Shown here in pieces: positions 1 through 64,000 of a stretch of DNA of 64,000 nucleotides (position 1 is the stretch's first letter; the number at the start of each line of letters is the position of its first letter). The translations under genes and the position numbers were made by a program. The notes under the pieces were generated by a model. It was not told the DNA's origin. It ran no database searches and saw only the letters and a list, made by a program, of their open reading frames with translations. The DNA comes from Acidocella sp. (GTDB taxonomy: Bacteria; Pseudomonadota; Alphaproteobacteria; Acetobacterales; Acetobacteraceae). The stretch lies in NCBI GenBank assembly GCA_029077825.1, contig JAQNCT010000009.1, positions 1 to 64,000 of the forward strand. The letters run 5' to 3'.

Positions 1-713
1 CCCTGGGCGGCGTGTTCACCCGCTTGATCGACCGTAACACCACCATCCCAACCAAGAAGAGCCAAACCTTCTCGACCGCCGATGACGGCCAGACCGCGGT
101 GACCATCAAAGTGTTCCAAGGCGAGCGCGAGATGGCGGCGGACAACAAGCTGCTCGGCAATTTTGACCTGCAAGGCATTCCAGCCGCCCCGCGCGGCGTG
201 CCGCAAATTGAGGTGACATTCGATATCGATGCCAACGGCATTGTGTCAGTGCAGGCCAAGGACAAAGCCACCGGCAAGGAAACCCAGATCAAAATCCAGG
301 CGTCTGGTGGTCTCACCGAAGCCGATATTCAGCGCATGGTGCGCGATGCTGAGGAAAATGCCGCGACTGACAAGCTCCGCCGCGAGGCTGTCGAAGCGCG
401 CAACCAGGTTGAGGCGAGCATCAACCAGACCGAGAAAACCTTGAAGGATGCCTCGGAAACTGTCTCGGCGCAGGATCGCTCCGAAGCCGAGGCTGCCATC
501 GCCGCCGCCCGGCAGACGCTCGAAGGGTCCGACACTGCTGCCCTGAACGAGGCTAATGACCGGCTCACCGCCATCACCATGAAAATTGGCGAAGCCATGT
601 ACAAGGCGCAAGCCGATGCAGCGCAGGGCGAGCCTACGCAAGCCGGTGCGAAGGGCGAGAAGATTGTCGACGCCGAGTTCGAGGAAGTCGATGACAAGAA
701 AAAATCCGCCTAA
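1..713 (+). CDS. dnaK: Chaperone protein DnaK (Hsp70), C-terminal part; 5' end outside window
   Basis: Hsp70 ATPase chaperone that folds and protects cytoplasmic proteins together with DnaJ and GrpE. The reading frame is already open at base 3, starting [16 protein letters not shown], which is the start of the substrate-binding beta-sandwich. It continues through [17 protein letters not shown] and [19 protein letters not shown] into the helical lid (about residues 105-200 of the visible part). It ends in an acidic/lysine tail, [10 protein letters not shown]. The nucleotide-binding domain lies to the left of the window. About 237 codons are visible of the roughly 635 usual for the family. dnaJ follows 85 nt downstream, beyond a terminator-like hairpin, which is the standard dnaK-dnaJ order. 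Identification is near certain. Confidence 0.98.
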
Positions 714-740
714 GGTTTTTTCGATCATTTAAGCAGCAGG

Positions 741-770
741 ACCCCGGAGTTTCAGGCTCCGGGGTTGTTG
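741..770 (+). terminator. Hairpin between dnaK and dnaJ
   Basis: Perfect 9-bp stem, accccggag (741-749) with ctccggggt (757-765), and a 7-nt loop. Only a short T-poor tail (tgttgcg) follows, so it may attenuate rather than stop transcription into dnaJ. A strong hairpin here would set unequal dnaK and dnaJ levels. That role is inference from position. Confidence 0.5.
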
Positions 771-798
771 CGATTCAAGCAAAGGCTCTTTTCGGGCA

Positions 799-1932
799 AT
801 GGCGAAACCAGATTATTATACCACCCTTGGCGTACAGCGCGGTGCCAGCGCCGAGGACATGAAGAAGGCCTATCGCAAGCTGGCGATGCAGTACCACCCT
901 GACCGCAATCCGGGTGACCATAAGGCTGAGGCCAAATTCAAGGAACTCAACGAAGCCTACGATGTGCTGAAGGACGATAATAAGCGTTCAGCCTACGACC
1001 GTTTCGGCCATGCGGCCTTTGAAAACGGCGGCGGCGGCCAAGCCGGCGGTGCCGGCGGCTTCGGCTTTGAGGGCGGGCTAGGCGATATTTTTGACCAGAT
1101 GTTCGGCGGTGGCGGTGGTCGGCGCGGCGGCGGCGTGCAGACCGGCGCTGACTTGCGAGCTTCCGTCGAAATCAGCATGGCTGAAGCTTTCAATGGCACC
1201 AAGGCTAACGTGCGGATACCCACCCGCGTGAAGTGCGATGCCTGTGCCGGCTCCGGTTCGGCTGACAAAAACGCCAGTGCGGATAATTGCGCCACCTGCG
1301 GCGGCGCTGGCCGGGTGCGCGCCCAGCAGGGCTTCTTTGTGGTGGAGCGCACCTGCCCCACCTGCGCTGGCGCTGGCCGCGTGGTGCGCAACCCCTGCCG
1401 GGTTTGCTCCGGTGCTGGCACCGTGCCGCGCGATAAAACCTTGGCTGTGCAAATTCCCGCCGGGGTTGAGGATGGCACCCGCATCCGCCTGTCAGGTGAG
1501 GGCGAAGCCGGCGGCCGCGGTGCCCCACCAGGGGATTTGTACGTGCATGTTGCCATCCGCCCGCATGATATTTTCCAGCGTGATGGTGCCAATATTTTCT
1601 GCCGGGTACCACTGCGCATGACACAAGCGACGTTGGGCACAGAAATTGAGGTTCCCACCATCGATGGCACCGCTGCCAAGGTAAAAATTCCGGCGGGAAC
1701 GCAAACCGGTGACCAGTTCCGGTTGCGGGCTAAGGGTTTTTCAGTGCTGCGCAGCACCCAGCGCGGCGATATGTATATTCAGGTGGCAGTGGAAACCCCG
1801 CAAAAGCTCACCGCCCGCCAGCGTGAATTGCTTGAGGAATTCGAAACCGAGGCCAAAACTCATGCATCCCATAGCCCGGAACATGACGGCTTTTTCGCCA
1901 AGGTGAAGGAATTTTTCGACGGGCTTGGCTAG
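799..1932 (+). CDS. dnaJ: Chaperone protein DnaJ (Hsp40, class I)
   Basis: Co-chaperone that delivers clients to DnaK and stimulates its ATPase. The 377-aa protein has every class I domain. The J domain spans residues 1-70 with HPD at 33-35. A Gly/Phe-rich linker covers about 75-115. The zinc-finger domain has four CxxCxGxG-type repeats, with Cys pairs at 146/149, 164/167, 186/189 and 200/203. Two C-terminal beta-domains follow. Length matches the family norm of about 375. The start is ATG at 799; a weak AAAGG lies 14 nt upstream. It lies directly downstream of dnaK on the same strand. Confidence 0.98.
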
Positions 1933-2032
1933 ACTGTTCAAACCTTTACTTCTCGTGACATTTTGTAAACGCTGCTGACAGTGGTGATATCGCGCGCCAT
2001 ATATCAATCTGTTTATCGCGCAGGAGATTGCC

Positions 2033-2572
2033 ATGTCACAGATTGTTCGTCCGGCACGCGCCGCCATGGTGCTGATCCCATTGGTCGCCCTTGGGGCGTG
2101 CACTGTGGTACCGCCCAACGGCCCTAGCGTTGTGGCATTACCCGGCCAGGGCAAATCGCTGGCGCAATTCCAGCAGGATGACCAATACTGCCGTAACTAC
2201 GCGCAGTACCGCACCGGCAATGGTGGGGCTCAAACTGCTGCCGCCAGCGCCAATGCCACCAACACCGCTGTCGCAGGCACGCTCATCGGCGCTGCTGCTG
2301 GGGCCGCACTTGGCTCACTTAGCGGCAATGTCGGTGCCGGAGCGGCTATCGGCGCGGGCGCTGGCCTGCTAGGCGGTGCGTCAGTGGCGGGCGGTAATGC
2401 CCAAGCCACCGCAGATAATCTACAAGGCCAGTATGATACGTCTTATGCGCAATGCATGGTCAGCTATGGTGACACGATTCAGCAGCCGCCACCGGTCTAT
2501 TATGCACCGGGCCCAAGCTATTACGCGCCACCAGCCTATTATTACCGGCCCTATTACTACCGCCCTTACTGA
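2033..2572 (+). CDS. Glycine-zipper lipoprotein with Tyr/Pro-rich tail
   Basis: Probable envelope lipoprotein of unknown function. Residues 1-22 form a lipoprotein signal and LGAC puts the lipidated Cys at 23. A FQQDDQYCRNYAQY segment follows. Then comes an Ala/Gly-rich glycine zipper (about residues 75-120, with GAAAGAALG and GAGAAIGAGAG) of the kind that inserts in or spans membranes. A second motif is YDTSYAQCM. The last 30 residues are almost all Tyr, Pro and Ala. A good ribosome-binding site (AGGAGA) lies 6 nt before the ATG. A paralogue with the same FQQD...C and YD..Y.QCM motifs lies at 38375-38803. The function is not known. Confidence 0.85.
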   Translation: MSQIVRPARAAMVLIPLVALGACTVVPPNGPSVVALPGQGKSLAQFQQDDQYCRNYAQYRTGNGGAQTAAASANATNTAVAGTLIGAAAGAALGSLSGNVGAGAAIGAGAGLLGGASVAGGNAQATADNLQGQYDTSYAQCMVSYGDTIQQPPPVYYAPGPSYYAPPAYYYRPYYYRPY

Positions 2573-3407
2573 GCACGGTATCCTTCCTGCGTTAGCGCGT
2601 GAGCGCTTACCACCACGGCCGCCCGGCCCCCGGCGGCCGTGGTTCTGGTTGGCGGCCGTTTTGCTGCATGCGGCCGTTATCTCGCTGTTCCTGATCAGCT
2701 TCGAGCGCCGCCCGGTGGCGGATTTCCAAAACCCTACTGGCGTTTCGGTGGTGTTTGATACGCCAGGCGCCCAGCAGACTCAGGCCCCGCCGCACCAGGT
2801 TGAAGGACCGCCAACGCCCGCCGAGGCGCCGCCGCCCGCCGCCCCGCCAACGCCGCAAACCAGCGAGCCGGAGGTGAATTTGAACATGCCCGCGATGCCG
2901 CTGGCCGCCCTGCCCAACCCGGCCCCGCAGCCTAAACCGCAACAGCCGCACCGCCAGGCCAAAGCCTCGCACCAGGCGCCGCATTACATTGTCATGAACA
3001 ACATGTCCTATAACGCCCCCTCGCCGCCGGTGCCGTTTGCCAAACGCGGCCTGAACCTCAATCTTTCCGCCGATGATATGCAGGCCGCCGCCGGTCAGAC
3101 GCTGTCGATCAAAGGCGACGCCGGCAGCAACTGGGACGCCGACCTCAATAAATGGGTGAATGACCACGCCTATTACCCGGACGCAGCGGTGGCGCAGAAC
3201 CAGCAGGGCAGCGTGAAAATTCAGTTCACCGTTAACCGCGCCGGCGAGGTCTCCGGCATAAAACTGCTCAGCGGCTCCGGCTCACCCTTCCTCGACCAAG
3301 CGTGGCCGGGGTTATTCAAAGACGCGCAATTGCCGCCCTTTCCGGCGGACGCCAAGTCGGACAAAGTTACCGTTACCGCGACAATGCATTACATATTGCT
3401 GCATTAG
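2502..3407 (+). CDS. TonB-like energy-transducing protein; start uncertain
   Basis: Probable TonB-family protein linking inner-membrane energy to outer-membrane receptors. A single membrane segment (WFWLAAVLLHAAVISLFLI) begins about 45 codons after the annotated start. A long Pro/Ala/Gln-rich periplasmic linker follows (about residues 85-165). The C-terminal domain includes WVNDHAYYPDAAV and GSVKIQFTVNRAGEVSG, typical of the TonB C-terminal fold. The start is odd. After the stop of the preceding gene (2572) there is no in-frame ATG or GTG before the membrane segment, only a TTG at 2649 inside it. I therefore used ATG 2502, which overlaps the upstream gene by 71 nt without a clear ribosome-binding site. 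No exbB or exbD lies nearby. Confidence 0.7.
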   Translation: MHRAQAITRHQPIITGPITTALTEHGILPALARERLPPRPPGPRRPWFWLAAVLLHAAVISLFLISFERRPVADFQNPTGVSVVFDTPGAQQTQAPPHQVEGPPTPAEAPPPAAPPTPQTSEPEVNLNMPAMPLAALPNPAPQPKPQQPHRQAKASHQAPHYIVMNNMSYNAPSPPVPFAKRGLNLNLSADDMQAAAGQTLSIKGDAGSNWDADLNKWVNDHAYYPDAAVAQNQQGSVKIQFTVNRAGEVSGIKLLSGSGSPFLDQAWPGLFKDAQLPPFPADAKSDKVTVTATMHYILLH

Positions 3408-3471
3408 CCCCAAACCGCTAAAGCCAGTGCCACATGATGGCCCCCCAACCTTTGAAACGTGAGTATGCCAC

Positions 3472-5358
3472 ATGAGTGTGGCCAAATTGGGTGAACCAAA
3501 AAGCCAACTGCGCCTGGCCAGCTTAATTGGCGTTTTAGGCGTGGTTTACGGCGATATCGGCACCAGCCCGCTATATGCCTTTCAGGCCAGTATTGGTTAT
3601 TTTCAAAAAACCGGGCTGCGCTATGATGATATTTATGGGGTTCTATCGCTGATTTTTTGGGCGCTGATTGTCACCGTTACCATCAAATACGTCACCATCA
3701 TCATGCGTGCGGATAATAACGGCGAAGGGGGAACATTATCCCTTATGGCTTTGGCAAGCCGGGTTGCGCGCAGTGAGCGTACCCGCGCCAGCCTTGGCCT
3801 GATTGGCATTGTCGGCGCCGGGTTGTTTTTTGGTGATGGTGTTATAACCCCTGCTATCTCAATCCTCTCAGCGGTTGAGGGTATCACGGTCATTTCGCCT
3901 GACACGCAACATCTGGTTATACCCATCGCTTTGGTGGTTATCGCCCTGCTGTTTTTGGTACAGCGTTTTGGAACCGCGGCTGTTGGCCGGGCTTTTGGGC
4001 CTATTATGGTTATCTGGTTTCTCATGCTGGGAATCATGGGGCTTGTGCAAATCATCCAGCATCCGTTTGTGCTGCAAGCGCTCAACCCGTATTACAGTTT
4101 CAGTTTTGCGGCACGGCATGGCAAAATTGCCTTTACAGCGCTTGGCGCTGTGGTTTTAGCCGTAACAGGCGCCGAAGCTTTATATGCTGACATGAGCCAC
4201 TTTGGCCCGCGCCCCATCCGGGTAAGCTGGGTGTTTTTTGTTCTCCCTTGTTTGGTTTTAAATTACTTCGGCCAAGGTGCTCTGGTAATTACCAACCCAA
4301 CAGCGGCTGACAACCCATTTTACAAACTCGCACCTCACATCATGCAGCTACCGCTGGTGGTACTGGCCACCTTAGCCACGGTAATTGCAAGCCAGGCTGT
4401 TATTACAGGCGCATTTTCTGTGGCACGCATGTGCATCCAGCTAGGGTTATTGCCACGCATGGAGGTTCGCCACACCAGCGAGCATGAGCAGGGCCAGATT
4501 TTTGTGCCCCAAATCAACGCCATATTGGCTTTGGGTGTGGTGCTTCTGGTCCTCACCTTCCAAACCAGCAATGCCCTAGCCTCAGCTTACGGCATTGCCG
4601 TTACCGGAACTTTTTTATGTGATAACGCGTTGGCAGCCTTCGTATTTCGGCGCCAGTTCGGCTGGTCACGTTTGAACATCATACTGTTGTTTGGCGCCAT
4701 CGGTATTATCGATTTTGCGTTTTTCGCTTCCAACTCTCTCAAAATCATTGAGGGTGGCTGGGTTCCGCTGGCAATCGGCTCAACCATCATTTTGGTAATG
4801 ACCACCTGGCGGCGTGGCCGCAACTTGGTCATTGCACGCTGGACTCAAGACAGCCTACCGCTGGCCTCGTTCCTGGCGCGGCTGCCCAAATCGCGCATTG
4901 TACGGGTTCCCGGTACCGCCGTGTTCATGACCGGCAATCTTGATTTTGTTCCCAATGCGCTGCTGCATAATCTCAAGCATAATAAAGTGCTGCATGACCA
5001 AGTATTCTTTGTCACGGTGCGCAACCTCGATGTGCCGCAAACCAAACCAGATGAGCGTGTTCATGCCGAGGAGGCCGCCCCTGGGATTTATAAAATCTCA
5101 CTCACGTACGGCTTCATGGAAAGCCCGAACGTGCCACGCGCCTTGGAGAGTTTAGCCAGTCAAGGCATTGACTTCAAACCGATGCAAACCAGCTACTTTT
5201 TGGGCCGCGAAACCGTGGTGTCGGCATCTGTTCCCAAGCTGCGTTTCATCCGCCGCTGGCTATTTTTATTCATGTCGCGCAACGCTGTTTCAGCTACCGA
5301 ATTTTTCCGTATCCCCTCTGACCGCGTGGTCGAACTCGGCGTCCGTATCGCGATATAA
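3472..5358 (+). CDS. kup: Kup-family low-affinity potassium transporter
   Basis: Inner-membrane K+/H+ symporter. The 628-aa length is typical of Kup. The N-terminus carries the family signature [14 protein letters not shown] (about residues 23-36). About 12 hydrophobic segments follow up to about residue 460, including [19 protein letters not shown] and [18 protein letters not shown] soluble C-terminal domain closes the protein. The start ATG 3472 has no strong ribosome-binding site. The gene is visibly richer in A/T at wobble positions than the flanking dnaJ and moxR regions, which could reflect membrane-protein composition or transfer. A TMEM175-like channel gene begins 4 nt after its stop. 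Confidence 0.96.
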
Positions 5359-5361
5359 TTG

Positions 5362-5988
5362 ATGGGTAACTACAACAAAATTGCCGGCCAAAATCTCGAA
5401 CGCGTTTCAGCCCTCAGTGACGGTATTTTCGCCGTCGCAATGACCCTTCTGGTGATCGACCTGCATGCCCCCGCCAATGAACTTATCCATGACAATGCCG
5501 GACTGATCAGCGCCCTGCGTGATATTTTACCGCAGGTGGTGGTGTTTTTCATGAGCTTCATCACGCTCGGTATTTTCTGGGTCGGCCAGCAAACCCAACT
5601 CAACAACCTGATCAGTTCCGATCGTGACCTCACGTGGCTGCACCTGCTGTTTTTGGTTTTCGTCACACTCGTGCCGTTCTCCACCGACCTGATGGGCGGC
5701 TTTATCCAGTACCGGTTGGCCTTATTGATTTACTGGGGCAACATCCTGCTGCTTGGCACGGCCTTATTCCTTACGTGGCGCTACGCCATGACCAAAGACC
5801 TGGTGAAGCCAGAACTATCACCGGTTCTTGAAGCCGGCATAGAGCGACGCATCATCATCGCGCAATCGCTCTATGCCCTCGGCGCTGCCTTATGTGTTAT
5901 CAACACCTATTACAGCCTTGGCTTCATCGTTTTGGTGCAAATGAATTACGTTTTTGCACCGCGTTTTTTGGGGCTTGATAGGCTCTAG
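5362..5988 (+). CDS. TMEM175/DUF1211-family membrane protein, putative potassium channel
   Basis: About 208 aa, with hydrophobic segments spread over the whole length. Near the N-terminus is ERVSALSDGIFAVAMTLLVI, which matches the RxxxFSD(G)-type signature of the bacterial TMEM175/DUF1211 family, with Leu in place of the usual Phe. Characterised bacterial members are K+ channels. Here that function is inferred. ATG 5362 is chosen; an in-frame TTG at 5359 directly precedes it. It follows kup almost without a gap, so the two are probably cotranscribed and may both serve potassium homeostasis. The stop codon lies inside the left end of a palindromic repeat. Confidence 0.85.
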   Translation: MGNYNKIAGQNLERVSALSDGIFAVAMTLLVIDLHAPANELIHDNAGLISALRDILPQVVVFFMSFITLGIFWVGQQTQLNNLISSDRDLTWLHLLFLVFVTLVPFSTDLMGGFIQYRLALLIYWGNILLLGTALFLTWRYAMTKDLVKPELSPVLEAGIERRIIIAQSLYALGAALCVINTYYSLGFIVLVQMNYVFAPRFLGLDRL

Positions 5989-6090
5989 AGCGTTTTCCGA
6001 TCAATCGGAAACGCTCCACATTTGTCTGAGCGAGAGATTTCATCCGACCACGCTGAATCTTCGATTCAACCTGATCGGATATTGCTCTAG
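5985..6090. repeat. 106-nt palindromic mosaic element with inverted termini
   Basis: The element is bounded by inverted termini. The left end is ctagagcgttttccgatca. The reverse complement of the right end is ctagagcaatatccgatca (15 of 19 identical). It holds two hairpins. The first is gagcgttttccga (5988-6000) pairing with tcggaaacgctc (6005-6016), with one bulged base. The second centres on gaatc-ttc-gattc (about 6055-6067) and extends outward to gagc/gctc. The second hairpin closely resembles the element at 60721-60777. It looks like a non-coding dispersed repeat, possibly MITE-like or a bidirectional terminator between the TMEM175 gene and the convergent gene at 6087. Confidence 0.7.
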
Positions 6091-6365
6091 CCGCCGCCAG
6101 GAAAGCCATTGCATACCAGCACCATGGTATCAGTTGCACCAGGGTAAATTTCCTTAATCTGGCAAGAGTTATGGCCGGTCTTCATCGCCTGGCCCATCGC
6201 CTGAAACTCCTTGTCTGGCATCGTTACCATCATCTGAACGTCGCCATTTTTCATCATCGAGGCCATCACTGTACCATTCGGATTTTCGCCCGGCCCCTGC
6301 GCAAACGCCGCAGGCGCATACAGCATGCCAAGGCCCAACAAAGCCGCCGCAAATTTTATTTTCAT
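6087..6365 (-). CDS. Small secreted Met-rich protein of unknown function
   Basis: A 92-aa product. A signal peptide (MKIKFAAALLGLGMLYAPAAFA, with AFA-Q as the likely cleavage site) leads into a short mature domain rich in Met, with MASMM, VQMMVTM and QAMGQAM. Two Cys near the C-terminus (HNSCQIKEIYPG and LVCNGFPGGG) could form a disulfide. The start at 6365 is preferred over the in-frame ATG at 6380 because GGAGG sits 8 nt upstream of it, inside the longer reading frame. Met clusters in periplasmic proteins can bind copper, but that is speculation. I do not recognise the family. Confidence 0.75.
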   Translation of the reverse strand: MKIKFAAALLGLGMLYAPAAFAQGPGENPNGTVMASMMKNGDVQMMVTMPDKEFQAMGQAMKTGHNSCQIKEIYPGATDTMVLVCNGFPGGG

Positions 6366-6484
6366 CTTGAAATCCTCCATTCTGCTTTGCCCAATGCAAA
6401 ACAGCGAGGCTTTATGTGCCGGTTGCCGTGGCCAATCTCCAATGCCGTTTGGTTATGGTTTCAATACCCTGGCACCAACGCCGC

Positions 6485-6889
6485 TCAGACGCTGACCTGC
6501 GCAATCCAATCAGGCAGGTTATAATAGTTGGAAATCCGCGCCACCTTGCCATCGCGGATGGTAAAAAACGCCCCCGCCGGCAATATGTATTTTTGCCGGT
6601 GCGCCGGTGGCAATCCCTCATCAGCCTGCAGATATTCGCCGTGCACCATAAACTCCGCCGCCGCCCGGTCGCCGGCCGGATTCGTGAAAACCACCAGGTC
6701 GATCACCATTTCCTTATAGCATCGGTTCATCCGCGCCCAGAACGCCGCAAACGCCAGCTTGCCAATTTCGCGCTCACCCTGGTTGATATCATGCACCACA
6801 TCGTCACTCAGCAACGCCATGAAAGCCGTTTCATCACCAGCGTTGAAGGTTGCATAGTAAGCCCTGATCAATTGCTCAGCCGCGTTCAT
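6485..6889 (-). CDS. SnoaL/NTF2-like ketosteroid-isomerase-related protein
   Basis: A 134-aa protein of the NTF2-like cone fold. The visible pattern is the N-terminal helix NAAEQLIRAYYATFNAGDETAF, then LLSDDVVHDINQGEREIGKLAF. Beta strands follow, with AAEFMVHGEYLQADEGLPPAHRQKYILPAGAFFTIRDGKVARISNYYN, where the closing strand motif (GKVARISNYYN) is typical. Such proteins are isomerases, cyclases or ligand binders, and the substrate cannot be told. A strong AGGAGG lies 5-10 nt before the ATG. It stands alone between two other minus-strand genes. Confidence 0.85.
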   Translation of the reverse strand: MNAAEQLIRAYYATFNAGDETAFMALLSDDVVHDINQGEREIGKLAFAAFWARMNRCYKEMVIDLVVFTNPAGDRAAAEFMVHGEYLQADEGLPPAHRQKYILPAGAFFTIRDGKVARISNYYNLPDWIAQVSV

Positions 6890-6953
6890 CCCAACCTCCT
6901 CAGTTGCCCAGCGCCATGCGTCATAATATTTATTATGGACGTTGTTACCACGC

Positions 6954-8948
6954 CTACCCGCGTTCGCGCCACCAGCCCGCTGCCAGCAGCGCTATGGCCA
7001 GCAGCATCGCTGGCAGTGCTGGTAACAGCGGCACATCCCGCGTGCCGGTCACCTGCGTAGCACCCCGGCGTTTCAGCATCGAGGCCAAATCCGGCACTGG
7101 TTCACGTCCCAGCCAGACCTCGCGTGCCACTTTATGCAACGGCACACCGCTGGCCGCCAGATCCTGAAATTCCTGCGCATTGGCCAGGCTGACCGCCGCA
7201 TAGGCACTCAACCCGCCCTCGCTCACCCGCCATACCCCTGGTGTGGCGGCGGGCTGGCTTGCGCTGTAAACCCCCGGCGCGGTCTGGCGGAGTGCCAGCG
7301 TGACCAATTGACCATCCGGCAATGTAATACTGGCCGGGCCGGGATTGGATGCCCCCAGCGTCTGGCGGGTAATATTCAAATTTCCATCGGTGATTTTGGC
7401 GGCCAGAAACTCCGGCTCCAGTGCTGGTTCCCGCAGCAGCCAATGCACCACCCGGCGCAGCAACGGCAAGGCCGGGCCGTCATGCTTATCGCCCTTACTC
7501 CATAACCACAACTGGTCTGACAGCAGCATTCCCACCCGGCCCTTAACCTCACTGGCCAGCACCAGCAACGGCCAATTTTCCGCCCCGCCCGTCATCAGCA
7601 CATCGCCGCTCAGGGTGGTGGCCGCCTCCAGCCGCTGCCATGTCGGCAATGTCATTCCGGCCAGCGGTGAGGTAACCGGATGGCGCGCGCCGATGCCCGT
7701 CACGTGCGGCGAAAACGGCGCGGTCACGGTGCCCGGCGCCGCCGGTAGTGCTGGTAGCACAGCGCCCAGGAAGGTGCCGGCCAATGATTGCGTCCCCTCA
7801 AATTCCGGCCCCACCTGCACCAGCAGCGCCCCGCCGTCCTGCACGTAGCGCGCGATATTCGCCAGATACTCCGGCGGCAACAAACCATCAGAATCAAATT
7901 CATCCAGAATGATCAAATCGAACTTGGTGATATCGATATCGAACAATTGCGCCACCGGAAACGGCACCAGCGCCACCGCACCGGGCGGCGCCTCCACCGC
8001 CTCGCCGGGGGTGCGCAAAATGGTGAAATGCACCAGCTCCACCGCCGGGTCAGATTTCAGCAGCAGCCGCCAGGACCGCTCAGACTGGTTGGGGTTGCCC
8101 GAGATTAACAGCACCTCGAGCTTTTTGGTAATGCCATTCAAAGTGAATGCCACTTGATCATTCACCGGCGAAACCTCACCCGGCAGAACCTCCGCACTGG
8201 CTGTCACCACCGCCGGCCCAGCGTGGCGCACCGGCACGTTCACACTCACCATTTGCCCCACTGGCGCCATGCCCTGCCAGATCGGCACGCCATCCTCGGC
8301 CACGCGCAGTGGCACCAGCAGCCCGTCATCAGATGCCGCGTGATCAACCGCCCCATGATCAAAAACCTCAAGCTGCAAACTGGCATTTTTGCCTACCAGC
8401 CCGTAAGTGGAGGCGGCCACCAGCCGTAATTCGCGGTCAGTCTCCTCGGCCTTGGCGGTCAGCAGCGCGGTCAGAGGGGCGGTAAATGGTAGAGCTTTCG
8501 GCACATCCGAGATCTGCCCGTCAGTGATGACCACCACCCCCGCCAATTGCGCCGGCGGAATATTTGCCAGCGCCTCACTCATCGCGCCAAACAGCGAAGT
8601 GCCGCCGGCATCAGCCGGTGGCACCGCCACCACCCGCAGCGCAAGCCCCGGCAATTTCGCTACCTGCGCCTGCAAATTTGCCAACGCGGCATGTCCCATC
8701 GCGGTGCGGTTGCCAATCTGCATCGACTGCGATTGATCCAGCGCCACCAGCGCCACATCCGGCAGCGGCCGGGTGGTCTGGCGCAACAATTGCGGCCCAG
8801 CCAGCAGCCCCAGCAGCAGCCCAAAACCCGCCAGCCGCCACAGCGTGCCGCGCGCCCGGGTGAACAGCCCTAGCAGCAGCACCAAAGTGCTTAGGGCGGT
8901 AAGCCCGATGAGCACCGGCCAGCCCAGGAGCGGGATAAAAATAATCAA
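6954..8948 (-). CDS. Membrane-anchored VWA / glutamine-amidotransferase-like protein (end of moxR operon)
   Basis: A 664-aa protein with two N-terminal membrane segments (residues 1-55). A VWA-like domain follows, with a MIDAS-type DQSQSM at about 70-75 and VVITDGQISD at about 140. Beta-rich extracytoplasmic repeats come next. A glutamine-amidotransferase-like domain follows (VLLISGNPNQSERSW, then FDLIILDEFDSDGLLPPEYLANIARYVQDGGALLVQVG). A C-terminal membrane segment (PAMLLAIALLAAGWW) ends the protein. The start is TTG 8948, overlapping the stop of the DUF4159 gene by 4 nt. It is the last of four coupled genes. The family role (envelope stress, Bat-like assembly) is inferred from the operon. 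Confidence 0.8.
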   Translation of the reverse strand: MIIFIPLLGWPVLIGLTALSTLVLLLGLFTRARGTLWRLAGFGLLLGLLAGPQLLRQTTRPLPDVALVALDQSQSMQIGNRTAMGHAALANLQAQVAKLPGLALRVVAVPPADAGGTSLFGAMSEALANIPPAQLAGVVVITDGQISDVPKALPFTAPLTALLTAKAEETDRELRLVAASTYGLVGKNASLQLEVFDHGAVDHAASDDGLLVPLRVAEDGVPIWQGMAPVGQMVSVNVPVRHAGPAVVTASAEVLPGEVSPVNDQVAFTLNGITKKLEVLLISGNPNQSERSWRLLLKSDPAVELVHFTILRTPGEAVEAPPGAVALVPFPVAQLFDIDITKFDLIILDEFDSDGLLPPEYLANIARYVQDGGALLVQVGPEFEGTQSLAGTFLGAVLPALPAAPGTVTAPFSPHVTGIGARHPVTSPLAGMTLPTWQRLEAATTLSGDVLMTGGAENWPLLVLASEVKGRVGMLLSDQLWLWSKGDKHDGPALPLLRRVVHWLLREPALEPEFLAAKITDGNLNITRQTLGASNPGPASITLPDGQLVTLALRQTAPGVYSASQPAATPGVWRVSEGGLSAYAAVSLANAQEFQDLAASGVPLHKVAREVWLGREPVPDLASMLKRRGATQVTGTRDVPLLPALPAMLLAIALLAAGWWRERG

Positions 8949-11587
8949 GGCCCGCCCAGCCGATTCAACAAGGCGGGCAAACCGGCCTGGTCCGCCTTAT
9001 AGCTGCCGGTCAGCGCGTAGATTACCAGGTTGGTGCCAAACCGGTCCGCCATGATCCGCTGGTCCTCACCACCGGGCAGCGGCGTCTGCTCCGGGTTTCC
9101 GGCCTTGTCGCGCGCCCAGGCCCCGGCCCAGTCATTTTGCGCCACGATCACCGGGCTGACCCCATCGGCATCGCGCGCCGCCGCGGGTGCAATGAGCACC
9201 GGCGCGCCTGCAAAGCGGCCCGGAAAATCCGGAATGATGTAAAAACAATGAGCCAACACGTTAGCGGTTGTTAAAGGCTCCAGTGCTGGCAAATTCAAAC
9301 AGGCGGTATCGCGCCGCACCGCGTCTTCAGCCCCTGGTGCCAGCCCAGCACCGCTGCCAGGTGCCCCGGCATCACCGCCCGGCGTGTCGATCACCAGTAG
9401 CCCGCCATGCTGCATATAGCTCACCAGCGCCGCGCACGACGCCGGAGACGGCGCCGCCGACTGCGGTAAAACCGGCCAATAGAGCATCGGATAGAGGCTG
9501 ATATCATCAAGCCCCGGCGTAAGCCCCACCGGCACGGCCAGTTGCGCCGAAGTGCGCGCTGATACCAGCGCTGATAAATACCCCAGCCCATCGGCGGAAA
9601 TCTGGTCAGTGGCGGGATCGCCGGTGAGCACATAGCCAAGTGTGGTCTGCAGGGCGCTATTCTGCGCCGCCGTTTGTGCTTGCGCCGCAGTGGGGCCCAG
9701 CAACGTGCCCGCTCCGGCCAACAGCAGCAGCACCGCGGCCAGACGCCAGCGCAACAGGCCGCGCAATAAGCCACGCAACAGCAATGAGAGCAGCGCATCA
9801 ATCACCAGCAGCGCCACCGCCGCCGCCAGCAGCCACGGCCCAAACGCGACCGGTGCGGCGGCACCGCTAAACCCCACCGCCCCCGGCAGGCTGGCCGCCA
9901 CCACCGGCGGCACATGACCCCCCAAATTCAGCGCCAGCATCGCGGCACCGCTACCATACAGCCCCGGCGGGTTTTGTGGTGAAACCATAAGCCCCGGCAG
10001 CACCCGCGCCGTCAGGCTCGCGCCGCCCGGGGCCTTGGCCAAACCGCCAAAACCATCGAGCGCCTGCAACATCGGCAAGGGCGCATCGGGCCGGGGCGGG
10101 GCGCCTTGCGCCAACGGCACCAGCCGCCCCATCAGCGCTGGAAACAGCCCCGACAGCGCCAGGTTGGACCATTCGGCATTCGCCGTGGTCAGCACCGAAA
10201 CCAGGTAACCGGCCCCCATCGCACGCCCCAGCACCAGCGGCGTGCCATCATGCAGGCTGGCCCAGATGGTGGCCGGGTCAAGCTGCGCCGGGTCGGCTAA
10301 AATCTGCCGCGAGACGCTGACATCCTTATCCAACAGCAACCCGGCAAACGGCGAGGCCGCGCCAAAAGCCGCGAGATTTTGCGGCGCACTCCAGGTTAGT
10401 GCCCCACCCAACCGCCGATCCCCCGCCAGCAGCGCATCCGGAGCCAGCCCATCGGGGGCATCGGCGGTCAGCGGTCCAGCGAAGCGGATCAGCACCCCGC
10501 CATTTTCGATGAACCCATGCAGAATCTGAATTTGAGCGGCGCTGAACGGTGCATCGGCGGCAATGATCACATTCACCCCAGCCGCCAGCAGAGACGCCAT
10601 ATCGCCGGTTACAATCTCACTGCCCACCGGCACCGCCCGCCTGATGTAATAGAGCGAGCCCAAAAACGCTGCCTCAGCATTGCCCGCCCCGGCCAACAAG
10701 CCCACCACCCCGCCATGCGCGGTGTTGTCCAGCAGCAGGGTACCGCCGGCAGAACCAGGCCCCGCCAGCACCAGCCGCGTAACCTTGTTGCGCAGCGCCA
10801 CCGGCAGCGCCAGCCTGGCCCCGCCGTTACGAACCCCAGCACTTGCCAACACATCGCCCGCTGCCGTCTCCGCCAGCACCCGCCCGCCAGCGCCGGGGGC
10901 CGCCAATTGCACGGCCAATTCGCCATTGCTTTGCATCTGTGCCGCGCTCAGCAGCGGTGCTGTCACACCGTCGCTCAAAATCCGGGACGGGTGCAGTGCT
11001 GCCATGAATTGTGCAAAGCCAGGGCCATCGGTGATGCCGTCGGCAATATACACTACCTCACCGCTCGCACCCGCCAACGCCTGCGCTGCTCCCACCCGGT
11101 CCACCGGCCAGGGCTCGGGCATCATCGCCGTTATGAGCTGCGCGGCACGCCCCGCCGGCATCACACCGGCAATATGCGGGGCGGCGCCGCTGGCGTCACG
11201 CGCGGTTGCCAGCACCGCCGCACCGCGCCCGGCTTGATCAGCGCTGGCCAGCACCCGCAGCGCCGCATCCCGCCTGGCGGCCCAGTCATTTGCCGAGGCC
11301 CAGCCGTTATCAATAACCACCAGCACCGGCCCACGGCCCGGCAGCGCCGGGGGTGGGTGCAGTTGCGGCCCTGCCAAACCCACAATGACCAGCACCGCAA
11401 TCAACAGCCGCAGCACCAGCAACCATAGCGGCATCCTGGCCGGGGTGCGCTCAACGGCGGCCAGCCCGCGCAGCAGTGCCAACGGCGGAAACCGCACCCG
11501 CCGTGCCGCCGGCGGGGTGAGGCGCAGCAAAAAATATAGCCCCGGCAATGCCAGCAGCCCCAGCAGCACCAAGGGCGCTAAAAACAT
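8945..11587 (-). CDS. BatA-like / DUF4159 membrane protein
   Basis: About 880 aa. The N-terminus (FLAPLVLLGLLALPGLYFLLRL...RRVRFPPLALLRGL) is the two-helix aerotolerance-regulator (BatA) N-terminal domain. A VWA-like region follows (PVLVVIDNGWASANDWAARRDA). A hydrophobic pair lies near residues 610-665. The C-terminal DUF4159 domain begins with LGYVLTGDPATDQISADGLG and contains YPMLYWPVLPQ and HGGLLVIDTPGGD. ATG 11587 overlaps the DUF58 stop by one base; a GTG at 11590 is an equally placed alternative. It is part of the moxR-DUF58-DUF4159-VWA operon. Confidence 0.85.
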   Translation of the reverse strand: MFLAPLVLLGLLALPGLYFLLRLTPPAARRVRFPPLALLRGLAAVERTPARMPLWLLVLRLLIAVLVIVGLAGPQLHPPPALPGRGPVLVVIDNGWASANDWAARRDAALRVLASADQAGRGAAVLATARDASGAAPHIAGVMPAGRAAQLITAMMPEPWPVDRVGAAQALAGASGEVVYIADGITDGPGFAQFMAALHPSRILSDGVTAPLLSAAQMQSNGELAVQLAAPGAGGRVLAETAAGDVLASAGVRNGGARLALPVALRNKVTRLVLAGPGSAGGTLLLDNTAHGGVVGLLAGAGNAEAAFLGSLYYIRRAVPVGSEIVTGDMASLLAAGVNVIIAADAPFSAAQIQILHGFIENGGVLIRFAGPLTADAPDGLAPDALLAGDRRLGGALTWSAPQNLAAFGAASPFAGLLLDKDVSVSRQILADPAQLDPATIWASLHDGTPLVLGRAMGAGYLVSVLTTANAEWSNLALSGLFPALMGRLVPLAQGAPPRPDAPLPMLQALDGFGGLAKAPGGASLTARVLPGLMVSPQNPPGLYGSGAAMLALNLGGHVPPVVAASLPGAVGFSGAAAPVAFGPWLLAAAVALLVIDALLSLLLRGLLRGLLRWRLAAVLLLLAGAGTLLGPTAAQAQTAAQNSALQTTLGYVLTGDPATDQISADGLGYLSALVSARTSAQLAVPVGLTPGLDDISLYPMLYWPVLPQSAAPSPASCAALVSYMQHGGLLVIDTPGGDAGAPGSGAGLAPGAEDAVRRDTACLNLPALEPLTTANVLAHCFYIIPDFPGRFAGAPVLIAPAAARDADGVSPVIVAQNDWAGAWARDKAGNPEQTPLPGGEDQRIMADRFGTNLVIYALTGSYKADQAGLPALLNRLGGP

Positions 11588-12386
11588 CACCCCTGCCGCA
11601 ACGCCTGATACAACGCCGCCAACGCCGTGGCGGGCGGCGCATCGGTGCGATGAAACAACGGCGTCTGGCCGCTGCGCTGTGCCGCAGCCACCACCGCTGC
11701 CTTCTGCGCCTGCAACCGGGCCTGGTACGCCACTTGCCAGCTTTGTGAGCGTGCCGCCTCAACCGGGGTGCCAAACCCTTCAAACACCACCCGGCCCACA
11801 TACGGGAAATCACACTCCGCCGGGTCCAGCACTTGCAGCACCGCCCCGCCGGACGCAGTGGCGAACACCGGGTCAGGGGTTAAAAAATCCCCGAACACCA
11901 CATGCCGCGCCTTTGGATCATCCCGCACCGCACCACCATCCATCAACAAAGCCTGCGCCAGTTTTGGCAAGGCCAGCCGCCCGGCCAAAGGCACTGTCAT
12001 ACCCGCCAGTGCCACCCGCTCACCAGCCTCTAACAGCAAACAACTCAAAGCCAGCAGCAGCAGTGCCGCGCGTTCGCGCTTGCTCGGTAAATCCTGCATG
12101 GAGGCAAAGTCCAGCCCCGGCGTATCCTGCAATTGCACCATACAAACCGCCGGTGCCTGCGCCTCGCGCTCGCGCAGAAGCAACCGCCCGCCCGAGGCGC
12201 TGCGCCGCCAGTCAATCCGCCGCGACTCATCGCCTTCCTGAAAATCCCGGAACTGCCAGAAGGCTTCCCCTGCCCCGGCCCGCCTTCGCCCATGCACACC
12301 CGCCGCCACCACATGCGCTAATCGCTCCGCCGCCAGCAGCAGCCCTGGCAGCCCCGCCGCTAACGCCTTAGCCTGCGCAACCTGGT

Positions 12387-12390
<4 letters not shown>
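11587..12390 (-). CDS. DUF58 domain-containing protein
   Basis: A 267-aa protein with the DUF58 hallmark EFxxYxxGDExRxIDW, here FWQFRDFQEGDESRRIDWRR (about residues 45-65), followed by a VWA-like fold. No membrane segment is seen, unlike longer DUF58 proteins. The start is TTG 12390, overlapping the moxR stop by 4 nt; no upstream alternative exists without running into moxR. DUF58 proteins are partners of MoxR AAA+ ATPases, and they are generally thought to assemble metal- or membrane-associated complexes. Confidence 0.9.
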
Positions 12391-13367
<977 letters not shown>

Positions 13368-13456
13368 GACCAACCGACCTTATTAATTTGATTGCCAAGT
13401 ATCTCTACCTATATCAGACACTGATGAGAACAGCGTTAGCCAGGAAAAACCGAATT

Positions 13457-14053
13457 GTGAGCCATCGCGAGGGTGAGCCAGTAAGCCCAACTACCAGCCC
13501 CGCCGAAGCGGCCACCCCCTGCGCCAATAATCACCGCATTCAAACTGATTGCGGCGATTTGCCCTTCCTTATCAAACGCGACGGCACTTGGCTGTACCGC
13601 GGTTCGCCGATCACCCGCAAACCTATGGTTTGCCTGTTCTCCACCATCCTCAAACGCGACGAAGACGGCAAATACCTGCTGGAATCCCCTGCCGAACGCG
13701 GCTTCATTGACGTTGAGGACGCCCCCTTCATCGCCGTCGAACTCGACTGGTCCGGCCATGGCAAAACCCAGACCCTGTGCTTGCGTACCAACACCGACCA
13801 ATGCATCACCGCCGGGCCCGAACACCCCATCCGAATTACCCATGATTTGCTCACCTGCGAGCCAACGCCCTATCTTCATATCCGTGATGGTAAAGGCCGA
13901 TTCCCCGTTGAGGCGCGCATCAACCGCGCCACCTACTACGAACTCGTCGCCCTCGCTGAGCCAGGCAGTGTGCGCGGCCGCCCGGTGCTGGGCGTATGGT
14001 CCGAAGGGGTCTTTTTCTCGCTGGGAGACCTCCCGGCGGGTTGGGCGGCTTAG
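13457..14053 (+). CDS. DUF1285 domain-containing protein
   Basis: A small soluble protein, about 198 aa with this start. Diagnostic segments of the DUF1285 family are FLIKRDGTWLYRGSPITRKPM, VCLFSTILKRDEDGKYLLESPAE and ERGFIDVEDAPFIAVELDW, with a C-terminal VWSEGVFFSLG. The function is unknown in the literature I know. The start is uncertain. GTG 13457 has AGGA upstream and leaves about 90 nt to the divergent moxR; ATG 13424 and TTG 13388 are in frame but leave almost no promoter space. It is followed by a CoA pyrophosphatase and cca, a common alphaproteobacterial order. Confidence 0.85.
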   Translation: MSHREGEPVSPTTSPAEAATPCANNHRIQTDCGDLPFLIKRDGTWLYRGSPITRKPMVCLFSTILKRDEDGKYLLESPAERGFIDVEDAPFIAVELDWSGHGKTQTLCLRTNTDQCITAGPEHPIRITHDLLTCEPTPYLHIRDGKGRFPVEARINRATYYELVALAEPGSVRGRPVLGVWSEGVFFSLGDLPAGWAA

Positions 14054-14080
14054 TAAGGCCACGGGGCGCTGCCCCCTGCC

Positions 14081-14635
14081 ATGACCGCCGCAGAACTTCG
14101 CGCGAAATTAAGCACCTTGGTGCATACGCCGCTGGCGGTGGCGGACCACCGGCAGGCGGCGGTGCTGGTGGCTTTGGAGCCGGGCCGCGGGGTTTGGCTG
14201 ACGCGGCGGACCAATGATTTGCCTAACCATGCGGGACAGGTGGCGTTTCCGGGTGGCAAGATTGAGACATTTGATCAATCACCCGAGGCGGCGGCGCTGC
14301 GCGAGGCTTGGGAGGAGATTGGGTTAGCACCTGCGGCTGTCGAGCTTTTGGGTCGGATGGATGACCATATTACCGGCACCGGCTTTCATATTGCACCGGT
14401 GGTGGGGCTTATAACACCGGGAATGGTTTTTCACCCCGCACCGGGTGAGGTGGCGGCGGTTTTTTGTCTGGGATTTGACGTATTGCTCAACCCGCAGGCG
14501 CCGCAGCGGCGGACCCTGACAATGCGCGGTGAGGAGCGGGCAGTTTGGGTTTGGCCCCACACGGACCATTTCATCTGGGGGGCAACCGCCGCGATTTTGG
14601 TCAATCTGGCGCAGCTTGTGCGAGGTGCTGCATGA
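14081..14635 (+). CDS. CoA pyrophosphatase (Nudix hydrolase)
   Basis: Hydrolyses CoA to phosphopantetheine and 3',5'-ADP. The 184-aa protein has the CoA-pyrophosphatase extension LTRRTNDLPNHAGQVAFPGG directly before the Nudix box (LREAWEEIGL at about residues 74-83). Both together separate it from other Nudix enzymes. The start is ATG 14081, 27 nt after the DUF1285 stop. cca begins 13 nt downstream. The three plus-strand genes are likely one transcript. Confidence 0.93.
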   Translation: MTAAELRAKLSTLVHTPLAVADHRQAAVLVALEPGRGVWLTRRTNDLPNHAGQVAFPGGKIETFDQSPEAAALREAWEEIGLAPAAVELLGRMDDHITGTGFHIAPVVGLITPGMVFHPAPGEVAAVFCLGFDVLLNPQAPQRRTLTMRGEERAVWVWPHTDHFIWGATAAILVNLAQLVRGAA

Positions 14636-14648
14636 TGCAAGGTGCGGC

Positions 14649-15788
14649 GTGATCAAGTTTCCAGGGCTGGATATTTTGTGGTCGGCACTGCCCGAGGCGC
14701 GGGTGGTGGGCGGAGCGGTGCGCGATACGCTGGCGGGCAAGCCGCTCGCGGATGTTGATCTGGCCTCGCCCTTGAGCCCCGATGAGGTGATGGCGCGGCT
14801 GACGGCAGCGCGGATTAAATCCATCCCCACCGGGCTTGCGCATGGCACGGTGACGGCGCTGGTCGAGGGTCAGCATTTTGAAATCACCACCTTGCGGCGC
14901 GATGTGGCAACCGACGGTCGGCACGCCGTAGTCGCCTTTAGCGATAACTGGCAGGAGGATGCGGCACGGCGCGATTTCACCATTAACGCCATGTCGATGG
15001 ACCGTGCCGGTTCGCTGCATGATTATTTCGGCGGCTTGGCGGATTTGCAGGCGGGCAAACTGCGCTTTGTCGGTGAGGCGCGTATCCGAATCACGGAGGA
15101 TTACTTGCGCATTTTGCGGTTTTTCCGCTTCTTCGCGCGCTATTGCGTTGGCACGCCCGATGCGGCGGCGGTGGCCGCGATCGAGGAATTGCGTGACGGC
15201 GTGTTGGGGCTCTCCGCCGAGCGGGTTTGGAGCGAGGTCAAGCGCCTTCTGGCAGCGGAAAACCCCATAGCCTCGCTGCAACTGATGCAAACCACCCGCG
15301 TACTTGATCTTGTGCTGCCACAAGGCTTCGATATTCCCCATCTAGCCGCCCTGATTGCCCGTGGTGCGCCGGTTGATGTGTTGCTGCGCGCCGCCACGTT
15401 GCTGGCCGGCGATATCGAAACGATCTCAAAACGTCTAAAACTCAGCAACGATGAAGCCGAGATTTTACAATCCCTGCAAATCCCCTTCGCACTGCTACCA
15501 GATGCCGCCGACGCTGACCTTCGGCGTGCCTTGGCTGACACTGAAGCGCCAACGCTGATCGCCCGCAGTTGGATGAGCGGCAACTGGCCGGATTTGCGTG
15601 CGCGTTTGGCCGCCACCTTGCGCCCGGTATTCCCACTGCAAGGCCGCGACCTCACCGAATTTGGCATACCGCCAGGCCCGCGTATCGGGATAATTTTGAC
15701 AGCGGTGCGGCGCTGGTGGCTGGCAGGCGGCTGCGTTGCCAACCAGGCAGCGTGCCGTGAGCAGGCGCTGCTTATTATTGTGAAGTAA
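14649..15788 (+). CDS. cca: CCA-adding / poly(A) polymerase family tRNA nucleotidyltransferase
   Basis: Adds or repairs the 3' CCA of tRNA. The product is about 379 aa. The class II nucleotidyltransferase signature GGAVRDTLAGKPLADVDLA lies near residue 20, with the metal-binding DxD (DVD). Later motifs are FEITTLRRDVATDGRHAVV and ARRDFTINAMS, both characteristic, followed by EDYLRILRFFRFFARY. The GTG at 14649 is preferred because AAGGTG sits just upstream and the frame before it overlaps the Nudix gene. It is the last gene of the DUF1285-Nudix-cca cluster and convergent with rnhA. Confidence 0.95.
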   Translation: MIKFPGLDILWSALPEARVVGGAVRDTLAGKPLADVDLASPLSPDEVMARLTAARIKSIPTGLAHGTVTALVEGQHFEITTLRRDVATDGRHAVVAFSDNWQEDAARRDFTINAMSMDRAGSLHDYFGGLADLQAGKLRFVGEARIRITEDYLRILRFFRFFARYCVGTPDAAAVAAIEELRDGVLGLSAERVWSEVKRLLAAENPIASLQLMQTTRVLDLVLPQGFDIPHLAALIARGAPVDVLLRAATLLAGDIETISKRLKLSNDEAEILQSLQIPFALLPDAADADLRRALADTEAPTLIARSWMSGNWPDLRARLAATLRPVFPLQGRDLTEFGIPPGPRIGIILTAVRRWWLAGGCVANQAACREQALLIIVK

Positions 15789-15823
15789 TACCAATAATTG
15801 TCGTAAAACCGGTCACTACAACT

Positions 15824-16267
15824 TTACCCCAGCTTCTCCCGTGCCGCCGTCGCCAGCGCATCGGCACGGTCGTTCATCGGGTTGCCAGAATGGCCCTTTA
15901 CCCAGCGCCATTCAATCTCATGCGGTTTGGCCGCTTCCAGAATCCGCCGCCATAAATCCATATTCTTCACCGGGTCACCCGCCGCGTTGCGCCAGTTTTT
16001 ACGCACCCAGCCGGTGTGCCAACGGGTGATGCCATTTTTCAAATATTCACTATCAGTGTTCAACACCACCTTGCAGGGCCGCTTCAACGCCTCCAGCGCT
16101 TCTGCTGCCGCGGTTAGCTCCATCCGGTTGTTGGTGGTCTCAGCCTCACCACCACAAAGTTCGCGCGTTGTGCCCTTAAACACCATAATCGCGGACCAGC
16201 CGCCCGGCCCGGGATTCGGCCGGCAGCCGCCATCGGTCCAGATTTCCACAACATCTTCAGAGGCCAT
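15824..16267 (-). CDS. rnhA: Ribonuclease HI
   Basis: Cleaves RNA in RNA-DNA hybrids. It is 147 aa, normal length. The active-site carboxylates are all visible: Asp in EIWTDGGCRPNPGPGG, Glu in NRMELTAAAEAL, Asp in LNTDSEYLKNGI and Asp in MNDRADALA. The ATG at 16267 overlaps the thrB stop by 11 nt, so the two are one operon. In many alphaproteobacteria the order is ispH-thrB-rnhA; here the gene upstream of thrB is a divergent lipoprotein instead. Confidence 0.97.
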   Translation of the reverse strand: MASEDVVEIWTDGGCRPNPGPGGWSAIMVFKGTTRELCGGEAETTNNRMELTAAAEALEALKRPCKVVLNTDSEYLKNGITRWHTGWVRKNWRNAAGDPVKNMDLWRRILEAAKPHEIEWRWVKGHSGNPMNDRADALATAAREKLG

Positions 16268-17216
16268 AAGCCGCCTCCGAAGTGGCCTGTTGGTGAAAGC
16301 GCAAGCGGCGATAATAATCCAGCGGGTCTTTGGGTGTTACCATCGCCCCGGCGGGCGTGTTCAACCAGTCATACAGCCTTGTTAACAAAAACCGCAGCGC
16401 CGCCCCTTGCGCCAGCACCGGCAGCGCCGCCCGTTCCGCCGCGCCTAAGTTACGGTGCGCCAGATACCCCCGCAGCAGCGCCTGACTTTTGGTGACATTA
16501 AAGCTGAAGTCACGCTCAAAACACCAGGCGTTCAGGCACACCGCCACGTCATAGGCATAAATATCAGTGGCCGCGAAATAAAAATCGATCAGCCCGGAGA
16601 CCTTGCCCTCCAGGAAAAACACATTGTCAGGAAATAAATCGGCATGGATATGCCCAACCGGCAGGTTTTGCGGCCAGGCTGATAATATATCCGCCAATGC
16701 GCTGATCAGCGACCCCCCTAGCCCCGGCTGCACCTCATCAGCGCGCGGCAATGATGTCTCCAACAGCGGCGCCCAGCCCTGCGGCCCCAGGGCGTTCACC
16801 CGCGTTGGCGCAAACCCGGCGCCGGCCAGATGCATCTGCGCCAACGCCGCCCCTAGTGGCTCGCAATGCTCCACCTGCACCCGGCGTGGCCACACACCCG
16901 GTAAAAACGTGGTAATGGCCGCCACCCGCCCGGCCAAGGGCTTCAAATTGCCGCCATCTATCCCGCGCACCGGCAGCGGGCATGACAGGTTTTGCGCGGC
17001 CAGATGCTCCATAAGCCCCAAAAACCAGGGCAATTCCTGGGTGTTTACCCGCTTTTCATACAGCGTGAGAATATAATCCCCCCTGGTGGTTTTCAGCGCA
17101 TAATTGCTGTTCTCCACCCCCTCGGCGATGCCGCGGAACGCCACCATCCGGCCAATGTCATACAGCGTGAGAAACGCCGCCAGAGCCTCGTCAGTTACTT
17201 CAGTATAAACAGCCAT
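16257..17216 (-). CDS. thrB: Homoserine kinase (ThrB, choline-kinase-like fold)
   Basis: Phosphorylates homoserine in threonine synthesis. It is about 319 aa, of the APH/choline-kinase type found in alphaproteobacteria. MAVYTEVTDEALAAFLTLYD is the standard N-terminus, which sets the ATG at 17216. The kinase core includes GIAEGVENSNYAL and the catalytic loop VGHIHADLFPDNVFF, then VSGLIDFYFAATD. It overlaps rnhA at its 3' end and is divergent from the lipoprotein gene at 17261 (44-nt spacer). Confidence 0.95.
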   Translation of the reverse strand: MAVYTEVTDEALAAFLTLYDIGRMVAFRGIAEGVENSNYALKTTRGDYILTLYEKRVNTQELPWFLGLMEHLAAQNLSCPLPVRGIDGGNLKPLAGRVAAITTFLPGVWPRRVQVEHCEPLGAALAQMHLAGAGFAPTRVNALGPQGWAPLLETSLPRADEVQPGLGGSLISALADILSAWPQNLPVGHIHADLFPDNVFFLEGKVSGLIDFYFAATDIYAYDVAVCLNAWCFERDFSFNVTKSQALLRGYLAHRNLGAAERAALPVLAQGAALRFLLTRLYDWLNTPAGAMVTPKDPLDYYRRLRFHQQATSEAAYGL

Positions 17217-17260
17217 GGGGGTAGATGACCTCAGGCCAAAATTCTGGCAAGGGAGCAATC

Positions 17261-17803
17261 ATGAAACATTTATCCGCCCTGCCCGGCATCGCCGCCCTGC
17301 TCGCCCTCTCCGCCTGTGGTTTCTACAAGGCCAACTCGGACACGACGGTTGCGGCCGCCGTGCTCAACTGCCCGCATGTTGAGGTTTTGCAGCAGGCCAA
17401 CACCATCACCGCGTTCACGCCCGGCCGCTCGGATGTGGGGGCCCTGATCACCACCGCGCAAATCACCGGGGTGGCAGGGTCATGCCAATCCTCTGATCAT
17501 CAAACCACGGCCAAAGTGACTTTCAAGGCTGGCTTCAGTGCCACCAATGGCCCGGCGAACCATGGCCAGCCGGTGACGCTGCCATATTTCGTGGCCGTGA
17601 CCAGCGACAACCGCATCATCGCTAAGGCCTACCACAGAATCACATTGAAGTTTGGCGATAACGCCAATAGCGCCAATGCCAACAGCCCGACCCTGTCCAT
17701 TGATGTTCCAAACGATGACGCCAGCGCCACTTACGAAGTTTTGGTTGGCTTCCAGATGACCCCGGACCAGCTTGCCTACACCGCCGCCCACCCGGCAAAT
17801 TAA
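17261..17803 (+). CDS. Putative lipoprotein of unknown function
   Basis: A 180-aa protein. The signal peptide ends in a lipobox LSAC with the acylated Cys at 19. The mature part is probably all beta, with VAAAVLNCPHVEVLQQANTI, then alternating strands up to ATYEVLVGFQMTPDQLAYTAAHP. It resembles envelope lipoproteins of alphaproteobacteria but I do not recognise a named family. A clear ribosome-binding site AAGGGAG is spaced 6 nt from ATG 17261. It is convergent with the large glycosyltransferase, the stops overlapping by 4 nt. Confidence 0.8.
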   Translation: MKHLSALPGIAALLALSACGFYKANSDTTVAAAVLNCPHVEVLQQANTITAFTPGRSDVGALITTAQITGVAGSCQSSDHQTTAKVTFKAGFSATNGPANHGQPVTLPYFVAVTSDNRIIAKAYHRITLKFGDNANSANANSPTLSIDVPNDDASATYEVLVGFQMTPDQLAYTAAHPAN

Positions 17804-20745
17804 GTGCAAACCTCTTTAAGGATTGTGGCCAACCGCTGCTCGTAGAATTGCGGGCTGTTCTCCACCGCCAGCCGGGCCAGCGCTGTCTGACGCAGTTGCG
17901 TCCATAAAACCTGGTCAGTGTAGAGCTTCACAATCTGGGTGGCGAATTCATCAGGGTCGGTTACGCTGGCGGCCAGTAATTCCACATCCCCCCGCCAGCC
18001 CACCTGCTGGCATAGCAAGGTAGAGGCCACAATCGGCAGACCAAACGCCGCCGCCTCATGCAGCTTGAAGGGGATGCCGCCGGCGTAGCGCGTGGGGGCC
18101 ACAAAAATCCGGTGGTTGTTATACACTTCCGCCAGGTTCTCAACCGGCCCGCGCAAGCGCACGCGCCGCGCCCGGCCAAACACGCTCATATCAATCCGCC
18201 GGTTCACATAGCCCGCGATGGTAAAGCCCACCTCATCAGGCAACCGACCATTCAGCAGCGGCAGCACCTTGTTCACAAACCATTCCAGCCCATCAAGGTT
18301 GGGGGATTCCTGGTCATGAATGGCGCCCATGAACAGCATGTCCTGGCGCTCGGCAAATGGCTTGGGTGTCGGGGCAATGGTTTGAACATGCCCTAAAATA
18401 CTAACATCCTTGAAACCAGCCTGGCGGATGATGTCAGCATCACGCTCATTCACCGCCACAATTTTCTGGCAAAAATACGCGCTGGCCAATTCCTGCTGCA
18501 CAGATTTTTCGAGCGACAGCGCCGGCTCCCGGCCTTGCAGAATTTCACGCCCCACCAGCCTCGGGGCTGCCACCGCTTCAGTATCGAGCACGATGTTATT
18601 GATCGGCAAATGTGCTGACGCCGCCATTAAAATATCAATAAGCCGCTCGGCATTATGGGTGCGGGCAATCCACAGAACATCAAAATAGCCGCTGCGGTCC
18701 TTGATGAATTCCGCCAGATCCTTCAGCTCGCGGTCGTAAATAACTTCCACCGTATCTGGAAAATCCACCAAAATATCGAGCAAGCTCTCGATCGGCTGAT
18801 AGATCGGGAATACACTCACCTGATGGCCCAGGGCAGCCATGGTGCGGATGATATCATTCGAGCGGGTGAAGCCGGAGCCCAGATGGCGCAGTGGTATCCG
18901 GTCCTCGATGAACAAAATCCGGTTGCCGCCACCCTTGGGTGAGCGCGCATGGGCCAGCAGGTCGCGGTTGCGGGGATATTTGGTACGCAGATATTCAAGG
19001 TTTTTCTTGCGGAATTTCGGCTGGTTCTGCGCCATCATCGCATTCGCGATCGCCGGATCGCCGGAAGAATATTCCTGATGCACCACCATGATCGCGGGGT
19101 CGTACACCACCCGGTAGCCGCCCTGGTGCAGCCGGATGCATAAATCGGTTTCCTCGAAATAAGCCGGCTTGAAAGTGGCATCGAAGCCACCAAGCGATTT
19201 CAAAACATCGCTGCGCACACCTAAAAATACACCGGAACAAAAATCCACATCTCGGACAAAATTCGCCTCCGGCATGTTCGGGTCGCCGTCACGCAGATAA
19301 CCTTCCGTGGCACCATCGCGCCAAATAATGCAGCCGGCCTCCTGCAACCGGCCATTGGTGCGGATAATTTTTCCACCCACCGCGCCGATGTTATCCGCCG
19401 TCGCCAGCCGGTTCAGCATCGCCGCGATCGCGCCGCGCTCCAGCAGCAAATCATTATTCATAAACAACGTCACCGGTGCCGCCACATTCGCCAAAGCCGC
19501 ATTGCAGGCTTCGACAAACCCAACATTATAGCTAAAGCGCACCAGCTTGGCGCCGCGAACATAGCGCTCAACATTGCGTGATTCATCAGCCGAACCGCTA
19601 TCCACCAAAATCAGATCAATCGACCCGGCATAACAGCGGCGCAGCGAATCCAGCGCGTTCAAAGTCAAATCAAGCTGGTTGAACATCACCACGATCACGC
19701 TGATCACCGGCGGCCCGGCTGGCGTGAAATCAATCGGCTGGCGGGCAAACAACGGCCGTAATGACCGCGCCCTGGCGGCGAACAGCGCCTTGGAGGTCAG
19801 CTCATTGATCTCACCATGCGCGTCCGGCGGAATTTGCTGGGCGAGGCTACGAACATAATGCGCAAACACATCGCGGTACATGCCGTTGTGAATATCGGCC
19901 TGCACCGAAACCGCGCGGAAATACGCCGCCAGGTCAATCTCCGGGTGCGGCTTGCGGGCTTCAAAAACACCAAACTGGATGAAATGATCAAAACCGTTGC
20001 GAAACTGCCCAGCCTCCAGCGGGGCGATGATATCGACATGCACGGAGGTGTAAAAGCTTTCCAAAAAATACGGATTGGGGTCAAACTCCCGCGGCGTTTT
20101 ATTATATAAATAATGCTGCAGCGCGCATACCCACACACCTGCCGCAATATCAGCCGCCACCTGCGGATAGGTTTGCAAATACCAAACCGGGTCAAAATAA
20201 GCTGATAACTTGACGCTCGACCCCGCCTTGCAATCATCGCGCACAAAATCAGCAAACGGTCCGTCAGCCAAATTCTCGCCTGGTCTGGCGGCGGCATAAA
20301 GTTTCGGGTCAAAAAACAAATGGCCGGAGCGGAATTCTCTGTCGCCATTGGCCAGATAATGCGCATAGCCATTGATCAGCCCGGCCTCATCCAACCTAGT
20401 ACGGGTGACATCAGTGTTGCCAAGCAGATAATACCGGTCCGAGAACAGCCAGTGCGGCGAACGGTCAACATGGCCCGCCGCCGTGTAATGCTCAAACCCG
20501 CTGCTGAATATGCCTGCCGCTACCTGCTCGGCGACATCTTGATAAGTGGCCACATACCAGGCTTCATCAAAAAACGGATTCGGCGCATGCCGCAGGCTTT
20601 GGCCAACCTTAATGTAGAATTCATTAACATCGGTGATTCCGGCAGCCGCCATCTGGGCTGCAAGCTCAGGGTGCTGGCGCTGGTACCAGTCGGCATCAAA
20701 TGCCGCCCAGCGGGCGTTGCGCTCATTGACCACAATATCATTCAT
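17800..20745 (-). CDS. Two-domain glycosyltransferase (GT2 plus GT1/GT4-like) with WY-module N-terminus
   Basis: A 981-aa enzyme probably acting on a surface polysaccharide. Residues 1-310 hold imperfect modules of about 60 aa, each with an (F)D..WY...(H/Y)P.(V/L)A core (FDADWYQRQHPELA, FDEAWYVATYQDVA, FDPVWYLQTYPQVA). Residues 345-590 are a GT2 domain (VISVIVVMFNQLDLTLNAL, ...FMNNDLLLERGA..., VDFCSGVFLGVRSDVL, FEETDLCIRLHQGGYRV). Residues 615-981 are a GT-B domain (ILFIEDRIPLRHLGSGFTR, APTRYAGGIPFKLHEAAAFG). The next two glycosyltransferase genes lie upstream on the same strand. A 108-nt spacer with a palindrome precedes it. Confidence 0.88.
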   Translation of the reverse strand: MNDIVVNERNARWAAFDADWYQRQHPELAAQMAAAGITDVNEFYIKVGQSLRHAPNPFFDEAWYVATYQDVAEQVAAGIFSSGFEHYTAAGHVDRSPHWLFSDRYYLLGNTDVTRTRLDEAGLINGYAHYLANGDREFRSGHLFFDPKLYAAARPGENLADGPFADFVRDDCKAGSSVKLSAYFDPVWYLQTYPQVAADIAAGVWVCALQHYLYNKTPREFDPNPYFLESFYTSVHVDIIAPLEAGQFRNGFDHFIQFGVFEARKPHPEIDLAAYFRAVSVQADIHNGMYRDVFAHYVRSLAQQIPPDAHGEINELTSKALFAARARSLRPLFARQPIDFTPAGPPVISVIVVMFNQLDLTLNALDSLRRCYAGSIDLILVDSGSADESRNVERYVRGAKLVRFSYNVGFVEACNAALANVAAPVTLFMNNDLLLERGAIAAMLNRLATADNIGAVGGKIIRTNGRLQEAGCIIWRDGATEGYLRDGDPNMPEANFVRDVDFCSGVFLGVRSDVLKSLGGFDATFKPAYFEETDLCIRLHQGGYRVVYDPAIMVVHQEYSSGDPAIANAMMAQNQPKFRKKNLEYLRTKYPRNRDLLAHARSPKGGGNRILFIEDRIPLRHLGSGFTRSNDIIRTMAALGHQVSVFPIYQPIESLLDILVDFPDTVEVIYDRELKDLAEFIKDRSGYFDVLWIARTHNAERLIDILMAASAHLPINNIVLDTEAVAAPRLVGREILQGREPALSLEKSVQQELASAYFCQKIVAVNERDADIIRQAGFKDVSILGHVQTIAPTPKPFAERQDMLFMGAIHDQESPNLDGLEWFVNKVLPLLNGRLPDEVGFTIAGYVNRRIDMSVFGRARRVRLRGPVENLAEVYNNHRIFVAPTRYAGGIPFKLHEAAAFGLPIVASTLLCQQVGWRGDVELLAASVTDPDEFATQIVKLYTDQVLWTQLRQTALARLAVENSPQFYEQRLATILKEVCT

Positions 20746-20823
20746 CGCCGGGACCGATTCATTCCGGGCGCGAACAATAACGACAGCATGAGTCTGCTCT
20801 CTGACAAACCCTGACTTTCTGAT

Positions 20824-20835
20824 TACGATATCGTA
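20824..20835. promoter_or_regulatory. Perfect 12-bp palindrome upstream of the large glycosyltransferase
   Basis: tacgatatcgta lies in the A/T-rich spacer (20746-20853) between the two minus-strand glycosyltransferase genes, next to a TAAAAT run. It could be an operator or part of a promoter for the 17800-20745 gene. A chance palindrome of this length is not excluded. Confidence 0.3.
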
Positions 20836-20853
20836 CTATTTTAAAAATCCACC

Positions 20854-21633
20854 TCAAGATGTTACCGGTTCAACCGGATGCCGATACGCCATAATCGCCC
20901 GTAACTGCTCATGCGCCGCGTGCGCATCGGTACGGGTCCGGCTGGTACCATGCACCCGGTAGCGGCTCAGAATCTCTGGCACGTAACCGGGGGTCAGCCC
21001 GGCATCGATGAATTTCAGCCAGAAATCATAGTCTTCCCAGCCTTCCTCAATATGCGAAAATCCATCCACCTGCTCCCAAGCAGATTTTTTTATCAGCCCC
21101 ATCACATCGACGTAATTTTCCTGCGCAATCACCACCGGGTCCCAGATATCACCCGAGCCAATGCGCCGTTCATCGCCAAAATATTCAAGCTGGCTATAGG
21201 TCGCATCAAAGCCGCTGTCATTCAGCGCCGCATACAGCCGGGCGATGCAGCGCGGATAAACCATGTTATCAGCATCGATGATAAACACACATTCACCAAT
21301 GGCATGCAAAAACGCGGCATTGCGGGCGGCCGCCGGCCCCTGGTTGCGCGGATGCGTCAGCACAGAAATCCGGTAAAACCGGCTGGCGTGTTTTTTGGCC
21401 CAGGCCACCGCCACACTCAACGAATCATCTTTGTCAGATTTATCATCAACAATCACGACATCGAGGTTCTTATGCGTCTGCGCCGCAATCGAACCCAGGC
21501 AGTCTTCCAGGAAGCGCTCATAATTAAACACCGTCACACAGACTGAAACCAAATCAGTCGGTGGCTTGGTCTTTTTGGCCGCCTCAAATGCCACCAGCGC
21601 CTTCAGCGCCCAGGGTTTGTTCAGCGTCTTCAT
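20854..21633 (-). CDS. Family 2 glycosyltransferase
   Basis: A 259-aa single-domain GT-A enzyme. The N-terminal strand is TDLVSVCVTVFNYERFLEDCLGS, followed by LDVVIVDDKSDKDDS and the NQGPAAARNAAFLHAIGECVFIIDADNMVYP segment containing the metal-binding DAD motif. EGWEDYDFWLKFIDAG supplies the catalytic acidic patch. Donor and acceptor cannot be read from sequence. The ATG overlaps the stop of the upstream 564-aa gene by 4 nt, so the two are translationally coupled. Confidence 0.93.
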   Translation of the reverse strand: MKTLNKPWALKALVAFEAAKKTKPPTDLVSVCVTVFNYERFLEDCLGSIAAQTHKNLDVVIVDDKSDKDDSLSVAVAWAKKHASRFYRISVLTHPRNQGPAAARNAAFLHAIGECVFIIDADNMVYPRCIARLYAALNDSGFDATYSQLEYFGDERRIGSGDIWDPVVIAQENYVDVMGLIKKSAWEQVDGFSHIEEGWEDYDFWLKFIDAGLTPGYVPEILSRYRVHGTSRTRTDAHAAHEQLRAIMAYRHPVEPVTS

Positions 21634-23312
21634 GCCACCACCCGATGCATATTCAGAAACTCCAACAGCCCGCGCACGTTGCTGGCCGCCAGCTGCCGGT
21701 CATTCACCAGCGCGGTAGCGGCGGTTTGCACCGCCTGCGCCTTGGCTTTGCCCTCATCGGTATTCAATAGCCACTCCACCAAATTCAAAATATGCCGACC
21801 GGTTTCTTCCAAATAGTGCACCCCTGGTTTAAAAACAGGGTGCGGCGGGCAAGGCTCTGAGACCACCACCGCACCGCTCACCATGCCCAGCTTCACAATT
21901 CGGTGCCATTCAAAAAATCCGTCATCATCGCGGTGAATATTCAACATCAGCTTGGCATTGGCCGCCACATGTCCGGCCATCCGCGCCAATGCTGCGTGCG
22001 AGCCCTTTGCCAACAACGGGCTTTCCACCTTGCGGTAATATAAAAACGCTTCGTAATCGGCAAAAAATGCCGCGTTCTTGGTGAAAAACTTCTCACGATG
22101 CTCAGAAGCCGTCCCGAAAAACGCGATGTCCAGCACCCGCTCTGCCACCGCCATCTTCGGCACCTCACGCACCTGCGTCTTTTTTGGCAGCACGCGCAGC
22201 AGCGGGTGGCGCATATCGCCTTCCTCCAGCCAGGCGTTGCGGGCTTTCACATTCGGGTTGAAGAACATCGCGGGCAGGCCGGTCGGCTGGAAAATATCCT
22301 GCACCTGCCAGGCGATATCAATCATCCCGCGCGCCATTAAAATAAACGGCATCGCCCGCTCGAACCACAAGGTCTGCGGCTGCTCGGTGGTAAACAGGAA
22401 GGCCGAATTTAAAATATCGTCACGCGCCCAGGCCCGCCCGCCGCCCAAATGGAAAAATTCATGCGGTGCTACAAAAATATTCAATTCTGGCCGGCGCTCT
22501 TGCGGCAATGTTTCATCCAGCAGCACCGCCGGCTGCCCGGCGTTTTGCAGTGTTTCAACAATATCTTCGGCTATTTCACGGATAAACGCATTACCGGCGG
22601 TGTTATAAAACACCCCAATCTCGGGCAGCATCGGCAACGCTGGCAACGCCTCTGGCTCTGCCGCCGCCGGGCGCTTTTTCTTGCCGGGCTTGGCTGCTGC
22701 CACTGGCGGCGCACCGGCACCCGGCACGGGCGCCAGCGGTGACTGGGAAATCGGTTTTGCCGCCGCTGCCCCCATCACCCGCGCCACCGTGGTTTTCATG
22801 AACACCGTGCGGCCTTCCGGGAAGCCATACACCACCGCATGGTTCAGCGGGTCGACATCCATATTACCGCCGGTTGGCTTAATATCCTGGTTGAGGGTCA
22901 GATAATCTTCGAGATTGAAAATCGGCAGCGCTTCCAGCCGGTCCATCGCCTGGCGGACCGAACGGGTGGAGAATTTGCTCAGCAACCCCTTCAGCAGCAA
23001 ATCTTCCGGGCTGCCGTGCAAAATAAAATGCGCCAGCGGGTTGCGGTTCACGTGCCCATAGGCTTCAGCGTTGGCTAAATAGCGGGTGGCATTAAAACCT
23101 TTAAAAGGGGTGCGCCCCTCGCTGGCGCCATGGCGGACATAATGCACCAGCGGATTAATCCCCGAACGCGCTACATCCGGATTTTCCTTGATGTACCATT
23201 CTTCAGTGAACAGGCCGGAGGCCGCAATAATGGTGATATCCTCGTCCTCGACACTCACCGGGGCAGACGCTCGCGTCTCCAAGCCAAAAACGCCCGATGC
23301 GTGGTCCATCAT
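21630..23312 (-). CDS. GT-B-like glycosyltransferase with WY-module N-terminus
   Basis: About 560 aa. Residues about 30-160 carry the same type of module as the 981-aa enzyme: FTEEWYIKENPDVARSGINPLVHYVRHG, FNATRYLANAEAYGHVNRNPLAHFILHG and FNLEDYLTLNQDIKP. A Pro/Ala/Lys-rich linker follows. The C-terminal part (about 230-560) resembles CgeB/GT1-type domains: LMLNIHRDDDGFFEWHRIVKLGMVSGAVVVSEP, then PVFKPGVHYLEET. It is probably a glycosyltransferase or a GT-associated factor. ATG 23312 is taken over TTG 23324. It is the first gene of the three-gene minus-strand cluster. Confidence 0.75.
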   Translation of the reverse strand: MMDHASGVFGLETRASAPVSVEDEDITIIAASGLFTEEWYIKENPDVARSGINPLVHYVRHGASEGRTPFKGFNATRYLANAEAYGHVNRNPLAHFILHGSPEDLLLKGLLSKFSTRSVRQAMDRLEALPIFNLEDYLTLNQDIKPTGGNMDVDPLNHAVVYGFPEGRTVFMKTTVARVMGAAAAKPISQSPLAPVPGAGAPPVAAAKPGKKKRPAAAEPEALPALPMLPEIGVFYNTAGNAFIREIAEDIVETLQNAGQPAVLLDETLPQERRPELNIFVAPHEFFHLGGGRAWARDDILNSAFLFTTEQPQTLWFERAMPFILMARGMIDIAWQVQDIFQPTGLPAMFFNPNVKARNAWLEEGDMRHPLLRVLPKKTQVREVPKMAVAERVLDIAFFGTASEHREKFFTKNAAFFADYEAFLYYRKVESPLLAKGSHAALARMAGHVAANAKLMLNIHRDDDGFFEWHRIVKLGMVSGAVVVSEPCPPHPVFKPGVHYLEETGRHILNLVEWLLNTDEGKAKAQAVQTAATALVNDRQLAASNVRGLLEFLNMHRVVA

Positions 23313-23461
23313 GCTAAACCCCAATCCAATCCGCCAATATTCGATGTTACGCTGCTGTTTCTTCTAAATAAAAATCCATATCGTACAATGGTTCTCTATT
23401 CCAGACAGAATACGGCGGACAGGCAGAATAAACCTACGGCACGGCGTACGCCAGGCCGGTC

Positions 23462-23536
23462 TGGTAGCGACGGACAGATTTGAACTGCCGACCAAGGGAT
23501 TATGATTCCCCTGCTCTACCACTGAGCTACGCCGCC
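23462..23536 (-). tRNA. tRNA-Met (CAU), elongator type
   Basis: A 75-nt cloverleaf can be drawn on the minus strand. The 5' acceptor strand ggcggcg pairs with cgtcgct, with G-U wobbles. The D-arm is gctcagtggtagagc. The anticodon stem-loop is gggga-atcataa-tccct, with anticodon CAT at 23502-23504. The T-arm contains ttcaaat. Discriminator A and an encoded CCA (23462-23464) end the molecule. The fully paired G-starting acceptor stem argues against initiator tRNA. A tRNA-Ile2 (lysidine CAU) is the main alternative, but the gggga/tccct stem fits elongator Met. Confidence 0.93.
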
Positions 23537-23639
23537 ATTCAGGGTGCCGCGCGGGGTAACCCCGCCGTGCCGCAAAGTCAACATCAAACGCCACCAGTGC
23601 ACAGCGCCAGACCGCCCATCAGCTTTTATCCCCATAGTG

Positions 23640-23760
23640 CGCGCGACCGGCTTTCCACTGCTATAACTTCATATTTATTGTTATTTTACAAGTATTTACA
23701 GAATTTAGCTTATCTAAACTGCTAACAAATCTGGGGCTAAATCCACAGACTTATCCACAC
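23640..23760. other. A/T-rich spacer with a consensus DnaA box
   Basis: After the tRNA the spacer (23537-23713) becomes A/T-rich from about 23657, with ttattgttattttacaag. A perfect TTATCCACA lies at 23751-23759, just inside the 3' end of plsC, preceded by a near match (aatccacag, 23740-23748). I see no further clear boxes, so an origin is not claimed. It may be a DnaA-binding or regulatory site, or chance. Confidence 0.3.
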
Positions 23761-24451
23761 CCTCATCGTAAAAACATTCACTCAAACGCGCCATCGTTTC
23801 AGCGCGATCCGTGCCAACCGGAATCGGCGGGTAAATCTTGATCCGCAGTTGGCCCGGGTACTTATGAAAGGCATTACGGCCCCAGAACCGCCCGGAGTCG
23901 GTCGCCGCCGGAATCACCGGCAGATGCAGCGCATTGGCCACCGCCACCACGCCCGGCAACAAAGCCGCACGGGTTCCTGGCGGCACCCGCGTACCTTCCG
24001 GGAAAATCACAATCTGCTTGCCTGCCTGCGCCACCTTTTTGCAATCCGCCACCAGCTTGCGGATCGACATCGCGCCACCGGCACGGTCCACCGAGACAAA
24101 TCCGGCCGGCATCAGCAATGGTCCCACCAACGGCTGCTTGAGCAACTCCTTTTTCAGCACGTAAGCCATGTTGGGCAGTAGCAGTAGCCAGACCAGCGTA
24201 TCAAAAGCTGACTGATGCTGGGCGGCGATCAATGCAGTGCCTGAGAGCGGTAAGTTTTCTCGGCCAATAATCTCCACCTCAACCCCGCAAACCACCCTGA
24301 GCGCCCAAATGGTAAAGCGTGACCACGCGATCCCGGCCCCAATCACCTTATGCGGCGCCACCAGCTTGAGCACCCGGCCATACACGCTCAGCAGCGCACC
24401 GGTGCTGTACATCATGAGATTGAACACCACCGACCTTAAAACCAGCATCAT
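23714..24451 (-). CDS. plsC: 1-acyl-sn-glycerol-3-phosphate acyltransferase
   Basis: Acylates lysophosphatidic acid to phosphatidic acid at the inner membrane. The 245-aa protein has an N-terminal hydrophobic segment. The catalytic H(X4)D motif is QHQSAFDTL. The phosphate-binding motif is FPEGTRVPPG and the VPVIPA-type block is LHLPVIPAA. The ATG at 24451 overlaps the ydcF-like stop, part of the ftsE-ftsX-ydcF-plsC run. Normal length for the family. Confidence 0.95.
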   Translation of the reverse strand: MMLVLRSVVFNLMMYSTGALLSVYGRVLKLVAPHKVIGAGIAWSRFTIWALRVVCGVEVEIIGRENLPLSGTALIAAQHQSAFDTLVWLLLLPNMAYVLKKELLKQPLVGPLLMPAGFVSVDRAGGAMSIRKLVADCKKVAQAGKQIVIFPEGTRVPPGTRAALLPGVVAVANALHLPVIPAATDSGRFWGRNAFHKYPGQLRIKIYPPIPVGTDRAETMARLSECFYDEGVDKSVDLAPDLLAV

Positions 24452-25077
24452 CGGCGCACTCCCAAAACTTCAAAAATCACCCCAGCAACGCCTGAACGTA
24501 CCGCAATATATTTAGTATATTCAGCCGCCAGCAGCCGCAATGTGGAAAGCGCCAACAATGTTGTCATGGCCGGTGGCCGCACCGGATAGCCAAGCAATTT
24601 TACCCCCGGCAAATGCTGATGCAGCAGCCAGACGGCCCGCGGCATATGATAATCCGCCGTCACCACCAGCAACGAGTGCATTTGGTGCAAGCGGGCCCAG
24701 CGCGCTGCCTCGAAGGCGTTGCCGATGGTGCTTTCCGCGGTGTGGCCGATGGTGATGTCTGCCGCAAAATGCGTCGCAGCTACCGCGTCATCGGCGGTGA
24801 AGTCACCCAGGTACGTGCCGCGCCCCGCCCCTGATATCAGCAGCAAAGGTGCCGCATGGTTTGCCAATAAACCTAATGCAGCACTCACCCTGTCATCACC
24901 GCCAGTGAGCACCACAATGCCATCAGCATGCGGCATCGGCGTGGCAGGCACGGCGCGTGCCACAACCCCGATGAACAACGCGAACCCCACCAGCCAAAAC
25001 CCGCCGGCCAGCAAAACGCCCCACCCCAGCCAGCGCCAAACCCACCGGCGGCGCCGGCCATAAAGCCGGCGGCGCAT
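24448..25077 (-). CDS. YdcF-family (DUF218) membrane protein
   Basis: About 209 aa. A basic N-terminus (RRRLYGRRRRW) and one transmembrane helix precede the DUF218 fold. The fold has the markers ADGIVVLTGGDDRV, LLISGAGRG and TADYHMPRAVWLL. Proteins of this family affect peptidoglycan or envelope metabolism but the reaction is not settled. The ATG at 25077 overlaps the last base of the ftsX stop, which fixes the start; the longer frame would run through ftsX. Confidence 0.9.
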   Translation of the reverse strand: MRRRLYGRRRRWVWRWLGWGVLLAGGFWLVGFALFIGVVARAVPATPMPHADGIVVLTGGDDRVSAALGLLANHAAPLLLISGAGRGTYLGDFTADDAVAATHFAADITIGHTAESTIGNAFEAARWARLHQMHSLLVVTADYHMPRAVWLLHQHLPGVKLLGYPVRPPAMTTLLALSTLRLLAAEYTKYIAVRSGVAGVIFEVLGVRR

Positions 25078-25964
25078 TACTTCAGCCGCCGCAACCAGCC
25101 ACGCACTGTCTGCTGGGTGGTAACCCAGCCGATCGCCGCCGCCATCAAAGGAATGGTGGGCAGTACCACCCACAATACCGGCGGCAGCATCGGCCATGAG
25201 GTGTTTGCCACCACCCCACCAAAAGGTGCTGCCAAATTGGCCAGCCAGAACAATACCGGCAAGGCGCTGGCGGTTCCTAACAGCGACCCAACGGCAGTTA
25301 ATAAAGTGGCCCGCCGGGCAAAGCGATTGGCAATGTCAGAATCCAACGCGCCCAGCCCATGAATAATCTCCACCGCTTCGCGCCGTTGCGCCAAGCCGGC
25401 CCGCGTGGCCACCGCCACCACGGCCACCGCCACCAGGGCTACAATCAGCAACACTGATAAAGCTGAAGCCTGCAAGCTAGCGGTTAACGCCGCCACCCGG
25501 GCCGCCCAGCGCTCACCGGTTTCTACCAGCGTACCGGGGGCAGCCGCATTCAGCGCTGTTCGCAACCCATCCGGCGCGCCGCCGCCCACCCATTGCGCTG
25601 TAATCACCGCCGGCACTGGCATACCAAGAGACGCCGCATCGGCCCCCAACCATGGCTGTAACAAACTGTTAATTTCGGCAGCGCTCAACACATGCGGCGC
25701 CCGCACCAGAGGGGACTTTGCTAATATGTCATATACCGCCTGCTCGCGCGGCGTGCTGCCACTTAACCCATTGTCGCCCGGTTCCGGCACCTGCACCGTC
25801 AAATCAATGCCGGTGTCATGGTTCCATTGCGCCGCCAGCGACGCTGCCGCTAACGTACCGGCAATTGCCAGCGCCGCCAGAAAGCTCATCGCCGCCACCA
25901 GCACCGGCAACAGCCGGTCCGCCATGGCGGTGCGAAGACCTAAGTGATCCATGCGCCTTGCCAT
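25077..25964 (-). CDS. ftsX: Cell division protein FtsX (permease-like)
   Basis: Membrane partner of FtsE that regulates septal peptidoglycan hydrolases. The 295-aa protein has four hydrophobic segments: one near residues 18-42 and three in the C-terminal half, with LLIVALVAVAVVAVATRAGLAQRREAVEIIHGLGA as the first of those. An extracytoplasmic loop of about 110 residues lies between the first and second. That topology is diagnostic. The gene starts directly after the ftsE stop and overlaps the ydcF-like ATG by one base. Confidence 0.92.
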   Translation of the reverse strand: MARRMDHLGLRTAMADRLLPVLVAAMSFLAALAIAGTLAAASLAAQWNHDTGIDLTVQVPEPGDNGLSGSTPREQAVYDILAKSPLVRAPHVLSAAEINSLLQPWLGADAASLGMPVPAVITAQWVGGGAPDGLRTALNAAAPGTLVETGERWAARVAALTASLQASALSVLLIVALVAVAVVAVATRAGLAQRREAVEIIHGLGALDSDIANRFARRATLLTAVGSLLGTASALPVLFWLANLAAPFGGVVANTSWPMLPPVLWVVLPTIPLMAAAIGWVTTQQTVRGWLRRLK

Positions 25965-26666
25965 CTAGCCGTTCCACACCAGCGATTCATCCAAGGCTAA
26001 CATGCCCCGGGCGATTTCCAGCCGGGGCGCTGGATACGCTGCCACCAGCCGCTTGCTATGCGTGGCCACCACCACCGTGGTCCCCATTTTATTCAACCCG
26101 GTGATCAGCATCATCAGCCGGTCAGCCTGCAAATCATCCAGATTCCCCGTGGGTTCATCGGCCAAAAACAATTTTGGCCGGTTCACCACCGCCCGCGCAA
26201 TCGCCACCCGCTGTTGCTCACCGCCAGAAAGCTCGTTGGGCTTGCGGTCCACCTTGCCCTCCAACCCGACCCAATGCAGCAACTCGGTCACGTCTGATTT
26301 CACCTGCGCTTCGCTGCGCCGGGCCAGCCGCATCGGCAGCGCCACATTGTCATAAGCGGAGAGATGCTCCAGCAGACGGAAATCCTGAAACACCACACCG
26401 ATCCGCCGCCGCAGCAAGGCGGCCTCGCGTCGCTCCATGCTGGCAGCATTGGTGCCGAGTAGGTCAATTTTGCCACGGCTCGGCTGCTCAGCCAAATACA
26501 TTAGTTTCAGCACACTGGTCTTGCCCGCCCCTGAAGCCCCGGTGAGCCAGCGGAACCCACCCTGGGAGATTTCAAAGCTCATATGGCTGATGATGGCAGG
26601 TGATTGCGTGTCAGCCCCGCCGCTGGCCCGATGGTACTGCAACCATACATCGTCAAATCGTACCAT
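25965..26666 (-). CDS. ftsE: Cell division ATP-binding protein FtsE
   Basis: ABC ATPase that drives FtsX conformational changes during division. It is 233 aa. Walker A is LTGASGAGKTSVLKL (about residues 37-51), followed by a Q-loop in VVFQDFRLL. The signature is LSGGEQQRVAIARA and Walker B is LFLADEPTGNLDD. The switch His is in VVVATHSKRL. The FtsE-like N-terminus (MVRFDDVWLQY) and adjacency to ftsX identify it. It leads the ftsE-ftsX-ydcF-plsC run. Confidence 0.96.
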   Translation of the reverse strand: MVRFDDVWLQYHRASGGADTQSPAIISHMSFEISQGGFRWLTGASGAGKTSVLKLMYLAEQPSRGKIDLLGTNAASMERREAALLRRRIGVVFQDFRLLEHLSAYDNVALPMRLARRSEAQVKSDVTELLHWVGLEGKVDRKPNELSGGEQQRVAIARAVVNRPKLFLADEPTGNLDDLQADRLMMLITGLNKMGTTVVVATHSKRLVAAYPAPRLEIARGMLALDESLVWNG

Positions 26667-26818
26667 AAACTTGCACCGCCCTCTGGTCGTTTCTGCCGCC
26701 CCGGCCCCGCGTTCGGCAAGCGATTTTCATAAAATTTTTCAATCTTAACGTTCTAGAGCGCAATTCTCGCGGCTACTCTGTTGCACGAAACGCATTAAAA
26801 TGTCATTTCTCACTCAGA

Positions 26819-27502
26819 ATGCGAATTTCATGTCCCGGCTGCCAAACTGAATATGATGTACCCGACGCCGCTTTCGCCGGCCGGGCACGGACGCTGCGCT
26901 GCCAGCAATGCAATCACCAGTGGCAGGCTGCGCCGCCGGTTGAACCGCCAGCCACACCCCAGGTTACGGTGCCACCGGCAGCCTGGCCGGCCGCTGAATC
27001 TCCGGCTGGCCTGACCGCCAACCGCAGCGTTTATGACGATATGCCAAGGGTCATCGATCGTCCCAGCGCCGCGCCGCCCCCGACTGAACCGGCACCGCGC
27101 GCGCCAGCCTGGCCTAGCCCCACCAACGATGACCCAGCACATGACCCGTTCACCTATGCGGGCCCCAGCAGTACGGCGGAAATCCTCGCCAGTCTGTCCC
27201 GCAACGCCAATGCCGAACCCGACCCCAACCCCTATGCCGACACTGGTAACGAGGCTGACAGTACCCGCGACGCCACAGCTTTGCCAGGCAACGAGGAACG
27301 CTTCGCCGCACTGGTAAAATCTTCGCGCGCCCCCGATGAGTATGAGCGCCGCGGCCGCTCGGGCATTTTCACCACTTTCATCATTTTGGTGTTCATTTTT
27401 GGCGGCATTTATGCCGGCCGCGCACAGGTCATGCATACCATTCCTGCATCGGCCCCGTTCTTCGCCGGGATCGACCATCTGTTCGGCGTTCAGCCCAAAT
27501 AG
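26819..27502 (+). CDS. Zinc-ribbon (MJ0042-type) membrane protein
   Basis: A 227-aa protein. The N-terminus is a zinc ribbon with Cys at 5, 8, 28 and 31 (CPGCQTEYDVPDAAF...LRCQQCNHQW). A long Pro/Ala-rich disordered stretch follows (about 40-170). One transmembrane segment (FTTFIILVFIFGGIYAGRA) lies near 185-203, with a short exterior tail. This architecture is common in alphaproteobacteria next to ftsEX. The function is unknown; a membrane-anchored regulatory or redox-sensing role would be speculation. Confidence 0.88.
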   Translation: MRISCPGCQTEYDVPDAAFAGRARTLRCQQCNHQWQAAPPVEPPATPQVTVPPAAWPAAESPAGLTANRSVYDDMPRVIDRPSAAPPPTEPAPRAPAWPSPTNDDPAHDPFTYAGPSSTAEILASLSRNANAEPDPNPYADTGNEADSTRDATALPGNEERFAALVKSSRAPDEYERRGRSGIFTTFIILVFIFGGIYAGRAQVMHTIPASAPFFAGIDHLFGVQPK

Positions 27503-27516
27503 CCGTCAAAATTATC

Positions 27517-27553
27517 GCCGGGGATTGCGCGCCGGGGATTGCGCCCCGGCGCG
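27517..27553. terminator. Bidirectional hairpin between zinc-ribbon gene and pckA, with a 14-nt tandem duplication
   Basis: A perfect 10-bp stem, cgcgccgggg (27528-27537) with ccccggcgcg (27544-27553) and a 6-nt loop, lies between two convergent genes. The unit gccggggattgcgc occurs twice in tandem (27517-27530 and 27531-27544), so the hairpin may have arisen by duplication. No T-run follows on either side, so it could be Rho-dependent or only an mRNA 3' barrier. Confidence 0.5.
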
Positions 27554-27558
27554 GCGCT

Positions 27559-29172
27559 TCAGGCCGCTGCCCTAATCGCGGCAGCCTTCACATCGTCACC
27601 CACCAAATCTGCGAAGGTGGCGAAGTTTTCCTCAAACTTCTTCACCAGCGCCGCCGCCGCTTTGTCATAGGCGGCTTTGTCAGCCCAGGCGGAACGCGCA
27701 TCAAGCACTTCGCTTGGCACATCAGCCACTTGTTCTGGCACGCCAAGGCCAAAAAACGCATCCCGGCGGAAGCTGCCCTTATCAAGCTCGCCACTCAACG
27801 CCGCCCGCAGCAGCGCCCGCGTATGACCAATCGACATCCGCTTGCCAACACCGTAAGCGCCGCCGGTCCAGCCGGTATTTACCAGCCAGCAGGAAACCCC
27901 ATGCTCGGCGATCAGTCTTTCCAGCAACTTGCCATAAACCGCCGGATGGCGTGGCAGGAAAGGTGCTCCAAAACAGGTTGAGAAAGTCGCCTGCGGTTCT
28001 GAACCCATCCCCTTCTCGGTTCCTGCCACCCGCGCGGTGTAACCCGACATGAAATGATACATCGCCTGGCTTGGGCTTAGTTTGGCAATCGGCGGCAGCA
28101 CGCCAAACGCATCGGCGGTCAGCATGAATAAATTTTTTGGAATGGCACCCCGGCCAGACAATTCCACGTTAGGAATAAATTCCACAGGATAACAAGCGCG
28201 GGTGTTCTCGGTGTAGGTCTGGTCGGTAAGGTCCAGGTGCCCTTGCGGGTCCGCCACCACATTTTCCAGCACCGTGCCAAAACGGTGTGATGCCGCCCAG
28301 ATTTCCGGCTCCGCACTCTGTGAGAGGTCAATTACCTTGGCATAGCAACCGCCTTCAAAATTAAACACGCCGGCAGGCGCCCAGCCATGCTCATCATCAC
28401 CGATCAAACGCCGTGCCGGGTCTGATGAAAGGGTTGTTTTGCCCGTGCCGGAAAGCCCGAAGAACAAGGCCGAATCTTCATTTTTACCAATATTGGCGCT
28501 GCAATGCATCGGCAGCACGCCGTTCGCCGGCAAAATCCAGTTCATCACCGTGAAGATGGATTTTTTAATCTCGCCAGCATATTGCGTTCCTGCAATCACA
28601 ATCAGCTTCTCGGAAAATGATAAAGCAATCGCGGTGGTGCCATTTACGCCATCAATCGCCGGGTCAGTCTCAAATTCTGGTGCGTGCAAAATCACATAGT
28701 CCGGCACAAATCCCGCCAGTTCAGCCGCGGGGGGGCGAATAAACATATTCCGCGCAAACAAAGCCTGCCACGCGCCGGTGGTCACCAGCCGCACACGAAT
28801 CCGATTCGATGGGTCGGCACCAGCGTATAAATCCTGGGTAAACAACTCGCGGCCCTGCAAATAAGCCTGCACCCGGCCTTTCAGCATCGCGAATTTGGCT
28901 TCCGGCATTTTCTGGTTGACCTTGCCCCACCAGACTTCGCCCGTGGTGGCTGGCTCATCCACCACATATTTATCACCGACTGAACGGCCGGTATGGACCC
29001 CGGTACGCACGAGGATCGCACCATCTGCCGAGAGCCTGCCTTCACCTTTGCGCAACGAGTGCGCCACCAATGCCGGCGCCGTAAGGTTGGAATGCAGGCA
29101 GGCGGCCACCCGTACACCAGAACCTGCCAACGGCGTGGCATCGTGCAGCGGGGCGGTGTTGGCATTTGTCAC
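27559..29172 (-). CDS. pckA: Phosphoenolpyruvate carboxykinase (ATP)
   Basis: Converts oxaloacetate and ATP to PEP in gluconeogenesis. It is 537 aa, normal length. The ATP-binding loop is FFGLSGTGKTTLSSDP and the kinase-specific region is LIGDDEHGWAPAGVFNFEGGCYAKVI. RIRVRLVTTGAWQALFARNMFIRPP and MPLHCSANIGKN also match the family. The start is GTG 29172 with AAGGAAAA upstream. It is divergent from chvI beyond the FMN-barrel gene. In Agrobacterium and Rhizobium pckA is next to, and responds to, ChvG-ChvI, which suggests the same control here. Confidence 0.97.
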   Translation of the reverse strand: MTNANTAPLHDATPLAGSGVRVAACLHSNLTAPALVAHSLRKGEGRLSADGAILVRTGVHTGRSVGDKYVVDEPATTGEVWWGKVNQKMPEAKFAMLKGRVQAYLQGRELFTQDLYAGADPSNRIRVRLVTTGAWQALFARNMFIRPPAAELAGFVPDYVILHAPEFETDPAIDGVNGTTAIALSFSEKLIVIAGTQYAGEIKKSIFTVMNWILPANGVLPMHCSANIGKNEDSALFFGLSGTGKTTLSSDPARRLIGDDEHGWAPAGVFNFEGGCYAKVIDLSQSAEPEIWAASHRFGTVLENVVADPQGHLDLTDQTYTENTRACYPVEFIPNVELSGRGAIPKNLFMLTADAFGVLPPIAKLSPSQAMYHFMSGYTARVAGTEKGMGSEPQATFSTCFGAPFLPRHPAVYGKLLERLIAEHGVSCWLVNTGWTGGAYGVGKRMSIGHTRALLRAALSGELDKGSFRRDAFFGLGVPEQVADVPSEVLDARSAWADKAAYDKAAAALVKKFEENFATFADLVGDDVKAAAIRAAA

Positions 29173-29297
29173 TGTAAGTTTTCCTTGGACTGGGATTAAA
29201 TTTGTCTTTCCTCATAAGCATCTCGCCATGTGGCAGCAACAGCCGCCGTTCCTTAAAGCCAGGAAATTCATTGGTGCAACGCAGCAATTACAGCAAT

Positions 29298-29768
29298 TTA
29301 TGGTAAGTTTTTGGCGACAGCTTTAAGTTTTTCAATGTCCAGCCGTGCGGCTGCGGCAAACCCGCCAACATATTGTGCCGCCGTAATATCCATTCGCCAG
29401 AAGGCAAAATCAGCAAAATCGGCATATTGGCTGGCATAGGGGTGGGCCGCCATAAACGCCGCCCGCACGCTGGGCTCATCGCTTATGGCGGCGGTGCCGG
29501 TAACGCACAGCCGGGGCGCGGTTTGCGGGTTGGCATCCAACGCTGGCCCTACCACCAGCAAGGAGCAGGCGGGATTGCGTTTTAACTGGCGCGTGTGGCC
29601 CGACAAAGTTGAAAGCAACATCACCGGCGATAAATCCGCCAGCAGCGCAAATGTCACCAAGGCAGCAAACGGCACATTATCCTGCGCGGTGGCCAAACTG
29701 GCGGCATTGGCGGTACGCAGCAGGGCCACCGCCTCATTATAAAAATCTCGCTCTTGCGCTATTGCCAT
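29298..29768 (-). CDS. Pyridoxamine-5'-phosphate-oxidase-like FMN-binding (HugZ-type) protein
   Basis: About 156 aa, split-barrel flavin fold. Recognisable parts are ALLRTANAASLATAQDNVPFAALVTFALLADLSPVMLLSTLSGHTRQLKRNPACSLLV and, near the C-terminus, RMDITAAQYVGGFAAAARLD, the segment seen in HugZ/heme-utilisation relatives. The true substrate (heme, F420, other) is unknown. ATG 29768 with GGGAG upstream is chosen over upstream in-frame starts, which would run into the divergent chvI region. It is upstream of pckA on the same strand (125 nt apart). Confidence 0.85.
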   Translation of the reverse strand: MAIAQERDFYNEAVALLRTANAASLATAQDNVPFAALVTFALLADLSPVMLLSTLSGHTRQLKRNPACSLLVVGPALDANPQTAPRLCVTGTAAISDEPSVRAAFMAAHPYASQYADFADFAFWRMDITAAQYVGGFAAAARLDIEKLKAVAKNLP

Positions 29769-29815
29769 AATCACGTCACTCCCGCGTTGCATATAGCCCA
29801 TATGAGCCCCACCGC

Positions 29816-30508
29816 ATGAAACAAACAATCGCCCTGGTCGATGATGACCGCAATATATTGATTTCTGTTCAGATGACACTGGAGCAGGAAGGCTTCAATG
29901 TTGTCACCTACACAGATGGAGAATCCGCCCTGCAGGCGCTGCTCGCCAAACCGGCGGACCTCGCGGTGCTGGACATTAAAATGCCGCGCATGGATGGCAT
30001 GGAGTTGCTGCAAAAACTGCGCGCCCGTACCGCCATGCCGGTGATTTTTCTCACCTCCAAGGATGATGAGCTTGACGAGCTGATGGGCCTGCGCCTTGGC
30101 GCGGATGATTACATCACCAAGCCATTCAGCCAGCGGCTGCTGCTGGAGCGTATCCGGGCACTGCTGCGCCGTAATGAAGCTACCAAGGCCGGGGCCGCCC
30201 CCGTAGCCGTAATCACCCGCGGCAACCTCACGCTTGATGAAACCAAGCACCAGTGCCTCTGGAAGGGGCTTGATATTCAGCTCACGGTCACTGAGTTTTT
30301 ATTGGTCAAAGCGCTCGCTGCCCGCCCTGGCATGGTAAAATCACGCGATCAGCTGATCGACGCCGCCTACGGCGAAAATGTCTATGTTGATGACCGCACC
30401 ATTGACAGCCATGTCAAACGCCTGCGCAAAAAATTCCGCCATGAGGATGACACGTTCGACCAGATTGAAACATTGTACGGCATTGGCTACCGCTACAAGG
30501 AAGCTTGA
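29816..30508 (+). CDS. chvI: Response regulator ChvI (OmpR family)
   Basis: A 230-aa two-component regulator. The receiver domain (residues 1-120) has the acidic pocket VDDDR, phospho-acceptor Asp 53 ([12 protein letters not shown]) and Lys 102 in FLTSKDD. A winged-helix DNA-binding domain fills the C-terminus, including [18 protein letters not shown] and [10 protein letters not shown]. Strong resemblance to alphaproteobacterial ChvI, which controls envelope, acid and virulence genes, together with the chvG neighbour 9 nt downstream, supports the name. Confidence 0.95.
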
Positions 30509-30517
30509 AGCTCGCCG

Positions 30518-32155
30518 ATGACCAAGCGCACCCGTCTCTCGCGCCTGCTGCGCGATATTTTATTGGTGAATTTGTTACCTTTGGTACTGATTTTTGCCGC
30601 CTTGTTCTATCTGGACCAATACCAGCAAGGCTTGCTTTCCGCTGAGGTTTCAGCCCTGCGCGAGCAAGCCCGTATTTTTGCCGGCGCGCTCAGCCAAAGT
30701 GCCGTGCAGAACAACCAGGCCGGCCAGCCAGCCCTGAACCCAGACCTTGCCCAGCCGCTGTTGTATCAGCTGATTGACCCTACCCCGAACGCCCAGGCGC
30801 TTATTTATGGGCCAGATGGCCAGATCATCGCCAATTCACGGGTGCACCCCGGCCCGGGTGGCGCCATTATTACTGAACCATTACCCACCGCCATACCAAC
30901 CTACCTGTTCGCCCGGCTGGTTGGATACATCTATGACCATATCACCGGCGCGCTGGCCCAGCCGCAGGACGATTCCGGCCTGATCGGCTCCGGTGCCGGT
31001 GAAAACCCTGACACACTGGGCTGGCAGCCTGATGCCCGTGAGGCATTGCAGCTTACCGCCGCCGCCCCCAACCAGGAAGCCCCGCCTTATGTGCGCCGCA
31101 GTGCTGATGGCCAGTTGCTGGTTACGGTGGCGGAGCCCATTAGCCGCAGCCAGCAAAATGTTGGCACCGTGCTGCTCACCCGTGAGGCCGGGGGCGTGGA
31201 CCGGGCGGTGCTGGCAATCCGGATTTCCATCCTGGGGTTATTCGCACTAGCCCTGGGGCTTACCGTTATTGTGTCGTTTTATCTGGCCCGCACCATCGCC
31301 AGCCCGATTTTGCGGCTTGCCAATGCCGCCACCTTGATGCGTGAAGGCCGCGCGCGCGCGCAAGCACTGCCAGATGCCATCATCGAGCGTAACGATGAAA
31401 TCGGCACGCTGGCCCGCGCGCTCCATGGCTCCTCAAAAGCTCTCTGGGCGCGCATGGACGCCATTGAGCAATTCGCCGCCGATGTCAGCCATGAGATCAA
31501 GAACCCGCTCTCCTCAATCCGCTCCGCCATTGAAACCCTGACCCGCGTTGAAGACCCCACCCGTGCCACCCGCCTGCTGGCCATTGTCACCCAGGATGTC
31601 GCCCGGCTGGACCGGCTGATTACTGATATTTCGGATTCATCCCGCCTGGATTCCGAACTCTCACGCACCCGCATGGACGTGCTTGACCTGGCACCGATTC
31701 TGGAAACCCTGACCGAAATGCATGATGCCACCCGCAAGCCAAACGGCCCGCGTATGGTGCTGGACAGCCCCGGCACCGGCCTGACCGTGCGCGGCGTGGA
31801 ATCCCGGCTGGTGCAGGTGCTGCGCAACCTCATCGGAAACGCCATCTCCTTCAGCCCAGACAATGGGTTGATCTGGCTGCGTGGCCGCGAGACCGGCGGT
31901 ATCGTGGAGCTGGCAGTCGAAGATGAAGGCCCGGGCATCCCGGATGCCAAGCTTGATGGTATTTTTGACCGGTTTTATTCCGAACGCCCGACCTCGGAGC
32001 AATTTGGCAGCCATTCGGGCCTTGGGCTGTCCATCTCACGCCAGATCATTGAGGCTCACCAAGGCCGCATCTCGGCAGAGAATCGCCGCGATGCGGACGG
32101 CAACATCATCGGCGCGCGCTTTGTTATTCGCTTACCGAAAGCCGAGACAGATTAA
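30518..32155 (+). CDS. chvG: Sensor histidine kinase ChvG
   Basis: A 545-aa membrane sensor. Transmembrane segments lie near residues 14-32 and 238-260. Between them is a periplasmic domain of about 205 residues with a proline-rich stretch (PGPGGAIITEPLPTAIPTY), as in ChvG. HAMP follows. The phospho-acceptor is His in FAADVSHEIKNPLSSIRSAIETL. The N box (RNLIGNAISFSPD) and G boxes (EDEGPGIPDAK, HSGLGLSISRQI) are present. It is cotranscribed with chvI. The hprK and PTS genes that commonly follow chvG in relatives are absent; the next gene is convergent DUF2244. Confidence 0.94.
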   Translation: MTKRTRLSRLLRDILLVNLLPLVLIFAALFYLDQYQQGLLSAEVSALREQARIFAGALSQSAVQNNQAGQPALNPDLAQPLLYQLIDPTPNAQALIYGPDGQIIANSRVHPGPGGAIITEPLPTAIPTYLFARLVGYIYDHITGALAQPQDDSGLIGSGAGENPDTLGWQPDAREALQLTAAAPNQEAPPYVRRSADGQLLVTVAEPISRSQQNVGTVLLTREAGGVDRAVLAIRISILGLFALALGLTVIVSFYLARTIASPILRLANAATLMREGRARAQALPDAIIERNDEIGTLARALHGSSKALWARMDAIEQFAADVSHEIKNPLSSIRSAIETLTRVEDPTRATRLLAIVTQDVARLDRLITDISDSSRLDSELSRTRMDVLDLAPILETLTEMHDATRKPNGPRMVLDSPGTGLTVRGVESRLVQVLRNLIGNAISFSPDNGLIWLRGRETGGIVELAVEDEGPGIPDAKLDGIFDRFYSERPTSEQFGSHSGLGLSISRQIIEAHQGRISAENRRDADGNIIGARFVIRLPKAETD

Positions 32156-32190
32156 CCCCGAAACTGGGTTACCACCGAGGCTGACATCAA

Positions 32191-32703
32191 CTAATCCTGT
32201 AACTGCGGATTATGAAACACCGGGTTGCGCCACTTATGCAAGGCTCTGGTCAACGCCGCGGCCAAATCGCGCTTTTGCACCTCGCCCAACTGGCGGGCCA
32301 CCTCTTGGGAAACACCACGCGCTGAGAGCAGCAGTTTTGGCACCGTCCCGGCGCGTTCCTCCAGCACCACATTCAGCCAGTATGGCGGCAGCGAGATATT
32401 TTTGGTCCGGCCATTCATATCGGTGCAAATGATGATAAATTTTGACTCGGTCAAAACCAGCAATTCGCGCGCCCGCGCCGCCCGCACATTCAGCCAAAGT
32501 AAAAACAACGCCAGCGCGATGTCAGCCCCGTTGAAACCAATCACCACCCAGGCACCGATCATCGCCATCATGCTGGTCACCACCAACGAACCCGCCAGCA
32601 TCACCCCACCGGCCATCAGCACGCCCTTACGGTCCAGGCTGCGGTGCGGCTTGATAGTGGCCTCGAAGATCAGCCGGTCAGAAGTGGCGGTATGGGCGTC
32701 CAT
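32191..32703 (-). CDS. DUF2244 membrane protein
   Basis: About 170 aa. Two close transmembrane segments (VLMAGGVMLAGSLVVTSMMAM and WVVIGFNGADIALALFLLWLNV) sit between a cytoplasmic start (FEATIKPHRSLDRKG) and a soluble C-terminal half. The C-terminal half has LTESKFIIICTDMNGRTKNISLPPYWLNVVLEER, the DUF2244 pattern. DUF2244 has no established function. ATG 32703 is chosen because the longer open frame overlaps the divergent nth gene. It is convergent with chvG. Confidence 0.88.
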   Translation of the reverse strand: MDAHTATSDRLIFEATIKPHRSLDRKGVLMAGGVMLAGSLVVTSMMAMIGAWVVIGFNGADIALALFLLWLNVRAARARELLVLTESKFIIICTDMNGRTKNISLPPYWLNVVLEERAGTVPKLLLSARGVSQEVARQLGEVQKRDLAAALTRALHKWRNPVFHNPQLQD

Positions 32704-32745
32704 GCCCCATAAATCGCGTATTCCACTGGTTCCACAAGGGATGAA

Positions 32746-33444
32746 ATGAACGCAACCCGCCCAAAGCGCCCAAAACTGATGAAAACGGCGGATATCGCGC
32801 CGTTCCTCACCGCCATCGCCGCCGGTAACCCTGACCCGCGCACTGAGCTGGACTACGCAACACCCTTCCAACTGCTGGTGGCGGTGATGCTGTCCGCCCA
32901 GACCACTGATGTGGCGGTCAACAAGGTGGGAAAAATATTATTTGCTGACGCCCCCACCCCCGCTGCCATGGCCGCCCTCGGGGCGGCGGGCATCGGGGCG
33001 CGGATCAAATCCATCGGGCTGTGGCAGGCCAAGGCCAAAAATGCCGCCGCCCTCTCGCAATTGCTGATCGAGCGCCACGGCGGCGAAGTGCCCGGCGCGC
33101 GTGAGGCGTTAGAGGCCTTGCCCGGCGTCGGGCGCAAAACCGCCAATGTGGTGCTGAACGAGATTTTCGGCCAAGCCACCATGGCGGTGGATACCCATAT
33201 CTTCCGGCTCGGCAACCGCACCGGCATCGCGCCCGGTGCCACGCCGCGGGTGGTGGAGGATGGATTGCTCAAGCGCGTGCCCGAGGCAATGCTGCGGCCA
33301 GCCCATTTATGGTTGATTTTGCATGGCCGCTACGTGTGCAAGGCCCGCACCCCGGAATGCTGGCGCTGCGCTGGTGCTGCCTATTGCGTGTTCAAACCTA
33401 AAACCCCGGCGCCGATCGCACGTCAAAAAAAACCCGCCGGCTAA
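32746..33444 (+). CDS. nth: Endonuclease III
   Basis: Base-excision-repair glycosylase/AP lyase. The product is 232 aa. The helix-hairpin-helix LEALPGVGRKTANVVLNEIFG is followed by the catalytic region MAVDTHIFRLGNRTGIA, whose Asp in VDTH is the general base. The iron-sulfur loop has the spacing C-x6-C-x2-C-x5-C (CKARTPECWRCAGAAYC). ATG 32746 has AAGGGAT upstream. The stop lies inside a strong hairpin that works as a terminator on the opposite strand. Confidence 0.97.
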   Translation: MNATRPKRPKLMKTADIAPFLTAIAAGNPDPRTELDYATPFQLLVAVMLSAQTTDVAVNKVGKILFADAPTPAAMAALGAAGIGARIKSIGLWQAKAKNAAALSQLLIERHGGEVPGAREALEALPGVGRKTANVVLNEIFGQATMAVDTHIFRLGNRTGIAPGATPRVVEDGLLKRVPEAMLRPAHLWLILHGRYVCKARTPECWRCAGAAYCVFKPKTPAPIARQKKPAG

Positions 33445-33457
33445 AAGCCAGCGGGTT
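33421..33457 (-). terminator. Rho-independent terminator (minus strand)
   Basis: Read on the minus strand, aacccgctggct pairs with agccggcgggtt (one G-U) over an apical loop of about 3 nt, followed by a run of eight T (33423-33430 on the plus strand as A). This is the strongest intrinsic terminator in the region. It would end the candidate RNA at 33458-33553 and any trxB/LysR read-through. It overlaps the nth stop. Confidence 0.85.
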
Positions 33458-33553
33458 AAGTCAACAGGGAGGCTTCACGTCTGGGAGACGTTAGGGCCCA
33501 AACCCAGCCGAAGCTGAATGAGAACCCCAATCAGGCCTGGGTGGGCCTGACGA
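33421..33553 (-). ncRNA. Candidate structured small RNA with intrinsic terminator
   Basis: The intergenic stretch between nth and the LysR gene has no ORF of note but strong structure. In minus-strand order it has three elements. First, an 11-bp stem joins ggcccaccca (about 33537-33546) with tgggtttgggcc (33495-33506), with a 2-nt bulge. Second, a perfect acgtct/agacgt hairpin occurs (33477-33491). Third is the terminator at 33421-33457. Single-stranded or loop segments carry TCTCCC and CCTCCC, which could pair with Shine-Dalgarno sequences. A TATATA sits at about 33561-33566 on the minus strand, suggesting a start near 33553. The -35 is weak. The RNA family is not recognised. Confidence 0.5.
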
Positions 33554-33558
33554 TGTTG

Positions 33559-33590
33559 TATATATACCACATGAATGAAAAATTAACAGG
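33559..33590 (-). promoter_or_regulatory. Possible promoter for the candidate small RNA
   Basis: The minus strand reads TATATATA at 33559-33566 as a -10-like box, with an A/T-rich upstream run. The best -35-like hexamer (CTGTTA at about 33584-33589) is poor. Only the -10 is convincing. Confidence 0.3.
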
Positions 33591-33666
33591 CGAAATGTAA
33601 AATTATTTTACGAAAGCTCGTTCACGATCTCGACAAATCTGTCAAATCTGAGCAGCTTGAAAAGTT

Positions 33667-34563
33667 TTATGTCCTGTCAGGGTTTCTTTCTGAAATCGAT
33701 TTAACCAAAAAGTCACGGAAAACTGAAACCCGTTTGGAGTTTCGCAGCTCCTCCGGATAGACAAAATACATATCCACATGCGGTTTCTGCACGTTCGGTA
33801 ACAGCGGGATCAACCCAGCTGGCTCATGCATCAAATAATCCGGAATCGCACCAATACCAATCCCGGCGCGAATCGCCACCAGCATCGCCTGCAGCGAGTT
33901 CACCTCCAGCAACCCCCGGCGCGGCGTGCCGTCCTTGCGACCCACCTCAGCCAGCCAGTTCACATCCAGCACCGGTGGCTTACGGTCACCAAACAGCACC
34001 AGCTTGTGGTGATCCAAATCCTCAGGCTTTTCTGGCGTGCCATTGGCCTTCAAATACTCCGGCGAGGCCCATACCTGCCAGCGGATTTCGCCCAGATGCC
34101 GCTGCACCAGGTCCGGCTGGCGGGGCGGGTGCATACGAATCGCGACATCGGCTTCGCGCATCGCCAAATCCAGGTCAGTATCATCAAGCAGCAGCGAGAC
34201 CGAAACATCCGGGTGTGCGCTGAGAAAATGCTTCAAACGCGGCGCCAGCCAGGTCACACCAAAACTATGGGTGGTGGTGATTTTGAGGCGCCCAGCGGGT
34301 TTTTCCTTGCTCTCCGCCAGCAGCGCCTCGGTCATTGCCAGCTTGGCGAAAACTTCGCGTACCGTGCGGTTCAGCGCCTCACCCTGCTCGGTGAGGATCA
34401 ACCCACGGGCATGGCGATGAAACAGCGGCACCGAGAGCGCCTCCTCCAGCGCTGAAATCTGCCGGGAAACCGCTGATTGGCTAAGGTTGAGCGTGTCACC
34501 CGCATGGGTGAAACTGCCCGCTTCAGCAACGGCGTGAAATACGCGGAGTTTGTCCCAATCCAT
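33667..34563 (-). CDS. LysR-family transcriptional regulator
   Basis: About 298 aa. An N-terminal winged helix-turn-helix (MDWDKLRVFHAVAEAGSFTHAGDTLNLSQSAVSRQISALEEAL) is followed by a periplasmic-binding-like effector domain (about 90-295). ATG 34563 is preferred because AGGG lies 6 nt upstream and the family often begins MxWDKLRVFH; ATG 34578 is an alternative one base after the trxB stop. It is cotranscribed with trxB, as in several alphaproteobacteria. The target and inducer are unknown. Confidence 0.92.
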   Translation of the reverse strand: MDWDKLRVFHAVAEAGSFTHAGDTLNLSQSAVSRQISALEEALSVPLFHRHARGLILTEQGEALNRTVREVFAKLAMTEALLAESKEKPAGRLKITTTHSFGVTWLAPRLKHFLSAHPDVSVSLLLDDTDLDLAMREADVAIRMHPPRQPDLVQRHLGEIRWQVWASPEYLKANGTPEKPEDLDHHKLVLFGDRKPPVLDVNWLAEVGRKDGTPRRGLLEVNSLQAMLVAIRAGIGIGAIPDYLMHEPAGLIPLLPNVQKPHVDMYFVYPEELRNSKRVSVFRDFLVKSISERNPDRT

Positions 34564-34579
34564 TTTTTGCCCTGACATT

Positions 34580-35545
34580 TTAAGCTGCTTTTTCTATGTG
34601 CATTGGAAAATTAGCAAGGAATTTCTCAGCCTCTAGCGCCGCCATGCAGCCGGTGCCCGCCGCCGTCACCGCCTGGCGGAAAATTTTATCTTGTACGTCC
34701 CCGGCAGCGAACACACCCGGCACCGAAGTCTGGGTGGTGCCTGAAGTTGTCAGTATATACCCCTCCGAGTCGGTTTTCACCTGACCCGCGAAAACTGCGG
34801 TGGTCGGCGAATGGCCAATCGCGATGAACACCCCATCCACGCCGATGGATTGCAAATCGCCGGTTTTGGTGTTGCGCAAGGTGACCCCCGTCACCACCGC
34901 CGGTGCCTGCGTACCAGTGATCTCCTCGACCGCGTGGTCCCAAATCACTGAGATTTTCGGGTTGGAAAACAGCCGGTCCTGCAAAATTTTCTCGGCACGG
35001 AAGGAATCGCGGCGATGGATGATGGTGACATGGCTGGCATGGTGGGTGAGGTACAATGCTTCCTCAACCGCGGTGTTGCCGCCGCCGATCACCGCAACTT
35101 TTTTGCCGCGATAGAAAAACCCATCGCAGGTGGCACAGGCCGAAACGCCGCCGCCCTGGAAGCTTTGTTCAGAGGGCAGCCCCAGCCAGCGGGCCTGCGC
35201 GCCGGTCGCAATGATAACCGAGTCGGCAATAAACTCATCACCCGAATCAGCCCAGGCATGGAACGGTGTTGCCGAAAAATCCACTCTGGTAATGATATCA
35301 TAAATGATTTTAGTTCCAACATGCGCGGCCTGGGCAGCCATTTGGTCCATCAGCCAGGGCCCCTGAATGGTCTGCGCAAAGCCCGGATAGTTCTCCACAT
35401 CGGTGGTAATGGTAAGCTGCCCGCCCGGCTGCAGCCCAGCCACCATCAGGGGGGCCAGATTGGCGCGCGCGGCATAAATGGCGGCGGTATAGCCAGCCGG
35501 CCCGGCGCCAATGATCAGCACGCGGGTCTTGTGAACCTCAGACAT
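34580..35545 (-). CDS. trxB: Thioredoxin-disulfide reductase
   Basis: FAD/NADPH enzyme that reduces thioredoxin. It is 321 aa. The FAD site is VLIIGAGPAGYTAAIYAARA, with GGQLTITTDVENYPGF. The redox-active CATCDGFFYRG is next to the NADPH-binding VAVIGGGNTAVEEALYL. The C-terminal FAD motif is GVFAAGDVQDKIFRQAVTAAGTGCMAA. ATG 35545 is used; the in-frame TTG 35551 is less likely. It is divergent from the Lrp gene (about 146 nt) and upstream of the LysR gene. Confidence 0.97.
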   Translation of the reverse strand: MSEVHKTRVLIIGAGPAGYTAAIYAARANLAPLMVAGLQPGGQLTITTDVENYPGFAQTIQGPWLMDQMAAQAAHVGTKIIYDIITRVDFSATPFHAWADSGDEFIADSVIIATGAQARWLGLPSEQSFQGGGVSACATCDGFFYRGKKVAVIGGGNTAVEEALYLTHHASHVTIIHRRDSFRAEKILQDRLFSNPKISVIWDHAVEEITGTQAPAVVTGVTLRNTKTGDLQSIGVDGVFIAIGHSPTTAVFAGQVKTDSEGYILTTSGTTQTSVPGVFAAGDVQDKIFRQAVTAAGTGCMAALEAEKFLANFPMHIEKAA

Positions 35546-35691
35546 CGACAAACAATCCGTTCAGATACTTGAAAAGTAACATATCCGTGGTTTTACACCG
35601 GATACAAGCGGTGCTGCTAAATTTACTGCGTGGTACTTTTACACCGCGTAATTATATTGCGCCCAGACCAGAACAAGTTTTGAATGGACCC

Positions 35692-36174
35692 ATGAGCGAG
35701 CCAAATAGTTTAGACGAGATCGACCGCCGGATTTTGCTGGAATTGCAGCAAGATGGGCGGATGACCAATGTGGAGCTGGCAAAACGCGCTGGCATCTCAC
35801 CACCGCCGTGCCTGCGCCGGGTGCGCCGCCTGGAAGAGGCCGGTTACATCAAAGGCTACCACGCCGAGACCGACGGCCCGAAGCTCGGCTGGCAGATCGC
35901 GTTTTTCGTCATCGTCGGGCTGGAAAGCCAGAAGCAGGCAGCACTCGATGCGTTCGAAGCGCTGGTGGCGGGCTGGCCGGAAGTGCGCGAATGCCATATG
36001 ATCCGCGGCGGCGGTGATTTCCTGCTCAAACTGGTCGCGCGTGATGCCGTCCATGAGAACCAGCTCACCACCCGGCTGACCGCCGCCTCCAGTGTCGCGA
36101 AAGTGCAAACCTTGCAAACCATCCGCACCAGCCGATCTCTCGCTGGCGTGCCGATGGAACGGCTTTATGGATAA
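35692..36174 (+). CDS. Lrp/AsnC-family transcriptional regulator
   Basis: A 160-aa protein. The helix-turn-helix is LDEIDRRILLELQQDGRMTNVELAKRAGISPPPCLRRVRRLEEAGYIKGY (about residues 7-56). A RAM ligand-binding domain follows (IAFFVIVGLESQ...ECHMIRGGGDFLLKLVARD). The effector amino acid is unknown. ATG 35692 is chosen by homology to the family start; the longer open frame has no sensible N-terminus. It overlaps the CtaG-like gene by a few bases. The closeness to a divergent trxB does not prove control of it. Confidence 0.94.
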   Translation: MSEPNSLDEIDRRILLELQQDGRMTNVELAKRAGISPPPCLRRVRRLEEAGYIKGYHAETDGPKLGWQIAFFVIVGLESQKQAALDAFEALVAGWPEVRECHMIRGGGDFLLKLVARDAVHENQLTTRLTAASSVAKVQTLQTIRTSRSLAGVPMERLYG

Positions 36175-37138
36175 CTCTTGGATGAAAACGCGCCTGATGG
36201 ATAAGCGCCTGGACTACGCTTCGTTGGGGATTATCACGGCTGCCGTGTTGGTTGACCTGGCCTGCCGGTTTCTGCCGGCCAACCTGCCGTATGTGTTCCC
36301 CTTCATCTTCAATGCGCCGGTGTTTCTGGGCACCTGGTTCATGGTGCTGTGGTACTTTCGCGGCATGGCCCGCACGCCAGCATCTGAGCGCCCCGGGCGG
36401 GTGCGGCAATGGTTCTTCCTGGGCGCTCTGGCGCTGGTCTATTTCGTGCTGCAAACCAAGTTCGAATATCTCACCCAGCATATGTTTTTCCTCAACCGCG
36501 TGCAGGCGGTCAGCATCGGTATGGTGGCACCTTTTGGCATCGCCATCGGCTGGATGAGCGAGGTGCTGGCGCGTGGTATCCCAGCCTGGCTGCTGGCAGC
36601 ATGCCGCAGTGCGGTGGTACGCAAAATTGGCTACGTGCTGTTCCATCCGCTGCCGGCGATGGCGCTGTTTTTAATCACCTCGGATATCTGGCTGATCCCC
36701 TCGGTGCATTTCGCCGCGATGATCGACCCAACGCTCTATGCTATCATGAATTTCTCCTGTCTGTTCGGCGGGCTGGTGTTCTGGCTGGTGGTGCTGGACC
36801 CACGGCCCACGCCGGTCAGCCGGTTCTCGTTCCTGGCGCGCGCCGCTGCCGGATTTCTGGTGATGTTCCCGCAAATAGGCATCAGCGCCTACATCGCCCT
36901 GACCAGCACGGATTTATATTCGTTCTACACCTTATGCGGCCGGATTTTTCCCGCCATCAGCCCTGCCAACGACCAGATGCTGGGCGGCATGATCCAATGG
37001 ATTCCGCCTGGAATGATGAACACCGCCGCCCTGATCATTGCGCTCAATTCATTGCGGCTAAGTGATATCAAAGCCGAAAAAGACATCGTGATTCCTCCCG
37101 GTGCCAAGGTTTATAAAGCCAACTGGACCGGGCGCTAA
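36167..37138 (+). CDS. Cytochrome c oxidase assembly factor, CtaG/Caa3-type
   Basis: A polytopic membrane protein of about 323 aa with roughly seven hydrophobic segments. The CtaG (caa3-type) pattern is visible. TQHMFFLNRVQAVSIGMVAPFGIAIG corresponds to the QHLLLM region. FHPLPAMALFLITSDIWLIPSVH lies in the middle. Near the end is DQMLGGMIQWIPPGMMNTAALII, matching the family's DQQLGGLIMWVPGG block. Such factors insert copper into haem-copper oxidases. ATG 36167 overlaps the lrp stop by 8 nt; ATG 36182 is an alternative. No oxidase subunits are in the window. Confidence 0.8.
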   Translation: MDNSWMKTRLMDKRLDYASLGIITAAVLVDLACRFLPANLPYVFPFIFNAPVFLGTWFMVLWYFRGMARTPASERPGRVRQWFFLGALALVYFVLQTKFEYLTQHMFFLNRVQAVSIGMVAPFGIAIGWMSEVLARGIPAWLLAACRSAVVRKIGYVLFHPLPAMALFLITSDIWLIPSVHFAAMIDPTLYAIMNFSCLFGGLVFWLVVLDPRPTPVSRFSFLARAAAGFLVMFPQIGISAYIALTSTDLYSFYTLCGRIFPAISPANDQMLGGMIQWIPPGMMNTAALIIALNSLRLSDIKAEKDIVIPPGAKVYKANWTGR

Positions 37139-37231
37139 AGCGGCGTTTTTTGAGCGTTAATGATTTCGCCGCCACAACGCCTTTTTTCTGCCTGATTGGC
37201 GGGTGAACAAAGCTGTCCGCTGCGCTTTTTC

Positions 37232-37260
37232 TTGACGCTGATTGCTGCGCATCGTTACAG
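37232..37260 (+). promoter_or_regulatory. Possible sigma70-type promoter upstream of the His/Asp-rich protein
   Basis: TTGACG (37232-37237), a 17-nt spacer and TTACAG (37255-37260) lie 42 nt before the start at 37303. The -35 is good, the -10 only partial. Confidence 0.35.
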
Positions 37261-37302
37261 TCCGTCAAAAAACTTTTCATTTTATTGGAAGAACCGCCGG
37301 TC

Positions 37303-38322
37303 ATGCCTGCACATCTGTTCCATCGGCAACACGCCAGCAAAATATTCTACCTGATCCTGGCGATGGCGGCCACGCCGCTGCTCTGCGCCAATGCGCTGGC
37401 TGATGACCAGCGTGACCAACATAATCAGCAAAATCATCCCGCCGCGCCACCGCCACCGCCACCGCCACAGCACCCGGAAAATATTGCACCGCACCCGTAT
37501 GTGAATCAGTCACCCAACGGCGGTGCGCCGCAGCATAATTTCACCCAAACCCCTGGCGGCGGGCAGCCGCATCAGTTCAACCCTAACCAAGGCCAGCCGC
37601 CCCACCAATTCACCCAAAGCCCCAACGGTGGCGGCCAACCTCACCCGTTTGACCAGAACGCCGGTGGTGGCCAGCCCCATCCGTTCGACCACAACCCCAA
37701 TGGCGGGCAGCCTCATCCGTTTGACCAGAACGCCGGTGGCGGCCAGTCCCACCCGTTCGACCACAACCCCAATGGCGGGCAGCCCCATCCGTTCGACCAG
37801 AATGATCCCGGCGATTACGGCAGCCAAGGCCATTACGGCCAGGACAACCACGGCAACGATCATAATTATGACGGCGATCATCCATTCGCGCATGAGCATT
37901 ATGTTTTCCATGACCATGATGTGCGGCAGTTTGATCATGATGATTTTGACCATTGGCGTGAAGGCTATTGGAACAACACCTGCTTTGCCGGCCGTTGCGG
38001 CTGGTGGTGGCTGGCCGGCGGTATCTGGTATTTCTACACCCAGCCGGTTTACCCCTATCCTCTCTACATGCCTGATGTAACCTATGAGGATCCATCTTAC
38101 GGATACCAGGATGCACCGCCGCCACCGCCGCCGGTTTATTACGCGCCGCCACCCACCTATTACGCGCCACCACCACCACCGCCTCCGGCTTATTACGCGC
38201 CACCGCCCGTTCCATTAGCGCCCGGACCGAAATTCCGTTACTATTGTAGCAATCCGCCTGGTTACTATCCGCAGGTGCCGAACTGCAATACCCAATACCA
38301 GGAAGTGCCTGTCAACCAGTAA
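37303..38322 (+). CDS. Secreted His/Asp/Pro-rich protein with 12-residue tandem repeats
   Basis: About 339 aa. A signal peptide (about residues 14-34, ending ANALAD) precedes a low-complexity protein. A Pro run (PPPPPPPQHPEN) is followed by repeats. Alternating 12-residue units, NPNGGQPHPFDQ and NAGGGQPHPFDH, run about five times, encoded by near-identical 36-nt units (about 37620-37800). A His/Asp cluster follows (HNYDGDHPFAHEHYVFHDHDVRQFDHDDFDHW). A hydrophobic core (CFAGRCGWWWLAGGIWYFY) comes next. The tail has YYAPPP repeats and a CSNPPGYYPQVPNC motif seen in many alphaproteobacterial secreted proteins. Metal binding is plausible but unproven. ATG 37303 is used rather than TTG 37285. Confidence 0.75.
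   Translation: MPAHLFHRQHASKIFYLILAMAATPLLCANALADDQRDQHNQQNHPAAPPPPPPPQHPENIAPHPYVNQSPNGGAPQHNFTQTPGGGQPHQFNPNQGQPPHQFTQSPNGGGQPHPFDQNAGGGQPHPFDHNPNGGQPHPFDQNAGGGQSHPFDHNPNGGQPHPFDQNDPGDYGSQGHYGQDNHGNDHNYDGDHPFAHEHYVFHDHDVRQFDHDDFDHWREGYWNNTCFAGRCGWWWLAGGIWYFYTQPVYPYPLYMPDVTYEDPSYGYQDAPPPPPPVYYAPPPTYYAPPPPPPPAYYAPPPVPLAPGPKFRYYCSNPPGYYPQVPNCNTQYQEVPVNQ
37620..37800 (+). repeat. In-gene 36-nt (72-nt double unit) tandem repeat
   Basis: Five consecutive units of 36 nt encode GGQPHPFDQ/H-type 12-mers. Alternate units are nearly identical at the DNA level (for example, caccccaatggcgggcag-type ends recur exactly), which points to recent expansion or conversion. Copy number may vary between strains. 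Confidence 0.8.
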
Positions 38323-38374
38323 GCCCTCCGGAACAATAAGGGCGTTGCCGTTACGAAATTGAAAGGACCATTTC

Positions 38375-38803
38375 ATGAAAACGTCTAAACTGAGCATCAT
38401 TGGAATTTCGGCATTATTGGCCTTGGGTGGCTGTGCCGCCACCCCGATGGGCCCGACCGTGCAGGTGATGCCGGACCCCAATAAGCCGTTTCCGGTGTTC
38501 CAGCAGGATCAGACGCAATGCGAAAATTATGCGCAGTCGCAAGTGGCCGGCCAAGCTGATGCCGCCAACCAGCAGGCTGTCGGCGTGGGCGTGCTAACCA
38601 CCGTGGTCGGTGCTGCCATCGGCGGCGCGATCGGCGGCGGCCAAGGTGCCGGTGCGGGGGCTGCTCTCGGTGCGGGCGTCGGGGTGGCTAACGCCGCCGG
38701 CACGCAACCCAACGCGCAGATGACCATCCAGCAACGTTACGATAACGCCTATTCGCAATGCATGTATTCGCGCGGCAACCAGGTGCCGGGCATGTACCGC
38801 TAG
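38375..38803 (+). CDS. Glycine-zipper lipoprotein
   Basis: A 142-aa lipoprotein. LGGC puts the lipidated Cys at residue 20. The FQQDQTQCENYAQS motif is followed by a Gly-rich zipper (VVGAAIGGAIGGGQGAGAGAALGAGVG, about 73-100) and YDNAYSQCMYSRG near the end. It is a clear paralogue of the gene at 2033, without its Tyr/Pro tail. A good ribosome-binding site AAAGGA lies 8 nt upstream. The family is common in alphaproteobacterial envelopes and its role is unknown. Confidence 0.88.
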   Translation: MKTSKLSIIGISALLALGGCAATPMGPTVQVMPDPNKPFPVFQQDQTQCENYAQSQVAGQADAANQQAVGVGVLTTVVGAAIGGAIGGGQGAGAGAALGAGVGVANAAGTQPNAQMTIQQRYDNAYSQCMYSRGNQVPGMYR

Positions 38804-38821
38804 GCACCCATTGCCCTTCGC

Positions 38822-38845
38822 ACTCCCCGCGTAGGCGAGTTTTTT
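38822..38845 (+). terminator. Intrinsic terminator after the glycine-zipper lipoprotein
   Basis: The 7-bp stem actcccc/ggcgagt has one mismatch and a 5-nt loop, directly followed by TTTTTT (38840-38845). It is 19 nt after the stop. Confidence 0.7.
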
Positions 38846-38872
38846 ATGAGGCTGGGGCTTGAGGAAAGAAGA

Positions 38873-39029
38873 TACTCGCCTGCGCGAGTATGACGAGAGT
38901 GCGCCCGTATGACGAGAGTGCGCGAGTATGACGAGAGAGCGCGTGGGTGACGAGAGAGAGAGCGGGGACGAGTGCGCGCGGGGGTGGCGAGGCAGCGCGG
39001 GTATGGCGTGAGAGTGTGCGGAGGTGGCG
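38873..39029. repeat. Degenerate 19-nt tandem array derived from a REP-like palindrome
   Basis: A palindrome tactcgc-ctgc-gcgagta (38873-38890) resembles the end of the REP element at 59911-59932. It leads into tandem units gcgcgagtatgacgagagt (38882-38900, 38901-38919, 38920-38938, 38939-38957), then three or four degraded or length-changed copies to about 39029. ORFs drawn through it are low-complexity and overlap mlaF, so it is non-coding. The remaining spacer (39030-39079) holds nothing recognised. Confidence 0.75.
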
Positions 39030-39079
39030 TTGTGAAACCACCAAAGCCACCGGATTTTTCCGCCGGCGTTTTTGGCGGT

Positions 39080-39850
39080 TCAGCGCCGCAGCGCCATTTT
39101 AATCGGGCCTTCGCTGTGGCCATGGGTGAATTGGTTCACCAGCGGGTTCGTGGTGGTTAACAACTCCGCTGCCGGACCAGTCCAAGTAATTTTACCATCA
39201 TACAGCATCGCGGCGGTATCGCCGATGCGCACCGCACTCGCCATGTCATGCGTAATGGCAATCGAGGTTGAGCCAAGGCGCTTGACGCAATTCACGATCA
39301 ACTCATCAATCACAGCCCCCATAATCGGGTCCAGCCCGGTGGTGGGTTCATCGAAAAACATAATCGCCGGCTCCGAGGCAATCGCCCGGGCAAGTGCCAC
39401 ACGCTTTTGCATCCCGCCGGAGAGTTCCGAAGGCGATAAATCAGCCACATTATCCGCCAGCCCCACTTGCGCCAAAATCTCAATCGCCTTGGCACGGGCA
39501 AAGCGCCGGGCGATTTTCTTCTCGGCCAGCAGCCCAAAGGCAACATTTTCCCATACCGGCAGCGAATCAAACAGCGCGCCATTTTGAAACAGCATGCCAA
39601 TTTGCGCCCGCAAAGCCCGCGCCTGCGCGCGCGGCGCCTTCAGCACATCCACCCCGTCAATTTCGATCGTTCCAGAATCCGGTGTCACCAACCCTAGGAT
39701 GGATTTGATCAACACTGACTTACCTGACCCCGAACCGCCAATCACCACCAGCCCGGTGCCCTGCGCCACATCGAGATCAACCCCGTCCAGCACCTTTTTG
39801 GTACCGAAATATTTTTTCAAATTCCGGACACGGATTTTAGGGGTGCTCAT
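39080..39850 (-). CDS. mlaF: MlaF-like ABC transporter ATP-binding protein
   Basis: ATPase of the phospholipid trafficking system that maintains outer-membrane asymmetry. It is 256 aa. Walker A is VIGGSGSGKSVLIKSI, the signature LSGGMQKRVALARA (the GGM form is typical of MlaF) and Walker B IMFFDEPTTGLDPIMG, followed by ITHDMASAV. The ATG overlaps the mlaE stop by 4 nt. No MlaD, MlaC or MlaB gene follows; a tandem repeat array comes next. Confidence 0.94.
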   Translation of the reverse strand: MSTPKIRVRNLKKYFGTKKVLDGVDLDVAQGTGLVVIGGSGSGKSVLIKSILGLVTPDSGTIEIDGVDVLKAPRAQARALRAQIGMLFQNGALFDSLPVWENVAFGLLAEKKIARRFARAKAIEILAQVGLADNVADLSPSELSGGMQKRVALARAIASEPAIMFFDEPTTGLDPIMGAVIDELIVNCVKRLGSTSIAITHDMASAVRIGDTAAMLYDGKITWTGPAAELLTTTNPLVNQFTHGHSEGPIKMALRR

Positions 39851-40632
39851 TTGGTGAACAACAGTTGCGTGAGGATATAATCAACCGCCAATATCAGAAT
39901 CGAAGCCGACACCACCGCCGAGGTGGTGGCCGCACCAACGCCCTGCGCCCCACCTTTTGAGCGGTAGCCGTTAAAGCAGCCCATCAGCGCGATGATAAAC
40001 CCAAACACCGCCGCTTTAATCAAGCCTGACACCACATCATCGGTCCGCAAATTGGTGAAGGAATTGAGCAAATAAGTATGCGGGTTGAAACCCAACTTCA
40101 GCCAGGCCACCAAAAACCCGCCCATCACACCAAGAATATCAGCAATTCCCACCAGCAACGGCATCGCGATGACACCGGCGATCAGCCGCGGAGCTACCAG
40201 ATACTGCATCGGCTCGGTCGAGAGGGTCGAGAGCGCATCAATTTGGTCGGTCACCCGCATGGTGCCCAATTCAGCTGCCATCGCCGCCCCGGCGCGGCCT
40301 GAGACCATCAGCCCAGCCAGCACCGGCCCGAGTTCGCGCGTCACTGATAATACCACCACGCTGGCTATCGCGCTCTCGGCATTAAAGCGTGAAAACCCGG
40401 TATAGGATTGCAACGCCAGCACCATGCCCGTGAACAAAGCCGTGAGTGAGACCACCGGGAGCGAGAAATACCCAATTTCCATCATGGCTCTGCCAATCAT
40501 GCGCGGGTAGTAGGGCGGACGGATTATGGCGTAAATGCCGGTGCCGGCAAAAATCGCCAGCTCCCCCACCAGCCCGAGCGCATTGAGCACCGCCGCCCCG
40601 ATATGGGCGATAACATTTAAAACAGCATTCAT
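39847..40632 (-). CDS. mlaE: MlaE-like permease
   Basis: Membrane component of the MlaFEDB-type lipid transporter. The 261-aa protein has about five hydrophobic segments. Family blocks are YFSLPVVSLTALFTGMVLALQSYTGF, VVVLSVTRELGPVLAGLMVSGRAGAAMAAELGTMRVTDQIDAL and RTDDVVSGLIKAAVFGFIIALMGCFNGYRSKGGAQGVG. It overlaps alr upstream and mlaF downstream by 4 nt each, giving an alr-mlaE-mlaF coupled unit. Confidence 0.96.
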   Translation of the reverse strand: MNAVLNVIAHIGAAVLNALGLVGELAIFAGTGIYAIIRPPYYPRMIGRAMMEIGYFSLPVVSLTALFTGMVLALQSYTGFSRFNAESAIASVVVLSVTRELGPVLAGLMVSGRAGAAMAAELGTMRVTDQIDALSTLSTEPMQYLVAPRLIAGVIAMPLLVGIADILGVMGGFLVAWLKLGFNPHTYLLNSFTNLRTDDVVSGLIKAAVFGFIIALMGCFNGYRSKGGAQGVGAATTSAVVSASILILAVDYILTQLLFTK

Positions 40633-41738
40633 GTGGCTGGCACCGCCCCAATGTAATGGCGCTCATAACGCGCTCCCAAAGCCGTTAGCACTTCATAGCC
40701 ATTGGTGTTGGCAGCCCGCGCCAGATCATCTGGCGTGCAATGCGGGCCCAGCAATTCCAGGCTATCCCCCAAATTCAGGTTGGCAATCTCGGTTACATCA
40801 AAAGTTGTAAGGTCCATCGACACCCGGCCTACCAGCGGGGCTGGGGTGCCGTCAAAATAACCGCAAGCGCGGTTGGTCAAACTGCGGAAATACCCATCGG
40901 CATAACCCACCGCCACAGTGGCAATCCGGCTGGGGCGTTGGGCCGCCCATACCCCGTTATAGCCAACCTCGGTGCCGGGTTTAATATCGCGCAGCGCGAT
41001 GATTTTGCCGTGTAACGCCACCACCGGGTGCAGCGGGTTAGCCTGCCCTGGGGTTGGGTTTATACCGTAAAGAGCGGCCCCTGGTCTGGCGAGGTCTGAG
41101 GCAAATTGCGGGGCTAAAAACAAGCCCGAAGAATTCGCCAGGCTCAGTTTCATGTCAGGAAACTGCGCCTGAAATTGCCTCTGAAATTGCGAAATACGCT
41201 GGTACTGCGCCGCATTGCTCGGGTGCTCAGCAATTTCAGCATTCATCAAATGCGTCATCACATAAATAATGTTGATACCCGTCAGCCAATCCGGGTTGTT
41301 GAAAAGCCTCTCAATTTCCTCAAATGACAGCCCCAGCCGAGACATGCCGGTATCAATTTGCAAAAATGCTGGCAACCGCCGGCCCAACCGCTTCGCCGCC
41401 GCCCCCCACAGGGCAACTTCAGGCAGTGATGACAGCACGGGGGTAATATCATGCTGCACAAAAATCTCCGCCTCACCCGGCAAAACCCCATGCAGCACCA
41501 TCACCTGAGCCTGGCCAACCAATGGCCGGATGGTCAGCGCTTCCGCCAAATGCGCGGTGAAAAAATGCTTACACCCGGCTGCAAATAATTTTGGCGCCAC
41601 ATACGTCGCCCCCAACCCATAGGCATTGGCCTTCACCACCCCGGCGGTTTGGCCCGGATGGCGCGCATCCAACAACCGCCAGTTGGCGGCGATGGCATCC
41701 AGATTGATGGTAAGCCTGGATGGCGGGGTAGAATTCAC
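40629..41738 (-). CDS. alr: Alanine racemase
   Basis: PLP enzyme making D-alanine for peptidoglycan. It is about 369 aa. The PLP lysine is in AGVVKANAYGLGAT near the N-terminus. HGKIIALRDIKPGTEVGYNGVW contains the region around the catalytic Tyr. VGYADGYFR and PLVGRVSMDLTTFDV also match the family. Two non-ATG starts are possible, GTG 41738 (used, giving the usual short lead before RLTINLDAIAANW) and TTG 41762, 7 nt after the dnaB stop. It is between dnaB and mlaE, in one minus-strand run. Confidence 0.95.
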   Translation of the reverse strand: MNSTPPSRLTINLDAIAANWRLLDARHPGQTAGVVKANAYGLGATYVAPKLFAAGCKHFFTAHLAEALTIRPLVGQAQVMVLHGVLPGEAEIFVQHDITPVLSSLPEVALWGAAAKRLGRRLPAFLQIDTGMSRLGLSFEEIERLFNNPDWLTGINIIYVMTHLMNAEIAEHPSNAAQYQRISQFQRQFQAQFPDMKLSLANSSGLFLAPQFASDLARPGAALYGINPTPGQANPLHPVVALHGKIIALRDIKPGTEVGYNGVWAAQRPSRIATVAVGYADGYFRSLTNRACGYFDGTPAPLVGRVSMDLTTFDVTEIANLNLGDSLELLGPHCTPDDLARAANTNGYEVLTALGARYERHYIGAVPAT

Positions 41739-41768
41739 GGTAGTATTAAAGCCGCAACGCAAGCGGCG

Positions 41769-43253
41769 TTATTCATGCACAGTATCCAAATCCGCAAAGC
41801 GGGTGAATTCACCTTCAAAGAATAAATCAATCTTGCCGGTTGGGCCATGGCGCTGCTTGGCCAAAATCAGCTCGGCCTTGTTATAGGCGTTGCTCATATC
41901 TGATTGCCATTTTTCCATCGCATCACGGAATTTATCATCCTTATCATAGGCGGCAATCTTTGGTTCTTTTTGCTGCAGGTAATATTCATCGCGGTAGATA
42001 AACATCACCATGTCAGCATCTTGTTCGATGGTACCAGATTCACGCAAGTCAGATAATTGCGGGCGCTTATCCTCACGCGCTTCCACCGCCCGTGATAGCT
42101 GTGAGAGTGCCAGCACCGGCACCGCCAGCTCCTTGGCAATGGCCTTCAACCCTTGCGTGATCTGGCTGATTTCCAGCACCCGGTTTTCCGGTTTGGTGCC
42201 AGCCGCCGGGCGCATCAGTTGCAAATAATCAATCACAATCAACGCCAGCCCCTTGGTGCGCTTCAAGCGGCGGCAGCGGGTGCGCAAGGCTGAGAGCGTC
42301 AGCGCCGGGGTGTCATCAATCACCAGCGGTAGTGTGGCAATTTCACGGGACACTTTCACAAAATTATCAAAATCCTTCTGGCCGATTTCACCACGCCGGA
42401 TTTTATCACCCGAAACCCGCGCCTCCTCTGCCAATAAACGGGTGGCCAACTGCTCAGAACTCATTTCCAATGAGAATACCGCCACGGTTTCCTTGGGCAC
42501 CCCGTTGGGGTTCTCAGCCCGGGCGGCGTTCAGCAACGCCTTGGCCGCGCCAAAGGCAATTTTGGTGGCCAAAGCGGTTTTGCCCATGCCGGGGCGGCCG
42601 GCCAAAATCATCAAATCTGAAGGGTGCAACCCGCCGGTTTTTTTGTTCAAATCCCGCAAGCCGGTATCCAGCCCGGACACCGCGCCCTGGTTTTTATAGG
42701 CGGTTGAGGCAATTTCAATGGCGCGAACCAACGCGGCCTCAAAAGTAATCATCGCCCCTTCATTGCCGCCCTTGGTGGCCAGGTCGAACAATGATTGTTC
42801 CGCCGCCTCAATCTGGTCTTTGCCGTCCAGCTCAGCATCCGCACCAAACGCCCGGTTAACGGTAAGCTCGCCGATATCGATCAACTGGCGGCGGATCCAG
42901 CTATCGTAAATCGCCTTGCCGTAATCCCCGGCGTTAATAATTCCCACCATCGCTGACAATAATTGCGCCAGATACGCCGTGCCGCCCACCTCATCGAGCA
43001 CACCGGAATGCTCAAACTCCGCCCGCAGCAATACCGGGTCAGCAATCTGGCCGGCCTCACAGCGCCGCGCGATGGCCTGATAGATGCGTCCATGGATCGG
43101 GTCAGCAAAATGCTCATGGCTGAGAAATTCTGAAACCCGCTCATAGGCTTTGTTATTGGCCAGCAACGCCCCCAGCAGCGCTTGTTCAGCCTCGACATTG
43201 GTGGGGGGTAGGCGTTGGCTGATGCCAAATAACGGTGGATCAATGGAGTTCAT
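41769..43253 (-). CDS. dnaB: Replicative DNA helicase DnaB
   Basis: Hexameric 5'-3' helicase at the fork. It is about 494 aa. The N-terminal domain starts RLPPTNVEAEQALLGALLANN. The RecA-like C-terminal domain has Walker A LAGRPGMGKTALATKIA, LEMSSEQLATRLL and Walker B LIVIDYLQLMRP. SQLSRAVEAREDKRPQLSDLRESGTIEQDADMVMFIYRDEYY also matches. ATG 43253 is chosen by the usual short lead; the upstream in-frame start at 43307 would crowd the divergent TPP gene. Confidence 0.97.
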   Translation of the reverse strand: MNSIDPPLFGISQRLPPTNVEAEQALLGALLANNKAYERVSEFLSHEHFADPIHGRIYQAIARRCEAGQIADPVLLRAEFEHSGVLDEVGGTAYLAQLLSAMVGIINAGDYGKAIYDSWIRRQLIDIGELTVNRAFGADAELDGKDQIEAAEQSLFDLATKGGNEGAMITFEAALVRAIEIASTAYKNQGAVSGLDTGLRDLNKKTGGLHPSDLMILAGRPGMGKTALATKIAFGAAKALLNAARAENPNGVPKETVAVFSLEMSSEQLATRLLAEEARVSGDKIRRGEIGQKDFDNFVKVSREIATLPLVIDDTPALTLSALRTRCRRLKRTKGLALIVIDYLQLMRPAAGTKPENRVLEISQITQGLKAIAKELAVPVLALSQLSRAVEAREDKRPQLSDLRESGTIEQDADMVMFIYRDEYYLQQKEPKIAAYDKDDKFRDAMEKWQSDMSNAYNKAELILAKQRHGPTGKIDLFFEGEFTRFADLDTVHE

Positions 43254-43344
43254 CGGGCAGTCACTACGCTGATATGATGAGTCGGGACAGACAAAAAACC
43301 TGTGCACAACTATGTATAACGGGGATGAAATTATGGAGCCTAAA

Positions 43345-44901
43345 ATGAACGGTGCCGAGAGCCTGGTTCACACGCTGCTGAATGCCGGTATTGACACGGT
43401 GTTTGCCAATCCGGGCACCAGCGAGATGCATTTTGTCGCAGCACTGGACCGTATTCCCGGCGTGCGCTGCGTGCTGTGCCTGGATGAAAATGTTGCCACC
43501 GGTGCTGCCGATGCCTATTGGCGGATGCGTGGCAAACCCGCCGCCACGCTACTGCATTGCGGCCCTGGTTTAGCTAACGGGCTGGCGAATTTGCACAACG
43601 CCATGCGCGCACACTCTGGCATCGTGAACATCGTGGGCGACCAGGCCACTTATCACCGCCCCCTGGATGCCCCGCTGACCGCTGATGTGGAGGGTTGGGC
43701 GCGGCCAGTCTCTGGTTTCGTGCGGCGGGCGGCCAGTGCAGAACGTGTGGGGGCAGACGCCGCCGCCGCCATTGAGGCCGCAGGGACCTATCCGGGGCAC
43801 ATCGCCACGCTGATTCTGCCTGCTGATACCGCCTGGGATGAAGGCGGGATCATCGGTGTGGCCGCCCCGCCGCTGCCCCCTGCCCGCGCTAACACCCAAG
43901 CTATTGAAACTGCTGCCAAACTTCTGCGCGGTGGCGAACCCACCATGTTGCTCATCGGCGGTGCTGCTTTGCAGGAGGCGCCGCTTTGGGTGGCGCACAG
44001 CATTACGCAAGCCACCGGCGCTAAAATGCTGGGGCCAGTCTCCCCTGCCCGGCTGGCGCGGGGCCGTGGCCGGGTTCCTTTAATGCGCATTCCCTACCCG
44101 GTTGATATGGCTTTGGAGGCGCTCAAAGGGACCAAAAACCTCATCCTGGTTGGCACCACCGCACCGGTGGCGTTTTTCGCCTATCCGGGCAAACCGGGGT
44201 ATTTGTACCCTGAGGATTGCACCGTGCATGTGCTGGCCCGGCCCGACGAGGACGGCCCCGGCGCGCTGGCAGCACTGGCGGCGGCACTGGGGCTGCAAGC
44301 ACTGGGTATACAACCGCAATCTGGCCCGCGCGGGGATGACATCAAGTTAGAGCCTGCCACCGGCGCCATCACCCCGGAAAAACTGGCGCAATCGCTCGCA
44401 GCGCTGATCCCCAAGGAAGCCATCATCATTGACGAGGCCATTTCATATGGCCGGGGCTTTTTCCCCTACACGTTCAACGCCCCCAACCATGATTGGCTAC
44501 AGCTCACCGGTGGCGCCATCGGGGCCGGGCTGCCGATGGCCACGGGTGCTGCTATCGGCGCACCCGAGCGCCGCGTCATCGCCCTGCAAGCTGATGGCTC
44601 GGCGATGTACACGGTGCAGGCGCTTTGGACCCAGGCGCGCGAACACCTCAACATCACAAATATCATACTGGCCAACCGGAAATACGCTATATTGTTGCAT
44701 GAACTCGCCAATGTTGGCGCCAATCCGGGGCCTACCGCCATGAATATGCTCAACCTCTCCAACCCTGACCTCAACTGGGTGAAACTTGCCGAAGGCATGG
44801 GTGTGGCCGCCGCACAGGCCAGCAACATGGACCAACTCAACGAGCTGTTGGCAGGCAGCCTTAACCGCAGCGGGCCGTTTGTTATTGAGTTATTGATTTG
44901 A
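43345..44901 (+). CDS. Thiamine-pyrophosphate-dependent decarboxylase-like enzyme
   Basis: A member of the acetolactate synthase/benzoylformate decarboxylase superfamily, about 518 aa. The N-terminal PYR domain has NPGTSEMHFVAALD and the catalytic-type Glu in CLDENVATGAADAYWRM. A central domain follows. The C-terminal PP domain has TGGAIGAGLPMATGAAIGAPERRVIALQADGSAMYTVQALWTQ, with the GDG-type motif present as ADGSA, and then IILANRKYA. ATG 43345 with GGAG 6 nt upstream fits the family start MNGAESLV; ATG 43333 is possible. The substrate is not evident. The stop overlaps the next gene's TTG start by 4 nt. Confidence 0.88.
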   Translation: MNGAESLVHTLLNAGIDTVFANPGTSEMHFVAALDRIPGVRCVLCLDENVATGAADAYWRMRGKPAATLLHCGPGLANGLANLHNAMRAHSGIVNIVGDQATYHRPLDAPLTADVEGWARPVSGFVRRAASAERVGADAAAAIEAAGTYPGHIATLILPADTAWDEGGIIGVAAPPLPPARANTQAIETAAKLLRGGEPTMLLIGGAALQEAPLWVAHSITQATGAKMLGPVSPARLARGRGRVPLMRIPYPVDMALEALKGTKNLILVGTTAPVAFFAYPGKPGYLYPEDCTVHVLARPDEDGPGALAALAAALGLQALGIQPQSGPRGDDIKLEPATGAITPEKLAQSLAALIPKEAIIIDEAISYGRGFFPYTFNAPNHDWLQLTGGAIGAGLPMATGAAIGAPERRVIALQADGSAMYTVQALWTQAREHLNITNIILANRKYAILLHELANVGANPGPTAMNMLNLSNPDLNWVKLAEGMGVAAAQASNMDQLNELLAGSLNRSGPFVIELLI

Positions 44902-47459
44902 CCCTCAAACCAGCCGCGTCTCACCCCCCGGCATCGAAGCGGTTTGACCCGGAGCGCATGTTCAAGCCGACGTCGGTGGCGGTCAGCGGTTGTGCTACCG
45001 AGCTTGGCGCTAAGCTACTGGCCAATATCCAGGTGGGCGGCTTTAGGGGTCAGGTCGGGCATGATGGCGCACCGATTGACAATGCTGACTTGGCGATCAT
45101 CGCTGATGCCCCCGCAGACCTCGCCGCCGCGTTGCAGGCGCATGCTAAGCGCGGGGTGAAAGGGGCCCTGGTGCTCTCACCGGTGCCAAACTTACGGGCT
45201 TTGGCCACCGCAGAGGGCATCCGCGTGCTGGGGCCATATTCCTTTGGCATGATGTTACCCGGGCTGGGGCTGAACGCCTCAGCCCTGCCGGTGATGCCAG
45301 CGGCGGGCAAAGTGGCGTATGTCGGGCAGTCCGGTGCCCTGGTGCGCACGGTGCTGGACTGGGCGGTACCTAATTTCATCGGCTTCAGCCAAATTATCGG
45401 CATCGGCGGCAATACCGACATGGGGTTCGGGCTGGTGCTTGACCATCTCAGCCGCGATTCTGGCACCAACGCCATCATGATCGAGATTGACCGGGTGCGC
45501 GACCCGCAGATGTTCCACTCCGCCGTACGCGCCGCCGCCCGGCTGCGCCCGGTGGTGGCTTTGGTGCCGGGCATTGCCCTGCGCGACGCTGATGGCATGG
45601 GCCGGGCGGCAGCGGAGGCAGCTTTCAGCCGCTCAGGCGTGCTGCTTGCCGCCACCATGAGCGAATTTCTGGCCGCCGCCGAAACCCTCACCCGGGTTAA
45701 ACCCGCCCATGGTAACAGCCTGGCCATTATTTCCAACTCCGTCGCCGCCGGGCGGTTGGCAGCCGATGACGCGCTGAATCATGGCCTCAGCTTCACCGAA
45801 TTAACCCCCGAAACCCGGCAGGTGCTGGCCCTAAGCCTGGGGCTGAACCTGGATGACATCCCAACCTCTGGGCCAATTTTCACGGGCCGTGGCGCCAGCC
45901 CCACCCGCCTTGCGGATATTGCGGCATTGCTGTCCTCCGCCCATGAGGTTGGCGGCATATTGCTGGTGCACGCGCCCTCGGGCGAAGGTGATGAGGTGGC
46001 TATGGAAGCGCTGATCGCCTGCGCTAAAACGGTTAAAATCCCGCTTTTGATCGCCGCCATGGGGGAAGCCAGCGGACTGATCCACCGGCACCGGCTGGCC
46101 CAAGCCGGGTTGGCCTGCTTTGACACGCCAGAAGCCGCCATCGCGGGCTTCAGGCATTTGATCCGCAACCGCACCAACCGCGCGGCCGCCCGCGAATTAC
46201 CCCCTTCCAAGGTGTTGAGGGTCGCCCCCGACACCGCAGCGGTGCAGGAAAAAATTGCCAGCGCCCGCGCCGCCGGGCGTCTCTTGCTGGTACAGGATGA
46301 GGCGCTGGCGCTGGTGAGCGCTTATAATGTGCCAGTTATCAAAGGCGGCTTTGGTGCAACCCCCGAAGAAGCCGCCATGGTTGCCACCACCATCGGCTAC
46401 CCGGTGGTGGTTAAACTTTCACACCCCAACATGCCGGCCAACCGCACCACCGGCTCAATTGCGCTGGATGTGCCCAACGGTAAAGCCGTTCGCGCCGCCG
46501 CCAAAGCCATGGACACCACTGGCTTGAGCGGGGCCAAATTTCTGGTGCAAAAGCAGGCCCCGCGCGGCGTGCAACTGCGAATCCGGGTGGCTGACAGCCC
46601 GCAGCTTGGCCCCACTATCGGCTTTGGCGCCGGCGGGGGTGACCGCGATGATCTCTCCGGCCTGGCGGTGGATTTACCCCCGCTGAACCTGCCGCTGGCG
46701 CACGCGCTGATCGCCCGCTCGGCGGTCGCCCCTCAGCTGGCAGCACACCGCGGCGCCCCGGCGGCGGACCTTGAGGCGATTGCCGCCGCCCTGGTGCGGG
46801 TTAGCCAGCTTATTATCGATACGCCGGAAATTCTGCTGCTCGACCTCGACCCGATTTTTGCCAATGAGGACGGGGTGGTAGCGGTCAGTGGCCGCGTTGC
46901 CCTGCGCCCGGTGGGCGCAATACGCGACAAGTTGGTGATTGCGCCCTACCCGGCGGAATTGACCACAAGCTATCAGGCCAAGGGCCATAAATTCACCCTG
47001 CGCCCGATCCGCCCGGAGGATGCTGACGCGCATGCTGCGCTGTTCTCACGCATGCCCGCTGAGGATATGCGCTACCGGTTTTTCTCCTCGGTGCGGCAAC
47101 TAGCGCCCGAACAGATCGCCCGGCTGACCGACATTGATTATGGCCGCGAAATGGCCATCATCGCGGTCAATGATGCCACTGGCGAGACTGCAGGTGCGGC
47201 CCGGCTGGTCCGCAATGACACTGACGGCCGCACCGCCGAATTTGCCTGTGCCGTGGAACCCGCCGCCAAGGGCATTGGCCTGGCCACCGCGCTGATGAAA
47301 GCCATCATCGCCTGGGGCAAATCGCAGGGGGTTGAGGAAATTTCTGGCACCATACTATCTGACAATGCGCCGATGCTGGCGTTCATCAAAAGCCTGGGCT
47401 TTCGGATTGAACGTTCAGCCGATGATCATGACGTGGTGGAAGCGAAGTTGGTGCCGTAA
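44898..47459 (+). CDS. Acyl-CoA synthetase (NDP-forming)-like/GNAT fusion, Pat-type acetyltransferase
   Basis: An 853-aa multidomain protein. The CoA-binding and succinyl-CoA-ligase-like domains (about 20-430) contain KVAYVGQSGALVRTVLDW and GIGGNTDMGFGLVLDHLSRD. An ATP-grasp domain follows (about 460-690), with VPVIKGGFGATPEEAAMVA and GYPVVVKLSHPN. The C-terminal GNAT domain (about 700-853) contains TLRPIRPEDADAHAALFSRM, AGAARLVRND and EPAAKGIGLATALMKAII. The active-site His of ADP-forming acyl-CoA ligases (SHTGA region) is not present; that site reads ALRDADGMGRAAAEAAFSRSG. This fits Pat-like protein acetyltransferases, which also lack the His. The start TTG 44898 overlaps the upstream stop; ATG 44958 is an alternative. 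Confidence 0.88.
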   Translation: MTLKPAASHPPASKRFDPERMFKPTSVAVSGCATELGAKLLANIQVGGFRGQVGHDGAPIDNADLAIIADAPADLAAALQAHAKRGVKGALVLSPVPNLRALATAEGIRVLGPYSFGMMLPGLGLNASALPVMPAAGKVAYVGQSGALVRTVLDWAVPNFIGFSQIIGIGGNTDMGFGLVLDHLSRDSGTNAIMIEIDRVRDPQMFHSAVRAAARLRPVVALVPGIALRDADGMGRAAAEAAFSRSGVLLAATMSEFLAAAETLTRVKPAHGNSLAIISNSVAAGRLAADDALNHGLSFTELTPETRQVLALSLGLNLDDIPTSGPIFTGRGASPTRLADIAALLSSAHEVGGILLVHAPSGEGDEVAMEALIACAKTVKIPLLIAAMGEASGLIHRHRLAQAGLACFDTPEAAIAGFRHLIRNRTNRAAARELPPSKVLRVAPDTAAVQEKIASARAAGRLLLVQDEALALVSAYNVPVIKGGFGATPEEAAMVATTIGYPVVVKLSHPNMPANRTTGSIALDVPNGKAVRAAAKAMDTTGLSGAKFLVQKQAPRGVQLRIRVADSPQLGPTIGFGAGGGDRDDLSGLAVDLPPLNLPLAHALIARSAVAPQLAAHRGAPAADLEAIAAALVRVSQLIIDTPEILLLDLDPIFANEDGVVAVSGRVALRPVGAIRDKLVIAPYPAELTTSYQAKGHKFTLRPIRPEDADAHAALFSRMPAEDMRYRFFSSVRQLAPEQIARLTDIDYGREMAIIAVNDATGETAGAARLVRNDTDGRTAEFACAVEPAAKGIGLATALMKAIIAWGKSQGVEEISGTILSDNAPMLAFIKSLGFRIERSADDHDVVEAKLVP

Positions 47460-47477
47460 GGCCCAAAACCCAGAGCA

Positions 47478-47822
47478 TTAGCGCACAAAACCCCCCACGC
47501 GCCCGCCGCCATAGGTTGGGCAGACACAGCCGGCATCCACCGGCTTGGGGTGGTGCAGCGGGCAGACATAGCCGCCGGCATCGCAGGAATAACCCAGCAC
47601 CGGCGGGGCATAAACATAGGCCGGGGGCGGGGCATAATAGACCGGGGCCGGGGCGTAATAATAAGGCCGGTAAAAATACGGATGGTAAAACGGCACGCCG
47701 ATACCCACACCAATAATCACCCGGGCCTGGGCTGGTTGCGGCTTAGCAATGAGGCCAACAGCAATAAAGCCAGCCAGGGCGGTGCAGGCCAGAGCCAGTT
47801 TGCGGGGATGTTTAAGGGGCAT
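47478..47822 (-). CDS. Small secreted Tyr/Pro-rich protein
   Basis: A 114-aa product. A signal peptide (residues about 5-32, ending AQA) precedes a mature part dominated by Tyr, Pro and Ala (FYHPYFYRPYYYAPAPVYYAPPP). It closes with four Cys in SCDAGGYVCPLHHPKPVDAGCVCPTYGGG, which may form disulfides or bind metal. It resembles tails of the proteins at 2033 and 37303. ATG 47822 has AAAGGA 8 nt upstream. The function is unknown. Confidence 0.8.
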   Translation of the reverse strand: MPLKHPRKLALACTALAGFIAVGLIAKPQPAQARVIIGVGIGVPFYHPYFYRPYYYAPAPVYYAPPPAYVYAPPVLGYSCDAGGYVCPLHHPKPVDAGCVCPTYGGGRVGGFVR

Positions 47823-47906
47823 GTTAAAATCCTTTGGAAGACGGAGAATTGTAGTTAAAAATAGGTGAGGCAAGGCTTTTGGTGTTTTTCGAATTGTAAA
47901 AGCTTG

Positions 47907-47934
47907 TTGCAGGCTTGGCCTTGCAAGCTAAGGT
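47907..47934 (+). promoter_or_regulatory. Weak promoter-like pair upstream of rpsF
   Basis: TTGCAG (47907-47912), a 16-nt spacer and TAAGGT (47929-47934) lie about 120 nt before the S6 gene. The long leader that would result contains ggtcc/ggacc (48009-48024) near the ribosome-binding site. Autoregulation by S6:S18 leader RNA is known elsewhere but I cannot fit the motif with confidence. Confidence 0.25.
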
Positions 47935-48053
47935 CGGGTGTGGTTAACCATCGCCCACCCTGCTGGGGATGTGGCGTCATCCCTGGCTATGCTCGCCCTG
48001 ATTTTGGGGGGTCCAGACCCGGACCGGAGCTGATAATCCGAAGGGAGTACCAT

Positions 48054-48527
48054 ATGCCGTTATATGAAACCGTGGTTATTGCACGGAGCGAAATTACGCA
48101 GGCGCAGGCTGATGCTGTCGCCGATGCGGTGATTGCCCAGCTCGAAGCCGAAGGCGGCGCTGTTAAAAAGCGCGAATATTGGGGCCTTCGCTCACTGGCT
48201 TACCGGATTAAAAAAAACCGCAAGGGCCATTACATTCTTCTCGGCCTCGACGCGCCGTCCCCGGTTGTGCTGGAAATGGAACGTCAGTTGACCCTGAATG
48301 AAGACGTGCTGCGCTTCATGACCATCCGGATTGAAGAAATCTCTGAGGAACCCTCAGTGATTTTGTCCCGCAAGTCTGATGACCGTGAGCGCGGCTTCCG
48401 TGGGCCCAAGCCCGCTGGCCGTTTCGAGACTGGCCGCAAACGCGGCTATGATGAGCGCGAAGAGTTCCGCGCCCGCGACGAATTCCGCACTGACCGTGAG
48501 GAATTCGGTATCGAGGAGGAAATTTAA
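48054..48527 (+). CDS. rpsF: 30S ribosomal protein S6
   Basis: Binds 16S rRNA and S18 in the platform. The 157-aa protein has the S6 core ([62 protein letters not shown]) in the first 100 residues. A charged Arg/Glu-rich extension (about 105-157) follows, as in many alphaproteobacteria. ATG 48054 with GGGAG upstream. It heads the rpsF-rpsR-rplI operon and overlaps rpsR by one base. Confidence 0.97.
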
Positions 48528-48802
48528 TGTCTGAATCAGCTGAAACCAACCCGGCCACCCGCCGCATGGCGGCAGGTGCGCGCAAACCGTTCTTCCGCCG
48601 CAAGAAATCCTGCCCGTTCGCCGGCCCGGATGCGCCGGTGATCGACTATAAGGACGTGCGTCTACTGTCGCGCTTCCTCTCCGAGCGCGGCAAGATTGTG
48701 CCATCACGCATCACCGCCGTTTCCGGCAAGAAGCAGCGCGAGCTGGCGAAGGCGATCAAACGCGCCCGCTTCCTTGCCTTGCTTCCCTATGTGCTGAGCT
48801 GA
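48527..48802 (+). CDS. rpsR: 30S ribosomal protein S18
   Basis: A 91-aa ribosomal protein. Diagnostic block: [67 protein letters not shown]. An N-terminal extension of about 20 residues is usual in alphaproteobacteria. The ATG overlaps the last base of the rpsF stop, which supports coupling to rpsF, its assembly partner. Confidence 0.98.
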
Positions 48803-48815
48803 GGGAGCAAGTAAC

Positions 48816-49382
48816 ATGGCAAACGTAGAATTGATCCTCCTCCAGCGCGTCGAGAAACTCGGCCAGATGGGTGAGATTGTTAAGGTGAAGCCGGGCTATG
48901 CCCGTAACTACCTGCTGCCGCAGTCAAAGGCTGTGCGCGCCACCAAAGCCAACCGTGAGCGTTTTGATCGCGAGCGGGTGAATTTGGAAGCGATGAACCT
49001 GAAGCGCCGCGAGGAGGCCGAACGGGTCGCCGAGCGCGTGCAGGGTTTGAGCGTGGTGCTGATCCGCCAGGCCAGTGAAGCTGGCTCGCTGTTCGGTTCG
49101 GTGTCGGCACGTGACTTGTCCGATGCCTGCACCGCCGCCGGCCTGACCATTGAGCGCGCCCAGGTGCTGTTGGAGCACCCGATCAAGACGCTTGGTCTCT
49201 CGAAGGTCCGGGTGGCTTTACACCCGGAAGTTACCCTCGAAGTCACCGTCAATGTCGCCCGTTCCACCGAGGAAGCTGCCAAGCAGGCCCGCGGTGAGAC
49301 TGTGGTGGCCGAGAAGGACGAAGTGCTTGATATTGGCCCGCTGTTTGGCCAGGAAGAGACCGCCGCACCCGCCGAGGCATAA
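48816..49382 (+). CDS. rplI: 50S ribosomal protein L9
   Basis: Binds 23S rRNA at the L1 stalk base. The 188-aa protein has the N-terminal domain [36 protein letters not shown], a long connecting helix and the C-terminal domain [62 protein letters not shown] 25-residue acidic tail follows. GGGAG precedes ATG 48816. An intrinsic terminator follows 26 nt downstream. Confidence 0.98.
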
Positions 49383-49407
49383 GCCCCCGGCAGTGCGATT
49401 TTACAAA

Positions 49408-49437
49408 ACGGCCTCTGCTTCGCAGGGGCCGTTTTTT
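49408..49437 (+). terminator. Intrinsic terminator of the rpsF-rpsR-rplI operon
   Basis: An 11-bp stem acggcctctgc (49408-49418)/gcaggggccgt (49422-49432), one G-U pair, closes a 3-nt ttc loop and is followed by TTTTTT (49432-49437). Confidence 0.9.
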
Positions 49438-49502
49438 ATGGCCCCCTTTATTTACGCATCTCCACTAACTAAATGTAATTCTGTCGCCTTTGGGGGTTCT
49501 GG

Positions 49503-50750
49503 GTGGTTAAAGCTCTAAAGACTCTTATGGACGGAATTTTACGTACCGCCATTGATCATGGCCAGTTTCAGGTGGTTTGGCCGGATGGCGATGTCTCGCA
49601 TTATGGCGACGGTCATGGGACTAAAGCAGGGGTCAAAATCCGTGATAGTGCGACGCTGTGGCGGCTGGTGCGCAACCCCAGCCTGACGGTTGGTGAAGCC
49701 TATATGGATGCCGGGCTGATCCCGATCGAAGGCTCAATTTACGATGTCTTGCATCTGCTGTTTGAAAATCTCTCCCGCACCTGGCACCGGGTACCGGTGC
49801 TGCGGTTGAACAGTTGGGCCCGGATGTTGCAGCGGCGCTTTGAGCAGGCCAACCAGCTAACGCGCGCCCGCCGCAACGTGGCGCATCATTACGATTTGAA
49901 CGGCCGGCTATATTCGCTGTTCCTTGACCGCGACCGGCAATATTCCTGCGCCTATTTCCGGCGCGGCGATGAAACGCTGGAAGAAGCCCAGGCCGCCAAA
50001 AAGCGCCATATCGCGGCGAAATTAATGCTCAATAAACCAAATTTAACCGTGCTGGATATCGGCTGCGGCTGGGGCGGCATGGCGCTGACCCTGGCGCGCG
50101 AATTTGGCGCCAAAGTCACCGGCATCACGCTCTCGGCTGAGCAGTTGCAGGAAGCCCGCGCCCGCGCCACCGCCGAGGGCCTCAGCGAGCGTGTGAATTT
50201 TGAGTTGATGGATTACCGGGCGGTGACCCAGAAATTTGACCGGATCGTTTCAGTCGGCATGTTCGAGCATGTCGGTCTGCCAAACTATTCAACCTATTTT
50301 GAAACCATCAAGCGCTGCCTGAAACCCGAGGGCGTAGCACTGCTGCATTCTATCGGCCGGTTTGAAGGCCCGGCATCCACCAACCCCTGGATCGCCAAAT
50401 ATATTTTCCCCGGCGGTTATGCCCCGGCGCTGTCGGAGGTTTTGGACCCGATTGAAAAATCCGGCTTAAGGACTGCCGACATTGAAATCCTGCGGCTGCA
50501 TTACGCCAAAACCCTGGCGCATTGGCGGCGCCGCTTCGCCGCCAACCGCGACGCTATTGCCGCTTTATATGACGAGCGCTTCTGCCGGATGTTTGAATTT
50601 TATCTGGCCGGCTCCGAACTGGCGTTCCGGGTCAACGCCCATATGAATTTCCAAATCCAGCTCACGCACCGCAACGATGCCACACCGCTGACCCGCGATT
50701 ACATGATGGAGGCGGAACGCGCCACTTCCTATTCGCAGGCCGCGGATTGA
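49503..50750 (+). CDS. cfa: Cyclopropane-fatty-acyl-phospholipid synthase family methyltransferase
   Basis: Uses S-adenosylmethionine to add a methylene bridge to unsaturated acyl chains of membrane lipids. It is 415 aa. The N-terminal lipid-binding part has RNPSLTVGEAYMDAGLIPIEGSIYDVL. VAHHYDLNGRLYSLFLDRDRQYSCAYF is diagnostic. The SAM site is LTVLDIGCGWGGMALTLA, and SVGMFEHVGLPNYSTYF and GGYAPALSEV follow. The start is GTG 49503; ATG 49527 is possible. It stands apart, between the ribosomal terminator and the S49 peptidase gene. Confidence 0.94.
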   Translation: MVKALKTLMDGILRTAIDHGQFQVVWPDGDVSHYGDGHGTKAGVKIRDSATLWRLVRNPSLTVGEAYMDAGLIPIEGSIYDVLHLLFENLSRTWHRVPVLRLNSWARMLQRRFEQANQLTRARRNVAHHYDLNGRLYSLFLDRDRQYSCAYFRRGDETLEEAQAAKKRHIAAKLMLNKPNLTVLDIGCGWGGMALTLAREFGAKVTGITLSAEQLQEARARATAEGLSERVNFELMDYRAVTQKFDRIVSVGMFEHVGLPNYSTYFETIKRCLKPEGVALLHSIGRFEGPASTNPWIAKYIFPGGYAPALSEVLDPIEKSGLRTADIEILRLHYAKTLAHWRRRFAANRDAIAALYDERFCRMFEFYLAGSELAFRVNAHMNFQIQLTHRNDATPLTRDYMMEAERATSYSQAAD

Positions 50751-50818
50751 ACTGCGTTTCGCTGCCCTGTCTTCACGATAGGGCTGGTGGTTGGGCCGCG
50801 CGATGCTAGATAATAACC

Positions 50819-51613
50819 ATGAACATATTTTTTTGGCGTCGAACCAGAATTCCAGTCATCTCTCTGCGCGGAATCATCGCGGCCAGGGCCGGTTCCATCA
50901 ATATCGATGCCTATACTGATGTGATCGAGCGTGGCTTTGCCCTTGCCAAAAAATCCAAGTGCCTGGTGCTGGCCATTGAAAGCCCCGGCGGGTCAGCGGT
51001 GCAGTCAGATTTGATCGGCCAACTTATCCGCAGGCGCGCTGATGAGGCCAAAATAAAAGTGGTGGCGGTCATCGGTGATGTTGGCGCATCAGGCGGCTAT
51101 TGGCTGGCCTGCGCGGCTGATGAGATTTATGCCAACCGGCTCTCCATCGTCGGCTCGATCGGCGTGATTACTGGTGGCTTTGGTCTGGATAAATTCATCG
51201 CCCGCTATGCAATTGAACGCCGGCTGTTTACCGCGGGTGAAAACAAAGCCCGGATGGAAACATTTTCACCCTTACGCCCGCAGGATGAAGCCTTTACCCG
51301 CGCCTTGCTGGACCAAGCGCATGGTATGTTCAAAAGCTGGGTGCGCGAGCGCCGGGGGGCTGCATTAAGTGCTCCTGATGAAGCTGTGTTTGATGGCGGC
51401 TATATGTTAGGCGAAAGCGCTAAATCGCTCGGCCTGATTGATGATTATGGCGATATTGACAGTGTGGTTACGCAGCTTGGCGGCGCCAAAGCCAAACCGG
51501 TTTGGCTAAAACCAAAAAACCCGCGCGGCCTGCTGCGCCTGATCACCCGTGCTTCGGTAGATGCCGCCCTGGACACCATTGAAGCCAGGCTGAACAGCCC
51601 CGGCCTGAAATAA
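50819..51613 (+). CDS. S49-family signal peptide peptidase (SppA-like), no membrane anchor
   Basis: A 264-aa serine peptidase of the SppA/SohB type. The nucleophile Ser lies in VIGDVGASGGYWLACAADEIYA. The general-base Lys is in FTAGENKARMETFSP. RLSIVGSIGVITGGFGLDK matches the family. The N-terminus (NIFFWRRTRIPVISLRG) lacks a clear transmembrane helix, so it may be peripheral or cytoplasmic. The length fits the short alphaproteobacterial form. It ends just before a bidirectional terminator shared with rpmE. Confidence 0.93.
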   Translation: MNIFFWRRTRIPVISLRGIIAARAGSINIDAYTDVIERGFALAKKSKCLVLAIESPGGSAVQSDLIGQLIRRRADEAKIKVVAVIGDVGASGGYWLACAADEIYANRLSIVGSIGVITGGFGLDKFIARYAIERRLFTAGENKARMETFSPLRPQDEAFTRALLDQAHGMFKSWVRERRGAALSAPDEAVFDGGYMLGESAKSLGLIDDYGDIDSVVTQLGGAKAKPVWLKPKNPRGLLRLITRASVDAALDTIEARLNSPGLK

Positions 51614-51645
51614 AAAAAACGCCCGGCGCAGGCCGGGCGGTTTTC
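51612..51645. terminator. Bidirectional terminator between the S49 peptidase gene and rpmE
   Basis: The 8-bp stem cgcccggc (51620-51627)/gccgggcg (51632-51639) has an A-run on the left and TTTT on the right, serving both convergent genes. Confidence 0.85.
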
Positions 51646-51683
51646 TAAAAAATTACCATGGCCGCTGTGACGCAGCAGGTAGT

Positions 51684-51911
51684 TTATTCTTTTCTTTTGC
51701 CGATGCTGGCGAATTTCTTGTTGAACTTGGCAACCTGACCGCCGGTGTCCATCACGCGCTGCACGCCGGTCCACGCCGGATGCGACTTCGGATCGATATC
51801 CAGGCGCAGCGTATCACCGGCCTTGCCCATGCACGACATGGTTTTAAACTCGGTACCATCGGTCATGATGATGTTGATCTCGTGGTATTCCGGATGAATA
51901 TTAGGTTTCAC
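51684..51911 (-). CDS. rpmE: 50S ribosomal protein L31
   Basis: A 75-aa ribosomal protein: NIHPEYHEINIIMTDGTEFKTMSCMGKAGDTLRLDIDPKSHPAWTGVQRVMDTGGQVAKFNKKF. The zinc-binding CxxC pairs of the other L31 type are missing, as in most alphaproteobacteria. The start is GTG 51911 with GGAGC upstream. Confidence 0.97.
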   Translation of the reverse strand: MKPNIHPEYHEINIIMTDGTEFKTMSCMGKAGDTLRLDIDPKSHPAWTGVQRVMDTGGQVAKFNKKFASIGKRKE

Positions 51912-51998
51912 CGTGTTAGCTCCAAAATAATACAGCCGCCGATCCCGACCGGCAGCAAAGTGGCGCGTTTAGCCGCTAGGGGCCGTTAAAGCAAGGCG

Positions 51999-52886
51999 TC
52001 AGGCGATAAAATGTCGTTTGGCAAAGTCGGCGGCTTGGTCCATGGCTTGGCGTGCCTCGGGCAGCATGAATTGGAACAACTGCCAGACATGCGGCATGTT
52101 GTCAGCCACTGTCAGCATCACCTCCACCCCGGCGGAGCGGGCTTTGGCTGCCAGTCGGGTGGCATCATCGCGCAGCACCTCAGCCTCACCCACCGTGATG
52201 AACAATGGCGCAAACCCTGCGAAATCCCCGTACAGCGGCGAGGCAAGCGGGTTTTTGGCATCCGCGCCATTCAGATAAAACGCCGCACCATCAGCCATGG
52301 TGTTGCCAGCCAGCATTGAATCGCGCTGTTGGTTGGTTTTTATGCTCTCACCGGTAATCGCCAGATCTGTCCAGGGTGAGAATACCAAGCAGCTTGAGGG
52401 CATTGGCAAGCCTGCCTGCCTTGCCGCCATCAGCACCGCCAGCGCCAGCCCGCCGCCGGCGGAATCGCCACCCACCGCCAATGACCCTGGTGAGATGCCT
52501 GAGTCCAGCAAGCCTTTATAAGCCGCCAGACCATCATCCACCGCTGCCGGGAACGCATGTTCCGGGGCCAACCGATAGTCAGGGGTGAAAACCTTGAGAC
52601 CACGATTGGCATAACTGCCGGTAATCGCCCGATGGGTTTGCGGAGAGCAGGCCATGTAGCCGCCGCCATGCAGGTAAAGCAGCGTGCCTGCCGCAATACC
52701 CCCCGCCTGCGCCCACTCACCTGCAACGCCGCCGATGCTACCTGGGCTAAAGCTGGCGCCGCGCGGTGCAGGCAAAGCCGCGCCGAAGGCCTTGCGGACC
52801 GCTTGCGCGTCACGCGCCTTGGCCAGCTTGCGCTTCACTTGCAGCCGCACGGTGAAATTCAGGACATAGGATTGCCAGCTTGGCAT
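51999..52886 (-). CDS. Alpha/beta hydrolase, HSL-type esterase
   Basis: A 295-aa esterase of the hormone-sensitive-lipase family. The oxyanion HGGG motif is LYLHGGGYMACSP. The nucleophile elbow is GGDSAGGGLAL. The acid (VGEAEVLRDDATRLA region) and His (NMPHVWQLFQFMLPEA) complete the triad. The natural substrate is unknown. ATG 52886 follows AAGGAG; ATG 52916 is a longer alternative. It is divergent from lrgA. Confidence 0.93.
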   Translation of the reverse strand: MPSWQSYVLNFTVRLQVKRKLAKARDAQAVRKAFGAALPAPRGASFSPGSIGGVAGEWAQAGGIAAGTLLYLHGGGYMACSPQTHRAITGSYANRGLKVFTPDYRLAPEHAFPAAVDDGLAAYKGLLDSGISPGSLAVGGDSAGGGLALAVLMAARQAGLPMPSSCLVFSPWTDLAITGESIKTNQQRDSMLAGNTMADGAAFYLNGADAKNPLASPLYGDFAGFAPLFITVGEAEVLRDDATRLAAKARSAGVEVMLTVADNMPHVWQLFQFMLPEARQAMDQAADFAKRHFIA

Positions 52887-52981
52887 GGGTTCAGGCTCCT
52901 TGAATTGGTTAATCATATCTCGTCCCGCTTGGCGAAATCCGCAAGGCGCGTAAGGGTGAGGTTTTAAACAGTGAGGGCGCG

Positions 52982-53329
52982 ATGGTCCGGTCAATTATGA
53001 TGCTGCTGCTCTGCCAACTGGCCGGCACCGTGGTCCAGGAAGGCACCGGCCTGCCAATTCCGGGCCCGGTAATGGGGCTGGTGCTGCTGCTGGGGCTGTT
53101 GGTGTGGCGCGGTGGGCCAAGCCAATCACTGCATGACACTGCCGGCGGTTTTTTAAAACATCTCGGGCTATTGTTCGTACCCGCCGGGGTCGGGGTGGTG
53201 ACCGAGTTACAGGTGTTGCAGGCCAACGCCTTGGCCATTGCCATCGCCATCCCGGTATCCACCATTTTGGGGCTGGTGGTTACCGGGGTGCTCATGCAAC
53301 GGCTGTTGCGGGGCAAGGCCGATGCATAG
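52982..53329 (+). CDS. lrgA: LrgA/CidA-family holin-like membrane protein
   Basis: A 115-aa protein with about four hydrophobic segments: MMLLLCQLAGTVVQEGTGLPIPGPVMGLVLLLGLLV and KHLGLLFVPAGVGVVTE are diagnostic. LrgA/CidA proteins control murein hydrolase export or metabolite flux together with LrgB. Ribosome-binding site GAGGG before ATG 52982. Its stop overlaps the lrgB start by 8 nt. Confidence 0.93.
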   Translation: MVRSIMMLLLCQLAGTVVQEGTGLPIPGPVMGLVLLLGLLVWRGGPSQSLHDTAGGFLKHLGLLFVPAGVGVVTELQVLQANALAIAIAIPVSTILGLVVTGVLMQRLLRGKADA

Positions 53330-54056
53330 CCTGCTGCCGCTGCCGTTTTTCCATGTCTGGTCATATCTGCAAACCCAACCGCTCATGGGCCTTACCGCCA
53401 CTGTTTGCGCCTGGGAACTGGCGTGCTTGATTGACATCAAAGCCGGGCATAAGCCCATTACCAACCCCACCGTGCTCTCCATTACCATGCTGGCCTGCGC
53501 GTTGCTCATCACGCATACGCCCTACAGCGCCTATTTCAATGGGGCGCAGTATGTGCATTTTCTGCTCGGCCCGGCGACCGTAGCGCTTGCCATCCCGATG
53601 TATGCCAACTGGGGCTCCATCAAGCGGCATTTTGTCGCCATTTTCATCTCGCTCACCACCGGCTCGATCATCGCCGCTACCTCAGCCATGTTGATCGCCC
53701 GCGCGCTCGGCGCCCCGCATGACGTGCTGGTATCGCTCGGGCCAAAGTCAGTCACCACGCCGATTGCGATGGCGGTGGCGCAAAATCTCGGTGGCCAACC
53801 ACCGCTGACCGCGGTGTTTGTCATGATCACCGGCATTTTCGGCACCGTGGTATGTACCGGCGTGTTGCGGCTGGCGCGGGTGCGCGACTGGCGGGCGCAG
53901 GGTCTGGCGGCAGGCACCGCAGCGCATGGGCTGGCCACCGCCCGGATGATCCTGCTGAACGAAACCGCCGGGGCTTATGGCGGTGTAGCCATCGGGCTGA
54001 ACGGTATTATCACCTCCATCGCGCTGCCGCTGCTGGTGCAGGTTTTCGGATTTTAA
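53322..54056 (+). CDS. lrgB: LrgB-family membrane protein
   Basis: A 244-aa polytopic membrane protein. The LrgB family is recognised from YVHFLLGPATVALAIPMYANWGSIKRHF, SLGPKSVTTPIAMAVAQNLGGQPPLTAVFVMITGIFG and AAGTAAHGLATARMILLNETAGAYGGVAIGLNGIITSI. ATG 53322 overlaps the lrgA stop, so the pair is coupled. It works with LrgA. Confidence 0.95.
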   Translation: MHSLLPLPFFHVWSYLQTQPLMGLTATVCAWELACLIDIKAGHKPITNPTVLSITMLACALLITHTPYSAYFNGAQYVHFLLGPATVALAIPMYANWGSIKRHFVAIFISLTTGSIIAATSAMLIARALGAPHDVLVSLGPKSVTTPIAMAVAQNLGGQPPLTAVFVMITGIFGTVVCTGVLRLARVRDWRAQGLAAGTAAHGLATARMILLNETAGAYGGVAIGLNGIITSIALPLLVQVFGF

Positions 54057-54132
54057 TTGCCTAGCTTTGCCGTATATGGCAGGAATATCTGGTAAACGTG
54101 AATTAATCACGGCAATATTAAAAGGAAACCCC

Positions 54133-54684
54133 ATGAAACGCCTGTTGCTCTTGAGCGCTTTGGCCATCCCGCAGACCGCCCTCGCCGCCCCTATGACCCT
54201 GCCACTGACTGCCGGGAACATGCTGGCGCAGACCCACTCGCACGCCATTATCATCAATATCACGGGCACCTACCGCCAGCTCGCCGGCACCCTGAATTAT
54301 GACCTGGCTGCCAACACCTGCGACATCAATGTCACCTTCCAGGTAAAAAGCCTGTCCTCGCCAAACGCGCTGATCCGTTCGCAAACCATGAGCAAGGACT
54401 TCCTGGACCCGGATGACTACCCAACCACCAGCTTCACCGGCACCTGCCAGGACAACGGCACCAATCTGGTCGGCACCCTGACCTTGCATGGCCAGACCCA
54501 CCCGTTCACCATGGCGATCAGCTATATCAAAACCGGCGATGTGGTGACCGCACTCCACACCGAGGGCACACTGAACCGCTATGACTGGGGTTTGAACGGC
54601 CTGACCATGACAGTGGGGAAAAACATCCGCGTCACTGATGATATTTCACTCAACGGCCAACCACCCGCCCCACCACCTTCATAA
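54133..54684 (+). CDS. YceI-family periplasmic protein
   Basis: A 183-aa protein. The signal peptide is MKRLLLLSALAIPQTALA. The mature lipocalin-like barrel has THSHAIIINITGTYRQLAGTLNYDLAANTCDINVTF, DFLDPDDYPTTSFTGTCQ and LTLHGQTHPFTMAISY. YceI proteins bind isoprenoid or similar lipids. The ribosome-binding site AAAAGGAAA precedes ATG 54133. It is convergent with the flavin reductase. Confidence 0.92.
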   Translation: MKRLLLLSALAIPQTALAAPMTLPLTAGNMLAQTHSHAIIINITGTYRQLAGTLNYDLAANTCDINVTFQVKSLSSPNALIRSQTMSKDFLDPDDYPTTSFTGTCQDNGTNLVGTLTLHGQTHPFTMAISYIKTGDVVTALHTEGTLNRYDWGLNGLTMTVGKNIRVTDDISLNGQPPAPPPS

Positions 54685-54706
54685 AACGCACGCGGGCCTG
54701 CGCGGC

Positions 54707-55216
54707 TCACGCGGCCTTTGGGTTGATCGGGTGGTAGGACCGGCCATGATAGATCAGCCCGGAGGGTGCGGTGCCGAGGTTGATGGACTGCACGCTGCAA
54801 AAAAACACGCTATGGGTGCCAACTTCTGTAATTTGGTCAACCACACAATCAAAACTGGCGGCGGCATTGGCAAGTGCAGGGGCGCCAGTGGTCAGGCGCT
54901 GCCAGTTGGCCATTGCAAAGCGCTCAGCCATCGGCAAATCGCCGACGCCGGCAAACACCGGCGAGAGTTCCTCATGCTCGGGTGCGAGCACATTGACGCA
55001 TAAAAACCCAGCTGCCTTGAAAATGGGGTTCAGCTTGGCATTGCGGTTCATGCACATCAGCAAGGTCGGCGGCGTATCAGTAACGCTGCATACCGCCGAG
55101 GCAGTGAACCCGACATCGCCCTCCGGCCCGCAGGAGGTGATAATATTCACAGCAGCCCCTAAGCGTGACATCGCCTCGCGGTAGGTTTGCTGGGTGGCGG
55201 CGATAATTTCGGTCAT
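54707..55216 (-). CDS. Flavin reductase-like FMN-binding domain protein
   Basis: A 169-aa protein of the flavin reductase domain family: YREAMSRLGAAVNIITSCGPEGDVGFTASAVCSVTDTPPTLLMCMNRNAKLNPIFKAAGFLCVNVLAPEHEELSPVFAG. The C-terminus ends in HGRSYHPI. It may provide reduced flavin to an oxygenase, but no partner is nearby; the next gene upstream is dinB (8-nt gap). Confidence 0.93.
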   Translation of the reverse strand: MTEIIAATQQTYREAMSRLGAAVNIITSCGPEGDVGFTASAVCSVTDTPPTLLMCMNRNAKLNPIFKAAGFLCVNVLAPEHEELSPVFAGVGDLPMAERFAMANWQRLTTGAPALANAAASFDCVVDQITEVGTHSVFFCSVQSINLGTAPSGLIYHGRSYHPINPKAA

Positions 55217-55224
55217 AATGTAAT

Positions 55225-56493
55225 TTACTTTGATGGCGGGGCTTTCGGCAAGGCGCGCCCGTGGCTGATGGCTCCATCGCCAAAGCGCGCCCGCAATTTA
55301 TCAATCGCGGCCTGGCGGGCCGCCCGGCGCGGGGTGGTGCTGTCAGCCAAGTCACCTTGGTCAGCCAAAGCCGCGTCACATAATGTACTGGCGGCAATGC
55401 CCAGCAAGCGAAAGGCGGTGCCATCCATCTCCCCACGCAACAACACAACAGCGGCCTCAAACAAGGTTTCCGGCAACTGGGTGGGGTTGGGCAGGCGTTG
55501 GCTGCGGGTGCGGGTGGTGAAGGCGGCGGTTTTCAGCTTCAGGGTAATCACGGCCGCAGCGTAATGTCCCTCCCGCAAGCGCCGCCCGAGCTTTTCGGTC
55601 AGCCGCCAAAGAGAGGCTTCCAGCGCCGCCGAGGACTTAAGGTCAGTGGCGAAGGTGGTCTCCGCGCTGATCGATTTGGTATCACGCGCCACCCGCACGG
55701 CGCGGACATCCACACCGCGCGCCCGCGCCGCCAGCGCGCTGCCGTCATCACCCAAAATCCGGCGGGCGGTACGTTCATCAAGCGCTGCCAACTGGCCGAT
55801 GCGCGTGATGCCCAAACCACCCAGACGCGTCACCATCGCCGGGCCAATGCCAGGCAGCGTACCAACCGGCTCAGGCGCTAAAATCGCAGCGGCATCCTGG
55901 CCGAACACAAAATAGCCGCGCGGTTTGTCACGCTCTGCCGCCAGTTTGGCCAGCAGCCGGTTATGCGAAAGGCCAATTGAGATTGTCACGCCTATATCGC
56001 GCTCAACGCTGCGCGATAATTTATTCAGCGTGATCGCCGGCGGCGTGCCGTGCAGCGCCTCGGTGCCGGACAAATCCAGCACCGCTTCATCAATCGAGAG
56101 CGGCTGCACCAAGGGCGTTAAATGCGCCATCAACACCCGAATTTCACGTGATACCATCACGTATTTTGCCATATCAGGCCGGATCACCACCGCTTTGGGG
56201 CAAAGAGCCAGCGCCTTGAACATCGGCATGGCGCTGCGCACGCCATACAGCCGGGCGACATAGCAGCAGGTGGTTACCACCCCGCGCGTGCCGCCTCCCA
56301 CAATCAGCGGCACATCGGCCAGTTCGGGCCGGTCACGCTTTTCAACACTGGCGTAAAAAGCATCGCAATCAACATGGCCGATACTTAAGTCGAATAGCTC
56401 CGGGTGCCGCACCAGCCGGACACTGCCGCAGGCTGAGCAGCTAAGCGCATGTTCAGGCGTTACCCCATCACAATCGCGGCAAAAACCTGGCAT
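55225..56493 (-). CDS. dinB: DNA polymerase IV with N-terminal zinc-ribbon extension
   Basis: A Y-family translesion polymerase, 422 aa. The first 25 residues have paired cysteines (CRDCDG... CSACGS), a putative zinc ribbon not present in E. coli DinB. The catalytic core has the metal-binding Asp in GHVDCDAFYASVEKRDRPEL, then the SIDEAVLDLSG motif. The thumb/HhH is GIGPAMVTRLGGLGITRIGQLAAL. A normal little-finger region follows. The start ATG 56493. Cotranscription with the flavin reductase gene downstream is likely. Confidence 0.94.
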   Translation of the reverse strand: MPGFCRDCDGVTPEHALSCSACGSVRLVRHPELFDLSIGHVDCDAFYASVEKRDRPELADVPLIVGGGTRGVVTTCCYVARLYGVRSAMPMFKALALCPKAVVIRPDMAKYVMVSREIRVLMAHLTPLVQPLSIDEAVLDLSGTEALHGTPPAITLNKLSRSVERDIGVTISIGLSHNRLLAKLAAERDKPRGYFVFGQDAAAILAPEPVGTLPGIGPAMVTRLGGLGITRIGQLAALDERTARRILGDDGSALAARARGVDVRAVRVARDTKSISAETTFATDLKSSAALEASLWRLTEKLGRRLREGHYAAAVITLKLKTAAFTTRTRSQRLPNPTQLPETLFEAAVVLLRGEMDGTAFRLLGIAASTLCDAALADQGDLADSTTPRRAARQAAIDKLRARFGDGAISHGRALPKAPPSK

Positions 56494-56503
56494 TAGTCAC
56501 GCA

Positions 56504-57403
56504 TCAATCAAGCGCAGGCCACAGCCACGCCGCACCCCGCACCCCCGAGGAATCGCCATGCTTATTGGGCACAATTTTGGCGGTAAACACGTCTGAGAAC
56601 ACATAGGGCGCCATCAGGCCGGGCAACTGCTCATATAAATGCGCCAGGTCGGAAAGCCCGCCCCCGAACACAATCACATCCGGGTCCAGCAAGGTTGCAA
56701 GGGCGCCGAGGCCGCGGGCCAAACGCTCAACGTGAATTGCCAGCGCCTGGGCGGCGGCGGCATCGCCAGCGGCGGCTCGGGCTGTGAGCAAGGTGGCATC
56801 GCGGGCGGCGGGCCCGTCAGCCTGTTGCGCCAAAGCGGTGCCAGAAACATAGGTCTCCAGGCAGCCCGCCCGCCCGCACCAGCATGAGCGCAACGGCAAT
56901 TCATCAGGGCGTGGCCAGGGCAAAGGCGTGTGGCCCCACTCCCCGGCGATGCGATGGCGGCCTTCCAGAATTTTACCATCCACCACAATGCCCGCGCCGC
57001 AGCCGGTGCCCAAAATCACCCCGAACACCACAGAGGCTCCCGCCGCCGCGCCGTCAGAGGCTTCAGATAAGGCAAAGCAATTGGCGTCATTGGCCACCCG
57101 GATTTCGCGGTTGAGCAACAAGCCTAAGTCTTTATCAAATGCATGGCCATTCAGCGCATTGGAGTTGGCGTTTTTTACCAGCCCGGTGGCCGGGCTGATG
57201 GTGCCGGGAATCCCCACCCCTACCGTCGCGATGGCGCCAATTTCAGCCTCGGCGCCGCGCACCATCTCCGCCATCATCGTGAGTGCTGTGTGATAATCCG
57301 CGGGTGTGGCGGCGCGGCGGCGGACCAAATTGCGGCCATCCGGGCCGAGGACCAGGATTTCGGTTTTGGTGCCACCAAGGTCAATGCCGATGCGATATGT
57401 CAT
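56504..57403 (-). CDS. ROK-family sugar kinase (fructokinase/glucokinase-like)
   Basis: About 299 aa. Phosphate motif 1 is RIGIDLGGTKTEILVL. The ROK zinc site is HTPLPWPR..., then SCWCGRAGCLETYVSG, matching the family's CxCxxxxCLE pattern. ATP-binding PDVIVFGGGLSDLAHLYEQL follows. It is probably a fructokinase or N-acetylglucosamine kinase. ATG 57403 fits the family N-terminus. It sits upstream of dinB with an 11-nt gap, and is divergent from the TusA-like gene. Confidence 0.9.
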   Translation of the reverse strand: MTYRIGIDLGGTKTEILVLGPDGRNLVRRRAATPADYHTALTMMAEMVRGAEAEIGAIATVGVGIPGTISPATGLVKNANSNALNGHAFDKDLGLLLNREIRVANDANCFALSEASDGAAAGASVVFGVILGTGCGAGIVVDGKILEGRHRIAGEWGHTPLPWPRPDELPLRSCWCGRAGCLETYVSGTALAQQADGPAARDATLLTARAAAGDAAAAQALAIHVERLARGLGALATLLDPDVIVFGGGLSDLAHLYEQLPGLMAPYVFSDVFTAKIVPNKHGDSSGVRGAAWLWPALD

Positions 57404-57466
57404 GGCATGATTGTCGTCGCATTGGCAGGCTTGCTCAAGTCCGGTTCCGCAGTCATTCTGCAATAA

Positions 57467-57706
57467 ATGGGGGAAAATGTGATCGACGCGCAATTCATGA
57501 AAAGCCCGATGCCAGTGCTCCGGGCGGCGCGCGCTTTGCGCGGCATGGCGGCTGGCGAGAAATTACGGGTGCTGGCCACCGACCCTGAAACACTCAGTGA
57601 TTTTCGGGATTTTTGTAAAACCAGCGGGCATGCGCTGGTGGCAACCAGCGAGGTGCGGGGCGTGTTCAGCTTCACCATCCGCTGCAAGGCGGAGACAAGT
57701 TCATGA
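57467..57706 (+). CDS. TusA-like sulfur-carrier-fold protein lacking the catalytic Cys
   Basis: A 79-aa protein of the TusA/SirA fold. DAQFMKSPMPVLRAARALRGM corresponds to the catalytic segment, and LRVLATDPETLSDFRDFCKTSGHALVATSEV to the rest of the fold. The normally invariant Cys of the CPxP motif is Ser here (KSPMP, codon agc), so sulfur transfer through that residue is unlikely. A second Cys is at the DFCK position. ATG 57467 is used; GTG 57479 with GGGGGA upstream is possible. The stop overlaps the HDAC-like start by 4 nt. Confidence 0.85.
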   Translation: MGENVIDAQFMKSPMPVLRAARALRGMAAGEKLRVLATDPETLSDFRDFCKTSGHALVATSEVRGVFSFTIRCKAETSS

Positions 57707-58635
57707 GTGTGGCCTTATTCACCCACCCGATCGCGCTGGAGCACGACACCGGCGAGCATCATCCTGAATGCGCTGACCGGGTGCGGTATTTGCTGCGCGC
57801 GCTGGAAGCGCCGGTGTTCACCAATTTGCTGCGCGAGATTGCGCCCATCGCCCCGGTTGAGGCGCTGGAGGCAGCCCATAGCAAGCGCCATGTTGCGGCT
57901 ATGATGGCGCTGGAAGTGAAGCCCGGCGCGCTTTATCCGCTGGATGCTGATACCTTTGCCAGCACCGCCACGCTGGAAGCCGCCAGGCGGGCCGCCGGCG
58001 GGGCCATGGCGGCGGTGGACGCCGTGATGGAAGGCTGGGCCAAAGCCGCCTTTGTGGCCATGCGCCCGCCCGGCCACCATGCCGAGGCTGACCGTGCCAT
58101 GGGGTTTTGCCTGTTCAACAATGCCGCGGTGGCAGCCTTGCACGCCCGCGCCCGCTGGAGGCTGCGGCGGGTGGCGGTGGTGGATTTTGACGTGCATCAC
58201 GGCAATGGCACGCAGGATATTTTCGCCAATGACCCGGATTTATTCTACGGCTCAACTCACCAGCACCCCTGCTACCCCGGCACCGGCATGGCGCATGAGA
58301 CCGGTGTGGCGGCCAATATCATCAACCAGCCGCTGGCACCTGGCTCTGGTGCTGATGAATTCCGGGTTGCCTGGGGCTCTGGCATTATTCCGGCACTACG
58401 GGCTTTCAAGCCAGAATTATTGATTATCTCCGCCGGGTTTGACGCCCACGCGCACGACCCGTTGGCGCAACTACGGCTGCGCGAGGCGGATTTTACCTGG
58501 GTGACCGAGATGCTGCTGGCGGTGGCCGATGAATTCTGCCCCGGCCGGGTGGTCTCACTGCTAGAGGGCGGTTATGATTTGGATGCTCTGGCCGCCTCCG
58601 CCGCCGTGCATGTGAAGGCGCTGATGCGCTTATAG
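57703..58635 (+). CDS. Histone deacetylase-like amidohydrolase
   Basis: A 310-aa zinc amidohydrolase of the arginase/deacetylase superfamily. Key motifs are FVAMRPPGHHAEADRAMGFCLFNN (paired catalytic His), VVDFDVHHGNGTQDIF (zinc ligands Asp and His) and LLIISAGFDAHAHDPLAQLRLREADFTWVTEM (zinc-ligand Asp). VSLLEGGYDLDAL closes the fold. Bacterial members act on acetylated polyamines or proteins; the substrate is unknown. It is coupled to the TusA-like gene and followed by xseB. Confidence 0.95.
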   Translation: MSVALFTHPIALEHDTGEHHPECADRVRYLLRALEAPVFTNLLREIAPIAPVEALEAAHSKRHVAAMMALEVKPGALYPLDADTFASTATLEAARRAAGGAMAAVDAVMEGWAKAAFVAMRPPGHHAEADRAMGFCLFNNAAVAALHARARWRLRRVAVVDFDVHHGNGTQDIFANDPDLFYGSTHQHPCYPGTGMAHETGVAANIINQPLAPGSGADEFRVAWGSGIIPALRAFKPELLIISAGFDAHAHDPLAQLRLREADFTWVTEMLLAVADEFCPGRVVSLLEGGYDLDALAASAAVHVKALMRL

Positions 58636-58677
58636 GCCAAGGTTGTGAATTTGCGTTTGTCCGAGTAGTCAAAAGCC

Positions 58678-58920
58678 ATGGCAAACAAACCTGACCCTGA
58701 TATTTCGGCGATGCCGTTCGAGGAAGCGCTGGCTGCCCTTGAGGCGATTGTGCGTAACCTGGAATCCGGCCAACAAAAACTCGAAGACGCCATTTCCGCC
58801 TATGAGCGGGGGGCGGCGTTGAAAAAACATTGCGAGGCCAAGCTGGCCGAGGCGGAAGCCCGGGTGCAGGCCATTGTGGCACGTGCCGATGGCACGCTTG
58901 GCCTGAAGAACGAGGAATAG
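58678..58920 (+). CDS. xseB: Exodeoxyribonuclease VII small subunit
   Basis: An 80-aa coiled-coil subunit of ExoVII: ISAMPFEEALAALEAIVRNLESGQQKLEDAISAYERGAALKKHCEAKLAEAEARV is diagnostic. ATG 58678. It is 2 nt before the ispA start. The large subunit gene xseA is not in the window. Confidence 0.97.
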   Translation: MANKPDPDISAMPFEEALAALEAIVRNLESGQQKLEDAISAYERGAALKKHCEAKLAEAEARVQAIVARADGTLGLKNEE

Positions 58921-58922
58921 AC

Positions 58923-59834
58923 ATGGCGTTGGATCTGGTACGCAAACCCGACTTGCTGGCTGAAGCCATGACCGAAGCCGCCCGTCTGGTGGAAGCGCAG
59001 TTGGATGCCCTGCTGCCGGTGCCCGAAGCCGCCGAGGCGCGGCTGATCGAGGCCATGCGCTATGCCTGCCTGAATGGCGGCAAGCGCCTGCGGGCGTTTT
59101 TAGTGATGGAGACCGCCAAATTATTCACCGTGAACATCACCTGCGCGGCCCGGGTGGCGGCGGCGGTGGAAATGCTGCACGCTTATTCGCTGGTGCATGA
59201 TGATTTGCCAGCGATGGATGATGATGATTTGCGCCGCGGCCAGCCGAGCTGCCATAAAAAATTCGATGAAGCCACCGCGATTCTGGCCGGTGATGCTTTG
59301 CAAACCCGCGCTTTTGAAGTGCTGGCCGAGGAAGACACCCACGCCGACCCGGAAGCGCGTTGCGAGTTGATTTCCGCCTTCGCGTTGGCCTCTGGCGCGC
59401 GCGGCATGGTGGGCGGCCAGATGATCGACATGCTGGCCGAGGGCAAGCAGCTTTCAGGCCCGGAGATTACCAGGTTGCAGGCGCTAAAAACCGGCCGGCT
59501 GATTCAGTTTTCAGCGGAAGCTGGCGCCATTTTGGGCCGTGCCCCGCAGGCACAACGGCATTTTATCGCAGCTTACGGCCGCGAGCTTGGCGGGGCCTTT
59601 CAAATTTACGATGACGTGCTGGATGAAGCCGGGGTGGCTGCGGATATCGGCAAGACGGTCGGCAAGGATGCCGCCCAGGGCAAAGCCACGATGGTTTCAA
59701 TTTTAGGGCTGGAGCGCGCCCGCGCCCAGGCCGAGCATCTGGCGGACCAAGCCGCACAGCATCTGGAGAGCTTCGGCGAGAAAGCCGAACTTTTGAAGCT
59801 GCTGGCGCGCTTTACCGTTACCCGCAAAAGCTGA
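58923..59834 (+). CDS. ispA: Farnesyl diphosphate synthase (polyprenyl synthetase family)
   Basis: Condenses IPP with allylic diphosphates for isoprenoid synthesis. It is 303 aa. NGGKRLRAFLVMETAKLF leads to the first aspartate-rich motif SLVHDDLPAMDDDDLRRGQPS, and the second is FQIYDDVLDEAGVAADIGKTVGKDAAQGKATM. The ATG starts two bases after the xseB stop. In relatives dxs often follows; here the gap to tlyA (149 nt) has only a REP-like element. Confidence 0.95.
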   Translation: MALDLVRKPDLLAEAMTEAARLVEAQLDALLPVPEAAEARLIEAMRYACLNGGKRLRAFLVMETAKLFTVNITCAARVAAAVEMLHAYSLVHDDLPAMDDDDLRRGQPSCHKKFDEATAILAGDALQTRAFEVLAEEDTHADPEARCELISAFALASGARGMVGGQMIDMLAEGKQLSGPEITRLQALKTGRLIQFSAEAGAILGRAPQAQRHFIAAYGRELGGAFQIYDDVLDEAGVAADIGKTVGKDAAQGKATMVSILGLERARAQAEHLADQAAQHLESFGEKAELLKLLARFTVTRKS

Positions 59835-59865
59835 CAGCCACCACCTCGCCACTTCCGCGCCCCAA

Positions 59866-59932
59866 CGTCATCCCCGCGCAGGCGGGGATGTCCCCGTCGA
59901 TATATGAAGGTTCCCGCCTGCGCGGGAATGAC
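59866..59932. repeat. REP-like GC-rich inverted-repeat pair
   Basis: Two facing palindromes: cgtcatccccgcgcaggcgg (from 59866) and, inverted, ttcccgcctgcgcgggaatg (from 59911), separated by about 20 nt. This is a widespread intergenic REP-type sequence. The rest of 59835-59983 holds nothing recognised. Confidence 0.8.
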
Positions 59933-59983
59933 ATTAAGTGCAGCGCAACCGACAGAAGCGGATAACGAACATGGAATCATTCA

Positions 59984-60721
59984 TTGCCCAAACAACGCGC
60001 TGATTTGTTGCTGGTAGCGCGTGGCCTAGTGGAGAGCCGGGCCAAGGCGCAGGCGCTGATCATGGCGGGGCTGGTGTTTGCTGACACCGCGCGGGTGAAC
60101 AAAGCCGGTGACATGATCGCTGATGACAAGGAAATCATCATCAAAGGCCAGGACCACCCCTGGGTCTCGCGCGGCGGCGTGAAGCTGGCGCACGGCCTCA
60201 AACATTTTGGCTTTGACGCGCTCGGGCGCATCGGGCTGGATGTGGGCGCTTCCACCGGTGGCTTTACTGATGTGCTGCTGAGCAATGGCGCTAAGCATGT
60301 CTATGCCGTCGATGTCGGGCATGGCCAACTGGCTTGGAAACTGCGCTCTGACGCGCGCGTTATCGTGCTGGAAAAAACCAACGCCCGGCTTTTAACCACT
60401 ACCCTGATCCCGGAGCCAATCAACGCGTTGGTTTGCGACGCCAGCTTTATCGGCCTGCAAATTGTGCTGCCCGCCGCCCTGGCGTTATGCGCCCCCGGCG
60501 CGTTTGCGGTGGCGCTGATCAAACCGCAATTTGAGGCCGGGCCAGAGCATGTCGGCAAAGGCGGGGTGGTGCGCGATGGCGCCATCCACGCAGCGGTATG
60601 CGAGAAAATTAAAAACTGGTGGGCCGGCCTGGAAGGCTGGCAAGTGTGCGGCATTGAGCGCAGCCCGATCACCGGCCCGGAAGGCAATGTGGAGTTTTTA
60701 ATCGGCGCGGTGAAGATTTAG
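59984..60721 (+). CDS. tlyA: TlyA-family rRNA (2'-O)-methyltransferase
   Basis: A ribose methyltransferase of 16S/23S rRNA, also annotated hemolysin A. The 245-aa protein starts with an S4 RNA-binding domain (RADLLLVARGLVESRAKAQALIMAGLVFADTARV). An FtsJ/RrmJ-type domain follows: LDVGASTGGFTDVLLSNGAKHVYAVDVGHGQL and ALIKPQFEAGPEHVGKGGVVRD. The start is TTG 59984, as no in-frame ATG is available; the ATG at 59971 is in another frame. The stop is directly followed by a palindromic element. Confidence 0.95.
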   Translation: MPKQRADLLLVARGLVESRAKAQALIMAGLVFADTARVNKAGDMIADDKEIIIKGQDHPWVSRGGVKLAHGLKHFGFDALGRIGLDVGASTGGFTDVLLSNGAKHVYAVDVGHGQLAWKLRSDARVIVLEKTNARLLTTTLIPEPINALVCDASFIGLQIVLPAALALCAPGAFAVALIKPQFEAGPEHVGKGGVVRDGAIHAAVCEKIKNWWAGLEGWQVCGIERSPITGPEGNVEFLIGAVKI

Positions 60722-60777
60722 AGCAATATCCGGTTAGGTGGAACCGGAAGGTTCAACCTAACCGGATAAAATTGCTC
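60721..60777. repeat. 57-nt palindromic element, sibling of the 5985-6090 repeat
   Basis: A long imperfect hairpin: gagcaatatccggttaggtg... pairs with ...caacctaaccggataaaattgctc around a ggaa loop (about 60746-60749). The ttcaacct...cggat...attgctc arm matches 6063-6088. It lies between convergent tlyA and sorB and may act as a bidirectional terminator. Confidence 0.75.
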
Positions 60778-60803
60778 GCCAAAATATAGCTAAAGCGCTT
60801 ACG

Positions 60804-61136
60804 TTACTTTGCCTGGCGGCTGAACATTGCCTGCGCCAAAATCGGGATATCCGAATCCTTGAGCGGCGCGCCGAAGGCTTTTTTCATCTTGGTGACTTCA
60901 ACGGTCCAGGCCGCAAGTGACAAAGTGGGTTGCCGCTCGGCAAATCCCGCGGTGTGGCATGTCACGCAATTGGTGTTGAGAATTTGCGCGTTGGCCCCGG
61001 TGTAAAACCCGCCCGGACCCGGCACGCTCACCGAGACTGACTGCCAATTAACCTTGGAACCGCCGGTTGCCGCCCAGGCACCGGCAACGCCGGTGAGCAT
61101 GGCGAGGGAAGCAACGGCGAGGCTGAGGTGTTTCAT
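60804..61136 (-). CDS. sorB: Sulfite dehydrogenase cytochrome c subunit (SorB-like)
   Basis: A 110-aa periplasmic monohaem cytochrome. The signal peptide ends near AWAATGG (residue 22). The haem site is NCVTCHTAG; a Met ligand may be in ILAQAMFSRQ. It probably accepts electrons from SorA. Ribosome-binding site AAAGGG before ATG 61136. It is 15 nt downstream of sorA, same strand. Confidence 0.88.
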   Translation of the reverse strand: MKHLSLAVASLAMLTGVAGAWAATGGSKVNWQSVSVSVPGPGGFYTGANAQILNTNCVTCHTAGFAERQPTLSLAAWTVEVTKMKKAFGAPLKDSDIPILAQAMFSRQAK

Positions 61137-61151
61137 GTTTGTTATTCCCTT

Positions 61152-62390
61152 TCAGCTAGCTTGAATGTCGATATGTTCGATGGCGTTGTACATAAACCCG
61201 CCAGGGTTCCAGCTGGCTTCCATGGGCTGTTCCAGCCCCCCCGCGTTGGTGGCTTTTACCATCACCCTATAGCTGCCGGGCTTGGTGGGCGTGAAGCTTG
61301 AAACCCATTCACGGGCGCCATACTCACCCCAGTTTTTACCGAGCCGCGCCGGGTGCCAACTAATCCCGCCATCGGTTGAAATCTGCACGGTGGTAAGGGC
61401 GGAATTGCCGCCGAACGCAAAGCCTTTGAGCGCAACCGGCTTACCAACCGCCACCGGCGCTTTGCCAACCGCGTTGATAAAGCTGCGCGGCACCATGGCG
61501 CTAATGGGCACCATTTTAACGCCCACCTCGCCGGGGATCATGGCCCCGGCACGGTTATCAGGCACCTGATACGCCGGGGTCATCCAGAAGCCGGTGCCGG
61601 GATGGTTTATCACCTCAATTTCAGTGACCATTTTCACCCAATAAGTGGCATACCAGCCGGGCACCACCAGGCGCAGCGGAAAACCGTTCAACAGCGGCAT
61701 CTGCTCGCCGTTCATCTCGTAGGCAACGGTGGTGGCGCCATCATTGGCTTTATCCAGTGGCAGCACTTTTTCAAAATGGGTGTTGGCCGGATACGGCGCC
61801 ACCGGTGTCTCCAGGCTACGGAACGCCACATGGCTGGCACCCGGCTGCACCCCGGCACGCGCCAGCAATTTAGCCAAGCTGACGCCGGTGAACATGGCGT
61901 TGAACATCGCCCCATGTGCCCACTGCGCGCCCGGCACCCGCGGCGAAATAAAGCCCCGGCTATTGCCTGAACATTGGTTGACCGCTGCGATTTGCGTGGG
62001 GGGGAAGCTGCTCACCAACTCATCGAGAGTTAGCTCATACGGTTTTTCAACCGCGCCGAAAATTTTCAATTTGAACTTGCTGACATCAACCGATGTCGGG
62101 AAGTCATTCATGTGCCAGCGCACATAAGCCTGGGCATTCGGCGTGAACAGATTTTGCTCGAACACGTGCCATGGGGTTTCCAGCAATGGCGGCCTGGTGC
62201 GCTGCAATATCATTTCGCCCTTTTGCGGGAACGTGCCCGCGGCCACCGTTGGCCGTACGCCATTGGCAAACGGCAGCGTCACCGTGCCGTTTGAGGCCGT
62301 ATCAGCCGCTGCGGTCAACGGACGCGCCACCACCCCCAGCGCCCCCAGCGCCATGCCGGTTTTTAAAAGCGCACGCCTTGAACTATGCAT
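61152..62390 (-). CDS. sorA: Sulfite dehydrogenase molybdopterin subunit (SorA/sulfite oxidase family)
   Basis: Oxidises sulfite to sulfate in the periplasm. It is 412 aa. A Tat signal (SSRRALLKTGMALGALGVV) starts the protein. The molybdopterin domain has the Mo-ligand Cys in AAVNQCSGNSRG and SPRVPGAQWAHGAMFNAMFTGVSL. The C-terminal dimerisation domain includes VQISTDGGISWHPARLGKNWGEYGAREW. ATG 62390 with GGGAGCC upstream. It forms the sorAB pair with the cytochrome gene. Confidence 0.94.
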   Translation of the reverse strand: MHSSRRALLKTGMALGALGVVARPLTAAADTASNGTVTLPFANGVRPTVAAGTFPQKGEMILQRTRPPLLETPWHVFEQNLFTPNAQAYVRWHMNDFPTSVDVSKFKLKIFGAVEKPYELTLDELVSSFPPTQIAAVNQCSGNSRGFISPRVPGAQWAHGAMFNAMFTGVSLAKLLARAGVQPGASHVAFRSLETPVAPYPANTHFEKVLPLDKANDGATTVAYEMNGEQMPLLNGFPLRLVVPGWYATYWVKMVTEIEVINHPGTGFWMTPAYQVPDNRAGAMIPGEVGVKMVPISAMVPRSFINAVGKAPVAVGKPVALKGFAFGGNSALTTVQISTDGGISWHPARLGKNWGEYGAREWVSSFTPTKPGSYRVMVKATNAGGLEQPMEASWNPGGFMYNAIEHIDIQAS

Positions 62391-62724
62391 TTTTGTTGGC
62401 TCCCATGCTCGGTTATTGTTCGTTTGATGATGGTCCATGTTTCCCCCAGTGTGCTTTTATCGGACGTTTATATAATTTATATAAGTATCCGATAATTGAA
62501 TGTGTTTCAATCTCTCACCACCCGGTTTCGCAAAACCACGCCAATATTTTTTCGATATAGTTTTATAAATATATCGCCTTAGCCTGGAAGTTTTGAAAAT
62601 AGCCCAAAATTAGCGCGCGTTACGCTCGATATGTTTATAAAAATACAACGCTGGTGCAGCAACTAGCGCATGTCTGCGCTAGCGGCGCATAGCTAGTGTG
62701 ATAATGACATCATCAGCCTCGCAG
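62391..62724. other. 334-nt spacer between sorA and bactofilin gene, with hairpin
   Basis: A/T-rich on the sorA side, with a near-palindromic ttatataatttatataa (62467-62483) that may be a promoter or operator for sorAB, and tttataaatatat around 62565. On the bactofilin side a perfect 8-bp hairpin, ctagcgca (62663-62670) with tgcgctag (62675-62682), lies 43 nt downstream of the bactofilin stop and may be a transcription end without a T-run. No coding or tRNA signal is seen. Confidence 0.5.
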
Positions 62725-63213
62725 CTACGACATCGCGGCGCTGGCATATTCCTCATTGGCGGGCGTGGGCAGCATCGTCTCAAAATGTTCCGATGCGGTT
62801 TCAATCACCACCGGCGCCAGACGGCGGCACTGGCCTTCCAGCCTGGCACCTGCTTCAATCGCCAGCACCTCATGATACACATCGCCGGTCACCCGCGATG
62901 AAGCCGCCAGCGTCACCTGTTTGCTGCGCACCGCACCGGTCAGGTTGCCACAAATACGCACCTCGGCGGCGGTAATATCACCCGTCACGCTGCCGCCCTC
63001 GGTAATCACCAGCTTGGCGACATTGATATTCCCCACCACGCTGCCTTCCACATGCACCTCGCCAGCGCTCTGCAGATCGCCGGTTACAGTGGTATCGGCA
63101 CTGATGATCGAGGGCACCACGCTCATCCGGCCGGATGATTTGCTACGGTCAAACGGTGCCGTGGTGGTCAACGACGTCGCGGAGGAAGTGCCGGTTTTTT
63201 TACTGTTGAACAT
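62725..63213 (-). CDS. Bactofilin-family cytoskeletal protein
   Basis: A 162-aa polymer-forming protein. A disordered N-terminus (about 1-35) leads to the right-handed beta-helix: SIISADTTVTGDLQSAGEVHVEGSVVGNINVAKLVITEGGSVTGDITAAEVRICGNLTGAVRSKQVTLAASSRVTGDVYHEVLAIEAGARLEG. A short tail follows. Bactofilins localise morphogenetic proteins. The start directly follows the stop of the M23 peptidase gene upstream, a classic pair. Confidence 0.95.
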   Translation of the reverse strand: MFNSKKTGTSSATSLTTTAPFDRSKSSGRMSVVPSIISADTTVTGDLQSAGEVHVEGSVVGNINVAKLVITEGGSVTGDITAAEVRICGNLTGAVRSKQVTLAASSRVTGDVYHEVLAIEAGARLEGQCRRLAPVVIETASEHFETMLPTPANEEYASAAMS

Positions 63214-64000
63214 TCAATGATACACCTTAATGAATTGCAACGGGTTGAGCGGCACGCCATTATAGCGCGTCTCGTAAAGCAGATGCGGGCCGGTGCTCCA
63301 GCCCGTGTTACCCAGCAGGCCAATTTCCTGATGCAGCCCGACCGCGGTCCCCACCGTCACCAGAATTTTATTGAGATGCGAATAGCGCGTGGTCAGCCCG
63401 TAGCCATGATCAATCTCGATCAGCTCCCCATAACCGTCCTCGACACCTGCAAAAATCACCACGCCGGGTGCGGTGGCATAGACCGGCGTGTTCATCGGGT
63501 CACGCAGATCGATCCCAACGTGAAATTCGCGCGCCCCGGTAAATGGGCTAGCGCGGTAGCCATAAGGGCTGGAAATATCAACATGCGAGACCGGTGCGGT
63601 GATCGGTAAATGTTGCAATACCGTATTTAGGGCTTGCAGCCGGCCAACATCATCAAGCAATTGCGCCCGGCTCGGGTCATGATCAATCGGTGCTGCCGGC
63701 TGTACCGGCGCACTGGCGGTTTGATTGTCAGGTGCATCCGCTGGGACGGCTGCCATCAGATGCGCAGGGTCAAGTCCGGTTGATTTGATGATGCTCTGCA
63801 CCGAGCCAATCGAGGATTCCACCTGCCGGGTTAAATCTTCCATCTGCGCATGATCCGCCGCCACCTCGGCATTGGCGGCGGCCACGGCATTATTGCGCTG
63901 CGCCTGCGCCTGCGTGGCCTCAGCCTGCAACTTGGCAATCATCGCCTGGCTGTGCGTCTGCACCATCGCAAGCTCGGCCTTGGCCTGCTGCACCGCATGG
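63214..64000 (-). CDS. M23-family metallopeptidase (LytM-like), partial; N-terminus beyond window
   Basis: Peptidoglycan endopeptidase, coding frame still open at base 64000. About 262 residues are visible. A coiled-coil-like N-terminal part (ELAMVQTHSQAMIAKLQAEATQAQAQRNNAVAAAN) precedes the M23 domain. The domain has the zinc motif HVGID (FHVGIDLRDPM) and then GYGELIEIDHGYGLTTRYSHLNKILV, TAVGLHQEIGLLGNTGWSTGPHLLYETRYNG. The active-site motif HxxxD and the SHL and GPHLLYE blocks are present. The gene is upstream of and probably cotranscribed with the bactofilin gene. Confidence 0.93.
   Translation of the reverse strand, partial: HAVQQAKAELAMVQTHSQAMIAKLQAEATQAQAQRNNAVAAANAEVAADHAQMEDLTRQVESSIGSVQSIIKSTGLDPAHLMAAVPADAPDNQTASAPVQPAAPIDHDPSRAQLLDDVGRLQALNTVLQHLPITAPVSHVDISSPYGYRASPFTGAREFHVGIDLRDPMNTPVYATAPGVVIFAGVEDGYGELIEIDHGYGLTTRYSHLNKILVTVGTAVGLHQEIGLLGNTGWSTGPHLLYETRYNGVPLNPLQFIKVYH

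Follow-up and report, generated by a model that had tools for sequence, protein, structure and literature searches.

A candidate small RNA gene family behind trxB–lsrB that looks deeply conserved in Alphaproteobacteria

Beside a LysR-type regulator gene on contig JAQNCT010000009.1 of an Acidocella sp. genome lies a short stretch with a strong predicted fold, which raises the question of whether it is a small RNA (sRNA) gene in its own right and, if so, what such an RNA would do and why it sits where it does. We analyzed this stretch within 64,000 nt of that contig (the window) and compared it with other alphaproteobacterial genomes. The reading that we hold to be rather likely is that of a gene for a trans-acting sRNA of ∼129 nt that has its own promoter, that would block ribosome-binding sites through a CCUCCC stretch, and that stands behind trxB–lsrB because a regulator of the LsrB/VtlR type controls it.

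The locus and its predicted transcript

As a predicted transcript, the sRNA gene that the initial annotation had proposed on the minus strand is well supported by its fold, conservation, covariation, a conserved promoter element and a terminator (Table 1). The long bulged stem, the perfect 6-bp hairpin, the strong terminator with eight T and the TATATA −10-like box described there are all found, while the proposed three-hairpin architecture gives way to four stem–loops, namely H1, H2, H3 and the terminator. The fourth hairpin, the link to trxB–lsrB and the depth of conservation are absent from that earlier account. Folding of positions 33421–33570 of the minus strand gave a minimum free energy of −66.7 kcal/mol against a mean of −45.18 kcal/mol (SD 4.27) for shuffled sequences (z = −5.04), and none of 200 shuffles equaled it. 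The terminator, with 12 pairs, a loop of 3 and eight T, has the most pairs among the 8 terminator-like sites in 32500–34500.

Table 1. Features of the locus, in window coordinates
Feature	Position	Strand	Basis
Predicted sRNA transcript, ∼129 nt	33425–33553	−	Promoter box, terminator, fold, conservation; 5′ end inferred from the −10 box
H1, 8-bp hairpin with CACCCA loop, variable module	33530–33551	−	Predicted fold
H2, long bulged hairpin with UUCG loop	33492–33529	−	Predicted fold
H3, core hairpin ACGUCU-CCC-AGACGU	33477–33491	−	Near-invariance and predicted fold
Single-stranded region GAAGCCUCCCUGUUGACUU, proposed seed CCUCCC at 33467–33472	33458–33476	−	Unpaired probability, conservation
Intrinsic terminator	33425–33457	−	12-bp stem 33431–33457, eight T 33425–33432
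Conserved promoter element TGTGGTATATATACAACA, −10 box TATATA at 33559–33564	33554–33571	−	Column information
LysR-type regulator gene, LsrB/VtlR orthologue, directly upstream of the sRNA	33667–34578	−	PDB 9HH1 match; Pfam HTH_1, LysR_substrate
trxB, thioredoxin reductase, upstream of lsrB	34580–35551	−	Pfam Pyr_redox_2; name also from the initial annotation and context
nth, endonuclease III family, convergent neighbor	32746–33444	+	Pfam HhH-GPD

The gene lies between nth and lysR, where it had been placed, with the qualification that its terminator runs antisense to the last codons of the nth open reading frame. By Pfam, the proteins adjoining the sRNA are LysR, TrxB-like, Nth and AsnC-type. 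Both of the CUCCC stretches that had been suggested to pair with ribosome-binding sites are present, yet only the one in CCTCCC is clearly single-stranded, with an unpaired probability of 0.73–0.99; the other, in TCTCCC, exposes only its CCC, in the H3 loop. A coding role can be set aside: in agreement with the earlier statement that the segment lacks an open reading frame, no ATG frame was found in the three frames of the 129-nt transcript, and the 5′ part varies freely in length among relatives. A TTG frame of ∼24 codons is present, which we judge not credible.

Conservation and covariation

To describe how widely the RNA occurs, we searched with the sequence itself, with a pattern and with a covariance model. 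A 150-base BLAST query matched 41 of 61 genomes, comprising 35 of the 37 of the window's genus, counting its own genome, and 6 of the 24 taken from elsewhere in the class. Within the genus, G026 and G027 gave no match, and the match in G028 is confined to the first 51 bases and lies at a contig end; outside it, most matches extend little beyond the core. By shared 40-mers, two genomes of the genus correspond to contigs of the 'Proteobacteria bacterium' MAGs REEB7 and ZJ4.bin36. This core, ACGUCUCCCAGACGU-GAAGCCUCCCUGUU, is near-invariant. Across 289 genomes drawn evenly from Alphaproteobacteria, the pattern CTCCCAGACGTNNAGCCTCCCTGTT with up to two mismatches occurs in 91 and the reversed pattern in none, so the core recurs beyond chance; the pattern has no match in G062, G194 and G292, three other genomes of the window's taxonomic family. 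Covariance model R1, when run on 92 loci that had all been recruited through this RNA itself, most of them by the core pattern, matches all 92 of these loci. It also matches 108 of the 289 genomes at E ≤ 1.1e-11 and 167 at E ≤ 0.01, where weak matches can be alpha-r8-like RNAs.

The H3 core is near-invariant in 168 distinct contexts, and the single-stranded GAAGCCUCCCUGUUGACUU is near-invariant up to CUG, in both cases partly by construction of the search. Columns outside the search pattern are likewise kept: the CGT before it in 163–164 of 168 rows, and the TT after it in 163 and 149 of 168 (168 of 179 rows were counted, the remainder being dropped for short flank or as repeats). Among the 80 listed of at least 119 matching stretches, the carriers include Azospirillum, with A. 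brasilense strain HAMBI_3172 among its members, Roseomonas, Reyranella, Thalassospira, Kiloniella, Magnetovibrio, Inquilinus and Belnapia, together with an Acidiphilium metagenome-assembled genome (MAG) and two MAGs titled Rhizobium sp. Q54; we take these listed carriers to be mostly Rhodospirillales-type genera. The two Rhizobium sp. Q54 MAGs among the matches listed speak against a clean split by order. Our search for relatives of the sRNA on plasmids found none.

Covariation was measured in two alignments. In A2 (95 sequences, model-fitted and leaning towards its own covariance model), pairing holds in 92.2% of cells, and the covariation score of 0.432, compared with 0.134 for shuffled alignments, was reached by none of 500 shuffles; both-sided changes occur in 12 of 18 pairs, where the shuffled mean is 10.1 and 11 of 500 shuffles reach 12. 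Such changes are seen in all 5 pairs of the UUCG helix and in all 7 modeled terminator pairs of the relatives. In the unfitted MAFFT alignment A1, whose 55 rows were chosen by eye from 122 non-redundant rows in favor of clear alignments, the score is 0.195 against 0.123 in shuffles and again exceeds all 500 of them. Pair types in A1 are no more numerous than in shuffles, 342 of 500 of which reach their number, and sliding A1 by +1 yields as many both-sided cells (82 versus 81). RNAalifold alone on A1 finds only H3. The compensatory changes that the initial annotation had looked to are thus found in the UUCG hairpin and the terminator but not in the core hairpin: H3 shows no both-sided change, either in A2 or in A1 by RNAalifold, because it hardly varies.

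The part of the RNA before H3 behaves differently. In the window, H2 occupies the place of the relatives' short GGG(U/A)CUUCGGACCC-type hairpin and, being longer, fits the model's helix only in part. Within the genus, the 5′ hairpins differ in number and letters while their stems are kept in most predicted folds, as judged by eye; two stem–loops precede H3 in L006 and three in L010, with many compensating letters, also by eye. In the predicted folds of several members the GGGA arm of the UUCG hairpin pairs with CCUCCC instead, by which the RNA may mask its own seed.

The LsrB neighborhood and the promoter

An upstream stretch of 1200 nt or more is available in 143 of the 169 distinct contexts, and in 116 of these a lysR gene on the same strand ends no more than 600 nt upstream of the sRNA. 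Such linkage holds for all 24 contexts of the genus and for 92 of the 119 others (75 of 98 once near-duplicates are taken out); in seven further contexts lysR lies 0.67–2.0 kb away, and in 20 none is in reach. Among these 20, the f37 genomes G201, G299 and G073 have lysR on the same strand 1.7–2.8 kb upstream, and G096 carries another copy of the sRNA directly behind the regulator. trxB is also present in 58 of the 77 contexts with at least 2300 nt upstream, none of which comes from the genus, and the order trxB–lysR–sRNA is kept in relatives; a downstream nth homologue is found in only 7 of 138 testable contexts. Two genomes count against linkage: in G320 the contig that carries the sRNA is not the one with the best lsrB match, and G292 has trxB–lsrB with no R1 match behind it. 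In favor of linkage, both the sRNA and an lsrB match (E ≤ 1e-40) are absent from G026, G027, G062 and G194, where the completeness of G026 and G027 is only 81% and 90%.

Judged by its sequence, the regulator is an orthologue of LsrB/VtlR. It matches PDB 9HH1, the Agrobacterium tumefaciens LsrB (PMC11975290), with 312 bits over 290 residues, and the next solved structure with 119 bits. All four cysteines reported for the A. tumefaciens protein (C144, C236, C244 and C273; PMC11975290) are replaced in the window's LysR, which has no cysteine at all, raising the question of what this regulator senses. In the parts of that paper available to us LsrB is called unique to Rhizobiales (PMC11975290); in contrast, among the matches listed we find LsrB orthologues with the same gene order beside the sRNA in Azospirillum and Roseomonas. 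The place behind trxB–lsrB suggests a far greater age and range for the LsrB/VtlR-to-sRNA circuit that has been studied in Rhizobiales associated with plants and animals.

A. tumefaciens VtlR directly activates abcR1, the gene downstream of trxB–vtlR, whereas the papers on Sinorhizobium meliloti disagree about LsrB control: in strain 1021 lsrB is without effect on the AbcRs, and in strain 2011 AbcR1 is lost without LsrB. The sRNA described here is probably switched by LsrB. Of the 116 linked copies, 17 have the VtlR box GCAT-N3-TG-N3-T upstream on the sRNA strand, compared with 3 on the other strand and with an average of 2 and no more than 5 in 20 shuffles; the box is absent from all 20 contexts with no lysR in reach. 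All 17 positives fall among the 92 linked loci outside the genus, while the 24 linked loci of the genus have none, and the window has no GCAT between the lysR stop and the predicted sRNA start; for the window, LsrB control is thus argued from position. Since the genus has no box and the window's LysR lacks the LsrB cysteines, LsrB control, if any, would differ there. A T-N11-A palindrome at 33598–33610 was considered as a LysR site and rejected, as by eye it is not at the same position in the rest of the genus.

This neighborhood makes it quite possible, if short of probable, that the RNA is a true AbcR1 (alpha-r15) homologue, one ancestral lsrB-linked anti-Shine–Dalgarno (anti-SD) sRNA having diverged beyond sequence recognition. 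The gene order is that of trxB–vtlR–sRNA in the part of the A. tumefaciens work seen by us (PMC7486931), VtlR boxes stand upstream in part of the sRNA family, and graded forms occur behind lsrB in genomes lacking the strict core, with R1 matches in 7 of 26 loci searched (L230, L224, L218, L221, L225, L220 and L234) scoring 28.1–61.4 bits. An lsrB orthologue at ≥269 bits is present in 22 of 30 such pattern-negative genomes, hand-picked from 198 for size and completeness. The ar15 model found no match at E ≤ 10 in 33350–33700, but this says nothing either way, as the same model matched 0 of 289 genomes and no control. Against homology stands that the S. meliloti anti-SD motifs CUCCUCCC and UUCCCCUC, as given in the excerpt available (PMC8844928), are absent from the 129-nt RNA, the comparison being one with published motifs.

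A different question is whether the RNA is made independently of the genes before it. The sRNA gene is on the same strand as lysR, ∼114 nt behind its stop, and the scan of 32500–34500 for terminator-like sites found none between the two, so a read-through or processed form is possible. A precedent is SorX, which the excerpt seen describes as processed from the ompR-1 3′ UTR (PMC8625941), and one lsrB-linked RNA of family f23 (L237 of G288) scores above the SorX cut-off, 51.6 versus 46.6. We nevertheless consider it unlikely that the segment lacks a promoter of its own and either forms no more than the 3′ UTR and terminator of trxB–lysR mRNA or yields an sRNA processed from this 3′ UTR. All 27 testable genus sequences keep an TGTGGCNTATATACAACA element at the predicted −10, whereas their flanks drift; from the start of this element to the core the distance is 57 to 113 nt, changing as hairpins are gained or lost. 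The element holds 1.83 bits per column in these 27 sequences, compared with 0.35 in the flank from −90 to −41, 0.72 from −39 to −1 and 1.05 in the best 18-column flank window; the alignment was anchored on the motif (≤4 mismatches), which inflates the motif columns to some degree. By eye, many genus members also have a weak, TTAAAA-like −35 located 16–17 nt upstream. Further, 20 of the 143 copies have no lysR in reach, with the four exceptions in position or copy number described above. The sequence pattern thus points to an sRNA promoter as opposed to a mere 3′ UTR, and the initial annotation's own refuting case, hairpins that are only the operon's 3′ UTR, becomes unlikely on account of this conserved element, a read-through form still being possible beside it.

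Proposed action and comparison with known systems

In the reading that we prefer, transcription would run leftwards from the sRNA's own promoter at the TATATA box and end at the strong terminator. The variable 5′ hairpins and the UUCG hairpin would serve as scaffold, and the working part would be the near-invariant 3′ module, in which the 6-bp hairpin with its CCC loop is followed by the unpaired GAAGCCUCCCUGUUGACUU and then by the terminator. A terminator's U tail is a usual Hfq site. Two marks of an Hfq-dependent anti-SD sRNA, an accessible anti-SD stretch and a U-rich terminator tail, are found in the predicted fold. CCUCCC would then pair with GGGAGG-type ribosome-binding sites and keep a group of mRNAs from being translated; as with AbcR, these would most likely come from nutrient-uptake and metabolic genes. 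An LsrB/VtlR-type regulator would control the sRNA gene; on this proposal, such control is the reason for its place behind trxB–lsrB. The proposed pairing follows proven cases, as far as the excerpts seen describe them: the anti-SD motifs of AbcR1/2 repress transport and metabolic mRNAs, as shown by mutation at target start regions (PMC8844928), and an anti-SD 10-mer of SisA acts upstream of the start codon, shown by mutation with Caulobacter Hfq in Escherichia coli (PMC12559287). From the shared layout we expect CCUCCCUGUU to pair with (A)ACAGGGAGG at ribosome-binding sites.

A plain pattern search for ACAGGGAGG-N2-12-ATG gave four sites in the window's own genome, which are leads only: we claim no enrichment, and because purine runs are normal ahead of an ATG, the reversed pattern makes a weak control. 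Two sites precede, by eye, a pufC-like photosynthetic cytochrome with CxxCH motifs and an enoyl-CoA hydratase; the third precedes an SBP_bac_11 solute-binding protein (Pfam), with the same site string once in G010, and behind the fourth lies only a 58-codon frame.

The extreme conservation of the core could also mean that it is mainly a protein-binding or cis-acting element in which the anti-SD letters are incidental, since near-complete invariance of a paired hairpin, here with no compensatory change in H3, is unusual for a pure seed. We consider this quite improbable: the open CCUCCCUGUU falls within the conserved stretch, proven anti-SD sRNAs as presented in the excerpt seen have the same 3′ layout (PMC12559287), and the search pattern itself accounts for part of the invariance within it.

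Rfam has no family at threshold for the window's RNA or for 20 loci of its family, in accordance with the initial annotation, which had not recognized it, and none at threshold in 20 loci around LysR homologues of pattern-negative genomes (a set to which L237 does not belong). Our literature search found no description of the family, where the 2016 alpha-r8 and 2012 alphaproteobacterial sRNA surveys are known to us by citation only, and none of AbcR1 in Acetobacteraceae; a term search of the main text of an Azospirillum sRNA paper, as far as it was available (PMC7685610), did not find this RNA. The core string CTCCCAGACGT in article texts returned, among the matches listed, one title on a bacterium (Bradyrhizobium). 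By its sequence, then, this looks like a deeply conserved sRNA gene family that is apparently undescribed, and a core almost unchanged across many families with no Rfam entry at threshold marks a likely core regulator missed by annotation.

The nearest Rfam model is suhB of the alpha-r8 group (RF00519; S. meliloti MmgR, Caulobacter SisA–D), which matches over its full length with 35.1 bits (E 9.5e-6), and the part order is alike, with a hairpin, a CCUCCC single strand and a Rho-independent terminator behind the motif. Membership in alpha-r8 was our first lead, and that the RNA is a divergent MmgR/SuhB/SisA-type RNA, the same kind of anti-SD sRNA below the Rfam cut-off, is now very unlikely: 35.1 bits is under the gathering score of 41, the single-stranded 10-mer UUUCCUCCCU downstream of a weak hairpin that defines the group in the excerpt seen (PMC12559287) is replaced by GAAGCCUCCCUGUU, three UUUCCUCCCU loci lie elsewhere in the same genome (two above the cut-off, the third at 34.9 bits), and R1, which does match alpha-r8 loci weakly, gives those tested at most 19.4 bits and its own family 24.9–96.9 bits (best per locus ≥35.6). 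The neighborhoods differ as well, as alpha-r8 genes usually adjoin an N-formylglutamate amidohydrolase gene and the window's RNA adjoins lsrB and nth.

Other alphaproteobacterial models share single elements with the RNA. The SorX model (RF02784, Rhodobacter) has ACCUCCCUGUUGGA before its terminator, resembling the window's GCCUCCCUGUUGACUU, and scores 26.4 bits; the window stays below the cut-offs of both SorX and SorY (RF02651), 46.6 and 111, the upstream hairpin of SorX differs, and its processing from a 3′ UTR is unlike the own-promoter reading proposed here. Besides L237, a second lsrB-linked RNA of family f23, L238, scores 62.1 with SorY. The alphaproteobacterial model BjrC1505 (RF02356) shares GCCUCCCUGUU before the terminator with 23.5 bits, against a cut-off of 50, at an E of only 0.019 and with other upstream structure.

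The closest parallel in position is that of AbcR1 and AbcR2 (alpha-r15, RF02345; Rhizobiaceae and Brucellaceae). According to the portions of the AbcR literature at hand, they too lie directly downstream of trxB–vtlR/lsrB in A. tumefaciens, measure 121 and 114 nt compared with the predicted 129 nt, and carry anti-SD motifs, one of them between two stem–loops in an arrangement similar to that found here. The window's promoter, unlike that expected of an AbcR gene, has no VtlR box, and the near-invariant ACGUCUCCCAGACGU hairpin was not met in those portions of the AbcR descriptions. The RNA most likely acts as AbcR and alpha-r8 sRNAs do, and by the tests made it is not established as a member of either group. 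The graded relatives behind lsrB and the lsrB-linked RNAs L237 and L238 suggest, without proving it, that the lsrB-linked site is common to several known anti-SD sRNAs and this one. The sRNA probably belongs to an LsrB-linked module that predates Rhizobiales. More tentatively, and as an idea to which we give serious but less than balanced weight, a trxB–lsrB–sRNA module could be ancestral to Alphaproteobacteria, with AbcR1 in Rhizobiales, the SorX/SorY-like RNAs in f23 and the RNA described here in Rhodospirillales-type genera as its divergent forms, the input having been rewired, as in the LsrB without cysteines, while the output module stayed frozen nearly to the letter.

Folding and copy number of the small RNA

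In the predicted folds of eight genus loci (L006, L009, L011, L012, L018, L019, L021 and L025), CCUCCC, the proposed seed of the small RNA, pairs with the UUCG hairpin's GGGA arm, 5′ of the core hairpin, such that the seed is hidden; in these modeled structures, the pairing could possibly act as a switch. When we scanned 289 genomes of the class for the core pattern, two genomes, G271 (1.8 Mb) and G281 (1.6 Mb), had four copies each, possibly a lineage-specific multiplication.

Other RNAs and genes of the genome

Three alpha-r8-type small RNAs carrying UUUCCUCCCU were found in the window's own genome, G000, the third of which contains the 10-mer yet scores below the Rfam cut-off. Elsewhere in this genome, at locus L307 on contig C61, ACAGGGAGG precedes the start of a gene that, read by eye, resembles a pufC-like multihaem cytochrome; if that reading is correct, the organism is probably phototrophic.

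Features and their coordinates
Feature	Location	Strand	Remarks
alpha-r8-type sRNA L064	G000:C25:11109-11179		carries UUUCCUCCCU
alpha-r8-type sRNA L210	G000:C80:3763-3833		carries UUUCCUCCCU
alpha-r8-type sRNA L212	G000:C86:92904-92983		carries UUUCCUCCCU
LsrB/VtlR orthologue	33667-34578	-	zero cysteines in protein
ORF	37285-38322	+	repeated GGGQPHPFDQN-like units; tail rich in proline and tyrosine
RNA 3′ of lsrB orthologue, L237	2685-2768		genome of family f23; SorX score above SorX cut-off
RNA 3′ of lsrB orthologue, L238	2498-2579		second f23 genome; SorY score well below SorY cut-off

The LsrB/VtlR regulator and RNAs behind lsrB

All four cysteine positions of A. tumefaciens LsrB are occupied by other residues in the window's orthologue, and since the protein has no cysteine at all, its sequence indicates that it cannot operate a thiol redox switch of the A. 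tumefaciens type. Downstream of lsrB at L225, L229 and L233, we observed a hairpin together with core variants that read CUUCCC, such as CATGTCCTAGACATGAGCTTCCC at L229; these look intermediate between the window's small RNA family and AbcR-like RNAs.
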